Of a stretch of 64,000 nucleotides of DNA, positions 1 through 64,000 are shown in pieces. Location: NCBI GenBank assembly GCA_034521575.1, contig JAXHMJ010000001.1:186001-250000 (forward strand), read 5' to 3'. The translations under genes were made by a program, and so were the position numbers. Under the pieces are notes generated by a model that was given only the letters and a program-made list of their open reading frames with translations, searched no databases and was not told the origin of the DNA. This stretch comes from a candidate division KSB1 bacterium. Its GTDB lineage: Bacteria; Zhuqueibacterota; Zhuqueibacteria; Residuimicrobiales; Krinioviventaceae. The first letter of the stretch is position 1; each line of letters starts with the position of its first letter.

Positions 1-32
1 TTGCGTCACCATAGTGTCAAGACATGCGATGC

Positions 33-1181
33 TTATTCAAAATGCTTCAGAGCGTTCTGCATACGGTCGAGCGCGAGTTTCAATCGGGAGCGCTGACAGC
101 CAAAATTCAGGCGTACGAAACCCGGTCCTTTGAAAAACATCCCGTCCGATAATCCCACCCTGGCCTGCTCGAAAAAAGCCTGCGGTTTTTTGATACCGGT
201 TTCGCGTGTGTCGATCCAGGCCAAATAAGTGGCCTCCACCGGGGTCATCGATAGCCCGGGCATGGCGTTAATGCGATTGTGAACCATTTGTGCATTGATC
301 CTCAAGTAGGTCAAAAGCGTCCGGAGCCAGTTTTCTCCATGCTCATAAGCCGCCATAGCGCCCCGGTAAGCAAAAACATTGGGATGCGGGACAATTCCTT
401 CAATGCTCTGCTTGAATTGCTTGCGCAATGTCGGATTTGAAATGACGGCAAAAGACAATCCCAGTCCGGGTAAATTAAAGGTTTTACTGGGCGCCATCAG
501 GGTGAGGGTTCGGTCTGCAATTTCGGGTGACAGAGAAGCCATGGGAATATGAGTGCGGTTGCTGTCCAGCAGCAGATCGCAGTGAATTTCATCCGAACAG
601 ATGATCAGGTCATGATCGATGCAGATTTGCGCCGTCTGTGTCAACTCTTTGCGATCAAAGGCTCGCCCCAGAGGATTATGAGGATGACAGTGAAGAAACA
701 GGCGTGTTTTATCAGAGATTGCATCGCACATCGCGTCAAAATCGAATTCATAGCGGTTCCGGTTCTTTGTCATGGAAAATGTCTGTAATTGCCGATCCAT
801 ATTGCGGGGCGCGGACAAAAACGGCGGATAGATCGGTATGCTTGACAGGACTGCATCGCCCGGACTGCCGATGCTGCCGCAAACCGCATTTATCCCGCAA
901 ACCAGTCCGGGAAGCCACACCAGCCATTCCGGTTGTATTGTCCACTCGTAGCGCTGCTGCATCCTCTGTACAATAGCCGCTGTCAGATCGAGCGGCGGCA
1001 AAGTATATCCATATACGCCGTGTTCGGCGCGTTCAACCAGGCTTTGAATGACCCGAGGGGGAGATTTGAAATCCATATCCGCCACCCACATGGGAAGTAT
1101 GTCAGTCTCTTTGTAGCGGTCCCACTTTAAACTTTCAGTGCCGTTCCGGTTTATTTTTTGATCGAAAGCTGAACTATCCAT
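33..1181 (-). CDS. patB: PatB/MalY-type PLP-dependent C-S lyase (cystathionine beta-lyase-like aminotransferase)
   Basis: A 382-residue fold-type I PLP enzyme. The N-terminus reads DILPMWVADMDF, the hallmark of the MalY/PatB branch of class I/II aminotransferases. NPLGR lies near residue 169, SDEIHCDL near 196, and the Schiff-base lysine is Lys233 in APSKTFNLPG. Family members cleave cystathionine, or cysteine conjugates, to a thiol, pyruvate and ammonia in the cytoplasm, or act as aminotransferases; the exact substrate cannot be read from sequence. Length is normal for the family. The gene is divergent from the acetyltransferase at 1386, with a 200-base intergenic region between them. The ATG at 1181 is preceded by an AGG-containing weak ribosome site. 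Confidence 0.88.
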   Translation of the reverse strand: MDSSAFDQKINRNGTESLKWDRYKETDILPMWVADMDFKSPPRVIQSLVERAEHGVYGYTLPPLDLTAAIVQRMQQRYEWTIQPEWLVWLPGLVCGINAVCGSIGSPGDAVLSSIPIYPPFLSAPRNMDRQLQTFSMTKNRNRYEFDFDAMCDAISDKTRLFLHCHPHNPLGRAFDRKELTQTAQICIDHDLIICSDEIHCDLLLDSNRTHIPMASLSPEIADRTLTLMAPSKTFNLPGLGLSFAVISNPTLRKQFKQSIEGIVPHPNVFAYRGAMAAYEHGENWLRTLLTYLRINAQMVHNRINAMPGLSMTPVEATYLAWIDTRETGIKKPQAFFEQARVGLSDGMFFKGPGFVRLNFGCQRSRLKLALDRMQNALKHFE

Positions 1182-1298
1182 AATGACCTGTCATGTTATA
1201 ATTAATATTGTTTTCCAGTTTGCATACCCAATAGTACGAATCCCGGACACGAACTCAAATAGAAAATTATTTAAAACTTTATTTTTCTGTAAAAGCAG

Positions 1299-1327
1299 TT
1301 GTGCAAAAGGTATGAATTTTGTATAAT
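1299..1327 (+). promoter_or_regulatory. Candidate sigma-70-type promoter
   Basis: TTGTGC at 1299-1304 and a perfect TATAAT at 1322-1327 are separated by 17 bases, in the AT-rich gap upstream of the acetyltransferase gene. The -10 lies about 60 bases before the start codon. This is a sequence match only. Confidence 0.45.
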
Positions 1328-1385
1328 GATACTGTGTTATTGTATATAAAACCGAAATTGATTTGCATCAAAGTGAAGAGACAGT

Positions 1386-2345
1386 ATGGCCCATATCCGG
1401 CAGATGAGCAGCAACGATTTGAATCTGGTCAATGCTCTATTATCCCGTGCCTTTACCCAGGGGCGGGTAGATGATGGTTATATGCACTCGCATGTACCGT
1501 TATGCCAGACTGATTTTTTGAAATGGTATTATAATCAGAACCCTGAAGGCTGTTTTGTGCTGGAGCATGAATCGCAGTGCCGGGGAGCCGCTTTTACGCA
1601 CTTGTGGGGGGATACGGGCTGGTTTGGTCCGCTGGCCATTGCCCCGGAGCGGCATCTGACAGGTCTGGGCAAACAACTGCTGCTGCACTGCATTCGATAT
1701 TTAAAGATGAAAGAGTGTAAAACCATTGGCCTGGAAACCAATCCGCGCAGCAAACGTAATATCGGGTTTTACGGCAGAATGGGATTTGTACCATCCTTGT
1801 TTTCAGTGGATATGATGTGTTCCCTCAGCATGGCCAAAATACCGGTCACTCCTCCGCATCAGACCATACGATATTCCCGTCTGAGTGAAAAGGACAGGAA
1901 CGAAATGCGGGTTCGGATTCAGAGATTGACCGCCCAAATCGACCCCGGGGCCAGTTACACCGAGTTTATCAAGCAGACCGATGCCAGTCGTACCGGCGAC
2001 ACGTTGATGTTTATCTTTAAATCCGCTCCGGTCGGGTTTTGCGTGATGCAAAATACCCCCACTACGGTTGAAGAAAATCGAGCCATTATGAGAACCATTG
2101 TTTTCGCGGCGCATCCCCAGACACCCGAAGAGTATCTGAGATATATGATAAAAGACATTGAAATGTACGGCAAGGAGATGAACCTTTACCGTCACCTGAT
2201 CCGGATTCCTTTTTACACACCGCGTCTGTTTCAATTGCTTTTAAAAATGGACTATCGGGTGATCAATACTGATATGCGTATGATAGTGGACGGATACCCC
2301 GAACAAGTCAAGAGTAATGCCATCTATGCAAACCGCTGGGTCTGA
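1386..2345 (+). CDS. GNAT-family N-acetyltransferase
   Basis: A 319-residue cytoplasmic protein. The N-terminal half has a GNAT acetyl-CoA-binding region: FGPLAIAPERHLTGLGKQL, near residues 78-96, corresponds to motif A (V-x-x-x-x-x-G-x-G/A), followed by an IGLETNPRSKRNIGFYGRMG stretch typical of the C-terminal GNAT beta strands. The second half (about 150-319) looks like a degenerate second GNAT-like domain. The substrate is unknown. The gene is first in a likely operon: the DUF1848 gene starts one base after its stop codon, so the two are probably co-translated. The start is the first ATG after a weak purine-rich site. Confidence 0.75.
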   Translation: MAHIRQMSSNDLNLVNALLSRAFTQGRVDDGYMHSHVPLCQTDFLKWYYNQNPEGCFVLEHESQCRGAAFTHLWGDTGWFGPLAIAPERHLTGLGKQLLLHCIRYLKMKECKTIGLETNPRSKRNIGFYGRMGFVPSLFSVDMMCSLSMAKIPVTPPHQTIRYSRLSEKDRNEMRVRIQRLTAQIDPGASYTEFIKQTDASRTGDTLMFIFKSAPVGFCVMQNTPTTVEENRAIMRTIVFAAHPQTPEEYLRYMIKDIEMYGKEMNLYRHLIRIPFYTPRLFQLLLKMDYRVINTDMRMIVDGYPEQVKSNAIYANRWV

Positions 2346-2346
2346 T

Positions 2347-3138
2347 ATGAGTGAACAGCCGAACCGAGTGATTTCAGCAAGCCGCAGACTGGATATGGTC
2401 GCCACTCAGCCGGAGCGTCTGGCGGAGACGTTGCAGAAAAAAGCAAAGCCGGAGGCGGTGCACAGTGTGGTGCTGTGGACCAAAAATCCCACCAACATGC
2501 TGCAGCATGAATCCCTTCGAACCTGTTTACTGGAATATGATCAGCTGTTTCTGCATTTTACTGTTACCGGTTTGGGCGGCACACTCTTGGAACCGGGCGT
2601 GCCCTCGCCTGAGCGGGTCTTGTCCTTTTTACCCGCATTGATCGGGTTTTTAGGCGACCCGCGCCGCATCCGTATTCGGTTTGATCCGGTCATAAAGATT
2701 CAGCTGCCGGACGGGTCGTTTCTCTCCAATTTTGGATATTTTGAACAGCTTGCACCCGTAATTGCAAAGTACGGGATTCAGGATGTATCGACAAGCTGGG
2801 TGCAGGTTTACGACAAGGTGCGACGTCGTTTGGCGCAGCATCAACTGCGCATCATCGAACCGTGTCAAGAGGAACGGGATGACCAGGCGGGCAAAATTCA
2901 GGATATTGCTGAACAACACGGCATCCGCATGCACTGGTGCTGTGTGAACGGAACCCCCCGGTCCCGCTGTATTGACGGCCCTTTGTTGAGTCAGCTGCAT
3001 CCCAAAGGAGCAGCTGCCAATTGCGAGCGCGCCGGCGGACAAAGGCCGCGCTGCGGCTGTACAAAAAGCTGGGATATCGGCTGGTATTATAAATGTGATC
3101 ATGGGTGTTTGTATTGTTACGGACAGCCGTCTGTATAA
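2347..3138 (+). CDS. DUF1848 family protein
   Basis: A 263-residue protein beginning MSEQPNRVISASRRLDM; the VISASRRTD-like start and the VLWTKNP segment near residue 50 are diagnostic of DUF1848. The C-terminus carries a cysteine cluster, CGCTKSWDIGWYYKCDHGC, followed by LYCYG, which likely holds a metal or iron-sulfur cluster. Additional cysteines occur in CCVNGTPRSRC. Function is unknown; the family is discussed as radical-SAM-like, but the usual CxxxCxxC order is not evident here. The start at 2347 directly follows the acetyltransferase stop and fits family alignments better than the upstream in-frame ATG at 2317, which would lie inside the preceding gene. Confidence 0.85.
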   Translation: MSEQPNRVISASRRLDMVATQPERLAETLQKKAKPEAVHSVVLWTKNPTNMLQHESLRTCLLEYDQLFLHFTVTGLGGTLLEPGVPSPERVLSFLPALIGFLGDPRRIRIRFDPVIKIQLPDGSFLSNFGYFEQLAPVIAKYGIQDVSTSWVQVYDKVRRRLAQHQLRIIEPCQEERDDQAGKIQDIAEQHGIRMHWCCVNGTPRSRCIDGPLLSQLHPKGAAANCERAGGQRPRCGCTKSWDIGWYYKCDHGCLYCYGQPSV

Positions 3139-3151
3139 CCGGAGGAAGAAA

Positions 3152-3631
3152 ATGGAAATATTGTTCATTGCACTTGCTGTTATTTTTACACTGGCTGGAT
3201 TTATCGGTTGCATTGTTCCGGCGCTGCCGGGCCCGCCATTGAATTTTTTGGCTCTGGTGTTTCTCAATCTGGCGCGTGAGCCGGACCCTTATAGTATCCG
3301 GTTTTTGATTATCATGGGAGTCATTGCCGTCGGGATCACTATTGTGGATAATGTGGTGCCGGCCTGGGGCGCCAAACGGTACGGCGCAACCAAACTGAGT
3401 GTATGGCTGGCTCTGGCCGGAACCCTGGTCGGTGTCATTTTTTTCGGTCCCCTCGGCATTATTCTGGGCGCGTTTCTGGGCGCGCTGCTGGGTGAATTGA
3501 TCAGCGGTAAGGAAATACGCGACGCCTTAAAAGCCGGTTGGGGTGTCTTTATCGGTGTGTTTACCGGCATCATTCTCAAGGTGATTGTTTCCGGTGTGAT
3601 CACATTCTATTTTATCAAGGAATTGATCTAA
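3152..3631 (+). CDS. DUF456 family membrane protein
   Basis: A 159-residue hydrophobic protein with about four to five membrane segments. The pattern GCIVPALPGPPLNF near residues 19-32, the internal repeat LGIILGAFLGALLGELISGK, and the length match the DUF456 family of inner-membrane proteins of unknown function. GGAGGAA at 3141-3147 sits just before the ATG at 3152 and decides the start; an in-frame upstream ATG at 3095 falls inside the DUF1848 gene. It follows DUF1848 by 13 bases and is probably co-transcribed with it. Confidence 0.85.
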   Translation: MEILFIALAVIFTLAGFIGCIVPALPGPPLNFLALVFLNLAREPDPYSIRFLIIMGVIAVGITIVDNVVPAWGAKRYGATKLSVWLALAGTLVGVIFFGPLGIILGAFLGALLGELISGKEIRDALKAGWGVFIGVFTGIILKVIVSGVITFYFIKELI

Positions 3632-3705
3632 GATTAGACTTGAATTTCAGATGAATTATTTCTATGTTAATAGGCTATGTATTCAAAGGAAAAGGAGATA
3701 CTTTT

Positions 3706-4029
3706 ATGGGCAAAGCAATAGAATTAACGGATTCCAATTTTGAGGAAAACGTTGTAGAGTCGGATGTTCCGGTGCTTGTGGATTTTTGGGCTGTCTGGTG
3801 CGGACCCTGCAAAATGGTCGAACCGGTGGTCAATGAACTCGCTGATGAGTATGACGGAAAAATCAAAGTGGGCAAAGTGGATGTCGATAACAACCAAAAG
3901 ATTGCTATGAATTACAATATTCGCAGTATTCCGACCTTGTTGCTGTTTAAAGACGGGGATGTTGTGGAAATGATGATTGGCGCCCAGCCGAAAAATAATC
4001 TCAAAGATAAAATAGACAAGCATTTATAA
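3706..4029 (+). CDS. trxA: Thioredoxin
   Basis: A 107-residue thioredoxin with the canonical active site WCGPCK (Cys32 and Cys35), the Asp in VDFWAVW, and the cis-proline in SIPTLLLF. It reduces protein disulfides in the cytoplasm using electrons from thioredoxin reductase, which is not in this window. AAAGGAGA at 3690-3698 precedes the ATG at 3706, making it the start rather than an upstream in-frame ATG at 3664. There is a 74-base gap from DUF456, so it may have its own promoter. A hairpin follows the stop codon. Confidence 0.95.
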   Translation: MGKAIELTDSNFEENVVESDVPVLVDFWAVWCGPCKMVEPVVNELADEYDGKIKVGKVDVDNNQKIAMNYNIRSIPTLLLFKDGDVVEMMIGAQPKNNLKDKIDKHL

Positions 4030-4041
4030 TTGAATCCCATA

Positions 4042-4068
4042 CCGGTGGTCTGCTCAACGGACCACCGG
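4042..4068 (+). terminator. Hairpin between trxA and manC
   Basis: CCGGTGGTC (4042-4050) and GACCACCGG (4060-4068) form a perfect 9-bp stem with a 9-base loop just after the thioredoxin stop. Only a short T-tract (CTTT) follows, so it may be an attenuating or weak terminator. It ends 10 bases before the manC start and could also affect manC translation. Confidence 0.5.
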
Positions 4069-4078
4069 CTTTAAAAAC

Positions 4079-5152
4079 ATGAACAAAATCTATCCAATCA
4101 TTCTCGCCGGTGGTACAGGAACCCGCTTCTGGCCTAAAAGCCGCGTATCCAAACCCAAACAGTATTTATCCTTGTTTGACGATGTCACGTTGATCCAGGC
4201 CACTGCCGCGCGGTTGTTGGGGGTGTGCGAACCGAAAGATCTGCTTATTGTTACGTCTGCAGAGCAGTCGCGCTGGATTTCGCAACACTTGCCGTGGGTG
4301 CCGCCGGAAAATGTGATTTATGAACCTGCCCGCCGCAATACGGGGCCCGCTGTCGGACTGGCTGCGCTGCAGGCGATGACGCGCAATCCGGATGCGGTGA
4401 TGGTTCTGGCGCCGGCCGACCATCTGATCCGCCATTCAAAGGCGTTCGTGCAGGATGTCAATACAGCGGTGGAATGGATCCAAAACCACCCCGATGCTCT
4501 GATGACACTGGGTGTCCCGCCGACTTTTCCGGCGACCGGTTTCGGTTATATCCGTTGCGGTCAGGCGACATCAGAACCTGATCTGTACGCTGTTTCCGGG
4601 TTTTCTGAAAAACCCGACAGCGAGCGTGCGCAGCAATATCTGCAATCCGGGGATTATCTGTGGAATTGCGGCATGTTTGTCTGGAGAGCCGACACCATTT
4701 TGAATGCCATGCGCGAATTCATGCCTGAACTCTACAAAGGATTGCTCGCTCTGCGGCTGGTTATCGGAACGCAGGACTTTGAATCTGTTTTAAAAGACGT
4801 GTACAAAAATCTGCCCGCCGAATCCATTGATTACGGCATTATGGAACACACGAAAAATGCTTACGTGATCAAAGCGCATTTTGACTGGAACGATATCGGA
4901 TCCTGGAAACAAGTTTTTGCAGAGACCGAACGGGATGCACAGGATAACGTGGTGAATGGACGCGTTTATTTAAAAGATACCAAGCATTGTTATATCGAGG
5001 CTGATGACCGAACCGTAGCGGTCATCGGGTTGGAAAATACCATTATCATCCAGACCCGGGATGCCTTGTTGATTTGTGATCAGGATAAAGCACAGGATGT
5101 CAAATGGCTGGTAAACGAACTCGAAAAAAACAACGAAAAGGACCTGTTGTAA
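4079..5152 (+). CDS. manC: Mannose-1-phosphate guanylyltransferase
   Basis: A 357-residue single-domain nucleotidyltransferase making GDP-mannose from GTP and mannose-1-phosphate, feeding polysaccharide and glycan synthesis. The N-terminal signature LAGGTGTRFWPKSR with downstream PKQY (residues 9-28) is the GMP-binding motif. FGYIRCG, FSEKPD and YLWNCGMFVW, characteristic of ManC/AlgA, follow in order. The C-terminal phosphomannose isomerase domain of bifunctional enzymes is absent, as usual for short ManC. No strong Shine-Dalgarno site is visible; the start lies just after the hairpin following thioredoxin. Its 3' end overlaps the small gene that follows. Confidence 0.92.
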   Translation: MNKIYPIILAGGTGTRFWPKSRVSKPKQYLSLFDDVTLIQATAARLLGVCEPKDLLIVTSAEQSRWISQHLPWVPPENVIYEPARRNTGPAVGLAALQAMTRNPDAVMVLAPADHLIRHSKAFVQDVNTAVEWIQNHPDALMTLGVPPTFPATGFGYIRCGQATSEPDLYAVSGFSEKPDSERAQQYLQSGDYLWNCGMFVWRADTILNAMREFMPELYKGLLALRLVIGTQDFESVLKDVYKNLPAESIDYGIMEHTKNAYVIKAHFDWNDIGSWKQVFAETERDAQDNVVNGRVYLKDTKHCYIEADDRTVAVIGLENTIIIQTRDALLICDQDKAQDVKWLVNELEKNNEKDLL

Positions 5153-5435
5153 TACGGGGCCTGGACAATGAAACGGTTTTAAATGCGCTGGAAGCATTGG
5201 GCGGAATCTGGGTATTGACATCCGGCATGAGAACGGTGACTTTAAGAGCGCCGGATGCCGGGTGGAAGACAAAAATTTGATTTTATTGAAAAAAATGGCG
5301 CCCCTGTCCAAAAAGATCAAGGTGCTTTTGCGGGAATTGTCCGTGTTCGAAACCTCAAAGTTTGATCTTGATCCGGCCATACAGCGCCGTCTGGACGAAG
5401 AAAAAAAAGTGATTGAGGAGAATGATCATGCTTAA
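5104..5435 (+). CDS. Small uncharacterised gene, split by an apparent single-base deletion
   Basis: The gap between manC and the EIIA gene is not empty. One frame from ATG 5104 gives MAGKRTRKKQRKGPVVIRGL followed by a leucine-rich segment ending ALEALGG. The frame then fails near 5205, while another frame continues with NLGIDIRHENGDFKSAGC, then LILLKKMAPLSKKIKVLLRE and ends at 5435. Restoring one base gives a protein of about 110 residues with coding-like composition throughout. It would overlap manC by 49 bases and the EIIA start by 8. I do not recognise the family. The pieces could be coincidental, but charge pattern and contiguity argue for a real gene carrying a deletion or sequencing error. 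Confidence 0.45.
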
Positions 5436-5889
5436 AGTAGAACTTGGAAAGCATTTTGACAGAAATTTATTTCTTACAGATTTGCAATCTGATACCAAAA
5501 AACAGGCGCTGGGGGAACTCTTGGATCTTTTTGTCGACACTGGATATATTAAAGACCGGGATGTGGTTCTGGAAATGCTGAACCAGCGGGAAACGTTGGG
5601 AAGCACCGGAATCGGCAATGCCATTGCGATACCGCACGGCAGGACAACAGCAGCGGCTGATGTGATTATCGCGTTCGGTAAATCCTCCAAAGGTATCGAA
5701 TTTGACGCCATTGACAAGAAACCGGTTCATCTGTTTTTTATGGTGATTGCACCGCCCAATGACAAGGGTAATATTTATCTGCCGATTCTCGGTTCATTGG
5801 TGACTGTGCTGAACAAGCAAGAGAACCGTGAACAATTGATGTCTATCGAAACATTTGATGAGCTCATGTCCATTATAAATGGAGAATGA
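5428..5889 (+). CDS. PTS EIIA domain protein (PtsN/fructose type)
   Basis: A 153-residue EIIA(Fru/Ntr)-type phosphocarrier domain. The phospho-acceptor is His70 in AIAIPHGR, preceded by the family motif RETLGSTGIGN. As a stand-alone cytoplasmic EIIA with no EIIB or EIIC near it, a regulatory role like PtsN (nitrogen PTS) is more likely than sugar transport, though that is inference. GAGGAG at 5415-5420 is 7 bases from ATG 5428; ATG 5422 is too close, so 5428 is chosen. The next gene begins 2 bases after its stop. Confidence 0.88.
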   Translation: MLKVELGKHFDRNLFLTDLQSDTKKQALGELLDLFVDTGYIKDRDVVLEMLNQRETLGSTGIGNAIAIPHGRTTAAADVIIAFGKSSKGIEFDAIDKKPVHLFFMVIAPPNDKGNIYLPILGSLVTVLNKQENREQLMSIETFDELMSIINGE

Positions 5890-5891
5890 TT

Positions 5892-6227
5892 ATGATGAAT
5901 AAGGATCTGGAAAAACTGGTCTATTTACAGGACCTGGATTTGATGATAGAGGAAGCAGAGGACGTTGAAAAGCTCGGTTTTTCTATAACCGGATGTGACG
6001 AACTCAAACAGGCGAGAGAAGAAACCGCTGAAAAAATCAGCAAACCCAGCCTTTACCGGTATGAACGCCTGCGCGGAAAATTAAAACGTGCGATCGTGCC
6101 TGTCAAAAACGATATCTGTCTGGGTTGTTTTTTACGCCAGCCGACGTCAAAGGGAAAACAGGGAAGAGAACGCTCTGAAATTTTTACCTGCGAAAATTGC
6201 GGTCGTATGCTTTACTGGCTCGACTGA
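5892..6227 (+). CDS. C4-type zinc-ribbon protein
   Basis: About 111 residues. The N-terminal half is charged and helical, probably a short coiled coil. The C-terminal half has two cysteine pairs, CLGCF and CENCGRMLYW, the zinc-binding end of proteins annotated as C4-type zinc ribbons (zf-RING_7-like). It is shorter than the usual 240-residue family members, lacking most of the long coiled coil. Function is unknown; such proteins are suspected to bind nucleic acid. GGAG at 5881-5884 supports the ATG at 5892. It follows the EIIA gene closely and is likely in its operon. Confidence 0.7.
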   Translation: MMNKDLEKLVYLQDLDLMIEEAEDVEKLGFSITGCDELKQAREETAEKISKPSLYRYERLRGKLKRAIVPVKNDICLGCFLRQPTSKGKQGRERSEIFTCENCGRMLYWLD

Positions 6228-6314
6228 CAGCAGCCCGCTCCTGATTGTCTCTCATGGCCCTGTTCCGGGGAATAAAATTTCTATTTTATGGTTTAAAGAG
6301 GGTAAAAAAAGAAT

Positions 6315-6731
6315 ATGAAAGTTTACCTGACAAAACAGATGCATTTTAATGCCGCGCACCGGCTGCATTCGGAACAACTGAGCGACTCGGAAAATCAAGA
6401 GACTTATGGGGTCTGCAACAACCCGATGGGACATGGACATAATTATGATTTGGAAATAACGGTGGTCGGGTCACCGGATCCGGTGACCGGTATGGTCATG
6501 GATTTAAAGGAGCTCAAGGACATTGTCCATGAACATGTCATTTCCAAAGTTGATCATAAACATTTGAATTTTGATGTTCCCTTTATGCGTAATGTTGTGC
6601 CGACCGCGGAAAATATGGCTGTCGCGTTCTGGAATCAGCTGATAGGAAAATTTCCCGGCGCAGACCTGTACGAGATCAAATTGTATGAAACGCCCCGGAA
6701 TATTGTGGTCTACAGAGGAGAACAGGAATGA
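6315..6731 (+). CDS. 6-pyruvoyl-tetrahydropterin synthase / QueD-family enzyme
   Basis: A 138-residue T-fold enzyme. Zinc ligands His15, His40 and His42 (AAHRL, GHGHNY), the catalytic Cys34 in [17 protein letters not shown], and the Asp80-His81 pair (KVDHKHLNF) are all present. The segment from CNNP through [12 protein letters not shown] closely resembles animal PTPS rather than typical bacterial QueD. PTPS converts 7,8-dihydroneopterin triphosphate to 6-pyruvoyl-tetrahydropterin. Its stop codon overlaps the folE start by 4 bases (ATGA), and folE in turn overlaps a short-chain reductase, so the three genes look like one pterin pathway. QueD in queuosine synthesis is the main alternative, but no queC, queE or queF is adjacent. 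Confidence 0.85.
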
Positions 6732-7295
6732 GCAAAAAACTGGAACAGTCGGTTACGGAAATTTTAAAGGAGATTGGTGAAGACCCCGGGCGGGAAGGTT
6801 TACTGAAAACACCAAAGCGCGTGGCCAAAGCCTACGAGTATTTGACCCAGGGGTATGATGCGGATCTGAAAAAAATTGTCAATGACGCGCTTTTTCATGA
6901 AGATGTTGAAGAAATGATTGTGGCGCGCGATATCGAATTTTATAGCATGTGCGAACACCACATGCTTCCGTTTTACGGCAAATGCCATATTGCCTATTTG
7001 CCCAAAGGCAAAGTCATCGGTCTCAGCAAAATGCCGCGTATTGTTGATATGTTTTCCAGACGTCTGCAGGCTCCAGGAACGTCTGACCAATCAAATTGCG
7101 AAAACGCTGCAGGAGATTCTGACACCGTATGGTGTGGGCGTGATCATGGAAGGAACGCATTTGTGTATGCGCATGCGCGGTGTTGAAAAGCAAAACAGTG
7201 TTGTCACGTCCAGCGCTATGCTGGGTACCTTTCGCAGCGAACGGGCGACGCGTATGGAATTTTTAAGCCTGATACAGAACGGGAGATCCGTATGA
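6728..7295 (+). CDS. folE: GTP cyclohydrolase I, frame-shifted
   Basis: GTP cyclohydrolase I makes 7,8-dihydroneopterin triphosphate from GTP, the entry to folate and biopterin. Residues 1-114 contain [20 protein letters not shown] and the zinc site [13 protein letters not shown] (Cys75, His78). The frame then breaks: CAGGCTCCAGG near 7065-7076 has one base more than expected for the family's RLQVQERLT. From there the +1 frame continues with [11 protein letters not shown], then [16 protein letters not shown] (third zinc ligand Cys) to the stop at 7293-7295. The start overlaps the PTPS stop; the true stop overlaps the reductase start by ATGA, which supports the restored reading frame. The unrepaired protein would end at 7186 without the second zinc cysteine. 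Confidence 0.88.
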
Positions 7296-7989
7296 TAACA
7301 GCCTGGGTCACCGGCGGGTCCAGCGGTATCGGCAGGGCGATTGCCGGGGCATTGGTCGAACATGATGTGCGTGTGGTTTTGTCCGCACGCGAAAAAACAC
7401 GCCTTGAACAGGCTGCAGAGTCGATTACAACGGACGATAACCGGGTCAAACCCATCGTGTGCAATTCCGCCGGCAGCCGCGATGTTGAGGCATTGATGCG
7501 CAGCGTATCCAACAGCTGGGCGGGATCGATCTTTTGGTGAATAATGCCGGTGTGGCGCATTTTCAGGACATTGCCGCACTGAGTGAAGAGCATTGGGATG
7601 ATATGATGCAGGTTAACGCCAAAGGCGCATTTTTGTGCAGCAAGGCGGTTCTGCCGGGCATGGTTGCCCGCGGACAAGGACACATTATCAATATCGTTTC
7701 CGTGGCCGGACGCCAACCGTTCCCGGGGAGCGGCGGCTATTGCGCCTCAAAATATGCCATGCAGGGATTTACCGATGTATTGCGCATGGAAGCGCGACAA
7801 TACGGCATCCGGGTGACGTCATTAATGCCGGGCGCCACAGCAACCCCGCTATGGGGTGATGCGCCGGTCAATTTTGATGCCATGATGCAACCGGAAACGG
7901 TTGCACGGGCGGTGGTGGATATCTATCAAACGCCCAGAGACGCCATGATCGAAGAAGTGGTGCTGCGGCCGCAGGGCGGAGATCTGTAA
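7292..7989 (+). CDS. Short-chain dehydrogenase/reductase (sepiapterin-reductase-like), frame-shifted
   Basis: A classical SDR of about 232 residues. The first frame has the cofactor motif WVTGGSSGIGRAIA; after a shift near 7497 the next frame gives the rest: GGIDLLVNNAGVAHF, then the active-site Ser in INIVSVAGR and the Tyr-Lys pair in GYCASKYAMQGF. One base appears to be missing near 7497. Position directly behind PTPS and GTP cyclohydrolase I with ATGA overlap suggests sepiapterin reductase, which reduces 6-pyruvoyl-tetrahydropterin to tetrahydrobiopterin with NADPH. This assignment rests on context; by sequence alone it is an SDR of unknown substrate. Confidence 0.82.
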
Positions 7990-8040
7990 ACGGTAACCGT
8001 TTTCAGATACCTGGATCTTACCTTTACAAAAGGAACCCAG

Positions 8041-8413
8041 ATGAACAAAACGATCGTTATCCTGCTGGCAGCAGCAGGTGATTCCGACAGCGTCACAGTC
8101 GAGGTCCTGGCGCAATCTACCCAACGTTGGGACGGCCAGCCCTTGCCCGAGTATGAATTAGGCGCAGCCGAGGTGACGATCCTCCGAACTGCCATTCCGC
8201 CTCGTACTAAACTGCCCCTGCACGCGCATCCGGTCATCAATGCCGGGGCGCTGCTGAAAGGTCAGCTGACTGTGGTGAAAAAGACATCATCTCATGGCAG
8301 GCCAGTCCATTATCGAGGTGGTGGATACCCCGCATTATGGTATCAACGAGGGTGATAGACCTGCTGAAATTATTGTGTTTTACGCCGGTGTCAGGATAAA
8401 CCGATCACGCTGA
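8041..8413 (+). CDS. Cupin-domain protein, frame-shifted
   Basis: About 125 residues. After a short hydrophobic start ([13 protein letters not shown]) the cupin core reads [20 protein letters not shown] and [20 protein letters not shown], with the metal-binding His residues of cupin motif 1. Near 8275-8295 the frame changes and continues with [19 protein letters not shown] and [10 protein letters not shown], which carries motif 2. A second slip near 8393 is likely, because [14 protein letters not shown] follows in a third frame. The first frame alone would end at 8355 without motif 2. Substrate unknown. It lies 50 bases after the SDR and may be the last gene of the pterin operon. Confidence 0.65.
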
Positions 8414-8468
8414 AAGGCGCTGATCTGAAAAAATTCAAGCTTTTTTTATCTAAAATATCAGGGTTATC

Positions 8469-8960
8469 ATGTCCGATCCAATTCTGTTTGAACCCATCGG
8501 TATCATCCATTCACCGCATACCGAGCCGGCCCAGGTTCCCATCCAGCCGGTATTTTGCGGGAATATCAGAGCAAGTGTGCATCTTGATCCGCACTATGCA
8601 GACGGACTCTTGCATCTGGACGGATTTTCGCATATCTATCTGTTTTACTGGTTTCATCGTTCGGCAAAGACAGCATTGCAGCTCACACCCTATCTGATGG
8701 ATAAACTTGTGGGTATATTTGCCACGCGGGCGCCGCATCGCCCCAATAAATTGGGAATGAGCCTGGTGCAGCTGCTGCAAATTGAGGATAATGTGCTGCA
8801 TATACAGGGCGTGGATATCCTTGACGGCACGCCGCTGCTGGATATCAAGCCGTATATCAAACGCTTTGATCAGCGGGAGCAGGTACGCTCGGGATGGCAG
8901 GAAGGCGTGGATGACGACGAAGCGGCGTCGCGCGGAAACCGGGATTACAAGTCTGACTGA
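8469..8960 (+). CDS. trmO: tRNA (N6-threonylcarbamoyladenosine(37)-N6)-methyltransferase TrmO
   Basis: A 163-residue UPF0066/YaeB family protein, methylating t6A37 of tRNA-Thr with S-adenosylmethionine. Recognisable motifs are PIGIIHSPHTEP near residue 9, LHLDGFSHIYLFYWFHRS near 48, and the core FATRAPHRPNKLGMSLVQLL near 81-100, followed by VDILDGTPLLDIKPYI. It is the short single-domain form found in many bacteria. The tail after GWQEG is low in complexity and may be slightly extended. The gene stands after the cupin; the 3' side runs into an intergenic hairpin repeat. Confidence 0.88.
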   Translation: MSDPILFEPIGIIHSPHTEPAQVPIQPVFCGNIRASVHLDPHYADGLLHLDGFSHIYLFYWFHRSAKTALQLTPYLMDKLVGIFATRAPHRPNKLGMSLVQLLQIEDNVLHIQGVDILDGTPLLDIKPYIKRFDQREQVRSGWQEGVDDDEAASRGNRDYKSD

Positions 8961-9104
8961 TTGTCCTGAAGATTGTGTCGTTTTTTAAATAACGCACTCT
9001 GGATGATTACTGAATTCTGTACGTTCACGTTAAAAATGATCGGAAATCACCAAGCCCATGAACCCTCAAAAAGCTGAGCAGATTAGCCGATTGCCTTCGT
9101 ATAC

Positions 9105-9150
9105 CCGGTTATAGGGGGAGGTCTCCCCCTCGCTAAACCGGCGTTGTAGA
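9105..9150 (+). repeat. Intergenic hairpin repeat R1, short copy
   Basis: Contains the palindrome GGGGGAGGTCTCCCCC followed by CTCGCTAAACCGGCG. The same two modules begin and end the longer copies at 13274, 23151 and 26613, so this looks like a deleted form lacking the centre. Confidence 0.6.
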
Positions 9151-9242
9151 ACTTTTTGTTGTATTATTGCCGGTTTTTCGTATATTCAGGTGGTTGTAAA
9201 CAACAAGGGGCGCTTGAAATGTGTATGAACAGGAGGAAAACA

Positions 9243-11105
9243 ATGAGAACAAGACGCTATTTTTGGGTTCTTTTCCTGTTTCTGGTTCCCGTATGCGTAT
9301 GGGGCCAAAAACAAAAGATCGAGAAACTGGAGGATATGCCGGTTTTTAATTACGAGATTCCGGCCAAACCGTCAGACTTTATTCAGCAGAAAAGCGGTTT
9401 TGACGCGTTTGTCGATCAAGTGGAAGCGGATCTCAAAGGGGTTCTGCAGGATTACGAGATTAATGATAAAACAACATTAAAGGATATTTACGGGGCTCTG
9501 ATCACCGTCGCGCTGCTGGAACAGGATGCGGAACGGGTGCTCAAATGGGTGGAAAAACGGCGGGAACTGGAGGAAAAGCCGGCGTCCAAATTGATGAGCG
9601 GTCTGAATGCCCGCATTCTCGCCCAAACCTGGCAGGAAAAAAACAGCTATGAACCGGACCAAATCCGCGACGCGTTTCGTGCCAAATTCAAGGCCGTCGT
9701 GGATTCTCTGCCCTGGGATGTGGTGCAGGACCAGGTGGAATCGACCAAGGGCGCGTTTGAAATGATGAGCCCGAATGTTTACATTGGTGTTGTTCAATCT
9801 CAAATGGACCCGGCCTTTGAAAAAACAAACTCTATCAGCGGGGAGGCGGCCAAGAGTCTGCTGAATATTCGCAGCGCCCTGACCCTGATGTATCATTTGC
9901 GTTCAGAGATCATCGAGACCTATGATGCCTATATCCAGAACAATAAAGTGGAAAAACAGAATATCTGGCCGGACCGCAATGTCGTTTTTGACGGCACTGA
10001 AGGATACAGCCCGGTTCTGATCGGTATCTGGGATTCCGGTGTGGATGCCGATGTATTCGGCGATCAGATGTGGGTTAATGCAGACGAACAGCCGGACGGC
10101 GCGGATCATGACGGCAACGGTTATGTCGATGATATTCACGGTATTGCGTTTGATCTTGAGGAATACTATTCTCCCGATCTGCTGTATCCGCTGCCGCCCG
10201 AACAGGCGGAGCGAACCTCTGATATGATCGCGCAGACAAAGGGTCTGCAAGATCTCCAGGCCGCGGTGAACAGCGAAGAAGCTCAGGTGCTGCGCAAACG
10301 CCTGGGCTCAATGCCTTCGGAACAAGTGAAACCGTTTTTGGAGGATTTGATGATGTTTGCCCTGTACATGCACGGCACGCATGTATCGGGCATTGCCGCG
10401 GACGGTAATCCGTATGCACGTATCCTCGGCGCGCGCATTACCTTTGATTATCGTTCCATACCGGCTCCGCCTTCGGTGGAACAGGCAACGCGCGCGTGTG
10501 AAAACTATATGAACACCGTCCGTTATTTCCAGGAGCACGGGGTGCGCACCGTGAACATGAGCTGGGGCTGGACGTTCTCGGAAATCGAAGGCATGCTGGA
10601 GGCCAACGGCATCGGCAAAGACGCGGAAGAGCGGCGCGAAAAAACCCGTGAGATTTTCACGATTTACAAAGACGGATTGTACAACGCCATCAAGAGCGCG
10701 CCGGAGATTCTGTTTGTCACCGCGGCCGGCAATTCGGATAATGACGTCGAATTTGATCAGGTCATCCCGTCTTCGTTTGATCTGCCGAATCTGCTGGTGG
10801 CCGGCGCTGTGGATCAGGCCGGTGAAGAGACCTCGTTTACCAGTTTCGGCGAGCGGGTCACATTGCATGCCAACGGGTTCGAGGTTGACAGCTATCTGCC
10901 GGGCGGTACGCGCATGAAAGCCTCCGGTACGTCTATGGCATCCCCGAATGTGGTCAATCTGGTCGGAAAACTACTGGCTGTCAATCCCGATTTGACCCCG
11001 GCTGAGGTGATTGATGTCATTAAAGCGGGCGTCGAGACCAGCGAGGACAGCCGTCTGTTCCTCATTAATCCGAAACAATCGCTGAATGCGCTTGTATCCG
11101 ATTAA
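9243..11105 (+). CDS. Secreted subtilisin-like serine protease (peptidase S8)
   Basis: A 620-residue exported protease. A signal peptide (MRTRRYFWVLFLFLVPVCVW) is followed by a helical pro-region of about 230 residues, then the catalytic triad: Asp264 in IGIWDSGVDA, His377 in HGTHVSGIAADG, and Ser564 in ASGTSMASPN. The oxyanion Asn lies in VTAAGNSDND. The D-to-H spacing of about 113 residues is long because of a glutamine-rich, mostly helical insertion. AGGAGG at 9231-9236 fixes the start at 9243, and earlier in-frame codons lack this. No FlgD-like sorting domain is present, so it may be periplasmic or released. Substrate unknown. It ends at a bidirectional terminator shared with the convergent gene. 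Confidence 0.9.
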   Translation: MRTRRYFWVLFLFLVPVCVWGQKQKIEKLEDMPVFNYEIPAKPSDFIQQKSGFDAFVDQVEADLKGVLQDYEINDKTTLKDIYGALITVALLEQDAERVLKWVEKRRELEEKPASKLMSGLNARILAQTWQEKNSYEPDQIRDAFRAKFKAVVDSLPWDVVQDQVESTKGAFEMMSPNVYIGVVQSQMDPAFEKTNSISGEAAKSLLNIRSALTLMYHLRSEIIETYDAYIQNNKVEKQNIWPDRNVVFDGTEGYSPVLIGIWDSGVDADVFGDQMWVNADEQPDGADHDGNGYVDDIHGIAFDLEEYYSPDLLYPLPPEQAERTSDMIAQTKGLQDLQAAVNSEEAQVLRKRLGSMPSEQVKPFLEDLMMFALYMHGTHVSGIAADGNPYARILGARITFDYRSIPAPPSVEQATRACENYMNTVRYFQEHGVRTVNMSWGWTFSEIEGMLEANGIGKDAEERREKTREIFTIYKDGLYNAIKSAPEILFVTAAGNSDNDVEFDQVIPSSFDLPNLLVAGAVDQAGEETSFTSFGERVTLHANGFEVDSYLPGGTRMKASGTSMASPNVVNLVGKLLAVNPDLTPAEVIDVIKAGVETSEDSRLFLINPKQSLNALVSD

Positions 11106-11137
11106 ATTGTAAATTCTGCACCAGGGACTGTTGAAGA

Positions 11138-11176
11138 AATGCCGCCGCATCATCAGCGTGCCGCGGCATTTTTTTG
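11138..11176. terminator. Bidirectional terminator
   Basis: AATGCCGC (11138-11145) pairs with GCGGCATT (11163-11170), followed by a T-run on the plus strand and an A/T-rich stretch on the minus strand. It lies between the convergent S8 protease and the secreted protein ending at 11186. Confidence 0.7.
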
Positions 11177-11185
11177 CACCTTGAC

Positions 11186-13114
11186 CTACCGAACAAGCAT
11201 CATCTTGAACCGGCGGCTCCCGCTGCTGATTCGGCAGATATAAACACCGGACGGCACAGCATGTCCCGCACGGTCACGGCCCTGCCAGGTCAGACGATGC
11301 CGCCCGGCATCATAGTGGCGCTTGTCCCGGCTGTAAACCGTTCTGCCCAGTGCGCTGTAAATATCGATTTGTACGTCTGCCGGGTGTGCGAGCACAAATT
11401 CAAACTGTGTACTCGAATTAAATGGATTTGGCCGGTTTGGATATAGAATAAACTTGCGGGGATAACTGACTGCAACGGTCAGCGAATCCAGAAACGTTCG
11501 TTTTCCGTCCGTGTCAATCTGAAATAACCGGTATTCAAAGTCGCCGTACCCGGCAGGCCGGTCTGTGTATGTATACATCTGTGGACGCGTCGTGGTGCCG
11601 GCGCCGTTGATAAAGGCGACCGGTATCGGAGCAGTTCCGGATGCTGAACGCTGGATTTCAAATCCCAGGTTCCGCTCCTCCGACGCGGTCTGCCACTGCA
11701 GATGCACCTGCTGATCCTCAACCCGGGCGCTGAATCCGGTCAGACTGACCGGCAGAAACTGGTCCGATGAATACACATCTCCCCAGGAACTCGGAACATC
11801 CGGCGAAGACGCAGACGGCCAGCCCAGGTCATCCTGACTGTATTCCCAAACCGCAAATCCCAGGGTATCGTCCTGTCCCGCGGTCACCCCCAGGGTACTG
11901 TAATCAACAAGCAATTCCACGGTCCAAAACGGGTTGGTCGATATATAGCAATCCCAGCCGGTTGCAGGGATTTGCGGTGTCCAGCTGCCGCTGCTGCCGA
12001 TGTGCGCGCTCTGGCTGCCGTTGGAATTGACCCGGATGCACAAATCACTGCTCTGCGGGGAAAACGGGTCATCGTTGTTCCTATCGAAACAAAAATGCAG
12101 TTCCGTGGTGGCGCCGGGCGGAGCGGAGGTAAAAGAAAAATACAGTGCCTGCTGTTCAACCGCCTTGCAGTTGATGCTGCGGCTGTTTGGAATTTGCAAA
12201 CTGGTACAATCATCGATTTCTTCTGAATAAATAACCCCGTCAATAGCCACCGGATTTTGCGAGTACGGCATGTCCAGACCGTAGCCACCCGGGTCCAGAG
12301 TCACGGTTGCGTTCCAGTAACGCCAGGGCACAGCCACCGCCTGCGGGGTCACCGACCAGTTGTCGCGCACGATCACCCAGTCGTCCAGCGGCGCAGGAGC
12401 CCCGGCGTCCGGATCGTACTGCTCCAGGTAACCAATCCCGGTGACAGCATGCCCCGGTTCTGCTCTCACGTCCAGATACCAGTATTCATACGGCGCGTCT
12501 TCGATCTGCGGCGTGTTGGCCGGTGGGATATTCCAGGTGTACCAGGTAACCGGCTCGGGCAGCGACACATCAGCCAGAGTATCTCCCGGCGAAATGTCCC
12601 AGTTGGAAAAACACAGAATCACCGGACGTCCGGCATCGATTTCTGCCTTTATATGGTCAAAACCTTCGGTATAATCCATGTCCACCGTCCATTCTGTGTC
12701 CAGTTTATTCGGCAGCACCTGCGAATTGGTATAGCCGTAGGTGAGATCCGTATCCCAGGGAAAGAATTCAGCCAGTCCGGGTTCAATATCCTGGCGCAGG
12801 GTGCCGGTCAGGCCCCGTGAGGCATTGTCGCGGCTGGAACTGCCGCCGCCGTTGGTGGCGCAAAACCACGCAATATCCGCTGCTGCTTTATACCCGGACA
12901 GACCGCCAAGCACCCCGTAGGCGCCGGCGCGTTTTTGCACCGTGTCCCAGTATTCAATGATATTCACAGCCGACATGGGCAGGCAGTACGCCGCCTGTGC
13001 ATTGGCCGGCGGCTGATTGTTGTCCGGAACATTCCCGATCATGCTGCCGGGAACCGCGCTGTTCACCAGCGCCGGCAGGATGATGATGCTGATAAAAACA
13101 CACAAACGCTGCAT
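11186..13114 (-). CDS. Secreted C39-like cysteine-peptidase-fold protein with FlgD-like C-terminal sorting domain
   Basis: A 642-residue exported protein with an N-terminal signal peptide (cleavage about residue 20). Residues 35-260 resemble peptidase C39-like domains: AYCLPMSAVNIIEYW supplies a likely nucleophile Cys44, PGHAVTGIGYLEQ the His, and DWVIVRDNW the third residue. The middle (about 290-480) is beta-rich and probably carries an Ig- or CBM-like fold. The last 90 residues are the FlgD-like sorting module (YPNRPNPFNSSTQFEF) ending in MMLVR, as in type IX-type secretion cargo. Catalysis is inferred from the motifs. A likely product is an outer-membrane-attached or secreted protease. 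Confidence 0.7.
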   Translation of the reverse strand: MQRLCVFISIIILPALVNSAVPGSMIGNVPDNNQPPANAQAAYCLPMSAVNIIEYWDTVQKRAGAYGVLGGLSGYKAAADIAWFCATNGGGSSSRDNASRGLTGTLRQDIEPGLAEFFPWDTDLTYGYTNSQVLPNKLDTEWTVDMDYTEGFDHIKAEIDAGRPVILCFSNWDISPGDTLADVSLPEPVTWYTWNIPPANTPQIEDAPYEYWYLDVRAEPGHAVTGIGYLEQYDPDAGAPAPLDDWVIVRDNWSVTPQAVAVPWRYWNATVTLDPGGYGLDMPYSQNPVAIDGVIYSEEIDDCTSLQIPNSRSINCKAVEQQALYFSFTSAPPGATTELHFCFDRNNDDPFSPQSSDLCIRVNSNGSQSAHIGSSGSWTPQIPATGWDCYISTNPFWTVELLVDYSTLGVTAGQDDTLGFAVWEYSQDDLGWPSASSPDVPSSWGDVYSSDQFLPVSLTGFSARVEDQQVHLQWQTASEERNLGFEIQRSASGTAPIPVAFINGAGTTTRPQMYTYTDRPAGYGDFEYRLFQIDTDGKRTFLDSLTVAVSYPRKFILYPNRPNPFNSSTQFEFVLAHPADVQIDIYSALGRTVYSRDKRHYDAGRHRLTWQGRDRAGHAVPSGVYICRISSGSRRFKMMLVR

Positions 13115-13273
13115 GATGATCCCCTTTTTATAGTGAATAAAACAAGAAATTGTCGGAATGTCAGATACTTATCAAAACAGTCCGTAAATTGGATTTATTT
13201 CAACACCGGTTAAAAGAACGGGCGCAGGCTGAGATTCATATGTGCAATCATATATTGTGTCGTACCGGAATCC

Positions 13274-13446
13274 GCTTTTAAAGGGGGAAGCATCCCCCTC
13301 GCTACAGCCAGGCTGCCGCCCCGTGAGATAGGCATTTGATGTGTGAGTCGGGTAAAAGCGGCAGGGGATTCTTATCGATTTTTTTAAATAGGAGGCCCTC
13401 ATGATCTCACGGGGGCGGGCACCGCCTCGCTAAACCGGCAGCATAA
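13274..13446 (+). repeat. Intergenic structured repeat R1, full copy
   Basis: Begins with GGGGGAAGCATCCCCCTCGC and ends CCGCCTCGCTAAACCGGCAG. Within it CCCCGTGAGAT (about 13317) and ATCTCACGGGG (about 13402) form a long-range inverted repeat of 11 bases enclosing a conserved interior with TAAAAGCGGCAGGGG. Related copies: 23151-23280 and 26613-26768. Open frames across it are repeat-derived, not genes. Confidence 0.7.
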
Positions 13447-13600
13447 ACGGTTTGCCCAGCCGTCATTGCACCCCTTCCGGGATATCCAATCCATGCGAAC
13501 CTCGACAGCCGGTTTACCGTCCTGCTGAGAAACGCAGGCCGGCCGCTCGGCTGCCTGTCTTCCGCTACCCCCTCTTTTTTCAGGTCCTGCCCCGTGCGCT
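13447..13600 (+). repeat. Intergenic repeat R2
   Basis: Shares long runs with 23281-23430, including the stretch AAACGGTTTGCCC, CCGGTTTACCGTCCTGCTGA, GAAACGCAGGCCGGCCG and GGCTGCCTGTCTTCCGCTA. A fragment (GCTGAAAAACGCAGGCCGGC) occurs at 15938-15985. It directly follows R1 both here and at 23 kb. Confidence 0.7.
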
Positions 13601-13650
13601 TGTCATTGCGTCCGTGCGAGGGATGGAGCCTCCATTGTTGCTGAAAACCG

Positions 13651-13925
13651 GGCGTGCGGTCCGGCTGATTGATATCGCCCCTTCAGGGCTCTGTTTCCGA
13701 TGATGTTTACACCCCGGGCGCTGCCCGGGGCTGTTGTACACCGCCCTTTCAGGGCTGGTGAGCGGCGGATTGTGGCTTGTGGTCCGAGGTTTGGGTGGGG
13801 GGATGCCGGTGATCATGGGGTCATCCTGGACTGGCGGCCAGGTCCGAGCCCCAACGCGGGCGGGGCAACGCCCGGGGGATTTGTAAGGCATGGTGTGCGA
13901 GCCCTGAAGGGGCGGTACCATAGAA
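13651..13925 (+). repeat. Intergenic repeat R3, forward copy plus an inverted partial copy
   Basis: 13651-13765 contains three small palindromes in order: GCCCCTTCAGGGCT, CCCGGGCGCTGCCCGGG and GCCCTTTCAGGGCT. Close copies lie at 16012-16125 and 23478-23590. A partial copy in reverse orientation (GGGCAACGCCCGGG, then AGCCCTGAAGGGGCGG) lies at 13861-13925, so this site holds an inverted pair around about 95 bases of unique DNA. Confidence 0.7.
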
Positions 13926-13930
13926 ACTGA

Positions 13931-14228
13931 TCCCTGGATTCAGCTGCAGGCTTGGGACGAGATTAGTGACGGAGATTGAAATGCCGCACGATCCACTCGT
14001 GCCCCTTACACGATATAATATGAATTTACCATTATGTATATTCTTATTATGTTGATATATAATCAGGCGAGGTTGTGGATGTGGCTGAATTAACTTGTGA
14101 GCAACAAAACTTTTTTGCTACAGACAAGACCATCTTTAAGGAAATATCTGAGGAATGCAATATAAAGCTTTACAAAATAAGATAAAAACACTAAATTGAA
14201 AGACAAACAATAAATAATCCAGTTATCT
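13931..14228. other. AT-rich gene-poor stretch with a possible reading-frame remnant
   Basis: Base composition changes abruptly to AT-rich from about 14010. One frame near 14070-14182 is open on the plus strand (about 38 residues ending KEISEECNIKLYKIR), which could be the tail of a lost nucleotidyltransferase-type gene, but has no start or domain. No other feature is seen. Confidence 0.3.
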
Positions 14229-14474
14229 ATGAAAAATTACAAATTCACACCATATTTTGAAAATGAGGTATTACGAAAACGTCCCTTTATTAGAAAAGAA
14301 TGGTGTATATAGATTATTGAAAATCCTTTGAAAATAGAAAAACAAGACAATAATAGATACAGATTTTGGGGCATCGTTGAGGAACTGGATAAGGTCTTGA
14401 GAGTTATTACTCTTGAGGATAAAAGAACGATTCATAATGCATTTCCGGATAGGGGATTTAAATATGAAAATTAA
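14229..14474 (+). pseudogene. DUF4258-like toxin-type gene interrupted by an in-frame TAG
   Basis: From ATG 14229 the frame reads MKNYKFTPYFENEVLRKRPF and ends at a TAG at 14310-14312, after 27 codons. The same frame continues without interruption as NNRYRFWGIVEELDKVLRV and ITLEDKRTIHNAFPDRGF to TAA 14472-14474. The whole reads as one 81-residue protein of the small RelE-like/DUF4258 type that pairs with DUF2283 partners. A CAG-to-TAG change would explain it. It overlaps the DUF2283 start by 11 bases, the usual order for such pairs. As it stands, the product would be truncated and probably inactive. The family call is from pattern memory only. Confidence 0.6.
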
Positions 14475-14679
14475 TTACTATTCCGATACAGATTCGATGT
14501 ATATTGATCTATCGTCAAATTCGAGTGTGGAAAGTGTAGAGATATCGGAAGGAGTTGTAATTGATTATGATGATCGTCATAATATTGTGGGGATTGATAT
14601 TGATAATGCCAGCCGAAAACTGGACCTGGACGAGATTGTGTTGAGTAAATTGCCCGCTGTTAAAAAGATTGTTGCCTGA
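14464..14679 (+). CDS. DUF2283 family protein (putative antitoxin-like partner)
   Basis: A 71-residue protein: MKINYYSDTDSMYIDLSSNS is the DUF2283 signature (x-Y-D-x-x-D-x-L-Y-I), followed by ISEGVVIDYDDRHNIVGIDI and a leucine-rich tail. Members are small cytoplasmic proteins commonly encoded beside RelE/DUF4258-like toxins and suspected to neutralise them. The ATG at 14464 lies inside the last codons of the damaged partner gene, pointing to translational coupling. The gene and its partner sit in an AT-rich islet unlike the flanking DNA, a sign of horizontal acquisition. It is intact although the partner is broken. Confidence 0.75.
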   Translation: MKINYYSDTDSMYIDLSSNSSVESVEISEGVVIDYDDRHNIVGIDIDNASRKLDLDEIVLSKLPAVKKIVA

Positions 14680-14742
14680 ATGATAAATTTATTTACACCA
14701 AGGGGATTTCTGTTTCTGGATATTCGCTGCTGTTGGAAGCTA

Positions 14743-15030
14743 TGCAAAATCTTGTAAAAACGCTTTGAAATTGGCGGCGTGATCCATGTCATACATTTCA
14801 TATGTCACCCCGAATTCCATCCAGGGCCGCTGACGGATGTCATTGTAGGCGTTGCCGGCGGGATTGCGGGTGCGTCCGCTGTCCTCGACGCTTCGGGGCG
14901 CCCATCCCTTGCCGGTGAACCCGACGTGATAGCCGTATTCCTCCAGAATATCCGGATACACCGGATAGCGGGCGGGCGATGAGTGGAGACCTCTGTCTCC
15001 GGTTGACCCGCCAACGGGGCATAGAGAATC
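14743..15030 (-). pseudogene. Sulfatase remnant
   Basis: On the minus strand one frame reads GDRGLHSSPARYPVYPDILE, then EYGYHVGFTGKGWAP and DMDHAANFKAFLQDF before a stop. This corresponds to the N-terminal third of arylsulfatase-type enzymes, just after the formylglycine site. The upstream CxPxR motif is not intact (only DSLCPVGGSTG can be read), and everything downstream is missing. It is therefore a decayed fragment. A fuller but damaged sulfatase lies at 46833. Confidence 0.6.
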
Positions 15031-15102
15031 CGTGGCGGATTGAATTTGTATTACAGATTCAATCTATGAAAATCGTGCTGGTTGTGCTTTGATTGTTCTG
15101 GA

Positions 15103-15315
15103 AATGATAATTATTATTCTCATTATGAACCGCAAAGGAATGCGGATTTTCTCGGATGAAGCGGCGTTTGAGTTATTGGTTTTGCCTGTTGGATCATGTG
15201 AATGTAAAACGATATCGTGTTACAACCGGTGGTATCGCTTTTTTCTGCTTTTGGCAAGAGTCTGCACGGGCATTTTGGAGCTTATCCCGTAGCGATAAAC
15301 AATCTATAGACTATC
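15103..15315 (+). repeat. Intergenic repeat R5, copy 1
   Basis: About 210 bases nearly identical to 16563-16775: both contain GATGAAGCGGCGTTTGAGTT, GTTGGATCATGTGAATGTAA and GGCAAGAGTCT followed by CACGGGCATTTTGGAGCTT. It lies between the sulfatase remnant and the nucleotidyltransferase remnant. Confidence 0.75.
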
Positions 15316-15501
15316 TTTGATCTTTTCAAATTTTGCCAGCTGCCTTTCCACCTGAGACCATCTGCGGATTTCATCGAGATCATAGGATTGATATTTATTG
15401 TCAGAATAGATGGTAACGCAAGCGCCTCCTGTCAGTACGCAGGAAATACCATTCTGTCTCATATAGGAACAAATAAAAGCCGCCAGTTCGCCCAGGCTCA
15501 T
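15304..15501 (-). pseudogene. Nucleotidyltransferase (AbiEii/MNT-like) gene with internal deletion
   Basis: A 65-residue frame: the N-terminus GISCVLTGGACVTIYSDNKY followed by QSYDLD is the start of nucleotidyltransferase-type proteins that pair with small HTH regulators (type IV or MNT/HEPN-like systems). Right after the catalytic-type Asp pair the sequence jumps to RRWSQVERQLAKFEKIKD, which looks like the family's C-terminal tail. The central 120 or so residues are missing. It starts 15 bases after the HTH gene, so the two formed an operon. Inactive as read. Confidence 0.55.
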
Positions 15502-15515
15502 CTTTTGGATCGGTT

Positions 15516-15846
15516 TTATAACGGTTTGCTTTTTCTTCTCGGCCGTTTCCGGTTATACAACAGGTTTTCTTGCTTTTCTTCAGGAAGAAACGAGATGGCC
15601 TTGTTGAGCAATTGAACCAGTTCTTCCCGAAACGGATAGCGCGGATTAAAGGCATAGATACGCGTGCGTCCTGATAAATGGCTGACCAATACGTTTCCGG
15701 ATTCGAGCCGGTCGAGTTGAATTTGTATGGGACTCAGGCTTGAATTGTAAAACTCAGAGATCTCTCTGGCGTATCCCTGCTTTCGCGCCGCCAAATAGAT
15801 CAATACTTTTTCCCGGGTTTGCGAACCTCAGTATGGGTTCCAGCAT
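15516..15846 (-). pseudogene. ArsR-like winged-helix regulator, frame-shifted
   Basis: Starting at ATG 15846 the frame reads MLEPILRFANPGK; a shift near 15825 then gives VLIYLAARKQGYAREISEFY, the recognition-helix region RLESGNVLVSHLSGRTRIYA, and a C-terminus rich in Lys and Arg. The whole resembles the about 100-residue HTH partners of nucleotidyltransferase genes. Without the shift only the shorter form from 15803 could be made. It sits immediately upstream of the truncated nucleotidyltransferase gene, and its start faces a TGACCT-rich palindromic region, a likely autoregulatory operator. Confidence 0.55.
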
Positions 15847-15852
15847 AATTAA

Positions 15853-15891
15853 TGACCTCAATATAAGGTTATATGACCTATATATGAGGTC
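15853..15891 (-). promoter_or_regulatory. Candidate operator with GACCT/AGGTC repeats
   Basis: TGACCTC at 15853-15859 and the inverted repeat GACCTATATATGAGGTC at 15875-15891 lie directly upstream of the HTH gene start. The repeated half-site GACCT and its complement AGGTC, with AT-rich spacers, look like a binding site for the adjacent winged-helix regulator. Confidence 0.5.
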
Positions 15892-15937
15892 AATATACTG
15901 GATTTATCAGATAAGGTCAAGAACTATTTTGAATGGG

Positions 15938-16125
15938 TGGTTTACCGGGCTGAAAAACGCAGGCCGGCCGGTCGCTCGGGGGATTGATCCCTTATTGTTT
16001 GTGAAAACCGGGTGTGCGGTTCGGCCGGTTGATGTCGCCCCTTCAGGGCTTTGTTTTGGATGATGTTTACACCTCGGGCGTTGCCCGGGGCTGTTGTACG
16101 CCGCCCTTTCAGGGCTGGTGATCTG
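15938..16125 (+). repeat. Intergenic repeats R2 (fragment) and R3
   Basis: 15938-15985 is the R2 core; 16012-16125 is a full R3 copy with GCCCCTTCAGGGCT, CGGGCGTTGCCCGG and GCCCTTTCAGGGCT. The sequence after R3 (TCTGCAGAGACTGGTTCGAG) matches the flank of the 23-kb copy, so the repeat unit extends beyond the palindromes. Confidence 0.7.
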
Positions 16126-16195
16126 CAGAGACTGGTTCGAGGTTCAGGGTTTGAGGTCCGGGGCAGGGGGGAGATAGGCAAGTCCCGAGATCGTG

Positions 16196-16318
16196 CGGGG
16201 GTTCTACCCCCGTTACGCTGTATGGCAGGGGGTTCTACCCTCTGATATTCGCGACTTTTATTAAAATCCGGAGGTAGAACCTCCGTGAATAATACGCACA
16301 GGGTTTGAACCCCTGTGC
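16196..16318. repeat. Array of four consecutive small hairpins
   Basis: Stems at 16196-16212 (CGGGGGT/ACCCCCG, loop TCT), 16226-16244 (CAGGGGGT/ACCCTCTG, loop TCT), 16269-16285 (CGGAGGT/ACCTCCG, loop AGA) and 16296-16318 (GCACAGGG/CCCTGTGC, loop TTTGAAC). No gene is visible across them. Confidence 0.65.
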
Positions 16319-16330
16319 GATCTGTTTGAC

Positions 16331-16400
16331 GTGATGGATAACCCATGGATGTACGCAGATGACGCGGATTTGCACGCACCGGAATTCGGGGTTGACGGCA
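16331..16400 (+). repeat. Intergenic repeat R6, copy 1
   Basis: Similar over about 70 bases to 24168-24245: GGATGTACGCAGATGACGCG versus GGATGTATGCGGATAACACG, then GGATTTGCACG and GGAATT-x-GGGGTTGACGG in both. No coding content. Confidence 0.6.
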
Positions 16401-16414
16401 TTTGCGAATTTATA

Positions 16415-16555
16415 TGTTTTGCTGTGACGCTCGATTTTGTCCCGAGTGGCAGGCGTCATATTGCGTCCCCAAAGGGACGCCGGTTTTGTGTGCTGTTTGA
16501 GGCTATAGAGTTGCCGTCCCGCCGGGACGGGCGTTGTGCCGCAAGGGAAGTGATG
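16415..16555 (+). repeat. Intergenic repeat R4, copy 1
   Basis: Shares GCTGTGACGCTCGATTTTGT, CGAGTGGCAGGCGTCATA and GTCCC-hairpins with copies at 23632-23832 and 41185-41385. Contains the hairpins GCGTCCC-CAAA-GGGACGC (16463-16480) and CCGTCCC-GCC-GGGACGG (16514-16530). Confidence 0.75.
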
Positions 16556-16562
16556 GTACTGT

Positions 16563-16820
16563 AAATGATAAACATTGTCCCCATTATGAACGGCAATGGA
16601 ACCCGGATTTTCACGGATGAAGCGGCGTTTGAGTTATTAGTTTTGCAAGTTGGATCATGTGAATGTAAAACTGTATCGTGATACAACCGGTGCTATCGCT
16701 TTTTTCTACTTTTGGCAAGAGTCTACACGGGCATTTTGGAGCTTGTCCCGTCAGGGACAAAATATCTATAGAATATGATTTTCAACACCCAACCCGTCCT
16801 GTAAGGACGGGTTGGGCCGG
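16563..16820 (+). repeat. Intergenic repeat R5, copy 2 with 3' hairpin
   Basis: The first 210 bases match 15103-15315. The 3' part adds GTCCCGTCAGGGAC and CCCGTCCTGTAAGGACGGG; that part recurs at 26815-26905. From 16821 to 17118 only further repeat-like debris (a GGACGGATCCGTCC palindrome) is seen. Confidence 0.75.
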
Positions 16821-17118
16821 GAGGGGATACGGAATGGAGAATGGTCAGGTGCGGCAGGATTTTGGAACGGCGAGATGGTGCGCGAGTTTTACTCCCGTCA
16901 CGCTGCAGGACGGATCCGTCCTCGCCCTATTACCGCATAAAATCCGTGCCTGCCGTGAACGAATAGCCTATCAGAATCTGCATCTCTAAAACAGCGGCGT
17001 TCCGGATATACTGTACAGCTGAAAGAACCTCTTTTGATTTCGGTTCGAAATCACTATCTTTTGATTCAATGCTGAGAAATCCAAAAGTTCCTGAATAGTG
17101 TATTGCTGAGGAGATATC

Positions 17119-19000
17119 ATGCGTTATGTCAGCGTCTCTTTTTTGCTGGCGGGGTTGCTTTTCAATGGGTATGCAGCAGAGGAGAGGGGGGAACCGGTCA
17201 ATCTCAGACAAAAGTGCTCTGAATCAACAGAGGGGCGGCTCATACCGTGGACGGGCGATGAACTGGAATTGCTGCAGCAGCCGCCGCTGTTTGAATTGCA
17301 GTCATCAGAAGAGGAGACGCGCGCCCGGGGATGGATGTCAGCGCATCTACACGGTTTTATCGTTTCCATCATCGTTTGGGATGACCGGCATGTCAATATC
17401 CGGCAGGGCGCTGATATTTGGGACGGCGACGCGATTCAGGCTGGGGATTGACGCGGACGGCAGCGGCGCGGGCAGCCGCGACCCCGGTTCGGCGTTTGTG
17501 GGACCCAATGATGCATCGATCACGTTTGCGCTTACGCGCGAGGGAGCGCGTGCCTGGGCGCATTATCACGGAAATCCGCGCCGGCGCGGCGCCATCCAGG
17601 ACATGGACATGCATATTGTACGAGATGACGATATGCAGCAAACCCGGTATTCATTGTATTTCAACTGGTCTGATTTCCAGATGAAACCGGGTATTGCTGA
17701 AACAATGGGATTTGCCGTTCAGGTCAACGACATGGACGAGGGGTCGCAGCAGCTGCGGCTGTACTGGGGCGACGGAGCCGGCGGGAATTTGCGACCCGGA
17801 TTGTTCAAAACCGTGCGTCTTGATACACCGGATGAAGAATTTGTCTCCATACTGCCCAGCAAGACCAATCTCTGGAGCGCTGATGACAGCATGCAGATTT
17901 TTATTGCCGCTTATACGTTTCAGCCTCTTGACCTGACTGTGAGCCGGGGATTTGAGGAACCCCGGTTTTTTTCGATTGATCCGGATACCGGCAGCGTACA
18001 GCGGTATGTGTTGACCTTGAAACCGCATGTGTATTACAGTCGGCAAACTTTTGAAATCAGGGCAGAATCTGACGGATACACGCTGGACCGGGAAACCTTT
18101 GTGCCGGCTTATCCGGCTGTCACCATTGAGGATTTGCTGGCGGAACTGCAGCAAATCCTCTCGGGAGACTCTGATTCTCTGACAGCTCGTCATTTTCAAT
18201 CCGTGTATGATGTGGTGACTGCGGAATGGCAAAAAGCGCAATCGCGCCTGCGCGAGGGTGAATCCGAAGCGCTGTTGTGCGCGGCATACAGCGATTATCT
18301 GTTTCGTGAGGTGAAAAATGAATTGAATGCCGCGGATAAAATTCGTAGCGGAAGCAAGCACATGCTCTGCACCTTTACCGCCTCGGATAACAGTCTGCAG
18401 TTTTACAAGCTGCTGTTGCCGCGCGACTGGACTCCGGAGCGCCGTTATCCGGTGATTGTTGATCTGCACGGCGCCGGGAATCCGTATCCGCTTTCCTTTT
18501 TTACCTCAGTGCCCGGAGCCATACGGGGTAGTGAAGAAATGAATGAAAATAATGTTCAGGCCTTTATTCTGCAGCCCTGGTGCCGCGGCAATGCCGGCTA
18601 TCGCGGGGAAGCCGGCCGCGATATCTATGAGGCGCTGCATGACATGCAAGCGAACTGGAACAGCGCGGACAGCGTGTATTTGACAGGCTTTTCCATGGGC
18701 GGGTACGGAGCCTGGATGCATATGCTCCGCTCGCCGGAACAGTGGCGGGCGGTGGTCATTGCCGCCGGCGGCCCGTCTGATTCTGTCAGTGAGCAACAGC
18801 TGTCTGCTGTTAAAGATTTGCCGGTCATGATCTGGCACGGCGACAGCGACGGCGCGGTGAGTGTGTCGAATGCCTATGAGATGCAGCATATGCTGGAATC
18901 CGCCGGAGGGCAGCCGGTGATGAAGATTCTTTCAGGGCGCGGTCATTTAATGACAGCCGATGAACGCGCCGGAATCTATCGCTGGCTGCTGCAGCATTGA
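17119..19000 (+). CDS. Secreted esterase/hydrolase with N-terminal CBM9/DOMON-like domain, frame-shifted
   Basis: GAGGAG precedes the ATG at 17119; the product has a signal peptide (MRYVSVSFLLAGLLFNGYAA). A beta-sandwich region resembling family 9 carbohydrate-binding modules follows: VSIIVWDDRHVNI, then GADIWDGDAIQ. The frame shifts near 17440 and resumes with LGIDADGSGAGS through the end of that domain (GNLRPGLFKTVRL). The C-terminal 250 residues are an alpha/beta hydrolase: VIVDLHGAGNPY, nucleophile Ser at 18692-18694 in GFSMGGYGAW, Asp in WHGDSDGAV and His in SGRGHL. This is an esterase-D/feruloyl-esterase or PHB-depolymerase-like arrangement, fitting polysaccharide or polyester breakdown outside the cell. 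Substrate unknown. Confidence 0.78.
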
Positions 19001-19008
19001 CGGGCCGC

Positions 19009-22000
19009 TTATCTGAGTAGAACCAGTTTTACAGCCGCAGTGAATGCGGCGGCCTGCATTCTACAGTAATAACAGCCGCTGCTGACCAAAGTGCCGGCAT
19101 CATCTCTGCCGTCCCAGCTCACGCGGTAGGTGCCCGGCTGTCTGCTGTCGTTCACCAGACATCTGATCTGTTCGCCGAGGAGATTGTAAATAAACAGACG
19201 CGTTTCAGCAGCACAGGGGATATCGTATGTGAACCGGGTAGAGGTGTTGAATGGGTTCGGGTAATTTTGTGCCAGTCTGAATTTTTGCGGGGTGTTGATT
19301 GAAATCCGTGTGATTTGTGAAAAAGTGAATGAGCCGTCCGCGTCAATCTGTTTTAAACGGTACTCATACATGCCCGGGGAAAGATTCGAATCCTGATAAC
19401 TGTAGTGATGCGGCTGTGTGCTTGTTCCCTGACCTTTGACAAATGCAATGGTTTGAAACGGGGTGTCACTCGTTCTGCGCTGGATATTAAAACCATAATT
19501 GTTGGTTTCTGACAGGGTGGTCCATGTCAAGTGTACATGGCTGCCGGCGGACTCTGCTGTGAACAGGGCGAGTTCCACAGGCACCACGCTTTGCAGATCG
19601 CAGCCGCCGTAGGCTCCCATATCGTTGCGCAATCCGCCCCTGGCCGGCCACTGGGCGCTGCCGGGATTTTCAGGGTCCTGCTCGTCATTATAGGCGGGAC
19701 CCGGATTGCCCGCATCGATGCAGGGCGAACCGGACTGGAGTATATACTGAAACGGATCAGCGTGCGTAAACAATGGGGCGCTGGAACCATTGCCGGGCCC
19801 CCAGATGATGTTGTTTTGTTCATACGGATATCCCACAACCGGCCAGTGCTGATTCAGATAGGTGGTTCGGATATTTGAATATTCAAACTCGATGCTGTTG
19901 TGCTCATCCATAAAAATATCAATATTATCACCTTCAGGGGTCCAGAGGATCGAGTTTGCAAATTTGATGGTATTGTCGGCAGCAAGATGGATTAAACCGC
20001 CCAGATATCGGCCGTCAATGTGATCTGTTACGGTGACGTTATAAAACCAGGCATCCGATCGCGAACTGGTCAGGAGCGCGCCGTTTGTATTGGCTTGGTT
20101 TCTGCATATCACGGTATTTAAAATGATGGGAGACGAGTTGTTTCTTCAGATAAAATGCGCCGCCGCATTCATCTGCCTGATTTTCATCAATGACACAGTT
20201 TTGTAAAAACGGCCCGGCCTGATCACCGTAAAGGGCGCCGCCGTAAAATCCCCGATTTTTGCGCAGACATGAGTTCAGGATCACCGGTGAAGAATTGTAT
20301 ATGGACAGTGCGCCGCCGTAATCGTTCGTCTCCTGAATGTATACAGCGTGGGTCAGTCTGCAAAAGCACAGCGAATCGTTGCCTGCACTTTGGTCAAACA
20401 CAATCCCGGACCAGCCCTGCTGAGCATCGTAGGCATCGAACCGGATGGAATCGCTGCGGGACCCGCAGGCACGCAGCTGCGCCTGTTCTCCGACAGTCAG
20501 AGCAAAGCGGCCCATGAAAATAATATCGACACCGGGCTGGATGTGCAGTATGTCTCCCGGTTCTATCGCAATATTCCCGCACACATAATAAGGCGAACGT
20601 GCCTTGTCCCATGTCCCGGATACCGGTCCCGGATTGACAGCTGTGCCTGTTTCCGGAATTCCGTAACCGGTCATGTGGACATTCAGATATTGATTTTCGC
20701 CGGACGCGTGTACGGTAAGCGCCCGGTCCAGTTTGCCGACAGAATCGGGGATACAGCGCGTGTACAGGGTCAATTCTTCGTCAGGTCCAAGGCTGAACGG
20801 CCCGACCGAATCGCTGAAACTGTGTGTGTATGCACTGACTGAAAACGGTGCCGATGTGACGGCAGAGTGAACCGTCATGTTCCAGTCACTGTTGTTGCGC
20901 AGAGTGACTGACCGGATATCCGATTCAGCGCCGATAGTACAGGGCGGAATCTGAATCCATTGGGTGTTGCTGGATAGTTCCCTGTACCATAATCCCGGGT
21001 GTATATTGACAACCGCACCGGTAATGATCCCGTATCCCGCGGGCATGGCGTGCGGCAGCGCGTACCAGGCGTCCGGTATGGCATCCGGAGATGTGCTGCC
21101 CCAGCCGAAATTCAGGTGATAAAAATTATCGCTATTGTATCCGTCACAGGCAATGACATGCGCCATGCTGATGTTGAGTTTGGCAATATCCAGCAGAGCG
21201 GGAAACGCGTTCATCATGTTTTCCTGCAGACGGTAATAAAAATCGTCGACCGCGTTGGTTTCTCTCAAATCACTGATATAATCGGCCGATTCATACGAAA
21301 AATGGTGTTTCAATGCCGTTTCCAGCGCGCTGGACGGAGCCCCGGAGCTGCTGCTTGTGTAATTCATCTTTACCGCTATTCCGCAGGCAAAATTTAATGC
21401 CGCCTTGTCACGGTTGGTTAGAGAGCCTCCATCGAAATAACGGGATTTGAGGTCGTTCAGGTAATCATTCAGGCGCGGAAAGGACGGGAAATCGCAGCTT
21501 GAGCTGTCGCTGTCTATTTCGATTTTACGGGTTCCCGTTGTATAGGCATCGGCCGCATCAAACGACAAATCTCCGATGAAACGATGATAATGCACCACCT
21601 GCGCCAAAGCTGTGGCTACGCAGCCGGTTACGCAGCGGTTGCCGGTGACGGGATCCAGGGGACAAAAGTCATTATAGGGTGAATGTTGTGTCCAGACGCT
21701 TTCCAGCCAGCCGCCGGTGGAGGAGCTTCCCGGTTCCGGCCACTGCCGGAAAACAGCTGCGGATTTTGACAGACGGGAATTTAGCAGCGTCTGCCATGCA
21801 TTATGATTGCGCTTGATGAATATTTCGTCCAGGAGCGGGACCGCCTGCCGGCGCAGCATCAGATCGTGCTTGACCAGATGATACAGCGGGTTATCCGAAC
21901 TCGTGTCTGCATTCCATGCATGTCGGAACGAATAGGCGATGACCGGTTGCAAGTCCGTGTCACCGGACAGGATCAGGAATCCCGTCGGCTCGAGTTCAGC

Positions 22001-22204
22001 TATAAAGGCGAGCGGTTTGTCAGCATCATGGATTGTACTTTTCAGGGTGGCGGAAACAGGTTTGGATAATCGCGCTGTAGATTCCTGACGTTTGTGCGTA
22101 AAATTCGCGGCAGCCATTTGCGCCTGCTCCGGGGTGATCGGCTCCGAATGTAATGCAGGTGCCATAAAGAGCAGGCAAAGCAGGGAAATGAGCAGCTTGT
22201 TCAT
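19009..22204 (-). CDS. Secreted C10 (streptopain-like) protease with beta-helix and FlgD-like sorting domain, frame-shifted
   Basis: A protein of about 1,060 residues once the shift near 20135 is repaired. It has a signal peptide (MNKLLISLLCLLFMAPALHS), a C10-type propeptide, and a catalytic domain with Cys195 (RCVTGCVATALAQVVHYH), His349 (SMAHVIACDGYN) and the Asn/Trp motif in YHLNFGWGS. A parallel beta-helix region follows, with repeats of the form NSSPVILNSCLRKN. The shift interrupts such a repeat: the expected continuation SSPIILNTVICRNQANTNGA is found in the next frame. The C-terminus has a FlgD-like sorting module with YPNPFNTSTRFTY. Probably an outer-surface or secreted cysteine protease of the FCB type. 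The two frames would otherwise give a 721-residue protein lacking its sorting domain. Confidence 0.85.
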
Positions 22205-22302
22205 GCAATACTCCTTTCAAACATCCCCCTACAACAGATTTTTGCCGCATCAAGGTCAAATTTGCAGGCAAGGTTCAGGAGTTGCGGCGAGAGCCGATGG
22301 GG

Positions 22303-23013
22303 TCAAGAGAGCGCTCTGTACGACTCTGGATTTAGCGTACGAATATCTATAAAAATAATCAAATTTGGTCCAGAGTCAAGGATTTCTTTTCTGGAAAACT
22401 TTTTTTTGCACAAAACCATCGACCGGTATCCTCCGGCTGACGGACCGCCGAGGATAATGCGGCTGGTATCGACAGGATACTGCTGTAGAATTTGCTCATA
22501 TCCTTGCATGACGCGTTGCTGCCTGTCGCGGGTGAACCGCCGGGCGCCGGTGGCCACGCGTTCGCCGCCCTGAAAATATGCGACAATAAAATGGATTTGC
22601 AGGGTATGGGACAGCTCGTGTTTCATGTACACATTAAAATGGATTTTGTCTGCCCGATAGTCCTGTTGCGCGCGTTCCGAAATAAACAGTCGGCCGTACA
22701 GCGGCTGCACCACAAATCGGGCGCCGGTGCCGGTATAGCGCCTGTAGCGCCGGTCTGTTGCCGGCAGAAAAATGTCCACCTTGTCGCGAAACGACAGCCG
22801 GTGGGTTGTTTCCACGATCTGAATCAGACTGTCAATGTCGCTGAATTCAGCAAGCGTGTCATTTTTATCATGATAAACGACAGCGCGGTCAAATTCGGTT
22901 TTTTCGAATCCAAGGCTGAGAGGGGAAAAGGGGAACAAACGTCCGAATAGAAACAGGTAAACGATGAACAAAAGAATGATGAAACCGGCAGCAATAGAGA
23001 TTATTTTTTTCAT
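22303..23013 (-). CDS. Membrane-anchored protein joining a truncated metalloprotease-like part and an esterase-like tail
   Basis: A 236-residue product. MKKIISIAAGFIILLFIVYL is a membrane anchor or signal. Residues 40-150 end in VYMKHELSHTLQIHFI, where HELSH resembles a zinc HExxH site, but the downstream Glu ligand of such enzymes is absent. From about residue 155 the sequence changes character: YEQILQQYPVDTSRIILGGP and SAGGYRSM look like the nucleophile elbow of an alpha/beta hydrolase, then it ends. The two halves are probably remnants of two genes fused by deletion. GGAGAC precedes the ATG at 23013, preferred over an upstream start at 23055. Confidence 0.5.
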   Translation of the reverse strand: MKKIISIAAGFIILLFIVYLFLFGRLFPFSPLSLGFEKTEFDRAVVYHDKNDTLAEFSDIDSLIQIVETTHRLSFRDKVDIFLPATDRRYRRYTGTGARFVVQPLYGRLFISERAQQDYRADKIHFNVYMKHELSHTLQIHFIVAYFQGGERVATGARRFTRDRQQRVMQGYEQILQQYPVDTSRIILGGPSAGGYRSMVLCKKKFSRKEILDSGPNLIIFIDIRTLNPESYRALS

Positions 23014-23150
23014 GCGGGTCTCCGGGAATTGGGGTAATATAAGATATACGTGCATGGTGTATTAGGGTTACAGAAAAACTGAAACGGATTCATTGCGTTT
23101 GGCTGTTAGAGTCGGCCCTGCAATTATATATCACGCCGTGCCTGAATCTG

Positions 23151-23430
23151 ATTTTTTATAGGGGGAAGCCTCCCCCTCGCTGCAGCCAGGCTGCCCGCCC
23201 CGGTTGATGTTGCCGATAGAAATTTTGCAATGCAAGGGGCGGGCACCGCCTCACTAAACCGGCAGTAGAAACGGTTTGCCCCGGTCGTCATTGCATCCCT
23301 CCGAAAATATTTAATGTCTGCAAACCTTAATTGCCGGTTTACCGTCCTGCTGAAAAACGCAGGCCGGCCGTTCGGCTGCCTGTCTTCCGCTACCCCCTCT
23401 ATTTTCAATCTCTGCCCTGTCCGCGTATCG
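23151..23430 (+). repeat. Intergenic repeats R1 and R2
   Basis: R1 (23151-23280) begins GGGGGAAGCCTCCCCCTCGC and ends CCGCCTCACTAAACCGGCAG, with a centre differing from the 13-kb copy: GCCCGCCCC here pairs with GGGGCGGGC. R2 (23281-23430) follows, as at 13447. Confidence 0.7.
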
Positions 23431-23477
23431 TTCCGGTTTTATGGGGGAAAATCAATATTAATTTTCGAAAACCAGGG

Positions 23478-23832
23478 GTGAGGTTCGGCCGGTTGATGTC
23501 GCCCCTTCAGGGCTCTGTTTTGCGTTTGTGTTTTACTCCGGGCGTTGCCCGGGGCTGTTGTACGCCGCCCTTTCAGGGCTGGTGAGGTGCAGAGATTGGT
23601 TCGAGGTCCGGGGCAGGAGGGAGATAGGCAAGAAATTCTGCGATTTTTGATATCAGAACCCGTACGCATATGCCTGGGGGACAGGTGTCTGCTGCAATAT
23701 TCTGCTGTGACGCTCGATTTTGTTCCGAGTGGCAGGCGTCATATGGCGTCCCCAAAGGGACGCCGGTTTTATGTGTTGTTTACGGCTATAGATATTCCGT
23801 CCCACCGGGACGGGAATGGCGCTGCTAGGGAC
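23478..23832 (+). repeat. Intergenic repeats R3 and R4
   Basis: R3 at 23478-23590 (GCCCCTTCAGGGCT, CCGGGCGTTGCCCGG, GCCCTTTCAGGGCT). R4 at 23632-23832 includes the GCGTCCC-CAAA-GGGACGC and CCGTCCCACCGGGACGG hairpins. The succession R1-R2-R3-R4 partly repeats the order seen between 13.2 and 16.6 kb. Confidence 0.72.
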
Positions 23833-23849
23833 TAAATCCAGAGGGTGGT

Positions 23850-24245
23850 GTCTGTTTCATAGCCACGCGCTTTAACGCGTGGGGAAGAGAAATTCCCCCC
23901 ACACCCGATTTTTCCGAGGTGGCTTTAGTCCCCGGTCACAAGCTGTAAGCAGGGGATTGAATAAAATTATACGTATAAAGAGATAGATCTTATACGTAGA
24001 GTTCAGCATCATAGGGTGCGCTATCCATTTCGCCCGGGGGCGCCTGTCGATGCTGAAACGCCGCGGGCTCTGGTATGCTGTGACTCGAATCAGGCCATGC
24101 AGAGCATTGCTGTGTCAGATATTTGCTTCAGGAACAGCTGACAGGCGTCGCAAGCCGGAGGCTCGCGACGAGATTGATAACACACGGATGTATGCGGATA
24201 ACACGGATTTGCACGGACTGGAATTACGGTGGGATTGACGGTATT
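23850..24245. repeat. Further intergenic repeat DNA including R6, copy 2
   Basis: Holds a hairpin CCACGCGCTTTAACGCGTGG near 23862-23881, a segment CGTCGCAAGCCGGAGGCTCGC ending in GACG (an inverted repeat with CGTCGC/GCGACG) near 24147, and R6 at 24168-24245. No gene is recognised. Confidence 0.55.
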
Positions 24246-24338
24246 CGTTTATTCATATGTTTTGATCTGATGTATTGCATTCGGCCGCTATGACAGGTAA
24301 CCCTGAATGTACAGCGGCCGATACTCTGCCATGAATCT

Positions 24339-26423
24339 TTATTTCGATAAATCCAGACCGTATTTTTCACTGAGATCCAGCGGCGGCATGGGGCCGTCCA
24401 CGGGTTTGCCGTCTTTGAGGTACCAGTCATACCAGTCCACGGTCCGGTACAGCACATCGATGCGTCCGGGCTGCTTGCGGTTGCCGTGACCTTCACCGGG
24501 ATACTGCACCAACCGCACGGCTTTGTGATGGTTCATTTTGAGACGCCGGTAAAACTCGATGCTCTGTGACGGATGAACGCGGCTGTCCTGTTTGCCGCCA
24601 AAGATCAAAACGGCTGTTTTGTTGTCATTTTTATGCGCGTGATAAACCGGACTGCGTTCCAGGCTGAACTGCCACATGTTCTCCAATTTTTCACCGGAAT
24701 GGACGTACAGTTCTTCATAGGGTATATCGGTGGTGCTGCGTTTGCTGATCAGATCGCTGATCCCCACAAACATACCCGTGGCCTTGACCAGATCGCTATA
24801 GTAGCTGGAAAACCAGGCCGCGGCGAATCCGCCATAAGAACCGCCCGCCAGACCGACGCGGTCCTCATCCACCAGACCGGTATCGACAAAATGTTTGATG
24901 CCGTCGGCGATATCATCAAATTCCGTCCCGGCGGCGTCCTGATAACCGGTCAGAGCGTAATCGAGTCCGTAGCCGGTGCTGGAACGATAATTGGGATAAA
25001 ACACCGCATAACCGCGGCCGGCCAGCACCTGTCCGGGTGTGGAATAATAGGTCACCCAGCCGTTTGAATAATGGGATTCGGGTCCGCCGTGCACAAATAC
25101 CATCAGGGGAAGGCCGGACTTTTCATGACTCGGCGGTGTCATCAAAAGGCCTTCGATGGTTTCGCCGTCACGCGCTTTGTACTGAACCACACGTTGTTCG
25201 CCCAGATCGCGTTCCTGCAGCCAGGGATTCAGGTTTGTGAGGCGCTGCAGGTCGCTGTCCGGCTGCCAGTAATACAGCTCGCGCGGATGCTGCGGTGTGT
25301 GACCGACCAGAGCAAACTGTTTAAAATCGTCGGTATAACTCGGAGGAGAAAACACCACACCGCCGTTCTCTTTTGAAGAATGAATGATGTCGCGTTCGCC
25401 GCCGTCCTTGTCCACCAGACTGAGGCTGTTGGCGGTTTTTTCGCCGGACATATAGAGCACAGTGTCGCTGTCTTTCCAGTTGACCCATTCCACGTGACCG
25501 ATGAAATGCTCCGGGGTCAGGTTCTTTGCCTGTCCGCCACTGACCGGTATGACGTACGCCTGACTAACGGCATGATCTTTACGAAATTTTGCCGCGCTAT
25601 AGGCCAGGTGGGTGCCGTCCGGACTGAATTCGTAATTGCCGAGTTTGCCCGGATTGTCGGTTAATGGCCGGTGTTCTTTATCAGCAAGATTCAGGATATG
25701 AATGCGGCGGAACATATAGTACGCATCAATCAGATTGCGGTCGGAGGCCGAGAACGCGATTTGACCGCCGTCGGGATTAAAGGTAAAATCCCATACCGTC
25801 ATGTCCCGGGTCAGTTGTTCAGCGGATTGAACCGGCAGACGGTCCGTGTCCACGTCGATCATGTACAAATGCTCATGCCGCCAATCTTCGAAATAAATAA
25901 AGTCATAGCCCTTGTCATCCAGTTTTTGCATACGATCGGTTTCCGGTTCAATCGCTGTAAACGCGATTTGTCTGCCGTTGGGATGCCAATGAAACTCGGA
26001 GATACCGGATTCGTGATCGGTAACGGGGCGGGCCTCGCCGCCGTCGACCGGGATCATCCATATCTGCGTGTGTTCCTGATCGCCGCGTCTGGCGCGGAAT
26101 GCGATCGCCGATGCGTCCGGACGCCACTCAATGGAATAAATATTGACCTCACCGGTGACAAACGGACGCGTTTTGCCGCTTTTGACATCAGCCACATAAA
26201 GCTCGTACCAGGCGCCGCCCGGTTCGTCGCCGGGTTGGCGCGGCACGCGCACCGTATAAGCAATGTACCGACCGTCGGGACTCATCCGGGCTGAACTGAC
26301 ATATTCTATGTCGAGTACATCCTCCGGGGTCAGCGGTTTGGCGGCGGATGCCGGCAAAGCAAGTGACATAAAGACGATGAAAAGCCACGGGGCATGGCGG
26401 AAAAGATTGATTCGATGTTTCAT
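24339..26423 (-). CDS. Secreted S9 family prolyl oligopeptidase (acylaminoacyl-peptidase/DPP IV-like)
   Basis: A 694-residue exported peptidase. Signal peptide MKHRINLFRHAPWLFIVFMS with cleavage at ASAA. Residues 30-400 form a WD40/TolB-like beta-propeller with repeated segments of the type ISPDGRYIAYTVR. The C-terminal alpha/beta hydrolase domain has Ser529 in GGSYGGFAA, Asp613 in GGKQDSRVHPSQS and His646 in YPGEGHGNRK. It cleaves short peptides or N-acyl-amino acids, probably in the periplasm. Length is normal. The gene stands alone between repeat-filled intergenic regions. Confidence 0.93.
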   Translation of the reverse strand: MKHRINLFRHAPWLFIVFMSLALPASAAKPLTPEDVLDIEYVSSARMSPDGRYIAYTVRVPRQPGDEPGGAWYELYVADVKSGKTRPFVTGEVNIYSIEWRPDASAIAFRARRGDQEHTQIWMIPVDGGEARPVTDHESGISEFHWHPNGRQIAFTAIEPETDRMQKLDDKGYDFIYFEDWRHEHLYMIDVDTDRLPVQSAEQLTRDMTVWDFTFNPDGGQIAFSASDRNLIDAYYMFRRIHILNLADKEHRPLTDNPGKLGNYEFSPDGTHLAYSAAKFRKDHAVSQAYVIPVSGGQAKNLTPEHFIGHVEWVNWKDSDTVLYMSGEKTANSLSLVDKDGGERDIIHSSKENGGVVFSPPSYTDDFKQFALVGHTPQHPRELYYWQPDSDLQRLTNLNPWLQERDLGEQRVVQYKARDGETIEGLLMTPPSHEKSGLPLMVFVHGGPESHYSNGWVTYYSTPGQVLAGRGYAVFYPNYRSSTGYGLDYALTGYQDAAGTEFDDIADGIKHFVDTGLVDEDRVGLAGGSYGGFAAAWFSSYYSDLVKATGMFVGISDLISKRSTTDIPYEELYVHSGEKLENMWQFSLERSPVYHAHKNDNKTAVLIFGGKQDSRVHPSQSIEFYRRLKMNHHKAVRLVQYPGEGHGNRKQPGRIDVLYRTVDWYDWYLKDGKPVDGPMPPLDLSEKYGLDLSK

Positions 26424-26612
26424 ATTATCTCCTGTTGAATTGCACTCGTTTCATTTGATGGTGCTTGATAAAATAAATTTTTTTGGGCAATAATAAAAGG
26501 TAAAAATATGCATTTTGTTCCCGCCTGGACAAAGATGTTATATAACTTGCGGGTCTGATTCCAGGGTTTGCATGTTGAGTTGTATTCAAAACCGTACCAC
26601 CGTAAATGAATG

Positions 26613-26768
26613 TTTTTTTTAAAGGGAGGTCTCCCCCTCGCTGCAGCCCCCGTGAGACAGGTTTTTGATGGGTTGGACGGATAAAAGCGGCAGGGGTGTG
26701 TTTTCAATCAGGAGGTTGTATGATCTCACGGGGCCGGGCACTGCCTCGCTAAACCGGTATTGTAACGC
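26613..26768 (+). repeat. Intergenic structured repeat R1, copy 4
   Basis: Begins GGGAGGTCTCCCCCTCGC and ends CTGCCTCGCTAAACCGG. CCCCGTGAGA near 26648 pairs with TCTCACGGGG near 26723, enclosing TAAAAGCGGCAGGGG as in the copy at 13274. The rest of 26424-27086 shows no gene. Confidence 0.7.
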
Positions 26769-26814
26769 GTTCTACGTGCTGTTATAATTTATTTTTCTGG
26801 CATGAATTTACACT

Positions 26815-26905
26815 GGCATTTACCGGCTTATCCCCAAGGGATAAAATATCTGTAGAACATCATTCCCAACACCCAACCCGTCCTGTCAGGACGGCATAGG
26901 TCGGG
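26815..26905 (+). repeat. Intergenic repeat R5, 3' part
   Basis: GGCTTATCCCCAAGGGATAA, AAATATCTGTAGAACAT and ACACCCAACCCGTCCTGTCA with GGACGG match the 3' part of 16563-16820. The bases to 27086 carry only a short open frame on the minus strand that I do not consider a gene. Confidence 0.65.
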
Positions 26906-27086
26906 GTTGGATGCGGAATCCGGTCTTGGCTGACACAAACAGCGCTTGCATTTTCGCGATAAATTCATTAAATATTAGAGCCGCCTGGCATGCACGCGGA
27001 TTCTGGCGCTGATAGCCGGGTTGGTCTTTGTCGGCAGTTGAGCCGCCTTTGCTGCAGCAGAACGTATCCATCGTAAAAGAGGTTAA

Positions 27087-27788
27087 ATGAAAAAATCAAC
27101 CCGAACCGATGATTTATCCATCTCTGTCATTATTCCGACTTTGAACGAGGAAAAGAATGTTGCTGAACTGTTAAAATATCTGAAAAACCTGGACGAACGT
27201 CTGGAACTCATTGTTGCGGACGCCGGCAGTCAGGATGGAACCGCAGCGCGTGCCAGGCGGCTCAGCCGGATGATCGAGTCTCCGCGCGGCCGCGGGATTC
27301 AAATGAATAAAGGTGCACAGGCGGCAACCGGCGAGGTTCTCTGGTTTTTGCACGCTGATTGCCGGCCGCACCCGGACTCGCTCCCGGCCATGCTGGCGGC
27401 ATTATCTGATCCGCATCTGGTCGGCGGCGGCTTTGAATATAATCTGGATCATCCGTCCCGTCGCTTCCGCTGGACGGAATTTTTTTCCAACCGCAAAAAC
27501 CGCATGCTGACCTGGCTGTTCGGAGATATGGGGATTTTTGTCCGACGGCCGGTGTTTGAACGCATGGGAGGCTATAAAGAAATTCCGCTCATGGAGGATA
27601 TGGATTTCAGCAAACGGCTCAAAGAGGAGGGGAATATTGTGATTCTGCCGCTGCGCATCAACACGTCGGCGCGTCGCTGGCTTGAAGAAGGATATATTTA
27701 TCATTCTATCCGCAGCTGGGTACTGCAGAGCGCCTGGCGTCTGGGGGCGTCGCCGGAAACTCTGGCGCGGTTTTATACATTCAAATAA
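27087..27788 (+). CDS. Family 2 glycosyltransferase, TIGR04283-like (rSAM/selenodomain-associated transferase 2)
   Basis: A 233-residue GT-A transferase: ISVIIPTLNEEKNVAELL at the N-terminus, VADAGSQDGT near residue 44, the GRGIQMNKGAQAATGEVLWF stretch and HADCRP carrying the DxD-type metal site. The tail has MEDMDFSKRLKEEG. The GRG-x-QMN-x-G motif separates this group (TIGR04283, named for arsenosugar-associated transferases) from ordinary family 2 enzymes. AAGAGG precedes the start. With the TIGR04282-like gene at 28810 and DUF547 between, it forms a recurrent gene set. Substrate unknown. Confidence 0.82.
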   Translation: MKKSTRTDDLSISVIIPTLNEEKNVAELLKYLKNLDERLELIVADAGSQDGTAARARRLSRMIESPRGRGIQMNKGAQAATGEVLWFLHADCRPHPDSLPAMLAALSDPHLVGGGFEYNLDHPSRRFRWTEFFSNRKNRMLTWLFGDMGIFVRRPVFERMGGYKEIPLMEDMDFSKRLKEEGNIVILPLRINTSARRWLEEGYIYHSIRSWVLQSAWRLGASPETLARFYTFK

Positions 27789-28007
27789 GTTCCCGGGGTA
27801 AATCTGTAAAACACGCTGTATCCTATCGTATCATACCCGATCGTACAGAAATAAAAGTTTATTGATTTTTTTGATGGATTAATTCAATGATTTTTAATGT
27901 TAAATTTTTTAACCATGAAACGGGTGAATAAATCTGTTTTCCTTTAATCGTCACGTTCTTTAAATACCCTAAAATGTTTGAACAGTGTTTGTTTGCAAAG
28001 GATTATG

Positions 28008-28826
28008 ATGCGTGGATTATTATTACTACTCTTGATCGTTCTGTCGGCAGTCCCGTCCCGCTCCGCCGGCCCGGCGTTCAGCCATTCGGCTTTTGACGCT
28101 GTGCTGCAAGAGCATGTGCAAAATGGTCTGGTTGATTACCAGGCCTTGACACAAAACCGGCAGCGTTTAAAACTCTATTTAAAACAGATTGAACGGGTGG
28201 ACGCGGATTCATTTCGACAGTGGGACAGAGCGGAACAAATGGCCTTGTGGATCAATGCCTACAATGCCATTACCATTGAGGGCATTGTGCGACATTATCC
28301 CATTGATTGGGGGAATTTGCTCTCCCGTGCGCGTTTCCCGAAAAGCAGCATCCGGCAGATCAGCGGCTTTTGGGATAAAGTTTTTATTCCGGTCATGGGC
28401 CGGGACCTGACTCTAAATGATATTGAACACAATGTTCTGCGCAAACAGTACAAGGACCCCCGCATTCATTTTGTGCTTGTCTGCGCATCCATCGGTTGTC
28501 CCAAACTGCCGAATCGGGCGTTTACAGCGGATCAGCTGAATCAACAAATGGATGCCGCCACCCGCGAATTTATTCAAAATCCGGACAAGAATCGGCTCGA
28601 CAAACAGGAGAATATTCTTTATCTGTCATCGATCTTTAAATGGTATAAAGAAGATTTTCCGGCCTCCGCCGGTTCCGGTTCCCTGAAAGTGTATGGCGAT
28701 GAACGAGGCGTGGTCGAGTTTGCCGCTGACTATAGGTCCGAATCGGATAGAAAGTTTATTTATGAACAGCAGCCGAAACTGAAATATCTGGATTACGACT
28801 GGTCGCTGAATGATCAGGCGAAATAA
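28008..28826 (+). CDS. DUF547 family secreted protein
   Basis: A 272-residue protein with a signal peptide (MRGLLLLLLIVLSAVPSRSA). The DUF547 core is clear: MALWINAYNAITIEGIVRHY near residue 80, then FIPVMGRDLTLNDIEHNVLR and the conserved HFVLVCASIGCPKLPNRAF with its cysteine, and YLSSIFKWYKEDF. Function unknown; probably periplasmic. AAGGA at 27998-28002 fits the second ATG, 28008, and an upstream TTG at 27978 is less likely. Its 3' end overlaps the TIGR04282-like gene by 17 bases, so the genes are co-translated. Confidence 0.87.
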   Translation: MRGLLLLLLIVLSAVPSRSAGPAFSHSAFDAVLQEHVQNGLVDYQALTQNRQRLKLYLKQIERVDADSFRQWDRAEQMALWINAYNAITIEGIVRHYPIDWGNLLSRARFPKSSIRQISGFWDKVFIPVMGRDLTLNDIEHNVLRKQYKDPRIHFVLVCASIGCPKLPNRAFTADQLNQQMDAATREFIQNPDKNRLDKQENILYLSSIFKWYKEDFPASAGSGSLKVYGDERGVVEFAADYRSESDRKFIYEQQPKLKYLDYDWSLNDQAK

Positions 28827-29505
28827 AAATGGTCTCATCCTGTTCGCGAAAGCGCCGCGTCCCGGCCGGGTCAAAACGCGGCTGCAGCCGGAATTGACAA
28901 TGGAGCAGGCGTTGACCTTATACCGGGCCATGGTTGAGGATACTGTAGAGCGGTTGTCTGATGATCATGCATGGGATATGATCATAGGCTTTACGCCTGC
29001 GGACAGCGGCGATGACATGAAAAGCTGGCTGGGCGCGTCATTTAATTATATCTCCCAGAACGGTTTGAATCTGGGGGAGCGCATGCGTCATGCCCTGGCA
29101 AGCGTTCTAAATGACGGATATGAACATGCGGCGCTTGTCGGCAGCGATATTCCACTGTTATCCAAAAACGCCGTGGCGGGTGCGTTTTCCGGCCTGGAAC
29201 AACACGATGCCGTTATCGGTCCGACAAATGACGGTGGTTATTACCTGATCGGTATGAATTCGGATCAACCGCAGCTTTTTAAAGACATTGCATGGAGCAC
29301 GGACCGGGTGTTTCAGCAAACTCTAAGGCGGGCGCAAAAAGCGCATCTGAATATAGGGCGCCTTGAACCGTATGCGGATATCGACACCTGGTCTGATGTG
29401 GAGCAGCTCTGGAAACGCCTGCAGCCGATGAGCGCACAAGAACTTGATTCAGATCAGTTGAGAGCGACATATGCCGCGATAAAGCGAATTTTTGAATCGA
29501 ATTGA
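28810..29505 (+). CDS. TIGR04282-like transferase (DUF2064; rSAM/selenodomain-associated transferase 1)
   Basis: A 231-residue nucleotidyltransferase-fold protein. The N-terminus GLILFAKAPRPGRVKTRLQP is the family signature. IGFTPADSGDD, LGERMRHALASVLNDGY, ALVGSDIPLLS and VIGPTNDGGYYLIGM follow in the family order. Members are described as glycosyl- or nucleotidyl-transferases linked to arsenosugar synthesis. No arsM or radical-SAM partner lies in the window, so that role is only a suggestion. It overlaps DUF547 by 17 bases and is followed 15 bases later by the TVP38 gene. Confidence 0.87.
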   Translation: MIRRNKNGLILFAKAPRPGRVKTRLQPELTMEQALTLYRAMVEDTVERLSDDHAWDMIIGFTPADSGDDMKSWLGASFNYISQNGLNLGERMRHALASVLNDGYEHAALVGSDIPLLSKNAVAGAFSGLEQHDAVIGPTNDGGYYLIGMNSDQPQLFKDIAWSTDRVFQQTLRRAQKAHLNIGRLEPYADIDTWSDVEQLWKRLQPMSAQELDSDQLRATYAAIKRIFESN

Positions 29506-29520
29506 GATAAAGGAGGTCTC

Positions 29521-30258
29521 TTGGATCAATCAAAATCAGGATGGAAAAAAGCCTGGCTAAAGCTAACTGTTCTGGCCGCTATTGCCGCTGTGATTTTTGT
29601 GGTCTTTCGGGTTACTCCCCTGTCCGTTTCGGATTTTACACCGTCGCGGGTTCGGGATTTTATACTGCAGTTCGGCGTCTGGTCGCCGATTGTGTTTATG
29701 ATTCTTTATGCATTGCGTGGCGCCGTTCTGGTGCTTCCGGTCGGGATTATGTCGCTGGCCGGGGGGCTGGCATTCGGCCAGTGGTGGGGAACCCTTTATA
29801 TTTTAATCGGAGCCACATTGGGCGCCAGTCTTTCCTTTGTCATCGCGCGTTTTTTTGGCCGTCAGTTTATTGAAAATTTCAGCTGGCTGCACAATGGGAA
29901 AATCAAACAGTTTGATGATGGTATTGAAAAAAACGGATTCCGCATGATGCTGTTCATGCGTCTGATTCCATTGTTCCAGTATGATGCGGTTAATTTCGGC
30001 GGCGGCCTGTCCAGGATAAAATTTCGCGATTTTTTCTTTGCTTCATTTGTTGGGATGGCCCCGGGTGGTTTTATCAATGCCATGCTGGGCAGTTCTCTGG
30101 ACAACATCATTTCAGTCCAGTTTTTTGCCGCGCTGGGTTTCTTTGTTTTACTGATGTTTATACCAACCCTCTACAAGAAAATTGTGAAAAAGAAAACCGG
30201 AAAAACCGCAAAAGAAAAGATAGAGCAGAAAGCAAAGCCTGACATCGAAACGTCATAA
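29521..30258 (+). CDS. TVP38/TMEM64 (DedA-like, SNARE-associated) membrane protein
   Basis: A 245-residue inner-membrane protein with about six hydrophobic segments. The family motif region GVWSPIVFMILYALRGAVLV, then LAGGLAFGQWWGTLYILIGA and FIARF-type turns, is followed by the second conserved loop FRMMLFMRLIPLFQYDAVNF and GMAPGGFINAMLGSSL. The charged tail is KKKTGKTAKEKIEQKAKPD. A TTG start follows AAAGGAGGT. Related proteins are often next to or fused with mercuric-reductase-like flavoproteins, as here at 30620. Role unknown, possibly lipid scrambling or redox-linked transport. Confidence 0.87.
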   Translation: MDQSKSGWKKAWLKLTVLAAIAAVIFVVFRVTPLSVSDFTPSRVRDFILQFGVWSPIVFMILYALRGAVLVLPVGIMSLAGGLAFGQWWGTLYILIGATLGASLSFVIARFFGRQFIENFSWLHNGKIKQFDDGIEKNGFRMMLFMRLIPLFQYDAVNFGGGLSRIKFRDFFFASFVGMAPGGFINAMLGSSLDNIISVQFFAALGFFVLLMFIPTLYKKIVKKKTGKTAKEKIEQKAKPDIETS

Positions 30259-30285
30259 AGACTTTAAACCGGAACGGAGTTAAAC

Positions 30286-30579
30286 ATGGGAAAATGTCCT
30301 GAATGTGGAAACAAAATCGGCCCTTTGTCCATCATTATGAGTTGGGAAAAATGGGGAGAGTTCCAATGTCCCGAATGCGGCTCTCAAATTCGCTTCAAAT
30401 ACTGGCTGCTCACCGGACTTTTGTTGATGGGATTGTTTACCGGCGCTGAACGAATACTGCACTGGATGCTGATTTCACCTCTGCCTTTATGGGCAAGCTT
30501 TGCGATCAGTTTTGTGCTGGCGCTGCTGATTATGATGCTGGTCCCGATGATCTGGGAATTTCAAAAGACAAAACACTGA
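30286..30579 (+). CDS. Small zinc-ribbon membrane protein
   Basis: A 97-residue protein with two CxxC pairs (MGKCPECGNKIG and FQCPECGSQI) forming a zinc ribbon, then two membrane helices (YWLLTGLLLMGLFTGA and ASFAISFVLALLIMMLVPM). It lies between TVP38 and the flavoprotein, with 27-base and 40-base gaps, in the same operon. Family not recognised. It may be a membrane-tethered metal or nucleic-acid binder. Confidence 0.75.
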   Translation: MGKCPECGNKIGPLSIIMSWEKWGEFQCPECGSQIRFKYWLLTGLLLMGLFTGAERILHWMLISPLPLWASFAISFVLALLIMMLVPMIWEFQKTKH

Positions 30580-30619
30580 AACACAGGCAGTGTACAATCA
30601 AGGATAGAAGGAGCCTAAA

Positions 30620-32047
30620 TTGGCAAAATATGACTATGATTTGATCGTGATCGGGGCAGGGTCCGGCGGAATCAGTTCCGCGATTCTGGGTAATAATCTG
30701 GGGAAAAAAACGGCGCTGATTGAAAAGGAAAAGATTGGCGGAGACTGTACCTGGCACGGATGTGTGCCCAGCAAAACCCTGATCAAAGCCGGGAATGTGG
30801 CCCGGCATGTGAACACACTGGATTCGTACGGATTGAGGGTGAACGGAGATTTTACCCTGAACAGCAAGCAGGTGATGGCGCATGTGCGCGCTGTGCGCGA
30901 TTCCGTCTATCAGGGAGAAACCCCGGATGTCTTTAAAGATATGGGGATTGATGTGTACATCGGCGGAGCCCGATTCCTGGATGGTCATCGTATTGCGGTT
31001 GGCGATCAGGAATTATCGTCAAAATCGTTTGTGATATCCACGGGGTCCAGTCCCTTTGTTCCGCCGATTGAAGGGGTCGGGGATATTGATTATTTGACCA
31101 ATGAAACCCTGTTTGAACTTGAAACTTTGCCGGATTCAATGGTGATTGTCGGCGGCGGCCCTATCGGGTCGGAAATGGCGTCGGCTTTGAGTCAACTGGG
31201 GGTTCAGATCACACAAATCGAAGCGACCGGCCATTTGCTGTCCAAAGAAGACCCGGAATTGTCCGCTGTCTTGATGCAGCAGATGCAGAAAAACGGCGTC
31301 AACCTTTTGACCCACACCCGTGCAAAGCAATTCAGCAAAAACGGCGATAAAGTTGTGGTTTCTTTGCAGAACGAATCGCTGGACCGCGTTGAAGCCGACG
31401 CCGTGCTCATTGCCGTCGGCAGACGTCCCAATGTGGATACGCTTGACCTTGACAAGGCGGGTGTTGAATTTACCTCCCGGGGCATTCAGGTCAACAAGCG
31501 GCTGCAGACCACTGCGCCGAACATTTACGCCATCGGTGATGTCATCGGGTCGTACCAGTTCAGCCATATCGCCGAGTATCATGCCGGCATCGCGGTTCCG
31601 AATGCTGTGCTGCCACTGCCGGTAAAGCGCAAAGCCGATTATGAAAACATTGTCTGGACCACTTTTACCGATCCCGAATTTGCGCGCGGCGGTCTGACAG
31701 AAGCGCAGGCACGGGAAACCTATGGAGACAGTATCCGGATTTATCGTTTTAATTATGAAAAGGTCGACCGCGCCCAAACTGATCTGACGACCGCCGGGAT
31801 GAGCAAGTTCATCGTCAATAAAAAAGGTAAACTTTTCGGCATTCACATCGTCGGAGAACGTGCGGGAGAACTGCTGCACGAAGCGCAGCTGGCCAAGTCC
31901 CTGGGTGTTCCGTTTCACAAAATCCAGTCCATGGTGCATGTGTACCCGACCTATGGTGATATGGTCAAACGTCCGTCGGTTGCGGCGTATGTGGACAAAT
32001 TACAGAACAATTTTTTTATAAAGCTGGTGAAAAAACTGAAAAAATAA
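30620..32047 (+). CDS. Mercuric-reductase-like FAD-dependent pyridine nucleotide-disulfide oxidoreductase
   Basis: A 475-residue two-dinucleotide-binding flavoprotein. FAD site: DLIVIGAGSGGISSAI. Redox-active disulfide: GGDCTWHGCVPSKTLIKAG. NAD(P) site: MVIVGGGPIGSEMASAL. C-terminal interface: HIVGERAGELLHEAQLA with the HxxYPTYGDM motif that supplies the base. Mercuric reductases have an extra C-terminal cysteine pair, absent here, and the N-terminal mercury-binding domain is missing, so mercury reduction is unlikely; substrate unknown. TTG start after GAAGGAG. This type is often fused to or beside TVP38, as here. Confidence 0.88.
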   Translation: MAKYDYDLIVIGAGSGGISSAILGNNLGKKTALIEKEKIGGDCTWHGCVPSKTLIKAGNVARHVNTLDSYGLRVNGDFTLNSKQVMAHVRAVRDSVYQGETPDVFKDMGIDVYIGGARFLDGHRIAVGDQELSSKSFVISTGSSPFVPPIEGVGDIDYLTNETLFELETLPDSMVIVGGGPIGSEMASALSQLGVQITQIEATGHLLSKEDPELSAVLMQQMQKNGVNLLTHTRAKQFSKNGDKVVVSLQNESLDRVEADAVLIAVGRRPNVDTLDLDKAGVEFTSRGIQVNKRLQTTAPNIYAIGDVIGSYQFSHIAEYHAGIAVPNAVLPLPVKRKADYENIVWTTFTDPEFARGGLTEAQARETYGDSIRIYRFNYEKVDRAQTDLTTAGMSKFIVNKKGKLFGIHIVGERAGELLHEAQLAKSLGVPFHKIQSMVHVYPTYGDMVKRPSVAAYVDKLQNNFFIKLVKKLKK

Positions 32048-32155
32048 TATTACGGCAGAAACTTTCCGGTTTGTCGAAATAATCGGTTGTGGATTTGCAG
32101 AACGCCGAGCCGGCACCATAGTTGAACATTGATGGAGATTGTGAAAGGTAAAAAG

Positions 32156-33016
32156 ATGAGTTTTGAATATTGGTTTATGCTGCCTGTTTCGTTTGTGTTT
32201 GCAACCATCGCCATAGCCTCGGGAGTGGGCGGGGCGACGTTTTTTGCGCCTTTTTTTATGCTGGCGCTGCGTCTGCCGCCTGAAATCGCCATTGGTACCG
32301 GTCTCATCACCGAAGTGTTCGGCTTTGCCAGCGGACTGTATGCCTATGCGCGCAAAAAGCTCATTGATTACAAGTTGGGTCTCACGCTGCTGACCGTGAC
32401 CGTGCCCATGGCGCTGCTGGGAACCTGGGTCTCCGGCGCGGTCGAAGCGAACGTGTTAAAAGCGGTTCTCGGAATGGGATTGTTTGCGATTGCGGCCGCT
32501 TTTATGCGCGCGCCGCAGTCCGAGGATATTGATCTGCTGGATACCCATATTCAGAAAACATACGGTGGCGTGCAGGCGGAAACCTGTATCATCACCCGGG
32601 ATCAGGAGAAAATTTGTTATACAGTTTGCAACAAAACACAGGGCCGTCTGATTGCCGGAATCGGCGGATTGTTTGTTGGGATGATCTCGACCGGACTGGG
32701 TGAGTTGAACGGTTATTTTCTGCTGCAGCGCTGTCGGGTGCCCAGCGCGGTTTCCGTGGCCACCAGCGTATTTGTGGTCGCTGTCACGGTGCTGATCGCA
32801 TCTCTTGGACATTTTTACAAATTCACAACCTATGGCCCGGAGACGTTGCAAATGGTGTTCAGTATTGTTATGTTTACCATACCGGGCGTGATTGTCGGCG
32901 CCCAGGCGGGATCATTTGTGTCCCGCAAGATCCCGCAGCCCGTTCTGGAAAAAGGGCTGGGAATCCTGTTTATGCTGCTTGCATTTCTAACGATTGGTGA
33001 AATTGTCCTGCATTGA
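32156..33016 (+). CDS. TauE/SafE-type sulfite/organic-anion exporter
   Basis: A 286-residue polytopic membrane protein with seven to eight helices. It has the TauE/SafE pattern GVGGATFFAPFFMLALRLPP followed by IGTGLITEVFG, and the repeat unit GGLFVGMISTGLGELNGYFL in the second half. A hydrophilic stretch (about 130-160) is inserted between the two halves. It exports or imports sulfur-containing anions such as sulfite or sulfoacetate in other bacteria. AAAGG precedes the ATG at 32156; in-frame starts at 32129 and 32132 lack a ribosome site. Confidence 0.87.
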   Translation: MSFEYWFMLPVSFVFATIAIASGVGGATFFAPFFMLALRLPPEIAIGTGLITEVFGFASGLYAYARKKLIDYKLGLTLLTVTVPMALLGTWVSGAVEANVLKAVLGMGLFAIAAAFMRAPQSEDIDLLDTHIQKTYGGVQAETCIITRDQEKICYTVCNKTQGRLIAGIGGLFVGMISTGLGELNGYFLLQRCRVPSAVSVATSVFVVAVTVLIASLGHFYKFTTYGPETLQMVFSIVMFTIPGVIVGAQAGSFVSRKIPQPVLEKGLGILFMLLAFLTIGEIVLH

Positions 33017-33052
33017 AATTGAATCTACTATTTATTAAAAGTATATTGAGTT

Positions 33053-33859
33053 ATGACAGAAAATATGCCGGATATTCAACGCTATCGCTATATCATTGCC
33101 GCCGCTGTTTTTTTCCTTTTGCTGGCGCTGGAAACGTTTTATCCGTTGTTCCAGGGCCGTCAAAAAAGAATAAAGCACATCGGCAGGAATTTTTCTATTG
33201 TGATTATTGATAATCTGGTCTTTTTTGCGCTGCTGGCAGCCGCCACCGGTTTTGTCTTTCGTTATATCGAGCAGAACCGGATGGGTTTACTGTATCAAAT
33301 TCAACTGCCCGCGGTTCTGCGCATAGCGCTTATCATTGTCCTGTTTGATCTGTGGATGTATATCTGGCACCGCTGGACGCATACCTCCGATTTTTTGTGG
33401 CGATTTCACCGCATGCATCACAGCGATCCGGCGATGGATGCGTCTACCGCGCTGCGGTTTCATCCCGGGGAAATTATCATTTCCACACTGCTGCGCTGGG
33501 GTGTATTCCTGATTCTGGGTGTGACGGCCTTTGAGCTGTTGATTTATGAAACCATTATGCTGCCGGTGATTTTCTTTCATCACAGCAATTTTTATCTGCC
33601 TGAAAAACCGGATAAGCTGCTCCGGCAGGTGATTGTGACACCCTGGATGCACTGGGTGCATCACTCACACCTCAAATACGAGACCAATTCCAATTACGGC
33701 ACGATTTTCTCCTGGTGGGACAGACTGTTTGCTTCATTCCGACTGCGCTCCGAGCCGGAAACCATACATTACGGACTGGATACTATCCGGGGCTCCGGCT
33801 GGCAGACGGTTTGGGGTATGCTGAAAACCCCATTTGTTAATCGATTTGATAAAGGATGA
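33053..33859 (+). CDS. Fatty acid hydroxylase / sterol desaturase superfamily protein
   Basis: A 268-residue membrane protein with four helices and the histidine set of di-iron hydroxylases: HRWTH (near residue 104), FHRMHHSD (near 116), FFHHSN (near 180) and HWVHHSH (near 200). These are HxxxH, HxxHH and HxxHH motifs. Family members hydroxylate or desaturate lipids using oxygen; alkylglycerol mono-oxygenase of the same superfamily needs tetrahydrobiopterin. The substrate is unknown here. It follows TauE/SafE by 36 bases and precedes the ADP-ribosylglycohydrolase homologue by 4, so it may be the link between the two operons. Confidence 0.87.
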   Translation: MTENMPDIQRYRYIIAAAVFFLLLALETFYPLFQGRQKRIKHIGRNFSIVIIDNLVFFALLAAATGFVFRYIEQNRMGLLYQIQLPAVLRIALIIVLFDLWMYIWHRWTHTSDFLWRFHRMHHSDPAMDASTALRFHPGEIIISTLLRWGVFLILGVTAFELLIYETIMLPVIFFHHSNFYLPEKPDKLLRQVIVTPWMHWVHHSHLKYETNSNYGTIFSWWDRLFASFRLRSEPETIHYGLDTIRGSGWQTVWGMLKTPFVNRFDKG

Positions 33860-33863
33860 GCTC

Positions 33864-35217
33864 ATGTTAAAGCAATGTGAATTTCGAGTGAAATGTATAG
33901 TGTTTATATTTGTTCTGATAGCGGTAGTATACACCGGGATCGGATGCCGTTCATCATCGTCGTCAGAGTATCAACAACGTCTGCAGGGCATGCTGCTCGC
34001 CTCGGCTGTTGCCGATGCCATGGGCGGCCCGCATGAAGGCCGGTCAACTGAGGATTCTCAGGCCTTTCTGGAAAACGGCGGCTGGATACAGAGCTTTGAT
34101 GCTTACACCGTCTGGCATCATCATCACTGGAATGTTTATCAGCGGCGTGCGCCGGCCGGTACGGTGACGGATGATACGCGCATGCGCATGGATATGACAG
34201 CCTTTATGATCGATTATCGGAAGCTTTACAATTCACCTCTATCTGAAAAAGACCTGGCGTCTTGTGTTGCTGAACGCTATAGCCGCGCCCGCAAGGCGTT
34301 TGAAAGGACAGATGCGCGTTACGCAGCTGTCAGTCAGCCGGATTCAGCGCTGGACGAAACACGAAAACAGCAATTCCTTGCCATGTGGTTTGCCTGGGAG
34401 ATTTTCAAAACCGGTACGTCTGTTTATATCCCGGAGCCGGCTGTCACATCACCGCCGTACATTCGTGTTAGTGATGATCCCGATTATGGCGAATACACAC
34501 CTGTCTGGCATCTTGAACCTGTTCAGCCGGTTCCCGTGACCGAATCAATCAAACAAACTTATCATTTCAATTCATATGCCAAGGGTCATGTGATGCCGCT
34601 GGGACTGATCCATCTGCTGCCGGCTGCCGCCTATTTTCCCGGCGCGCCTGCGGAGGCATACTCGTATGCGCTGTCGATAGATTTTTTTGATGTGGCGGAA
34701 GCGCCGCATTACGTCGGCGCCGCCTGTGCAATACTTGCCGATCTGCTGGGCGGTCGATCGTGGCCTGAAATTTCCGCAGAATTGATGAGATCATCTCTGG
34801 CAACCTGATCTAAGACAGGAGGAAACCGCTGTACTGCGCCGTATGGATAGCGGTTTCAAATCCGCCATACGAACCGCGCAAGCGTTTAAAAGTAACAGTC
34901 AGCAGGATTCTGTGTTACCGTTTATCAAGGCGCTTCACCGCGAGTGCGCTGTGGATGAGCCGATCATGTGCACAGTGCAGGAAATGCTGTTCGGCAGTAT
35001 TGCAATTGTTGAATACGCGCATGATGATCTGCCCCGGCTGATTGAAATTGGGGTGAATTATGGACGCGACAATGACACGATTGCATCAATTGCCGCAGCA
35101 TTCGGCGGCGCAGCCGCCGGTGTCGATGCCCTGTCGGATGAATGGCAGCAGACCGTGAAAACCGCCAACCCGCAATACAATTTTGCAGAAACGGCATCAA
35201 GATTGGCTCAACTTTAA
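33864..35217 (+). CDS. ADP-ribosylglycohydrolase (DraG-like) family protein, frame-shifted
   Basis: About 450 residues when the shift near 34785 is repaired. The first frame begins MLKQCEFRVKCIVFIFVLIA, a membrane or secretion signal, then GMLLASAVADAMGGPHEGRS and VTDDTRMRMDMTAFM (first metal-binding DDT). After AELMR the next frame continues with DHLWQPDLRQEETAVLRRMD and reaches INYGRDNDTIASIAAAFGGA, the second GxDxDT site, at its C-terminus. These are the two binuclear metal motifs of DraG/ADP-ribosylhydrolases. As read, the first frame stops at 34806 and loses the second site. The hydrophobic start suggests export, unusual for this family. It heads the ABC-importer operon. Confidence 0.8.
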
Positions 35218-35261
35218 AGATTTGAGACTGGAGTTTCACAAATGGAGACAAGGGTGAAAGC

Positions 35262-36458
35262 GTGAGAATACTTCTGATCCATTTATGGGTGATTTGCCTG
35301 CTCGGCGGCGCCGCCCATGCGCAATCCGGCTGGACGGATATTGAAAAACAGGCCAAAGGACAAACGGTCAACTGGTTTATGTGGGGCGGATTTCCTGCGG
35401 CAAATGCCTATGTCAACGGATATGTGGCGCCGGAAATGAAAGACCGCTATGATATCGAGGTCAGACAGATTCCGGTCCAGGATATTGCAGAAGTGGTCAG
35501 TAAACTGCTCATTGAAAAACAGGCTGGAATTGAACGCGGAGAGGTCGATTTGATGTGGATCAACGGCGAGAATTTTCGCACTTGCAAAACATACAATCTG
35601 TTGTACGGGCCGTTTGCGCAAAAGCTGCCGAACCGGAAATATATTGATCCGAATGATTCCGCTGTCCGCTTTGATTTTGGCGAACCGGTCGGAGGGCTGG
35701 AATCGCCGTGGGGCAGCGCCCAGTTTGTGATGATTTACGACAGTTTGCGTACGCCGCAGCCGCCCAGTTCAATCGATGCGTTTTTGACCTGGATTCGCGA
35801 GCATCAGAACCGGTTTACCTATCCGGCGCCGCCGGATTTCACCGGATCTGTGTTTATCCGGCACCTGTTTTATCATGTGGCCGGCGTCCGGCAAAACTGG
35901 CAGCAGGATGTGGATCAGGCCGCGTTTGAGCGCGCTGAATCGCGGCTGTATGAGCTGCTGCGCGGTTTGAAACCGTTTTTGTGGCGTCAGGGCCGCACCT
36001 ATCCTGAATCGCCGCAAAAGCTTATGCAGATGTTTGCGGACGGCCAAGTGGATTTTGCCATGAGTTATCATCCGGCCGATGCCTCCAGAATGATGCGGGA
36101 TGGACTGCTGCCGCCGGGCACCCGCAGTTTTTTATTCGAGATTGGTACCATTGCCAACACGCATTTTGTCGCCATCCCGTTCAACGCCCGTGCCAAAGCT
36201 GCGGCTATGCTTGTTGCTAACTTTTTATTGTCGCCGGAGGCCCAGCTGCGCAAAGCGGATATTGAGGTCTGGGGGGATCTGCCGGTTGTGGATTTTGATT
36301 CTCTCAGTGCGTCCTGGCGCAAACGCTTTACCGGATTGAACCGCGGTAAAGCGACACTGTCCGCTGAGCGTTTGAAACAGAACCAGCTGCCCGAACCGGC
36401 GTCCGATATTCTGATTCAGCTGGAAAAAGGCTGGGAACGCGAGGTGCTGCGCAAATAA
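35262..36458 (+). CDS. YnjB-like ABC importer substrate-binding protein
   Basis: A 398-residue periplasmic protein with signal peptide MRILLIHLWVICLLGGAAHA. VNWFMWGGFPAANAYVNGYV near residue 36 and VDLMWINGENFRTCKT near 87 are typical of the YnjB branch of extracellular solute-binding proteins, which is annotated as putative thiamine-type transport. GTG start, 44 bases after the hydrolase stop. The gene is followed directly by two permeases and an ATPase, all with stop-start overlaps. Substrate not known; thiamine or another organic small molecule fits the family and the following kinase-like gene. Confidence 0.8.
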   Translation: MRILLIHLWVICLLGGAAHAQSGWTDIEKQAKGQTVNWFMWGGFPAANAYVNGYVAPEMKDRYDIEVRQIPVQDIAEVVSKLLIEKQAGIERGEVDLMWINGENFRTCKTYNLLYGPFAQKLPNRKYIDPNDSAVRFDFGEPVGGLESPWGSAQFVMIYDSLRTPQPPSSIDAFLTWIREHQNRFTYPAPPDFTGSVFIRHLFYHVAGVRQNWQQDVDQAAFERAESRLYELLRGLKPFLWRQGRTYPESPQKLMQMFADGQVDFAMSYHPADASRMMRDGLLPPGTRSFLFEIGTIANTHFVAIPFNARAKAAAMLVANFLLSPEAQLRKADIEVWGDLPVVDFDSLSASWRKRFTGLNRGKATLSAERLKQNQLPEPASDILIQLEKGWEREVLRK

Positions 36459-37372
36459 TGAAACGTTTTGCGGAAACAAGCAGCGACCTTGTGCGTTCCA
36501 ATCTGGCATGGCGGGGCCGAACTCTGCTGTTGTTATTGCCTTCGCTGCTTATTGTTGTGGGATTGTTCGGAGGCGGCCTGATTCTCGGACTGATGCAGGC
36601 GGCCGGGTATTTTCCCGGTTCCGGCGCCGAATCGTTTACGCTGGAACACTTTAAAAATGTATTCATTCATCCTGATTTTTTCAGCAGTCTGTTGCTCACT
36701 TTTTATGTTTCCGCAACCTCTACGCTGCTGGCCGTCGTGTTCAGTCTGATCTCGGCTTTGCTGGTCATGTCCATGCTCAGGCGCTTCAACTGGCTGCACC
36801 TCGTCATGCAGATTCCCTTGGTGGTTCCGCACCTGCTGATCGCAACGGCGATCCTGTTTCTGTTATCGCCCACCGGCTTTTTGTCGCGCCTTGCTCATGC
36901 GCTGCAGTTGATCGAATCGCCGGCCGGGTTTCCCGTCCTGATTCATGATCCCTGGCTTTTAGGTGTCATACTGGTTTATGTGTGGAAAGAAATCCCGTTT
37001 TTAACGCTGATGCTGCTGTCGGTTTTACTTAATCTGGATACCCGGCTTTTGCAGGTGGGAAAAACACTCAAAGCGAACCGCTGGCAGCGCTTCCGTTTTA
37101 TTATTTTTCCGTCTATTTTCCCCAGCCTTTCCGCCGGGACGCTGATCGTGTTTGCCTACAGCTTTGGCGCCTTTGAAGTGCCGTATCTTTTGGGTCAAAC
37201 CTATCCGATGACGCTGCCGGTGTGGGCGTACCGGCAGTATTCCGATATTGATCTGATGTCCCGGCCCGAAGGCATTGCTGCCGGTCTTGTCATTGCGCTG
37301 GTGATTCTGCTGTTTGTGTTTATCGCTTATGCTTTGGTGAAAAAATCCGCTTCCGGGAGGTTGCCGATATGA
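36458..37372 (+). CDS. ABC transporter permease, first subunit (YnjC-like N-terminal half)
   Basis: A 304-residue inner-membrane permease with about six helices. The EAA-type loop RLLQVGKTLKANRWQRFRFI marks the binding-protein-dependent transport permease family. The ATG shares its first base with the last base of the binding-protein stop codon (TAATG). In E. coli YnjC the two permease halves are fused; here they are two genes, this one and 37369-38163. Confidence 0.85.
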   Translation: MKRFAETSSDLVRSNLAWRGRTLLLLLPSLLIVVGLFGGGLILGLMQAAGYFPGSGAESFTLEHFKNVFIHPDFFSSLLLTFYVSATSTLLAVVFSLISALLVMSMLRRFNWLHLVMQIPLVVPHLLIATAILFLLSPTGFLSRLAHALQLIESPAGFPVLIHDPWLLGVILVYVWKEIPFLTLMLLSVLLNLDTRLLQVGKTLKANRWQRFRFIIFPSIFPSLSAGTLIVFAYSFGAFEVPYLLGQTYPMTLPVWAYRQYSDIDLMSRPEGIAAGLVIALVILLFVFIAYALVKKSASGRLPI

Positions 37373-38163
37373 GACGCTTTTTATCCGGATCTTTTATTCT
37401 GGTTCTGACTGCCGGTATTTTGCTGCCGTTTCTGCCACTGCTGATCTGGGCGTTCAGTCGACAATGGCTGTTTCCGGATCTGTTGCCCGAAACCTGGGGG
37501 CTGCGCGCCTGGAACTATGTTTTCGGCGTGGCCGGGCCACAGGTTACCTCGGCTCTTGTAACCAGTGTAAGTGTGTCGTCACTGGCTGCGCTGTTTTCTG
37601 TTGCCCTTGCGCTTCCCGCAGCGCGCGTGCTAACTTTTTCCGGCAGAAAACGGGGACTGTTTCTGCAGTTTCTCTTTGTACTCCCGATCCTGACGCCGCC
37701 GCTGTCGGTGTCCATGGGACTGCATCTCTGGTTTTTGAAATTGGGCCTGACGGGTTCACTGCCCGGTGTGCTGCTGGTGCATCTGACGCTCTGCGTACCC
37801 TATGCTGTTTTTGTTTTGTCCGGCGTGTTTTCGAATTACAATCCATTGATCGAAGCGCAGGCGCGTTCGCTCGGCGCTTCGAAATGGTTTGTCTTTTCGC
37901 GAGTTACGCTGCCGCTCATTCTACCCGGAATTATCGTGGCGGCCTTGTTTGCTTTTCTGCTATCCTGGAGTCAGTATCTGAATACTTTGATTATCGGCGG
38001 CAGCAAAGTGATGACACTGCCTGTCCTGCTGTTTTCCCTGCTGAGAAGCGGGGACCGTCCGGTAGCCGCAGCTGTCAGTCTGGTGATTGTACTGCCGGCC
38101 TTTGCGGCGCTGCTGATCAGCGCCCGCACACTGGGACGTCGTGCCTGGATAGGAGGGTGGTGA
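37369..38163 (+). CDS. ABC transporter permease, second subunit
   Basis: A 264-residue permease with about six membrane helices and the loop EAQARSLGASKWFVFSRVTL, with LPLILPGIIV behind it (EAA motif). It starts within ATGA overlapping the previous permease stop and ends by TGATG overlap with the ATPase start. It pairs with the first permease to form the membrane channel. Confidence 0.87.
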   Translation: MRRFLSGSFILVLTAGILLPFLPLLIWAFSRQWLFPDLLPETWGLRAWNYVFGVAGPQVTSALVTSVSVSSLAALFSVALALPAARVLTFSGRKRGLFLQFLFVLPILTPPLSVSMGLHLWFLKLGLTGSLPGVLLVHLTLCVPYAVFVLSGVFSNYNPLIEAQARSLGASKWFVFSRVTLPLILPGIIVAALFAFLLSWSQYLNTLIIGGSKVMTLPVLLFSLLRSGDRPVAAAVSLVIVLPAFAALLISARTLGRRAWIGGW

Positions 38164-39197
38164 TGGGCAAGCTGCAGCTTTCCGATTTGGTGGTGTCTTA
38201 TGGCAGTAAAGAAATTGTCAGCGGGTTATCCCTGACTGTGCAATCCGGTGAGATGGTATCCATTCTCGGGCCCAGCGGTGTGGGGAAGACCAGTATTCTC
38301 AAGGCGGTTGCCGGATTGTTAAAACCGGCTGCTGGAGATATTGTTTTGAATGACGAATTGATCACGCATACGCCGGCGGAAAAACGCGATACGGTATTGA
38401 TATTTCAACAGCCACTGCTGTTCCCGCATATGACAGTTGGGCAGAATGTGGGATTTGGACTGCGCACGCGCGGTCGCATGCAGGCGGCGGATTATGAGAA
38501 AATTCATGAATTTTTATCATATGTGCAGCTGAATGCATTTGAAAACCGGAAACCGGAAGCGCTCTCCGGTGGGCAGCAGCAGCGGGTGGCTTTGGCGCGC
38601 GCCCTGATCACTGAACCGGCGCTGCTGCTACTGGATGAACCCCTGAGCAGCCTGGATTCGACGCTGCGGCGCGAGATGCGGGAATTGATCCGGACGCTGC
38701 AGCGCACGCTGGGCACCACCATGCTGTTTGTCACGCACGATCAGTCCGAAGCGCTGACCCTGTCAGACCGGGTAGCGCTGCTGCTCAACGGGACGATCCG
38801 GCAATTCGGCTCGCCTCAGGATCTGGTCTATCGGCCCCTGGATTTTGATGTGGCCGAATTTTTTGGAAATAACAACCGCATTGCCGGACGTGTGGAAAAT
38901 GGAATGTTTTCCAGCCGGTTCGGCTGCTTTAAGCTGCCCGCTGCTCTGCAGTATCGAAATCATGTGACGGCCACCATTCGTCCCGAACATATACGCTTGT
39001 CACAGCGGGGCAATGGGGTAGAGACTGCGGTGGAGGAGGTGCAGTTTGAAGGCAGTTATACACGTGTCAAACTCAAAGCTGCAGAAACTTGTCTGATCTG
39101 GCAGACCCACAGTACGGAATTGGCCGCCGGTCAGTCCATTTATATCGAGTGTCCGCCGGAGCACATTTGGTTTCCGACACAACAACAAGGAGAATGA
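38163..39197 (+). CDS. ABC transporter ATP-binding protein (spermidine/thiamine-type)
   Basis: A 344-residue ATPase. Walker A: LGPSGVGKTSIL (near residue 38). Q-loop: LIFQQPLLFPHMTV. Signature: ALSGGQQQRVALARALI. Walker B and D-loop: LLLLDEPLSSLDSTLR. H-loop: MLFVTHDQSEALTLSDR. A C-terminal TOBE/OB-like domain (240-344) with VTATIRPEHIRLS follows. It powers the two permeases upstream. The start is the ATG at 38163, which shares bases with the upstream permease stop; much earlier in-frame starts lie inside that permease gene. Confidence 0.93.
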   Translation: MGKLQLSDLVVSYGSKEIVSGLSLTVQSGEMVSILGPSGVGKTSILKAVAGLLKPAAGDIVLNDELITHTPAEKRDTVLIFQQPLLFPHMTVGQNVGFGLRTRGRMQAADYEKIHEFLSYVQLNAFENRKPEALSGGQQQRVALARALITEPALLLLDEPLSSLDSTLRREMRELIRTLQRTLGTTMLFVTHDQSEALTLSDRVALLLNGTIRQFGSPQDLVYRPLDFDVAEFFGNNNRIAGRVENGMFSSRFGCFKLPAALQYRNHVTATIRPEHIRLSQRGNGVETAVEEVQFEGSYTRVKLKAAETCLIWQTHSTELAAGQSIYIECPPEHIWFPTQQQGE

Positions 39198-39198
39198 T

Positions 39199-40239
39199 AT
39201 GAGCGCAACCGATCCGCTGATCGCAAAAATTACGGATTACCTGTCCACTCCGGACCTGCAGAGCCTGCCGGTCATTGCGGGTAGAACCTTCCGGATCAAA
39301 TTTCTCGCCGGGGGTGAATATAATCTGAATTATAAACTGACATCGACCGATGATGAGGTGAAACTAATTTTCCGCGTCAATATCGGGACGCAAATCGACC
39401 GCAAGGATCAGATTCTGTATGAATACCGCACGCTGCAGCTGTTGCAGTCCAGCGGCGTCACACCGGTACCGTATTGGGTGGATGATTCGCGGCAGTATTT
39501 TCAACAGGGTGTGCTGATGATGCAGTTTCTGCCGGGAGAACCGCTGGACTATACAACTGATCTTAATGCGGCGGCTGAAACACTGGCGCGCCTTCATCAG
39601 GTTAAAGTGCCGGAAGAGCAGAATCATCTGATCCGCGAACAGGCGCCGCTGTCCCTGATCTTTGAGGAATGCGCCGGATTGCTGCAGGTTTATTTTGACT
39701 CGGAGCTGGCTGATCCGGCTATACGTACCTATCTGCAGCACGTGCGCGACTGGGCGGATGAAAACCGGCGGGCCGAGGTCTATTATCAACTGGACTCGTG
39801 GCATTGTATCATCAATACCGAAGTGAATTCAGGAAATTTTATCGTCAACCGCGAAAACGGTACCACACATCTGGTGGATTGGGAAATGCCGCGCTGGGGC
39901 GATCCCTCGCAGGACCTGTCGCATTTTTGTTCACCGCTGACCACCCTGTGGAAAACGACTTTTCGTATGACGTCTGAACAAAAAGATGGATTTATACAAT
40001 ATTACAAATCTGTAATTCAAGATTTGCATCTGCGGGATACGTTGGAAGAGCGCATTGCTCTCAGGGACCCGTTTGCCTATCTGCGCGGGATATCCTGGTC
40101 GGCCATGGGCTGGGTGGCGTATCAGACTGAATATAAAGGACGGCGTAATCCGGATACCTGGAAAACCCTGCAACATTATATGCGACTTGATTTTATCCGC
40201 TCTCTTTTTGATCCGATTCTCAAACGCTCTTTGATTTAA
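39199..40239 (+). CDS. APH-fold phosphotransferase (aminoglycoside/choline/thiamine-kinase-like) with altered catalytic loop
   Basis: A 346-residue kinase-fold protein. N-lobe: FLAGGEYNLNYKL glycine-rich strand near residue 36. MMQFLPGEPL is the hinge and ARLHQVKV the helix typical of APH. The catalytic loop, usually HxDxxxxN, reads NTEVNSGN at 206-213: the general base Asp is Glu, and the His is Asn. The metal-binding motif LVDWEMPRWGDPSQDL (Asp227) is intact. It starts one base after the ATPase stop, so a likely job is phosphorylating the imported compound to trap it; thiamine kinase also has this fold. This is inference. Confidence 0.75.
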   Translation: MSATDPLIAKITDYLSTPDLQSLPVIAGRTFRIKFLAGGEYNLNYKLTSTDDEVKLIFRVNIGTQIDRKDQILYEYRTLQLLQSSGVTPVPYWVDDSRQYFQQGVLMMQFLPGEPLDYTTDLNAAAETLARLHQVKVPEEQNHLIREQAPLSLIFEECAGLLQVYFDSELADPAIRTYLQHVRDWADENRRAEVYYQLDSWHCIINTEVNSGNFIVNRENGTTHLVDWEMPRWGDPSQDLSHFCSPLTTLWKTTFRMTSEQKDGFIQYYKSVIQDLHLRDTLEERIALRDPFAYLRGISWSAMGWVAYQTEYKGRRNPDTWKTLQHYMRLDFIRSLFDPILKRSLI

Positions 40240-40252
40240 CGGGTGAATAACG

Positions 40253-40978
40253 ATGAACTTTACAACACATGACGGTATACAGGTGCCCGCGGTCACTGCT
40301 GAACAGATGCGCGAAATTGACCGGATTGCGGTGCAGGAAACCGGCCCGAATTTGTATCAAATGATGGAACATGCCGGCCGCACTCTGGCGATGCTGGCCA
40401 TAGAACTGCTTGGGACGCGATGGAAGTCTGCATCGGTTCTTGTGCTCACCGGAACCGGCGGAAACGGCGGCGGCGGAATCTGTGCCGCCCGGCATATGAC
40501 GAACCGCAACATGCGGGTGACCCTGTGTCCGATCCGTGTACCGCAAGTGGGGACAGTCCCGGGATATCAGTATGCGATTTATCAGAACACGCCGGGGCGG
40601 GAAATCCGGTTTGATCAATTACAGACAAACCGCTATGATCTGGTTATCGATGCTCTTATCGGATACAGTCTAAAGGGGGCTGCGGCCGGAACGCCACAAA
40701 AAATGATCCAGTGGGCGAATGCATCCGGGACGCCGATTCTGTCTCTGGATGTGCCGTCGGGACTCGATGCGACAACCGGAGAATCACCCGGCGCCTGCAT
40801 TCGGGCGGTATGCACGTTGACCCTGGCGCTGCCTAAATCCGGACTGTTTCAGACGGGAAATCTGGTTCTGGCTGACATTGGCATTCCGTTTAATACCTAT
40901 CGCCGAATTGGACTGGAATACCGATCGCCGTTTGGGGAGCATTTTTATACCCGGATTTATGCGCGAGACGGTGCGTGA
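40253..40978 (+). CDS. YjeF N-terminal domain protein (NAD(P)HX epimerase-like), divergent
   Basis: A 241-residue Rossmann-fold protein of the YjeF_N/NnrE family. MMEHAGRTLA (near residue 37) matches the conserved MENAG stretch and DVPSGLDATTGES the C-terminal motif. However, the nucleotide-binding motif G-x-G-N-N-G-G-D-G is GTGGNGGGG at 67-75, losing the Asp. NnrE repairs hydrated NAD(P)H, but this variant may do something else. No NnrD kinase half is fused. It follows the kinase gene by 13 bases and ends the operon. Confidence 0.72.
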   Translation: MNFTTHDGIQVPAVTAEQMREIDRIAVQETGPNLYQMMEHAGRTLAMLAIELLGTRWKSASVLVLTGTGGNGGGGICAARHMTNRNMRVTLCPIRVPQVGTVPGYQYAIYQNTPGREIRFDQLQTNRYDLVIDALIGYSLKGAAAGTPQKMIQWANASGTPILSLDVPSGLDATTGESPGACIRAVCTLTLALPKSGLFQTGNLVLADIGIPFNTYRRIGLEYRSPFGEHFYTRIYARDGA

Positions 40979-41184
40979 AAACCGTGGCCTGGAATAAAAA
41001 GCTTATTACCTTATTTTGGATGTGCGGGTTTGTTTAGATCTGCGATTTTTCGGGTATTGAGAGATTTTGTCGGGTGATTTTTGAATATGCGGGCAATTTG
41101 TCCGGACGAATGCGTTCATCAAATAAGCTAATAAGCTTGTTTTTTCTTTCTGCAAAGCTACCAAGGTAGGGCGGCCAAGAATAA

Positions 41185-41385
41185 GGTGAAAATCTGCGGT
41201 TCTTGATATCGAACCCTGTAGGAATTTCACCTGGGATACACGGGTCTGCTGCAATGTTTTGCTGGGACGGTCGATTTTGTTCCAAGTTACGGGCGTCATA
41301 TGGCGTCCCCAGAGGGACGCCGGTTTTGTGTGCTGTTTGCAGCTATAGATATACCGTCCCGCCGGGACGGGAATGGGGCTGTATG
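41185..41385 (+). repeat. Intergenic repeat R4, copy 3
   Basis: Shares GGCGTCATATGGCGTCCCCA and the CCGTCCCGCCGGGACGG hairpin with the copies at 16415 and 23632. A remnant of R5 (GAACCGCAATG and CACGGATGA) follows at about 41409-41452. No gene lies in 40979-41506. Confidence 0.72.
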
Positions 41386-41465
41386 TGATGTGATTGTCTT
41401 TTAAAGACATATATCGTTCCCTTTGCGAACCGCAATGTCACACGGATGACCGTGGGAGTTAAGCA

Positions 41466-41497
41466 GGGGATCCGGTTGCCGCAAATACCGGATCCCT
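41466..41497 (-). terminator. Hairpin downstream of minus-strand gene
   Basis: GGGATCCGGT and ACCGGATCCC form a 10-bp stem around an 11-base loop (TGCCGCAAAT region), located just past the minus-strand stop at 41507. On the minus strand it is followed only by CTGCTT, so termination strength is uncertain. Confidence 0.55.
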
Positions 41498-41506
41498 TTG
41501 CGTTTT

Positions 41507-42076
41507 TCACTTTACATGCAGCATTTTCCGCACCGCGGTAAACTCACCGGCCTGAACTCTGCAGAAATACACGCCGCTTTCCAGGCTCTGCGAACCGGCA
41601 TTCCAGTTTACCGTGTATACGCCCGGAGTTTTCTGTTCATTCACCAGTTGGGTGACCACCTGACCGAGCGTGTTGTAAATAATCAACTGAACCTGCACCG
41701 GTTCGATCACGCTGTACTGAATCCGGGTTTGCGAATTAAAAGGATTCGGATAATTCTGGCTGATGCTGTATTCGGTTGGCACTGTATTATAAGAAAGCTC
41801 ATCTTTATCCTGTACTGTCGGTTGTCAAATCAGGGAACAGGTTCCGCGGAATCCGGCTGTCATGTTAAAAGACGGCCCATGCATTTGCAGAGATGCCGCC
41901 GGTAGTCCCAGAGTATGGCTGCTACGGAAGCTAACGGATTGGTTGGCGAGTCCGCCGCTGTTGAGGGACGCTGATTGGATACAATAGGTTGGACTGCTCA
42001 TGCCTGCAAGCGCCTGTTGAGCGCAGAGCAGATAAAATGCAATGTAAAGATATTGTAATTGCTTTTTCATGATCAA
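41507..42076 (-). CDS. Small secreted protein with FlgD-like sorting domain, in-frame TGA
   Basis: Reads from MIMKKQLQYLYIAFYLLCAQ (signal peptide) through a short SPTYCIQSASLNSGG region to a TGA at 41825-41827 after 83 codons. The same frame continues after the TGA with PTVQDKDELSYNTVPTEYSI and YPNPFNSQTRIQYSV, a complete FlgD-like sorting module, to the real end at 41507. The continuity shows one protein of about 190 residues broken by a single stop codon, either a mutation or a read error. Function unknown; probably a surface-associated protein. Confidence 0.6.
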
Positions 42077-42090
42077 TGCTCCCGGATATT

Positions 42091-43690
42091 TTATTCTTTT
42101 TTAATGGTGATATCGCAGCCCTTCAAAGTCAGGGGTTTTGATAATTCCAGAGGTCCGGATGAAAAGGTGTTGACCGATCCTGCCTTGAAGATCAGAGTTT
42201 CACCATGGTCCGCTTTATCAACCGCGGTTTCGAGGGTCTTTATAAGGCAAATTGGGTGATCCCGTTCCTCCGGCAGCCCCGCCGACAAATCCGATTGTTT
42301 CTTCCGGGGCCAGTTTTATAATGGATACCTGACCATCATTGAATTCTTTATTTTCATAGTCGATATTATCAAATGTGTACCAGTCATTGCCCTCGCCGCC
42401 GTGACCGAAATTCATCAGAAACTGATCGCTGTCTTTGTGATAGCCGTAAACTACCCAGGCATGTCCTCTTCCATCAGGACGATCTCCGGTTAAAATGAGC
42501 GGGCGCATCCACTGAATTTCTTCACGCAGGGTGGCGGCATCTACATTGAGATCGCGGGTGGCGTTGGAATGATAATAAAAGTGATCGACCATAGCATTGC
42601 GGTTTTTGTAAGGGGCAGTTCCGGAACCAAAAACACCAAAGTTCGTGCCCGCCGCTACCGCAGCGTGGTAACTGATTTTGGCCATGTGGTTTCCGCTCTG
42701 ATCAGTCCACATGTCCGTCATTTTGTCCCAGTCATACGACTCCCCCAGGGTCACCTCACGATATTTACTGCCTTTGGTTAATTGTCTCCAGCATTTTGTA
42801 AGTGCGGATTGGTAGTCACTGTCGCTGTTGATCGCCTGTGCTTTTTCATACAAACTTTTATCCCAATAGCCCTGCATGGACAGGGTGCCGTTGCTCCAGT
42901 TTAGACGGATGATCCCATCAACAATCCAGGGATAGCTGGAGGGAATTCCCGGGTCGATTGCACAATCTGCGGTTACCCAATTAAACCCTTTTCTAATTTT
43001 GTAATTGATACTGGGGGTGCCGGTACCCGATTCCGGCCACTGCCAATAGTACATGAGCATGGCCGTGGCTGTACCGTGGCATCCCACAACTGTACGTTCA
43101 CCGGTGCCGTCTTCGAGCTCGGGACAATATTTATTGAACGTCACAGAAATAGGTTCCGGATAACCCTGGTCCCAGGTGTAGGCCAACGGGAGTTCTACTT
43201 TAGCCGGAGTGGATTCAGTGGTATTTTGTTTTCTCAAACTCTTTATCGGCGCCTGTCCGGCGATCAGGGAATTCCATTCGCGATTGCGTTCGAGTATCAA
43301 TGACTGTATGTCTGTGATATTTGATTGTCGGACATATTGTGTTTTTTGCTGAATGTTCCACAGGATGGTTTGATAAGCAGGATTGTCAGGATCAAAGGTA
43401 TCGCCGGTGTTGTACAGGTATACCGGCAGCAGATCCTTGTCCGCGCCGCACAAACAGAACCCGCCGCCTGCAAGATGCGCGATAAAAGCGACTGTGTCAC
43501 CGTCTGCGGTGTAGGGTTCGAGTCTGTCAATCCGTCCATCCGGTTTGGGCGCTGCGGTGACATGACGAACCCAGGTTTCAACCGCGGACTGTACTTGAAA
43601 AGCGTTCACTCGTTCGCCGGCACTCACAATGGTACACAAAACAAGCAGGAGGGCCGGGATCAATTGATTGCGTTTTGGCTTTCGTTTCAT
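42091..43690 (-). CDS. Secreted C10 (streptopain-like) protease, frame-shifted
   Basis: About 530 residues. Signal peptide near the N-terminus (LIPALLLVLCTIVSAGERVN), a propeptide domain, and the C10 catalytic residues Cys204 (TVVGCHGTATAMLMYYWQWP) and His410 (GRGHAWVVYGYHKD) in the expected order. After GGAAGGTGSPNLPYK the frame is lost near 42250, and the +1 frame gives TLETAVDKADHGETLIFKAG, FSSGPLELSKPLTLK and the end at 42091. The first frame alone would end at 42218 with an aberrant tail. Unlike the C10 protein at 19009, no sorting module is visible. Likely a secreted cysteine protease; it is followed by the small sorted protein. Confidence 0.8.
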
Positions 43691-43703
43691 AGCATGATCC
43701 TCC

Positions 43704-44794
43704 TTATTGCAGTGATACCAGCACCAGCACCAGACCCTGACCGCTGTCCAGTCCGGACATCGCCTTGCCGATAATGGCGCCGCGCGCTTTGTTTGTGTGT
43801 TTGACTTTCATGGCATGTCCAGGTGTATCCGACGTGGTGAGCAGATCTCCGGGCTGAATCGGCCCGTTTCCCGCATCGCACATGGCATAGACGCGTCCCG
43901 TAAGCGCGACATGGTGCGATCCCTCAAACATACCGTCCTGAGTCAGGGTGAGACCGGGTTTGACACCTCCGGCGCCGCTGATGATACCGGCGACACAGCG
44001 GTCATAAGCTGTTTCAGAAACTTTGAGTTTCCCGGGATTGTCGCTGTCGATGGTTACCACCATACCGGGTTCAACCTCATCCGTTTGTTCAAACTCGAAC
44101 GGTTCGGCGATATCGCTGCCGCCCTGCAGTGTGATCACACCTTTGACAAACAGACCCTCGGCCGGCGGAGTAACATTGCCGCTGCCGATGGCGACCCCTT
44201 CATTGGCGTCGGCGCGCAAACTGGTGGAACCGTCGTAATTTCTGACTCGCAGGGGTGAATCCTGATTGATGGTGATGTAATCGTGGTAATTATCAGAGTC
44301 ATCAACCTCTGCTATAAAGAAATTGCTGCCGCCGGCGATATTCCATTCAGCGGCGCTGCCGGATTCGAGGCGCAGGTCCGCATTGCCGCCGCCCCGGATA
44401 TGTAGCTCTGCATCCGGTGTCTCGGTTCCCATACCGACGTAACCGCCGTCTTTGATGATAAACTTTGCATCCGAACCGTTTTTGATCTTGAATCCTTCAT
44501 ATTTGCCGTAATCGCCGAGCGTCCAGGATTCCTCATCCTCAATCTCGAATTGAATTTTGGGATTCAAGGCCTTTATATGCAAAGTGCCGGTGGGCTCATT
44601 CGTCCCGATTCCCAGATAACCGGATTCGGAAACCGTGACATTATCGTTCAGGGTGAGTGGATAATAGGTACGCGATCCCTCCAGGAGCACAGAACCATCC
44701 ATGGCGCTGATATAACCGCGGTTTGCATTTGTGTTAAATCCCAGGCGCAGCTGATTGTCCGGATGTTCTGTGCCTGATACCAGCAGTATATACT
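43704..44794 (-). CDS. Tail-fibre/adhesin-like repeat protein, apparently lacking its N-terminus
   Basis: The frame is open from about 44794 but the first ATG is at 44702, leaving 332 residues from there. It has repeats of the form GYLGIGTNEPTGTLHI and GYVGMGTETPDAELHIRG (near 28 and 88 of that part), typical of phage-tail-fibre or intramolecular-chaperone-type beta repeats, and a C-terminal domain with VALTGRVYAMCDAGNGPI and LLTTSDTPGHAMKVK, as in peptidase-G2/IMC-like ends. The upstream part QLRLGFNTNANRGYISAM belongs to the same fold but has no start codon before a TAG near 44794, inside a 22-bp perfect palindrome. The gene is probably truncated there. Confidence 0.6.
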
Positions 44795-44806
44795 ATAGTA
44801 TATACT
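44785..44806. repeat. Perfect 22-bp palindrome
   Basis: AGTATATACTA followed by its exact reverse complement (TAGTATATACT). It lies at the truncated 5' end of the fibre-like gene, between it and the 44841-45224 gene. It could be a recombination junction, an operator or the end of a lost element. Confidence 0.7.
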
Positions 44807-44840
44807 GTTCTTGCTCGAGTCCGGGGGATTGCTATTGTTA

Positions 44841-45224
44841 TCATGATCCGGGTGCTGTTGCATGAAATTTTAGATAAAGGCGCTGCAGGCTGTCCGGCAG
44901 GTGTGGCCAGTATCTTTTACAAATTTTCGCGGGACAGTCGAAAAACAGATTTTCGACATAACTCACATCAATACAATCCCGCACCGGATCGCTGGCGTCT
45001 TGATAAATGCCGGCTATGTCCTGGAACAAGGCCCTGATTTTGTCTGATTGGCCCGCACACATGAGCTGGTTGGTCACATCGGCCAGCGCTTCGACCCAGA
45101 GAAATCCGGCATTGTCCTCTGGAAAGCCTCTGTCATGCATCAGTGCATCGGTTTGCTGTGCTTCCTGCGGGTGACCGGTGCGCAGAGTGCGGATAAAACG
45201 CGATATTTCGGGGTCATTTTGCAT
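44841..45224 (-). CDS. Small uncharacterised cytoplasmic protein
   Basis: A 127-residue acidic protein with no signal peptide, containing VENLFFDCPAKICKRYWPHL and PDSLQRLYLKFHA near its end. The C-terminal W-P-x-L-P-x-x-L-x-x-x-Y-x pattern recalls small DUF-type proteins found next to toxins or immunity genes, but I cannot name the family. The stretch 45225-45589 upstream contains no gene I recognise. The reading frame is codon-like and begins with ATG 45224. Confidence 0.55.
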   Translation of the reverse strand: MQNDPEISRFIRTLRTGHPQEAQQTDALMHDRGFPEDNAGFLWVEALADVTNQLMCAGQSDKIRALFQDIAGIYQDASDPVRDCIDVSYVENLFFDCPAKICKRYWPHLPDSLQRLYLKFHATAPGS

Positions 45225-45589
45225 GTAGAATTTTCGTCATTCTGCTGCAAAAAATCAAGTGGTTTTGTTTTGAAATAGCATTTCAGTTCAGTTTTTGACC
45301 GGTTTTCATCATTTTTAAGCTTGATTGAGAATGAAAAATAATGTAAGTTAAGTGAATTCCTGATCACACCGGAAACGGTTTTATGGACTTTTATAAAAGC
45401 TCAACCCTTTTCGCTCCTTCACCCGGTCTGCATGTTGTCCGCGCATTGTCAAGTCTTTTCTGCCAGGTTCCTGGTGGCGGCAGTCAATGTGCCGGATAAA
45501 TTCATAACCAGGCTGCACTGTTTATCAAACCGTTTTGAACCATGTCAGAATTTATTATACAGGAACGACGACAAAACAGAGAGGTGATT

Positions 45590-46651
45590 ATGAAACCGTG
45601 TTCTCGAGCTACATTTATCAAATCTTTGGGCGGCGGCTGTGCGGTGTTGGCGTCGGGTTCACTCACCTGCGCAGCGCCTGAATCCCATGACGCAAAAAAC
45701 ACCGATTTGATTCGGCGTGTGTCGGTTGCTCTCATGGGCATGCAGCGCATGAACTGGGAGCAGGGTGTGGCAGGACAGGCCATGCTGGAACTCGGGGATG
45801 ACGAGCGTTTGATTTCCCTGGCGCGCGGCGCGGTGATGCGGCAGCGTGACGGGTATCTGGCAACGATTAACGACTATATGCCGGTCAACGACGCGGCCAG
45901 CAACGGTGAGCCGGTGCTGGCCGCATACGAACTCACGGATGATCCGTTGTTCAAGGAGGCGGCGGACAAGATGCTCAAGATTGTTCTGGAAACAGAGCAC
46001 CGCAGTGAAACGGGTGTATTGTATCATCCCATGGCGCCGCGGCGTGAGGTCTGGTCAGATGCGTTTTACATGACGCCGCCGTTTCTGGCGGCCGCCGGTG
46101 AATATGAGCAAGCGGTCAAACAGATCAACGGCACCTGGCAACTGTTGTGGAATCCAAATGATAAACTGCTGTCTCATATCTGGGACGATGAGAACAAGAC
46201 GTTCAAGCGCAAGGCCTACTGGGGCGTCGGTAACGGCTGGGCGGCAGCCGGACTCGTGCGCGTGATCCGGCATCTACCGGAATCCATGCAGGAAGAAAAG
46301 GAACAGCTCAAGCAGAAACTGAAACTCGTGGTGGACGGCTGTCTGGCGCACCTGCGTGATGACGGGTTGTTTCATGATATTGTGGATGATCCATCGTCAT
46401 TTGTGGAAGTCAATCTGTCACAGATGATCGCCTACAGCATTTACCGCGCCGTGGAGGCCGGCTGGATGGAGCGCGATTATCTCGATACCGCCACGCCTAT
46501 GCGCAATGCGGCGCATGACAAAGTTGACCGCTACGGTTATGTGCAGGATGTCTGCGGCGTGCCGTATTTTGACCGGGCGTATGTGGCGCCGGAAGGCAAT
46601 GCCTTTTTTCTGCTCATGGAAGCTGCGTACCGGGACCTGCATCAAGAATAA
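45590..46651 (+). CDS. Glycoside hydrolase family 88/105 protein (unsaturated glucuronyl/rhamnogalacturonyl hydrolase)
   Basis: A 353-residue exported (alpha/alpha)6-barrel enzyme. N-terminal signal MKPCSRATFIKSLGGGCAV resembles a degenerate Tat signal (one Arg instead of RR). GH88/105 features: MNWEQGVAGQAMLELG near residue 54, the substrate Asp in VWSDAFYMTPPFLA, AYWGVGNGWAAAGLVRVI near 200, and the C-terminal GVPYFDRAYVAPEGNAFFLL. These enzymes remove unsaturated uronic acids left by polysaccharide lyases. GAGGTG before ATG 45590 fixes the start. The neighbour is a sulfatase with a Tat signal, consistent with breakdown of a sulfated uronic-acid polysaccharide. Confidence 0.87.
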   Translation: MKPCSRATFIKSLGGGCAVLASGSLTCAAPESHDAKNTDLIRRVSVALMGMQRMNWEQGVAGQAMLELGDDERLISLARGAVMRQRDGYLATINDYMPVNDAASNGEPVLAAYELTDDPLFKEAADKMLKIVLETEHRSETGVLYHPMAPRREVWSDAFYMTPPFLAAAGEYEQAVKQINGTWQLLWNPNDKLLSHIWDDENKTFKRKAYWGVGNGWAAAGLVRVIRHLPESMQEEKEQLKQKLKLVVDGCLAHLRDDGLFHDIVDDPSSFVEVNLSQMIAYSIYRAVEAGWMERDYLDTATPMRNAAHDKVDRYGYVQDVCGVPYFDRAYVAPEGNAFFLLMEAAYRDLHQE

Positions 46652-46832
46652 CCGGGAAACAGAACAGCAATCCTGTGAATTCAGGATCGATTATCCGCTG
46701 GATTGATGGAACCAGTTATTAGGTCATGAATGAGCACAGCTATAAATCGGTGCTTGCATGGATTGTATTGGAACAGGAATTAAATCTGACATCAGACCAA
46801 ATGAGCGCTGTATGCGAAAAAGGGAGATCCTT

Positions 46833-48774
46833 ATGAACAACCGTCGTTCTTTTTTAAAATCTCTGGGCGCCCTGACTGTGCTGTCAGCTCTGCCTCTCAA
46901 GGCCGGAACTAAAAAACCGAATATTCTCTGGCTGTCCACCGAGGATATCAGTCCGCATCTGGGCTGTTACGGTTATCCCCATGCTCACACCCCCACTCTC
47001 GATCAAATGGCTGCAAACGGTATCCGTTATTCTAACGCGTTTACCGTGTCCGGTGTGTGTGCGCCGAATCGGTCAACCATCATCACCGGAGTGCACGCGA
47101 ATAGTCTGGGCACGCATCATATGCGCTCCGGTGGCGAAGGGGTGGAGGTCTCCCACGAACCGCCGGTCCCGAATGAGGTCAGGTGTTTCTCTGAATATTT
47201 ACGCGATGCAGGATATTACTGCACCAATTATTACAAAACGGATTATAATTTTGATCCCCCGGACAGCGCCTGGGACGAGTGCAGTCATGAGGCGCACTGG
47301 AAGAATCGGCCGGATGCAAATATGCCCTTTTTTGCGGTGTTTAATTATACCTATACTCATGAAGGTTCTACCCGGTTTGAACCCGGCAGGCATCAGGAGG
47401 TGACGGCCCGTTTAACGCCAGAGCAGCGCCAGGGCGACGGCTTTCAGCTTGACTCATTTCCGCCGTATTATGCGGATACCCGTCTTCAGCGCCGGCAATG
47501 GGCTAAATACTATGAACTGATCACCGGCCTGGATTACTGGATTGCTGAGCGGCTGCAGGAACTGGAGGATGCCGGACTTTATGATGATACGATTGTATTT
47601 TTCTGGTCGGATCACGGCGTGGGCATGCCGCGCGCCAAACGCTGGCTGTACGATTCCGGGACGCATATTCCGCTCATCGTGCATATTCCTGAACAATATG
47701 GTGCCGGCGCTCAGGGCAGTCCGGAAGCGTAGATGACCAGCTGGTGAGCAGTGTGGATTTTGCACCGACGGTTCTGAATCTGGCGGGTCTGCCGGCGCCT
47801 GAGTATATGCAGGGACGCCCGTTTCTCGGTCCTGATCTTACCGCGCAACGCAGTGCTGTTTTTGGCGCCAGAGACCGCATGGATGAACGTTATGATATTA
47901 TCCGGATGGTGCGCGACAAACGGTATCGCTATATCCGCAATTACGAGCCTTATAAACCGTACCATCAATACATGCGCTCCTGTGAAAACGGTCCGGTCAT
48001 GTCCGAGGCTTGCGCAGATTGAACGGCTATCATGAACCGTCAAGGTGCCGGCTCAGTTTTTCGCTGATGTCAACGCGCTGGAAGAACTTTACGATCTGGA
48101 GACTGATCCGCACGAGATTCATAATCTGGTGGATGATCCGGCGTATTCGGACATCAAATACCGCTTGTGGCAGCAATTGATGCAATGGATGCGGGATATC
48201 CGCGATCTGGCGTTCATCCCTGAACCCGAACTGTTTAATATTGATCGCGAATACGGCAACCGCTACGCCTATTTTCGCGGTCCCGCCGGATCGGAATTGT
48301 TCGAAAGAATCTGGAGCACGGCGTCGGTGGCCGGGCGACCGGATGCGGGAGATCGCTTTTTTCTGTTAAATGCGCTCAAAGATAAAGAGGCGAGTGTGCG
48401 TTACTGGGCCGCCATCGGGCTGGGAAATCTGCAAAAAATCGGAGACTATGACAAACGGCGAGTTGCGTGCCGCGCTCAAAGACCGGGCGCCGGTGGCCGC
48501 GGCCCGGGCGCTGTATCATGCCGGGGATACGGACTCTGCACTGCCGCTGCTGATACAGGAGTTGCAGAGCGAGCGGGAGAGTGGGTGCGTGCTGGCTGCG
48601 GCGCATGCACTCGACAGATGGGCGCGGATGCGCGGCCGGCTGTGCCGTTTCTTGAACACGCGCTGCGACGATCGGGAAAACAAATATGTGGTGCGGGCTG
48701 GCCGATCATGCGCTGAATGTTTTGAACAGCACGCAAAATCGCGTACGATAATCTCGGGCAACGCCGCAAATTAA
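46833..48774 (+). pseudogene. Tat-exported sulfatase with HEAT-like repeats, broken by several indels
   Basis: Starts MNNRRSFLKSLGALTVLS, a Tat signal. NILWLSTEDISPHLGCYGYP and the formylglycine site VCAPNRSTIITG (Cys76) define a type I sulfatase; WSDHGVGMPRAKRWLYDSG holds metal-binding residues. The frame then breaks near 47723 (a G appears missing; the next frame gives VDDQLVSSVDFAPTVLNLAG), near 48010-48045, where two shifts surround LRRLNGYHE, near 48445, and again later, with DPHEIHNLVDDPAYSD, DKEASVRYWAAIGLGNLQ and HEAT-like PVAAARALYHAGDTDSALPL as the next fragments. Five or so shifts make this the most damaged gene here, so true pseudogene decay is more plausible than random read errors. 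Confidence 0.7.
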
Positions 48775-48778
48775 ATGT

Positions 48779-48967
48779 CATGGAAATCACGAATTTGATC
48801 ATTCCTTTGCTTTTATCAACGGCGCCTGTGATTGTTTCAATATGGAAAAATTCTGGAGTGAGGATCAGGTCCAGTATCTGACCCTCGACGATGAGGTGAT
48901 CGAACCGGGTGAGGATTTTTATATGACACGAGCAATTTCTGATCATGCCGTGGATTATGTGAATTAA
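48779..48967 (+). pseudogene. Short remnant of unknown gene
   Basis: An open stretch without a start: HGNHEFDHSFAFINGACDCF, then NMEKFWSEDQVQYLTLDDEV and AISDHAVDYVN before TAA at 48965-48967. GNHEFDH recalls metallophosphoesterase motifs and SDHAVDYV the end of endonuclease/phosphatase domains. No matching remainder is seen. Either chance or a gene fragment. Confidence 0.3.
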
Positions 48968-49000
48968 ATGTAAAACTCGGCCGTTTATGATCGTTTTTAC

Positions 49001-49029
49001 TTGATATCTATTAAAAAAATTGTTAATAT
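49001..49029 (+). promoter_or_regulatory. Candidate sigma-70 promoter for ndk
   Basis: TTGATA at 49001-49006 and TAATAT at 49024-49029 with a 17-base spacer, about 55 bases before the ndk start, in an AT-rich region. Confidence 0.5.
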
Positions 49030-49082
49030 TATGACTATAGCTCATTTTCGAACCGAAACCAAAAATTCAATGGATTGGAAAC

Positions 49083-49502
49083 ATGAAAGAACGAACATTA
49101 GCCCTGATTAAACCGGATGCTTATGCTGCCAGAAATTGTGGAAAGATTATCACTGTTATAGAAGAGAGTGATCTTGATATTATTGGAATAAGAACATTGA
49201 CCTTGTCTTCAGAACAGGCGAGATCATTTTATGCTGTACATAAAGAAAAACCGTTTTTTGAGGAACTGATTTCATATATGACATCCGGGCCGATTTTCGC
49301 GATGGCGCTGGAAGGAGAAAAGGCAATCGAAAAATGGCGGAATATGATGGGAGCGACCAACCCTGCAAAAGCCGAAGAAGGGACAATCCGTAACCGGTTT
49401 GGTACGGATTTGACCCACAACGCAACGCACGGGTCAGATGCGCCCGAAACCGCCAAAGTGGAGGTTGACTTTTTCTTCAAAGACGAGGATTTTAATCGAT
49501 AA
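49083..49502 (+). CDS. ndk: Nucleoside diphosphate kinase
   Basis: A 139-residue NDK transferring the gamma phosphate of ATP to other NDPs. Starts RTLALIKPDAYAARNCGKII (family core), with the catalytic His in NATHGSDAPETAKVEVDFFF, and FFEELISYMTSGPIFAMAL in the middle. Length typical. The gene has its own candidate promoter and is followed by a hairpin. Confidence 0.95.
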   Translation: MKERTLALIKPDAYAARNCGKIITVIEESDLDIIGIRTLTLSSEQARSFYAVHKEKPFFEELISYMTSGPIFAMALEGEKAIEKWRNMMGATNPAKAEEGTIRNRFGTDLTHNATHGSDAPETAKVEVDFFFKDEDFNR

Positions 49503-49534
49503 CCACAGTCCCGGCTGTCATGCATGACGTTTGA

Positions 49535-49563
49535 TGATGCCGGACGGTTTCCGACCGGCATCA
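49535..49563 (+). terminator. Hairpin after ndk
   Basis: TGATGCCGG (49535-49543) and CCGGCATCA (49555-49563) form a 9-bp stem with an 11-base loop, 33 bases downstream of the ndk stop; GGTTTCC follows, so the T-tract is poor. Confidence 0.5.
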
Positions 49564-49633
49564 GGTTTCCGCGATGCTTGCAGAAACTCAAAAAACTCCA
49601 AAGCGGTAAACAACGATTGTAATACTGGATATA

Positions 49634-49652
49634 TTGATGCCGTTTGCATCAA
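49634..49652 (+). promoter_or_regulatory. Inverted repeat upstream of acetyl-CoA synthetase
   Basis: TTGATGC and GCATCAA separated by CGTTT form a perfect 7-bp inverted repeat 47 bases before the acsA start. The spacing and length fit an operator. Confidence 0.35.
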
Positions 49653-49698
49653 TTTATAAATAATCGAATCGTAATACCAATCTAACAAGGAGTGGACT

Positions 49699-51696
49699 AT
49701 GAGTGACAAGAAACAAAAAGGCGGAATGCAGTCTCTGATGCACGAATCCCGTACATTTCCGCCTCCCAAGCATATTCAGGAAAATGCACATATCAGCAGT
49801 GTGGAGCAATATCAGGAAATGTGGGAGCGTTCGGTCGGAGATGAAGCCGATAAATTCTGGCTTGAACAGGCAAAACAACTTGACTGGTTCAAGGAACCGA
49901 CCAAAGCTCTGGATTATGAATGGGATACCGAGGCCAGAAAGATCGAACACACCTGGTTTGAAGATGGAACGCTAAACGTATCATACAACTGCCTGGACCG
50001 GCATCTGGGCACACCCACCGAAAATAAAACCGCCATCATCTGGCAGGGTAACGAAGATTCCGACGCGCAAAATATCACCTACAAAGAGCTGCACAAACAG
50101 GTCAGCAAGTTTGCCAATGTCCTGAAATCAAAAGGCATCAAAAAGGGCGACCGTGTTGCGATTTATATGCCTATGATTCCGGAACTGACCGTGACCATGC
50201 TTGCCTGTACCCGGATCGGCGCCATTCATTCGATTATTTTCGGAGGATTCAGTTCGGATGCGATTGCGGGTCGTGTGAACGATTCAGACTGTAAAATGAT
50301 CATCACAGCGGATATTTCCCGCCGCGGTAAAAAATTTATAAAGTTAAAAGATATTGTGGATGATGCGCTGGAGAACACCTCGACGGTTGAAAGTGTTGTC
50401 GTGGTCAAAGTTGCGGACAGCGATGAATGTGAGATGGAAAGCGGTCGTGATGTCTGGTATCACGAGGAAATGGAAAAAGCGGATGATGACTGTCCTGCCG
50501 AAGAAATGAATGCGGAAGACCCGTTATTCATCCTGTACACTTCCGGGTCTACAGGTAAACCCAAAGGTGTGGTTCATACCACGGGCGGGTACCTGCTGCA
50601 CACCATGTTGTCATTTAAACTTATTTTCAATATTCATGACGATGATGTTTACTGGTGTACCGCGGATATCGGCTGGATCACCGGCCACAGCTATATTGTG
50701 TACGGTCCGCTGGCAGCCGGCGCCACCTCGCTGATGTTTGAAGGTGTTCCTACCTATCCGGATGCGGGACGATTCTGGCAGGTTTGTGACAAATTCGGCG
50801 TTACCGTTTTCTATACCGCGCCCACAGCTATCCGCGCGTTGATGCGCCAGGGCGATGAATGGCCGAAAAAATACAAACTGGATACGCTGCGTATTCTGGG
50901 AACCGTGGGAGAGCCCATCAATCCCGAAGCCTGGATGTGGTATTACAAAAACATCGGTCACGAAAAGTGCCCGATCGTGGATACCTGGTGGCAGACCGAG
51001 ACCGGCGGCTTTATGATCACGCCGATGCCGGGCGCGCATACACTGAAACCGGGAAGCGCCAGCCGGCCCATGTTTGGTGTGGATGCCGTTGTGCTGCGTG
51101 ACGATGGCAGTGAATGCGATCCGGATGAAGGCGGCAAGCTGTGTATCCGCAAACCCTGGCCCGGTATGTTGAGGACCACGTGGGGCGATCATGACCGCTT
51201 TATCGATACGTATTTCTCCATGTACAATGATATTTATTTTGCCGGAGACGGATGCCGTGTTGACAAGGACGGCGATTTCTGGCTGCTCGGTCGCATCGAT
51301 GATGTGGTGAATGTGTCCGGTCACCGTATCGGAACCGCGGAAGTGGAAAGCGCGCTGGTCAGTCATTCCAAGGTGGCTGAAGCGGCAGTGACCCCGATTC
51401 CGCATGATATCAAGGGACAGGCCTTGTATGCCTATGTGACCCTGGTTGGTGATGCGGAAGCAACGGACGAGTTGAAAAAAGAACTGATCAAGCATGTTCG
51501 CTCGGAAATCGGTCCGATCGCGGCTCCGGAAGCGATTCAATTTGCGCCTTCGCTTCCGAAAACGCGCTCCGGCAAGATTATGCGCCGTATTCTGCGCAAG
51601 ATTGCTGAAAAGAATACGGACAATCTCGGCGATATATCGACGCTTGCCGATCCCGATGTTGTTGAAAAACTGATCAAAGACAGAAAAAAGAATTAA
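49699..51696 (+). CDS. acsA: Acetyl-CoA synthetase
   Basis: A 665-residue AMP-forming acetyl-CoA synthetase. Order of motifs: KKGDRVAIYMPMIPELTVTM near residue 150, SIIFGGFSSDAIAGRV, the P-loop-like YTSGSTGKPKGVVHTTGGYL, TWWQTETGGFMITPMPG, GDGCRVDKDGDFWLLGRIDD with ISGHRIGTAEVE-like VNVSGHRIGTAEVESAL, and the C-terminal lysine site PKTRSGKIMRRILRKI, which is acetylated to switch the enzyme off in other bacteria. It activates acetate to acetyl-CoA. AAGGAG precedes the start. The following truncated acetate transporter fragment suggests it once formed an acetate-uptake operon. Confidence 0.95.
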   Translation: MSDKKQKGGMQSLMHESRTFPPPKHIQENAHISSVEQYQEMWERSVGDEADKFWLEQAKQLDWFKEPTKALDYEWDTEARKIEHTWFEDGTLNVSYNCLDRHLGTPTENKTAIIWQGNEDSDAQNITYKELHKQVSKFANVLKSKGIKKGDRVAIYMPMIPELTVTMLACTRIGAIHSIIFGGFSSDAIAGRVNDSDCKMIITADISRRGKKFIKLKDIVDDALENTSTVESVVVVKVADSDECEMESGRDVWYHEEMEKADDDCPAEEMNAEDPLFILYTSGSTGKPKGVVHTTGGYLLHTMLSFKLIFNIHDDDVYWCTADIGWITGHSYIVYGPLAAGATSLMFEGVPTYPDAGRFWQVCDKFGVTVFYTAPTAIRALMRQGDEWPKKYKLDTLRILGTVGEPINPEAWMWYYKNIGHEKCPIVDTWWQTETGGFMITPMPGAHTLKPGSASRPMFGVDAVVLRDDGSECDPDEGGKLCIRKPWPGMLRTTWGDHDRFIDTYFSMYNDIYFAGDGCRVDKDGDFWLLGRIDDVVNVSGHRIGTAEVESALVSHSKVAEAAVTPIPHDIKGQALYAYVTLVGDAEATDELKKELIKHVRSEIGPIAAPEAIQFAPSLPKTRSGKIMRRILRKIAEKNTDNLGDISTLADPDVVEKLIKDRKKN

Positions 51697-51710
51697 GGTA
51701 TAAATCAAGA

Positions 51711-51736
51711 GGCGCCGGACCTGTCCGGCGCCTTTA
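51711..51736 (+). terminator. Terminator after acsA
   Basis: GGCGCCGGA (51711-51719) pairs with TCCGGCGCC (51724-51732) with loop CCTG, followed by TTTACC. A compact strong stem, though the T-tract is short. Confidence 0.65.
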
Positions 51737-51765
51737 CCATTTACGTTTAATAGAGGAGGTATACT

Positions 51766-51876
51766 GTGGCAGACCAGGTAACCGAGATCAAGGATACCCC
51801 CTCAAATCCGGCTCCTTGGGGCGTGACGGGTTTTGGTATGACAACCGTTTTTCCGCTGGGATCGGTCCGGAAATAA
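51766..51876 (+). pseudogene. Truncated acetate transporter (SatP/YaaH, GPR1/FUN34 family)
   Basis: GAGGAGGT precedes a GTG at 51766. The reading MADQVTEIKDTPSNPAPWG then VTGFGMTTVFPLG matches the cytoplasmic N-terminus of GPR1/FUN34/YaaH proteins, whose NPAPLGLxGFGMTT motif starts the first membrane helix. It stops at 51874-51876 after 36 residues, before any membrane segment is complete. The rest of the gene (about 150 residues) is not downstream. Deletion is likely. Its place after acetyl-CoA synthetase fits an acetate-uptake operon that has been lost. Confidence 0.7.
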
Positions 51877-51902
51877 TCTTTATTTAAAATACAAGTATTT
51901 CC

Positions 51903-51932
51903 AAGGGCGCGCCTCTTTATGGTGCGCCTTTT
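51903..51932 (+). terminator. Hairpin after the transporter remnant
   Basis: AAGGGCGC and GCGCCTT pair with one bulged G around the CCTCTTTATGGT region, followed by TTTT. Possibly the original terminator of the acetate transporter gene. Confidence 0.5.
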
Positions 51933-51956
51933 CAATTCATAACAGTTGAGGGAATT

Positions 51957-53159
51957 ATGAAACGACTCGTATTCATCCTGTTCATTTGCATAAGCAGTCT
52001 TTACGCCGGCGATTCGGATTTTGGGATTCACTTTTCCGGTTTTGTAAAAACCGACCTCATGTTGGATTCCCGGCAGACCGTTGCGGCCCGGGAAGGACAT
52101 TATCTGTTATATCCGGCCGGGGAAAACAAGGATCAGAACGGTGATGATATCAATGCCACCCCGAATTTAAACATGCTGGCGATTCAGAGCCGGCTGAAAG
52201 GCGATATCACAGGTCCGGATGCATTCGGCGCCAAAACCGGAGGACGTATTGAAGCCGCATTTTTCGGCACCACCAACAGTGATGTCAACGGATTCCGGCT
52301 GCGTCATGCGTTTTTAACCCTGGACTGGGAACATACCAGTCTGTTAATCGGCCAATTCTGGCATCCTATGTTTGTGACATCGGTGTTTCCGGGAACGGTC
52401 TCGTTCAACACCGGCGCGCCGTTTCAGCCGTTTTCGCGCAATCCGCAAATTCGTTTGACCCGGCATTTTGGCAAGACAGCGCTGATGCTTGCTGCCATGG
52501 AGCAACGCGATTTTGCCAGCAGCGGCCCTCAGGGCACGGGTTCTATGTACTTGCGCAATGCGGCGGTTCCCAATTTGCATGCTCAGGTTCAGTTGCAGGA
52601 TGACGGTATGGTGCTTGGAGTTGGAGCGGATTTCAAAATGCTCAACCCGAGACTGAGCACACCCTATGGCACTAAAAATGAAAACCGGGTGACCAGTCTG
52701 GCCGGACTTGCTTATGCCAGGTTTAAACTGAATGATCTGGTGTGGAAAGTGGAAGGCATCTATGGTCAGAATATGACCGATCATCTCATGCTCGGCGGTT
52801 ATGGTGTCGAGTCTATGAATGAGGAAACCGGATTGGAAACCTATATTCCGACCAATATGTTTTCAGCCTGGACGGATATTTCGACGGGCAACCGCATGGC
52901 CATGGGATTGTTTGCCGGTGTGACTAAAAATCTGGGCGCCAGTGAAGACCTGCTCTCGTTTTGGGGCCGCGGCTCTGATATTGATATGATATACCGGGTC
53001 TCCCCGCGGGTGATGTGGAATTCCGGTTCTACACGGTTGGCGGCTGAACTCGAGTATACCGCAGCAAGCTACGGCACTATGGCTTCTGATGGCAGCGTTG
53101 ACGATGCAGAGTTTGTGGGGAATCTGAGGCTGCTTTTGGCTGCTTATTACTTTTTTTAA
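51957..53159 (+). CDS. DcaP-like outer-membrane porin
   Basis: A 400-residue outer-membrane beta-barrel. The signal peptide MKRLVFILFICISSLYAGDS is followed by FGIHFSGFVKTDLMLDSRQT, the DcaP/porin pattern. The rest alternates strands of amphipathic residues (about 16, with GQFWHP and turns NG-x-D), and the chain ends in AAYYFF, the aromatic C-terminus recognised by the BAM machinery. Probably a trimeric channel for small anions or dicarboxylates. A weak GAGGGAA site precedes the ATG. It ends at a strong bidirectional terminator. Confidence 0.85.
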   Translation: MKRLVFILFICISSLYAGDSDFGIHFSGFVKTDLMLDSRQTVAAREGHYLLYPAGENKDQNGDDINATPNLNMLAIQSRLKGDITGPDAFGAKTGGRIEAAFFGTTNSDVNGFRLRHAFLTLDWEHTSLLIGQFWHPMFVTSVFPGTVSFNTGAPFQPFSRNPQIRLTRHFGKTALMLAAMEQRDFASSGPQGTGSMYLRNAAVPNLHAQVQLQDDGMVLGVGADFKMLNPRLSTPYGTKNENRVTSLAGLAYARFKLNDLVWKVEGIYGQNMTDHLMLGGYGVESMNEETGLETYIPTNMFSAWTDISTGNRMAMGLFAGVTKNLGASEDLLSFWGRGSDIDMIYRVSPRVMWNSGSTRLAAELEYTAASYGTMASDGSVDDAEFVGNLRLLLAAYYFF

Positions 53160-53182
53160 ATTTGGATTTGCTCACCAACCCT

Positions 53183-53218
53183 AAAAAAAAGGCTATGCAA
53201 CTTGCATAGCCTTTTTTT
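53183..53218. terminator. Bidirectional terminator
   Basis: GGCTATGCAA and TTGCATAGCC (about 53191-53211) pair almost fully with a very short loop; A-run before and T-run after. It separates the convergent porin gene and the gene ending at 53222. Confidence 0.85.
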
Positions 53219-53221
53219 GTT

Positions 53222-56200
53222 TTACTTGATCAACATCATTTTGATCGACTTTTTGTAATGGTTTCCTATATTGATCCTGGCAAAATACAATCCCGCAGGT
53301 ACAGTCTGGTTTTGCTCATTCATCGCGTTCCAGACTATGGAATGTTCACCCGCCGGCTGCTGCTGGTCGGTCAATGTCCGGATATGGCGACCCAGTACAT
53401 CATAGATGTTCAGGGTCACCTGTGCAGCTTGCGGTGTCACATAGGTGATGCGCGTGGACGGATTGAAGGGATTCGGCGCATTTTGATGCATTTCAAACGT
53501 CAGTGGAACTGTTTTGTTCTCATTCACGTCAGTGACAGGAATTCCGGCCGCCAGATTAAAGTTGATATCGGTTCGGGATTCGCCGTCAGTTAGACTGACT
53601 ATACCCGCATCTTCGGGCGCAGGCGCATAGTAGGGAATGGGCAGATAAATCGGCGCGATTCCGGCTTCTGTCCAGTGCGGCAGTCCATAGACGGCAATAC
53701 GAAAGATGAATTCATCCAGTACAATACCCTGAACCGCGGGAACTCCGGGATACCACATATCCTCATGCGGCATTAAATTAGAAAACCCGCTGATATCCGG
53801 CAGTCCGCCGGAGAGCAAAGCCATCGGATCATCCAGATTGATCTCGGACAGCAACGATTCCGCCATTTCCTCGATCTTTAGGAGCGCAGCCAACGACAAG
53901 GTGCGGATGCGGTACTCGCCGGCATGCAGTCCGTCGAGAACATAAGACCCGTCGTCCCGGGTTACGGTCATGGCGCTGACATGTCCGCTTGGATCATAGG
54001 CGGCCACACCGATATGGCTGAGCGGTTCATCGGACTGCGCATCGTGGATCGCACCGCTGATACTGCCGGTTTGGTGAGGTATGTTGAGAACAATGTCACG
54101 GATTTCTCCCTGTGCCACAGTCAGGGTTTGCGATTGCTCGTGATTGTAATGTGTGCCGCCGCCGTGGTAGGCTGCTGCAAATGGTTTCTGTGTGGGCAGC
54201 GCCAGAATTTTATAGGTTCCCGGGACGAGGCGGCGCAGGCGGAAACCGCTGTTGAACTGGGCCTGATTATAGGTGGCCACTTTACCGGTTTCGCTTTCAA
54301 ACGCAATCACCTGAGTGTTTTTTAGAGTATCGACTCCGGCCGGTGTACCTTTGCCATTTGTCTGCAAATGGACAAATCCCTGGACCGTGGCGCCGCGTTC
54401 CAGAGCGAAATCAATTCCGGTGGTCAGGGAATCCGATAGCTCGATCAGAGGCGCCTGGTCGAATGAACGGACATTGCCGTAATACTCGGACAGATGAACC
54501 TCATTCTGCAGGGGATTGACAATGGCTGCGGCTTTGATTTGTCCCGGCGGCAGCGGGCCGAGCCGATACGATGTTGTGCCGTTCTTCGGGCTTACATAGC
54601 GGAAAAACGGCACCGGCGCATCCGGCCGCATGGCAATGACCCATGCCCCATGTACCGAATCCGAACTCATCGCGTCCGTGATATCACCGCTGATATAATG
54701 CGGCGATTCCAGATGGATGTCTATATTTTCAACGGTCAGAGGCGCGGTGACGGAGACGCGTTCGGCTTTGCCAAACGACAACAGATTGTAGACATCGCCG
54801 TACCAGGCATCCACGACCTGACCTTTGTGCTTGCCGTCTGTTATAAAAGCATCCAGGCTGAGATTTCCGCCCATTATTGCCTGTAAATCCAGGATCAACA
54901 TGTATTCGGACACCGTGCGGATGATATATTTGCCGCTGGCCAGTCCGGTGATTTGATAGGAGCCGTCAATTGCCGTGATGGCGGGAACAATATCCACATC
55001 AGCCGGGAACGGGATGCTGTCCTGCTGCATCAGATCAGTTCGAACGGCAATGAGCAGCAGGGAATCAACGGGTTCGCCGCTGCTGTCCAATACCTGTCCG
55101 GTAATTTCGCCGCCGGGTTCCAGGGTCACGCTGATGTCTTCCAGCGTCGAGTCTGCGAAAACCGTCACCGGCTGCGCGCCACTGAGAGAGAAACTGCCGG
55201 CTCCGCCGTCGTAAAATTTACCGGCAAAATTAATGCCTCCGAATCCCCCGGCCAGATAATCATTCACATAAATATAATAATCTTCCGGAGATAAATCTTC
55301 GATGCTGTAGCCGCTGAAAATACCAAAGCCGAATCCCGCCAGGGAGGTGTCCGAAACATCAAACGCGAGAGCGATGGAGATAAATGCATTTGCAACTCCT
55401 CCTGCAATTGAACCGGTCTCCTCATCTTCATCCTGTTCACCGGCCATGCGGATGTCTGTTTGGATTTCATCTTTTAGTGAGGAAAGGGTCAGGGTTACGG
55501 CCTGGCTTTGACTCAAAGCGGATTCGGCCCAGGTGTCCAGGTAACCGGGAACACTGACCTTGACTTTGAATTGCCCGGTGACCGGTATCGGCAGTTGGTA
55601 GGCGCCGTCCGCGCCGATATCAAGGGTATGTGCAGAAAAAAGCTCGCCGCTGACCGCCTCATAGATCTCAAAATCGGCCGTTACATCTGTGAGCAGTGAA
55701 TCCCGTGTGTCGTAGATACTACCCACAATATGTGCGCCGGTCTGCAGATCGAAATTGATATTGCTGACCGCAGCGCTGTCGGCCACAACCACCTGTTCTG
55801 CTGTTTTCCAGGCGTGCATTGTGTGCAGTGGATCCTGAACATTATTATAGATTTCATCCACATAGTCATCACTGTCGGTCATGACATAAAACGAGTCGGC
55901 GGGCAGGGATTCGATCAAATAAGAACCGTTGTCCAGTGATACAGAGGCGGAAGCCACAAAAAAACCGTGACGGTCAAATACGAATACGTCAATGCTGTTT
56001 TCCGGAACCGCTCCTTCTACTGTAACCGTCCCCGAAATACTGCCGGATTCCTCTGCCTGACGTTTGGACAAGCGCAATGGTTTTTCATTGATCAGAGATT
56101 CATTGTGCTTGTAGAATTTTAAAAATTCAGGTATCAGGACATGCGGTGTGAGGCTGTTTACAACCTTTTGTTCAAACATGAGCTGCTTTTGGCGCTGTAA

Positions 56201-56386
56201 AAGTCCGGTTTTCAGTGCTGAATGCATATCCTCTTGCATCCGGATACTCTGGAGCAATTGATGTTCAGTTACAGAGGCTGCGCTCAGGTCTGCTGTCGGG
56301 GCGTTGGAACCGCCTGAAGCAGATGATATAAGGCTGAATGTGAGGATCATAATTCCCATCCCCCACATATAGAGTGTGCTTTTCAT
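53222..56386 (-). CDS. Giant secreted protein with carboxypeptidase-regulatory-like repeats and FlgD-like sorting domain
   Basis: A 1,054-residue exported protein. Signal peptide at the start (YMWGMGIMILTFSLISSASG). From about residue 115 onward it has repeated CarboxypepD_reg/SpaA-like beta-sandwich domains with SISGTVTVEGAVPENSIDVF, GSYLIESLPADSFYVMTD and related units (GSISGAIHDAQSDEPLSHIG, DGSYVLDGLHAGEYRIRTL), about six in all, each 80-100 residues. Between repeats are linker segments. The last 90 residues are the sorting module (NAPNPFNPSTRITYV) ending in MMLIK. This architecture suggests a cell-surface adhesin or structural protein exported by a type IX-like system. No enzymatic domain is seen. 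Confidence 0.85.
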   Translation of the reverse strand: MKSTLYMWGMGIMILTFSLISSASGGSNAPTADLSAASVTEHQLLQSIRMQEDMHSALKTGLLQRQKQLMFEQKVVNSLTPHVLIPEFLKFYKHNESLINEKPLRLSKRQAEESGSISGTVTVEGAVPENSIDVFVFDRHGFFVASASVSLDNGSYLIESLPADSFYVMTDSDDYVDEIYNNVQDPLHTMHAWKTAEQVVVADSAAVSNINFDLQTGAHIVGSIYDTRDSLLTDVTADFEIYEAVSGELFSAHTLDIGADGAYQLPIPVTGQFKVKVSVPGYLDTWAESALSQSQAVTLTLSSLKDEIQTDIRMAGEQDEDEETGSIAGGVANAFISIALAFDVSDTSLAGFGFGIFSGYSIEDLSPEDYYIYVNDYLAGGFGGINFAGKFYDGGAGSFSLSGAQPVTVFADSTLEDISVTLEPGGEITGQVLDSSGEPVDSLLLIAVRTDLMQQDSIPFPADVDIVPAITAIDGSYQITGLASGKYIIRTVSEYMLILDLQAIMGGNLSLDAFITDGKHKGQVVDAWYGDVYNLLSFGKAERVSVTAPLTVENIDIHLESPHYISGDITDAMSSDSVHGAWVIAMRPDAPVPFFRYVSPKNGTTSYRLGPLPPGQIKAAAIVNPLQNEVHLSEYYGNVRSFDQAPLIELSDSLTTGIDFALERGATVQGFVHLQTNGKGTPAGVDTLKNTQVIAFESETGKVATYNQAQFNSGFRLRRLVPGTYKILALPTQKPFAAAYHGGGTHYNHEQSQTLTVAQGEIRDIVLNIPHQTGSISGAIHDAQSDEPLSHIGVAAYDPSGHVSAMTVTRDDGSYVLDGLHAGEYRIRTLSLAALLKIEEMAESLLSEINLDDPMALLSGGLPDISGFSNLMPHEDMWYPGVPAVQGIVLDEFIFRIAVYGLPHWTEAGIAPIYLPIPYYAPAPEDAGIVSLTDGESRTDINFNLAAGIPVTDVNENKTVPLTFEMHQNAPNPFNPSTRITYVTPQAAQVTLNIYDVLGRHIRTLTDQQQPAGEHSIVWNAMNEQNQTVPAGLYFARINIGNHYKKSIKMMLIK

Positions 56387-56577
56387 GCTATCCTCCTGTA
56401 TAAACTACGATAAAAGAATGTAATGTTTACGAATGAAACTGTGTCCGGTTTCGCGGAGAAAGACGGACGAGTATCAGCGTATTTATAACATACGGGAACA
56501 AGGGTTTCATTCCTTTTCGGTCTGCTGCATATCATTAATACAGATAATAATTGAACCTGCAAAGAGAAAAGTTTGAT

Positions 56578-57405
56578 TTAAAGAGAAAAAGTGAACCACA
56601 ACGGCAGATGGTCGCTGGCGGAGAAATCAATGACTTTACCGCTGTCATGAATGTACACATGTTTGCTGTAAATATGGTCCAGCTTGAATTTAAAAAACGG
56701 CAGCAGCGAACCCCTCATTGTGTAACCTGAATTCCGGGTCACATTCGTATAGCCGTTGCGTGTCATCAGTGAATTGATCATTCGAGCGCTGTTTTTAAAG
56801 GCCGTATTAAAATCGCCGCCGATAATGATCGGCTGATTCTGGTGTTGTATCTCATCAAGAACGGCCTGGACCTGATCCTGTTTATTGTTTGAACGCATCA
56901 GCGGTGTTTCCAGATGCAGAGAAACAAGACGTATGCGCTTGGAACCGACATGCGCGCTCCCCATGACTGCAATTCGAATGGATTTATTGACCGGATTGAG
57001 ATGCGGAAGAACAATTTTTTCCGGGTCTGATAATTTAAATTTGGAGAGTATGGCATTGCCAAAGTCATGTCCGGCGACAATATGAAACGTGGCCGGATAA
57101 TAGATATATTGACAATTCAGATTGCGGGAAATCGTTTCAACGTCCTTGTTCTGCATCTCCTGCAAAAGGATCACATGCGCATCCTTTAATTGGGAGTAAG
57201 AATTCAGCAGATTCAGAGCTTCCCGGGGCCGCCGGGAATACTTTATATTAAACGAAACCAATTTCAGGGTATCCGGAATCAAAACCGAGTCTGTGCGATA
57301 ATCACCCGAGTATAATGGCGTTTCCGGATCATTGTAATTTTCGGATAGAGAACAGGATGTAATAGAACTAAAAAGACAAATAATGACAAAGAATAGACGG
57401 ATCAT
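56578..57405 (-). CDS. Endonuclease/exonuclease/phosphatase-family lipoprotein
   Basis: A 275-residue protein with lipobox FSSITSCSLS at about residues 15-24 (Cys near 19), so probably anchored in the outer or inner membrane. Catalytic segments in order: LVSFNIKYSRR, VILLQEMQNKD (Glu), RLVSLHLETPL (His), IIIGGDFNTAF (Asp, Asn), IDFSASDHLPLW (Asp, His). These are the DNase I/inositol-phosphatase fold motifs. Substrate unknown; extracellular nucleic acid or phosphoesters are plausible. GAGGAG before ATG 57405 is chosen over the GTG at 57426. Confidence 0.85.
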   Translation of the reverse strand: MIRLFFVIICLFSSITSCSLSENYNDPETPLYSGDYRTDSVLIPDTLKLVSFNIKYSRRPREALNLLNSYSQLKDAHVILLQEMQNKDVETISRNLNCQYIYYPATFHIVAGHDFGNAILSKFKLSDPEKIVLPHLNPVNKSIRIAVMGSAHVGSKRIRLVSLHLETPLMRSNNKQDQVQAVLDEIQHQNQPIIIGGDFNTAFKNSARMINSLMTRNGYTNVTRNSGYTMRGSLLPFFKFKLDHIYSKHVYIHDSGKVIDFSASDHLPLWFTFSL

Positions 57406-57627
57406 ACAGCTCCTCTTGATATTCACATTAATTTAATATAAAAGGTTTTCTGCACTATTGAAACACATTTTTTCTGAACGGAAAAGTCTGTTGGGCGCGG
57501 GTATCATGCCCTGAAGTTTAAGCTTGTCATTGTCGCATTTTTTGCTAAATTTGAATTTTATGAAATAGTGTTTGTTTGCATGTCGTTCTAATAATAAAGT
57601 CACAGGATCGCAAATCAGAATAGGTTT

Positions 57628-57852
57628 ATGGAAATTTTAAATGTGCAGCAATTTTTCGCCGGTTGGGCCTGGTTGGTGGCCCTGATTTTACTGGTATTGC
57701 TTTTACTGGTGATCATCAAGCTTTATCGTATTCAAAAGCACCCGGAAGGCAATTTGCAGGAAAAAGCGCTGGAAATCCTTGAGGAGCGCTATGAAAAGGG
57801 TGAAATCACCAAAAAAGAGTATCAGGAGCAAAAGAAAGAAATATTGTCCTGA
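57628..57852 (+). CDS. Small SHOCT-domain membrane protein
   Basis: A 74-residue protein with one membrane helix (LVALILLVLLLLVIIKLY) and a C-terminal SHOCT motif ALEILEERYEKGEITKKEYQ, a short oligomerisation domain at the end of many bacterial proteins. Function unknown. It precedes the superoxide reductase gene by 48 bases, so it may be co-transcribed with it. Confidence 0.8.
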   Translation: MEILNVQQFFAGWAWLVALILLVLLLLVIIKLYRIQKHPEGNLQEKALEILEERYEKGEITKKEYQEQKKEILS

Positions 57853-57900
57853 TTTCAGCGACAATCAATACTCAATCATTGAGAAAAAGGAGGATTTATT

Positions 57901-58296
57901 ATGGCAAAACTCAGTGAGCATATTCATAGTGCGGACTGGAAGTCGGAAAAGCACGTGCCTGTTATTGAATGCCCGGACAGTGTAAAGGCGGATGAGTTTT
58001 TTGATGTCAAGGTGGGCCTGGGCAAGGAAGTGGCTCATCCGAACACCACTGAACATCATATCCGCTGGGTCAAATTGTTTTTTCACCCCGAAGGTGACCC
58101 CAATCCTTATGAAATCGGACAGTTTGAATTCAATGCTCATGGTGAATCTCCGGCCGGTGCGAATGAAGGTCCTGTCTACACGCATCACCAGGCTGTTTCA
58201 ACCATGAAAACCCGTAAATCCGGCACCCTGCATGCCATGTCATTTTGCAATATCCATGGTGTGTGGGAAAGCAGCAAACAAGTCAAGGTTGGCTGA
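57901..58296 (+). CDS. Superoxide reductase (neelaredoxin-type, class II)
   Basis: A 131-residue iron enzyme reducing superoxide to hydrogen peroxide. The mononuclear iron site shows Glu16-Lys17-His18 (SEKHVP), His46 (AHPNTTEHH), His52 and His53 region, Cys116 and His119 (SFCNIHGVW): four His and one Cys, with the EKHVP lysine. It lacks the N-terminal desulforedoxin domain of class I enzymes, as usual for neelaredoxin. GGAGG precedes the ATG. An anaerobe or microaerophile is suggested. A rubredoxin partner is not in the window. Confidence 0.92.
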   Translation: MAKLSEHIHSADWKSEKHVPVIECPDSVKADEFFDVKVGLGKEVAHPNTTEHHIRWVKLFFHPEGDPNPYEIGQFEFNAHGESPAGANEGPVYTHHQAVSTMKTRKSGTLHAMSFCNIHGVWESSKQVKVG

Positions 58297-58320
58297 TTAT
58301 TTTAACCTGTTTTGTTAGCC

Positions 58321-58352
58321 AAGGCGGGGAGATTTGCTCTCCGCCTTTTTTG
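58321..58352 (+). terminator. Terminator after the superoxide reductase gene
   Basis: AAGGCGGGGAG and CTCTCCGCCTT form an 11-bp stem (one G-T pair) around ATTTG, followed by TTTTT. A good rho-independent terminator. Confidence 0.8.
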
Positions 58353-58383
58353 TGGACAATTCCGAAAAGCCCCAGAGACCGAT

Positions 58384-59457
58384 ATGAAACTGACAAAATC
58401 AAGCTTTAGTGAGAGCGTAAAGCAGCACATTAAAGAACTGGATAGAATAATGAAAGACAGTCAGGAAATGCTGATTGTCGTTCATAATGATCCGGATCCC
58501 GATGCCCTGGCAACAGCGGCTGCGCTGCATCATTTGATACGCGAACGCTATTCCATTCCTGTGAGTATTGCATACGGCGGCGACATTGCCCGCGCCGAAA
58601 ACAAAGCGCTTCTTCGGGAATTGGATGTTCAGTTGAAGCAGATCAACCGGATCCATTATGATAAATACGACAGGTTTGCTACCGTGGATACGCAGCCGGG
58701 GGCGGGGAATAACAGCCTGGACGGGGATATTGTACCTCATATTGTTGTCGATCATCATCCAGAACAGAAACACGTAAAGTCTGATTTGCTGGTGATTGAA
58801 CCCAAAATTGGAGTGAGCGCCACCATTTTGATTGAATGGTTAAAAGAATGTGAAATCAACATGCCTGCAAATCTGGCAACCGGTTTGTCTTATGCCATCA
58901 GTTCCGAGACCCAGAATATGGGGCGGGAAGCCAGTGTGATCGACATTGATGCGTACCTGTTTGTGTTTGTCAAAGCGAGTATGAAGCGTTTGGCGCGTAT
59001 TATCAATCCCAAACGTTCGCAAGCTTATTATGAGATGGTAGCCAAAGCGCTGCATCGCGCCATGAATATCCGAAATTTGATTTGCGTACATTTGGGAAAT
59101 ATTTCCAATGTTGAAATTGTGGCCGAGATGGCTGATTTTTTTATGGGACGTGAACATATTTCATGGACATTATGTACCGGGAGATTTAAAAATCAACTTG
59201 TACTGTCGTTGAGAACTTCCAACAATCAGAAAAAAGCAAACAAAGTGTTGACCCGGATTGTGCCCGATACCCGCAATGTCGGTGGGCATGACATGATCGC
59301 CGGAGGACGTCTGGATTTGGGTGACGGCAAAAACAAGGCAGAAGAAGCAGAAAATGAGCTGAGCCGCAATTTTGCCGAATCTTTTGACTATGAGATGACG
59401 GATTGGTCGCCGCTGCTTGAATCTTTGACGTTTACCGTGGATATTAAAGAAAAATGA
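58384..59457 (+). CDS. DHH-family phosphoesterase (oligoribonuclease/pAp-phosphatase-like)
   Basis: A 357-residue protein. N-terminal DHH domain: IVVHNDPDPDALATAAAL (His34, Asp36, Asp38), VDTQPGAGNN, and the DHH motif itself in IVVDHHPEQ. DHHA1 domain at the C-terminus with GGHDMIAGGRLDLGD. It resembles NrnA-type enzymes that degrade short RNA or 3',5'-pAp, though the exact substrate is open. The start at 58384 comes after the terminator at 58321-58352; an upstream in-frame ATG at 58312 would include that hairpin and is rejected. Confidence 0.87.
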   Translation: MKLTKSSFSESVKQHIKELDRIMKDSQEMLIVVHNDPDPDALATAAALHHLIRERYSIPVSIAYGGDIARAENKALLRELDVQLKQINRIHYDKYDRFATVDTQPGAGNNSLDGDIVPHIVVDHHPEQKHVKSDLLVIEPKIGVSATILIEWLKECEINMPANLATGLSYAISSETQNMGREASVIDIDAYLFVFVKASMKRLARIINPKRSQAYYEMVAKALHRAMNIRNLICVHLGNISNVEIVAEMADFFMGREHISWTLCTGRFKNQLVLSLRTSNNQKKANKVLTRIVPDTRNVGGHDMIAGGRLDLGDGKNKAEEAENELSRNFAESFDYEMTDWSPLLESLTFTVDIKEK

Positions 59458-59582
59458 TACAAATACACAGCCTTTTTTGCTATGGATTCATACCCCCTTT
59501 TATTTTCCCGGATTAAAGCCGGCTTTTTTACGCTTGTTTGTTATATTTGAACCACAGATTAATTGTTAAGGAATTTTTGCTT

Positions 59583-60389
59583 ATGTTTGATCACGCGGCG
59601 TTGGTGGCGTTTAGCCTGACCCTGTTTGCCGGACTTGCGACCGGTATCGGCAGTGCTATGGCCTTTTTTGCCAAACAGACCAATACCAAATTTCTGTCAA
59701 TCGCCCTCGGTTTTTCCGCCGGTGTTATGATTTATGTATCTTTTGTAGAAATATTCGGCAAAGCAAAAAATGCCATGATAAATGCGTTCGGTGATGTGAC
59801 CGGCACCTGGTATACCGTCATTGCCTTTTTTTCCGGTATACTGATCATCGGAATTATTGATAAACTGGTGCCGAAATTTGAAAACCCTCATGAGATCAAG
59901 GACGTTGAGGATATGGAGAAAACCCCGACCCAAGATCCCAAGCTTATGCGCATGGGGATGTTTACGGCCCTGGCCATTGCTATCCATAATTTTCCGGAAG
60001 GCCTTGCAACGTTTGCCGCTGCACTCTCGGATCCGTCTCTGGGTATTTCCATAGCCATCGCCATAGCCATTCACAATATTCCCGAAGGAATTTCGGTTTC
60101 CGTACCGATTTATTACGCCTCGGGAAGTAAAAAAAAGGCGTTTGTTTTTTCCTTTTTATCCGGTGTTTCCGAACCCATCGGCGCGTTGATCGGTTATTTT
60201 TTGTTCTTTCAGTTTTTCAACGAGGTTTTATTCGGAGTTTTATTCGCAATTGTCGCCGGAATTATGGTGTTTATATCCCTGGATGAGCTTTTGCCGTCTG
60301 CGCAAAAATATGGAGAGCATCATTTGTCTATTTATGGTCTGGTTGCGGGTATGATGGTTATGGCGCTTAGTTTGCTTTTGTTTATGTAG
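59583..60389 (+). CDS. zupT: ZIP-family metal transporter (ZupT-like)
   Basis: A 268-residue membrane protein with about eight helices. The ZIP signature [14 protein letters not shown] in helix IV and [19 protein letters not shown] in helix V carry the metal-binding His and Glu residues. The cytoplasmic loop (about 100-125) is short and acidic. ZupT imports Zn2+, Fe2+ and Mn2+. AAGGA precedes the ATG at 59583, which follows an upstream in-frame start (59538) with no site. It is 34 bases before the MntP gene. Confidence 0.92.
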
Positions 60390-60423
60390 ATCAATACAAA
60401 AAAATCCTAAACAAAGAGTCGAT

Positions 60424-60984
60424 TTGGATACGTTATCACTTTTAATTATCTCTGTAGGGCTTGGCATGGATGCATTCGCGGTTTCAATTACCTGCGGTGT
60501 CTCTATTGAAGCATTGAAAAAACGCCATGTTGTTCGGGTGGCCCTTGCTTTTGGATTATTTCAGGCTGTGATGCCGGTTGCCGGGTGGTTGCTCGGACTT
60601 GGATTCAGAGGACTGATTGAATCAATCGACCACTGGGTTGCCTTTCTTCTACTGGCCTTTGTGGGGGGTAAAATGTTATGGGAAGCAAGACAAACGTATG
60701 AAAAAAAGAGCAATCCGCTTGACTGGCATGTCCTGTTTATAATGTCGGTTGCCACCAGTATTGATGCACTTGCCGTCGGATTAACATTTGCGGTTCTGAA
60801 AATTTCGATTATCACGCCTGTATTGGTTATCGGCCTTGTCACATTTTTGATGTCCGGAGCCGGAGTATTTCTTGGTGACCGCACCGGGAATTTAGTCGGC
60901 AAACGTGTAGATGTTGCGGGTGGATTGATCTTGATCGGTATCGGGCTGAAAATATTAATTGAACATCTGGTGCAGGGCTGCTGA
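60424..60984 (+). CDS. mntP: Manganese efflux pump MntP
   Basis: A 186-residue six-helix protein of the MntP/YebN family with two similar halves: DAFAVSITCGVSIEALKK and ATSIDALAVGLTFAVLKIS contain the conserved Asp residues near the centre of helices I and IV. TTG start, with no strong ribosome site. It exports Mn2+. Its neighbour ZupT imports divalent metals, so the pair may balance manganese. No yybP-ykoY-like riboswitch is seen upstream. Confidence 0.9.
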   Translation: MDTLSLLIISVGLGMDAFAVSITCGVSIEALKKRHVVRVALAFGLFQAVMPVAGWLLGLGFRGLIESIDHWVAFLLLAFVGGKMLWEARQTYEKKSNPLDWHVLFIMSVATSIDALAVGLTFAVLKISIITPVLVIGLVTFLMSGAGVFLGDRTGNLVGKRVDVAGGLILIGIGLKILIEHLVQGC

Positions 60985-61230
60985 GCATGGCAGAATAGCA
61001 GAACCAAAGGATTTGGTAAAGTTTTGCTTTACAAAGATAGTAAGATTTCTTATGTTAAAAGTCAGAGGGGCTGTGAGGTGTATGTTTTAAATGTCATGTA
61101 GTATGACTATTCGGTGAAACGTTGAGCCGCCTTTTGCTTGACCATAGATAAAACGCCATTGGGCACGGTGCTATGCGTCTGCTGAAACCAACAAAGAACC
61201 GTGTGGGCAACATTACATTCTGGATGTAGT

Positions 61231-63391
61231 ATGCTAAACAAGGCAAAACATTCCCGCACTTTATTTATCGTTAAACGATTCTTTTCCAGCCGGCTTGCTC
61301 TTGTGTCGCTTGTCTTTGGCGTGTTCATCTGGGTGATTGATACACTTTTGGACTGGCTGATTTTTTACAGAGATTCATTCTGGAATCTTTTGATTTGGGA
61401 CGTGCCATCGCATGAGCTGTACGTGCGTACCCTTATTGTGGCCGCTTTTCTTGTGTTCGGGGCTATTATAAAATCTGTCATGCTATTACGGGAACAGACC
61501 GAGTCCCGGCTAAAACAAAGCGAAATAATCATCAACAGCGTATTTGACTATGCCAATATCGGCATCTCGATTACATATCCTGATATGACCTGGATGCGGG
61601 TGAACGAGCGATATTGTGATATAGTCGGCTATTCCTTTTCTGAACTCGAGTCCCTGACCTGGCTGGATATAACACATCCGAAAGATCGTGAAAGAGATGT
61701 TAAAGAGTTTCAACGTATTATACAAGGTGAGATTAACAGTTATCAGATGGAGAAGCGTTTTGTTTCGAAAAGCGGACAAACAGTACCTGTCTTTTTAACG
61801 GTTTCTTGTGTGCGAAATGATGTTGGGGAATTGCTCTATTCAATAGCCACCATACAGGATATCACTGAACGAAAACAAATGGTCGAAAGTTTGCAAACCA
61901 GTCAACAACGATTGATGCGAGCTGAAATTGTCTCAAAGTCCGGGAACTGGGAGTTTGACTTGAATACGCGACTGGTTAGAGCGTCCGCAGGCGCCAGACG
62001 TATTTATGGTATTTGGGATGAACAGGTAACCATTGAGCGCGTTCAGCAGATACCGTTAAAAGAGTATCGCCCGATGCTGAACAAAGCGCTGCAGGATTTG
62101 ATCAATGGTGAAAAGGAATACCAGGTTGATTTTAAACTTTGGCGGTTGACCGATGGAAAGATAATAGATATCCATTCGGTTGCAGAATATGATCAACAGC
62201 AAAACCTTGTATATGGCATTATTCAGGATGTATCCGCATTTCGTCAGGTTGAACAGCAAATGCGGGAAAGTCGCAACTTTTTGCAGGGAGTGTTCAACAG
62301 CATTCAGGACGGTATCAGCGTGGTGAATCCCGATTTCACCATTCGGTATACAAACCCGGTTATGGAGAAATGGTATGCGTCCAACATGCCGCTGGTCGGG
62401 AAAAAATGTTTTCGTTGTTATCATAATGCAGATAGAGTCTGTGTGCCCTGCCCCACAAAACGTGCACTGGAGCAGGGTGTGACGCAGATGAATATTGTTA
62501 GAGGCCTGCCGGATTCTCCTGTCGAATGGATTGAATTGTACAGTTATCCGTTAAAAGATGTGCAAACCGGAGAAATTTTCGGTGTGATTGAATTTGTGCG
62601 CGACATCACGCAGCGGGTTCGTGATGAAAATCAGACTGCGGGAATATCGCGAGCACCTCGAAGAATTGGTACAGGAACGGACCAAGGAAATCGAAAACGC
62701 AAACAAGGAATTGGAATCCTTTGCCTACTCGGTTTCGCATGATTTGCGGGCGCCTCTGAGGGGAATTAACGGGTTTACCGGTATTCTGATGCAAGAATAC
62801 GCTGGAAAACTGGATTCCGAAGGTCAGCGCATCTGCTCGGTGATTCAGAAAAATGCCACAAAAATGGGGCAATTGATTGATGATTTACTGGCGTTTTCGC
62901 GCATGGGGCGGAGTTCCATGACCTTTACCGAGATCAATATGACAGATATGGTACATTCGCTTTATCACGAGATCACCACCCCTGAAACACGACGACGCAT
63001 TCAACTGAACCTTGAACCCCTTGAAAACAGTGTCGGGGATACATCGATGATTCGCCATGTATGGAACAACCTATTGTCAAATGCGGTCAAATTTACCGGG
63101 CAGCAGGATCCGGCAAACATTCATGTGTTCAGTACCCGGAAAAACTCGAGTGTTGTTTATTGTGTGCGGGATAATGGCGCGGGATTTGATATGAAATACA
63201 AAGACAAGTTGTTTGGTGTTTTTCAGAGGCTGCATAGTGAAAAACAATTTCCCGGGACCGGTGTGGGATTGGCGCTGGTCAAGCGAATTGTAGAACGCCA
63301 TCACGGAAAGGTTTGGGGGGAAAGCCGGGTCGGGGAGGGCGCTTCTTTTTATTTTTCATTGCCAGCCCGCGAGCCGGATGCCGATCAATGA
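61231..63391 (+). CDS. Multi-PAS sensor histidine kinase, frame-shifted
   Basis: About 715 residues once repaired. Two membrane helices (LALVSLVFGVFIWVIDTLLD and LIVAAFLVFGAIIKSVM) at the N-terminus are followed by three PAS domains: NIGISITYPDMTWMRVNERY; a second around KSGNWEFDLNTR; a third around GVFNSIQDGISVVNPDF with a cysteine cluster CFRCYHNADRVCVPC that may bind a metal or cluster. At about 62634 one extra base breaks the frame (62742 is the stop otherwise). The continuing frame has the coiled coil LVQERTKEIENANKELESFA, the H-box YSVSHDLRAPLRGI, and a HATPase domain (WNNLLSNAVKFT, DNGAGFDMKYKDKLFGVFQR, PGTGVGLALVKRIVE). It is followed by a response regulator, so it probably senses redox or small molecules. 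An upstream in-frame ATG at 61201 is less likely than 61231. Confidence 0.85.
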
Positions 63392-63431
63392 TGAGTTGAT
63401 AAAATCATTCAAGAACAGGATGAGGTGAGGT

Positions 63432-63881
63432 ATGCAGGAACTACAGCATGAAGCAGTCAATATTTTAATCGTGGAGGACAACCCCCATGATGCGGAACTG
63501 ATGATCCGGGCCTTGAAAAAAAACAAGCTCGCGAACGAACTGTTTGTTGCTGAAGACGGTGAGGAGGCGCTTGATTTTGTGTTCAATCGCGGCAAATTTT
63601 CCGAAAAACAGACCCATCAACTGCCCAAAGTGATTTTTCTGGATCTCAAACTACCCAAGCTGAACGGACTGGAGGTTCTCAAGGAAATAAAGTCGACTCC
63701 TTTGACCCGAAGCATACCGGTGATTATTGTCACTTCTTCACGGGAAGATCCGGATATCAAGGCCGCCTATGATCTGGGCGCCAACAGCTATGTGGTCAAA
63801 CCTGTGAATTTTGAAGAATTTTTCCAAGCAATGGATAAACTCGGATTTTACTGGTTGCTTATTAACGAGTGTTCTAAATAA
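63432..63881 (+). CDS. Response regulator (Rcp1-like single receiver domain)
   Basis: A 149-residue stand-alone receiver. Acidic pocket at VNILIVEDNPHDAELMIRAL, phospho-acceptor Asp in VIFLDLKLPKLNG, Thr in IIVTSSREDPDI, and Lys in YVVKPVNFEEF. Rcp1-type proteins of this length lack an output domain and follow PAS/phytochrome-type kinases, as here. It starts 41 bases after the kinase stop, with GAGGTGAGG as ribosome site. Confidence 0.9.
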   Translation: MQELQHEAVNILIVEDNPHDAELMIRALKKNKLANELFVAEDGEEALDFVFNRGKFSEKQTHQLPKVIFLDLKLPKLNGLEVLKEIKSTPLTRSIPVIIVTSSREDPDIKAAYDLGANSYVVKPVNFEEFFQAMDKLGFYWLLINECSK

Positions 63882-63893
63882 GCAGGCAAAAAT

Positions 63894-64000
63894 ATGCAAA
63901 AATCACTCTCTGTACTCATTGTTGAGGACCTGTCTTCAGATGCGGAACTGGCCATACGGGAAATTAAAAAGTATTTTAAAACGTTTTCCAAAGTCGTGGA
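63894..64000 (+). CDS. Response regulator, partial (cut by window edge)
   Basis: Begins MQKSLSVLIVEDLSSDAELA and runs open to the window end. The VEDLSSDAELAIREIKKY receiver-type start makes a second response regulator or hybrid protein likely. No ribosome site better than AGGCA is seen. It follows the previous regulator by 12 bases. Confidence 0.7.
   Translation, partial: MQKSLSVLIVEDLSSDAELAIREIKKYFKTFSKVV

Follow-up and report, generated by a model that had tools for sequence, protein, structure and literature searches.

The locus and its gene content

The window, by which we mean the whole stretch of 64,000 nucleotides analysed here from a candidate division KSB1 bacterium, carries a gene cluster whose members from GT283 to TauE all lie on the + strand, with intergenic gaps of -17 to 189 bases. 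The features are, with flanking candidates included:

27087..27788, +, GT283, TIGR04283 GT-A (GT2) glycosyltransferase of 233 aa (NCBIfam, 237.6 bits, cut-off 182)
27789..27977, no strand, 189-bp spacer in the GT283/DUF547 interval
27978..28826, +, DUF547 protein with hydrophobic N-terminus and CASIGCP motif (PF04784, 104.5 bits; alignment of n=6)
28810..29505, +, NT282, TIGR04282/DUF2064 CofC-like nucleotidyltransferase of 231 aa (207.5 bits, cut-off 134)
29521..30258, +, VTT, TVP38/DedA-type membrane protein of 245 aa (PF09335, 95.6 bits, gathering score 33.9)
30286..30579, +, ZNR, zinc-ribbon membrane protein of 97 aa with CxxC-x20-CxxC
30620..32047, +, FLAV, MerA/PRK06370-like FAD disulphide oxidoreductase of 475 aa (profile matches)
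32129..33016, +, TauE/SafE-family transporter of 295 aa (PF01925, 114.1 bits)
33053..33859, +, fatty-acid hydroxylase (sterol desaturase) superfamily membrane protein (PF04116, 95.5 bits)
39199..40239, +, APH-family kinase, tentative member (PF01636, 71.9 bits)

Profile scores confirm that TIGR04283, DUF547, TIGR04282, TVP38, disulphide oxidoreductase and TauE genes are present as originally predicted; a 97-residue gene and a small zinc ribbon, which the same prediction had listed as two genes, are one gene (30286-30579) counted twice. The fatty-acid-hydroxylase gene lay beyond the limits drawn then, and probably belongs to the cluster: related genes are found beside such clusters in L045, L076 and L079 and, in L109, 4 kb away on the opposite strand. 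The kinase is 36% identical to one encoded between GT283 and DUF547 in G058, a genome from another family of the same class, and TauE has a 73% identical counterpart at the same place in G058 and in no other scanned locus. YnjB-type ABC genes (35262-38163) were considered as cluster members and left out because no YnjB relative was found in the other loci. Pentose-phosphate genes adjoin the cluster in L044, L070 and L071, which could be chance. The DUF547 protein was modelled with 6 sequences at moderate quality (mean pLDDT 78.7); Foldseek matched the model to nothing below E 0.5, and VIA to nothing with Z>=8, the best (6.3) being to unrelated helical proteins.

Relation to arsenosugar clusters and the missing ArsS

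The order GT283 - DUF547 - NT282 - VTT - zinc ribbon - FLAV - TauE is found again in G058, which has one inserted kinase gene and proteins 43-73% identical to those of the window, and which is likewise without ArsS. As a near-identical order recurs at this level of identity, the arrangement is not a product of chance. The cluster is syntenic also with the ArsS-bearing G013, G060, G082, G083 and G084, and in a GT283 tree of 64 rows (those below 200 bits or 180 residues were dropped, as was L067) the window protein groups with G060 (98/93) and next with G084 (99/95), both of them ArsS-bearing. Shared genes, gene order and the tree thus uphold the kinship with arsenosugar (ArsS) clusters that had been proposed. 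Set against ArsS-type clusters (TIGR04167, TIGR04169, TIGR04282, TIGR04283; G013 L045, G060 L047, L148), the window has GT283, NT282, VTT and the ZNR domain in common, shares DUF547 with G060 and both FLAV and the fatty-acid hydroxylase with G013, but differs in the presence of TauE and in what could not be found: ArsS or ArsM in the genome and a TIGR04169-type gene within 30 kb.

As to the first two, the original prediction saw no arsM or radical SAM arsenosugar partner in the window and suggested a search of the remaining genome, which returned nothing over cut-off; for ArsS and ArsM the absence therefore holds throughout the 5 contigs. The best genome-wide scores were 51 bits for ArsS (TIGR04167, cut-off 300) and 53.1 bits for ArsM (NF008823, cut-off 263, below which the divergent ArsM-like protein of ArsS locus L097 also falls at 197.6). 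Since the genome is 96.3% complete, a distant ArsS could escape detection; other radical SAM genes, weak matches to TIGR04167, do lie elsewhere in it. No AhpD-like (TIGR04169-type, peroxidase-like) gene occurs in positions 15001-45000 of the window (30 kb), and tblastn detected no ArsS or AhpD-like trace in the 189-bp spacer. In G060, the nearest GT283 relative (69%), GT283 is followed by a peroxidase-like gene and ArsS, with DUF547 starting next, so that the slot of the spacer is filled by these two genes in G060 and by the kinase gene in G058. A weak AhpD match at 27715-27786 falls within GT283 but in a different frame, and is read as a stop-to-stop query frame overlapping GT283 DNA and not as a remnant.

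Based on shared content and order, ArsS-bearing nearest GT283 relatives, a short spacer in the ArsS slot and a genome-wide search that found neither ArsS nor ArsM, we tentatively favour the view that this locus is an ArsS-less variant of an arsenosugar-type gene cluster. While its homology to ArsS clusters and the absence of ArsS and ArsM are well supported, the mechanism set out below is one we infer. Could it be a true arsenosugar locus all the same, with an ArsS and ArsM that escaped the search or gave way to unrelated enzymes, or with a pathway fed by imported methylated arsenic or arsenonucleoside? Its gene content fits ArsS clusters, TIGR04282 is present in 13/13 ArsS genomes of the phylum sample and NCBIfam names both transferase families 'arsenosugar biosynthesis glycosyltransferase'. 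Yet with neither enzyme over cut-off in a 5-contig genome, the AhpD-ArsS slot closed and the same order without ArsS in G058, this scenario seems to us quite improbable. Much the same can be said of a decaying remnant that is kept by inertia. Indeed, the key enzyme is gone, and in the same-family G041 the NT282 frame has an in-frame TAG, with GT283 and NT282 being the only profiled genes on the stretch seen. In the window, however, every frame is open and the spacing tight, conserved positions in the alignments are retained (single exception: Leu-to-Ile in DUF547) and the ArsS-less order has persisted in G058, so to our minds decay is a poor candidate.

The transferase pair

TIGR04283 scores over cut-off at one place in the genome, GT283 being its sole copy, and positions conserved in 93% of the rows of its alignment are retained. 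NT282 matches the CofC profile with 28.9 bits and has 3cgx as a solved relative. Fusions of the two into a single reading frame occur in either order (GT-NT in G005 and G006, NT-GT in L097). Among 82 phylum genomes, TIGR04283 occurs in 22 and TIGR04282 in 27, of which 14 in either case are without ArsS. GT283-type loci outside the phylum are likewise often without it; here, ArsS and ZNR searches covered 43 of 47 loci (L067, which is on L047's contig, and the weak L111-L113 were omitted), and the 43 genomes count as GT283-type without TIGR04283 scoring, L109 and L110 being only 29 and 25% identical to the window protein. Hence, the pair by itself is no evidence of arsenosugar, contrary to what had been proposed, and with these proportions the NCBIfam name would mislabel many. 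To our knowledge, no biochemical function is known for any of TIGR04282, TIGR04283, DUF547 or ZNR, and our literature search (subscription journals lay mostly outside its scope) yielded neither a functional study of TIGR04282 or TIGR04283 nor one of DUF547 together with TVP38. A global soil metagenome study places TIGR04282 under arsenic stress tolerance (PMC11237643).

VTT, ZNR and FLAV, and a possible role for the cluster

MerA carries a C-terminal vicinal cysteine pair. FLAV has no Cys in its last 20 residues, lacks an HMA domain and scores 362 bits against MerA (TIGR02053, cut-off 454.45), compared with 511.6 and 514.1 bits for the MerA proteins of G039 and G040; its best NCBIfam model is PRK06370.1-3 (421.5, below that model's cut-off of 620). 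It retains a redox pair, CTWHGC (Cys-x4-Cys), and has Tyr where the catalytic His would be (HVYPTYGD), a feature it shares with the two MerA rows (L145, L147). VTT, which the score assigns at the level of the domain, keeps Arg99 and Arg136 (numbered on the aligned stretch) in 13/13 rows. PMC10127716 describes COG0398 DedA proteins that carry a fused pyridine nucleotide-disulphide oxidoreductase domain; like them, the window joins VTT with a disulphide oxidoreductase, but as separate genes and with the zinc-ribbon gene in between, whereas G013 and G084 carry ZNR fused to the VTT C-terminus instead.

In ZNR itself, Cys4, Cys7, Cys28 and Cys31 are invariant in 7/7 aligned rows and one clear hydrophobic segment (71-89) follows. 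Judged by the name of the family, it resembles the TIGR04104 putative zinc finger proteins in length and cysteine layout, although its full-length match is weak (24.8 bits, cut-off 45). We found the gene in 7/125 genomes, which means that most ArsS clusters manage without it, and in none of 72,556 plasmid records; a G001 candidate (E 0.006, 17 bits, 33 positions) was removed before counting. Rather than always being intercalated between TVP38 and the flavoprotein, as had been suggested for checking, it is strictly so in two of the seven genomes, is fused to TVP38 in two, near TVP38 in one and part of merA-merTP operons in two. The latter (G039 and G040, one genus) have the ZNR homologue, 60-61% identical, beside MerTP and MerA in a merR-merA-merTP operon, and so near a MerA-superfamily flavoenzyme as in the window, where by contrast FLAV does not reach the MerA cut-off and no MerTP scores over cut-off in the genome.

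These placements bear on a further reading, by which two unrelated neighbours without a shared pathway have met, one of them an envelope-glycan module (DUF547/GT/NT), the other a redox/metal module (VTT-ZNR-FLAV-TauE). Consistent with this, G039 (a draft, 86% complete) has DUF547-VTT-FLAV without a TIGR04283 or TIGR04282 match, GT283 occurs without VTT and FLAV in many loci (several of the same class, e.g. L049-L064) and beside DUF547 alone in 8 loci of family f13, and ZNR is present in mer operons. The two halves are, however, adjacent in G000, G058, G013, G082, G083 and G084, and also in L077 and L081, which are more divergent, and we regard their independence as unlikely. Close homologues in unrelated neighbourhoods, which the original prediction had named as evidence against itself, thus exist in part: for GT283 apart from VTT/FLAV and for ZNR in the mer operons of two genomes.

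Returning to an ArsS-less variant, we envisage that AhpD-ArsS was lost in the window lineage (a loss suggested by one tree) and that the remaining genes were kept under selection. NT282, being CofC/FbiD-like, may join a nucleotide to a small phosphorylated compound (a sugar or an acid) and GT283 may transfer the product, so that the pair acts as a unit. Either the acceptor or the product would be a lipid or a molecule of the envelope, in whose handling DedA-type VTT and the fatty-acid hydroxylase take part, while DUF547 would work outside the membrane. VTT - ZNR - FLAV may constitute a membrane-bound module for thiol redox chemistry: the four cysteines of ZNR would hold zinc, or else a thiophilic metal(loid), at the membrane, and FLAV would use NAD(P)H to reduce a substrate of the disulphide or metal-thiol kind. 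TauE might export an anionic product, and the pathway here would run without arsenic radical chemistry. This account is weakened by a mer link of ZNR that comes from two genomes of one genus, by the rarity of ZNR among ArsS clusters, by a FLAV score under the MerA threshold in a genome without MerTP over cut-off, and by a TauE common to G058 only. Moreover, the starred branches of the GT283 tree require ArsS status to have changed 9 times or more, so ArsS may also have been gained repeatedly.

A bolder version, which we put forward as speculative, sees VTT - ZNR - FLAV as an undescribed membrane module that deals with soft metal(loid)s or thiol stress in the manner of MerT/P - MerA, ZNR as a new accessory protein of mer operons and arsenosugar-type clusters, and TIGR04282/TIGR04283 as serving a glycolipid pathway that does not depend on arsenic and that has gained or lost ArsS many times. 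With its TVP38 fusions in some genomes and its mer operon settings in others, ZNR offers a testable handle on the pairing of TVP38 with the flavoprotein. The 'arsenosugar' label of TIGR04282 is already in downstream use, as PMC11237643 illustrates, and ArsS-less clusters provide a route to the function of the TIGR04282/TIGR04283 pair without arsenic.

Gene content and arsenosugar partners

In contig 1 of the genome under study (G000; 5,258,914 bases, 5 contigs, 96.3% complete), the window (bases 186001-250000) carries eight plus-strand genes within 27087-33859, which code for a TIGR04283 glycosyltransferase (GT283), a DUF547 protein, a TIGR04282 CofC-like nucleotidyltransferase (NT282), a TVP38/DedA-type membrane protein (VTT), a 97-residue zinc-ribbon membrane protein (ZNR), a FAD disulphide oxidoreductase (FLAV), TauE and a fatty-acid hydroxylase, and which are spaced, in this order, by 189, -17, 15, 27, 40, 81 and 36 bases. 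TIGR04283 exceeds its cut-off only once in the genome. Next to the cluster lies an ADP-ribosylglycohydrolase-like gene (33834-35217), apparently in two pieces and followed, all on the plus strand, by genes for a YnjB-type ABC transporter (PRK11622, 509.5 bits), an APH-family kinase and a YjeF_N protein:

33834-34808, plus: PF03747 match
34843-35217, plus: resembles, by eye, the C-terminal part

The original prediction that arsM and radical SAM genes are missing from the window extends, for ArsS and ArsM, to the whole genome, where profile searches found neither ArsS (TIGR04167, the radical SAM enzyme of arsenosugar-type clusters; top score 51 bits, cut-off 300) nor ArsM (NF008823; 53.1 bits, cut-off 263). 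L097, an ArsS locus, encodes a divergent ArsM-like protein that, likewise under cut-off, reaches 197.6 bits, so no ArsM even that close was seen in G000, and the lack of both genes is well supported. Among 82 phylum genomes (G000 included), TIGR04283, TIGR04282 and ArsS exceed cut-off in 22, 27 and 13, respectively. When the three lists are cross-tabulated, ArsS is absent from 14 of the 22 TIGR04283 and 14 of the 27 TIGR04282 genomes; all 13 ArsS genomes have TIGR04282 and five of them are without TIGR04283. ArsS also exceeds cut-off in 25 of 43 further genomes found via GT283-type loci (43 of 47 such loci), four of the 25 with one in-frame TGA. Since many genomes are drafts these absences are soft, and as the genomes are related the counts do not represent independent events.

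Relation to ArsS-bearing clusters

Custom-built profiles were used to scan 88 loci together with 30 kb of the window. Two labels were checked on single members: ArsS on that of G060, which scores 451 bits (cut-off 300), and TIGR04169, the peroxidase-like (AhpD-like) neighbour of ArsS, on that of G005 (164 bits, cut-off 120).

Gene order in related clusters
G058 (L044): GT283, APH kinase, DUF547, NT282, VTT, ZNR, FLAV, TauE
G060 (L047): GT283, TIGR04169-type, ArsS, DUF547 start, at contig end
G060 (L148, other contig): DUF547, NT282, two frames, VTT, PD-(D/E)XK frame, ZNR
G013 (L045): GT283, TIGR04169-type, ArsS, NT282, VTT-ZNR fusion, two other genes, FLAV, 223-aa protein, fatty-acid hydroxylase
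G082, G083 (L068, L069): GT283, ArsS, NT282, VTT, FLAV; no ZNR
G084 (L070): ArsS 6.5 kb upstream; GT283, VTT-ZNR fusion, FLAV of another subfamily (35%), NT282
L077, L081: VTT, FLAV, DUF547, GT283, ArsM-like (custom profile), NT282

Homology between the window cluster and ArsS clusters is well supported, and the two G060 contigs probably adjoin in one cluster. ArsS is not over cut-off anywhere in the genomes of G058, L077 and L081. DUF547 adjoins GT283 in eight loci of family f13, without VTT or FLAV, and lies next to it on the opposite strand in L090 and L101. Relatives of the fatty-acid hydroxylase adjoin GT283 (L076), precede it with VTT in between (L079) or lie 4 kb away on the opposite strand (L109); TauE occurs, among scanned loci, in the window and G058 only.

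As for flanking genes, the cluster is bordered by pentose-phosphate genes in L044 (16709-19100), L070 (3499-9955) and L071 (10692-11390): rpiA in each, a gnd-like gene in two of these and a transaldolase/isomerase-like gene in L070. Directly upstream of GT283, L044 (9338-9631) and L047 (9178-9489) have a small gene (97 and 103 aa) of thioredoxin-like appearance; the L044 copy gave no Pfam or NCBIfam match, and the window has no counterpart at the corresponding place.

In a tree inferred by maximum likelihood from 64 GT283 domains the window is sister to G060 (98/93), then G084 (99/95), both ArsS-bearing. The slot after GT283, which in G060 holds the TIGR04169-type gene and ArsS, measures 189 bases in the window, without any tblastn trace of ArsS or AhpD-like protein. 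Together, this suggests that the window lineage lost ArsS. Starred branches force at least nine changes in ArsS status, GT283 thus being found repeatedly both with and without ArsS. Apart from one Leu-to-Ile exchange in DUF547, the window proteins keep the conserved positions listed in our alignments, which argues against decay. Separately, the TIGR04282 frame of same-family genome G041 (L161, 1213-1830, minus strand) contains one in-frame TAG, due to decay or draft error.

Transferase pair and flavoprotein

GT283 and NT282 form a single open frame in G005 (470 aa) and G006 (481 aa), and in reverse order in L097; fusion in both orders supports their acting as a single functional unit. NT282 is CofC-like, and its one relative of solved structure, 3cgx, was deposited under the name putative nucleotide-diphospho-sugar transferase. 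GT283 retains the conserved acidic positions of its family and weakly matches solved relatives, the nearest including dolichol-phosphate mannose synthase and glucosyl-3-phosphoglycerate synthase. From these likenesses we infer a mechanism whereby a small substrate would be activated by a nucleotide and then transferred to a lipid or polyol acceptor. Another nucleotidyltransferase-glycosyltransferase pairing occurs in four same-class genomes (L152-L155), where TIGR04282 lies less than 1 kb from a GT2-type gene of another kind, which scores about 100-110 bits with our GT283 profile.

FLAV is MerA-like but not MerA: it scores 362 bits against the MerA model (cut-off 454.45), has no HMA domain in a Pfam scan and ends in 20 residues that are free of cysteine. 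Its redox pair is CTWHGC, and HVYPTYGD lies close to the C-terminus, with Tyr where aligned dihydrolipoamide dehydrogenase has His, as also in two MerA rows. PMC10127716 already reports COG0398 DedA proteins fused to the pyridine nucleotide-disulphide oxidoreductase class.

The zinc-ribbon gene and mer operons

What had been taken for two genes, one of 97 residues and a small membrane zinc ribbon, is one gene, ZNR, with four cysteines (CxxC-x20-CxxC), one clear hydrophobic segment (residues 71-89, the only one called by script) and a weaker one seen by eye (about 40-57). It matches TIGR04104 weakly over its full length (24.8 bits, cut-off 45). Searches returned seven matches in the 82 phylum genomes, six of which were kept (the seventh, at 17 bits, was discarded), and one in the 43 others. 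ZNR does not always separate VTT and FLAV, the check originally proposed: it does so strictly in two of seven genomes (G000, G058), is fused to the VTT C-terminus in two (G013, G084), follows VTT with one frame in between in G060 (contig end) and sits inside mer operons in two of one genus (G039, G040). The two fusions support a ZNR-VTT link.

mer operons encoding MerR, HMA-containing MerA (domain confirmed by Pfam in L145), fused MerTP and a zinc-ribbon membrane protein
L145, 826-4039, minus strand
L147, 885-4541

G039 scores 511.6 bits for MerA (cut-off 454.45), 277.7 for MerTP (cut-off 180) and, slightly below cut-off (150.85), 145.3 for MerR; MerA of G040 reaches 514.1 bits, its other mer genes being identified by reading frames. 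On another contig, G039 has DUF547, VTT and FLAV with no ZNR in between. A MerTP fusion was not found genome-wide in G000 (top score 43.7 bits, cut-off 180), and a literature search, covering sources in part, returned no description of a zinc-ribbon membrane gene in mer operons.

The window cluster is a variant of ArsS-type clusters, themselves already a known kind of locus; the newly found element is ZNR, which connects TVP38 proteins with mer operons.
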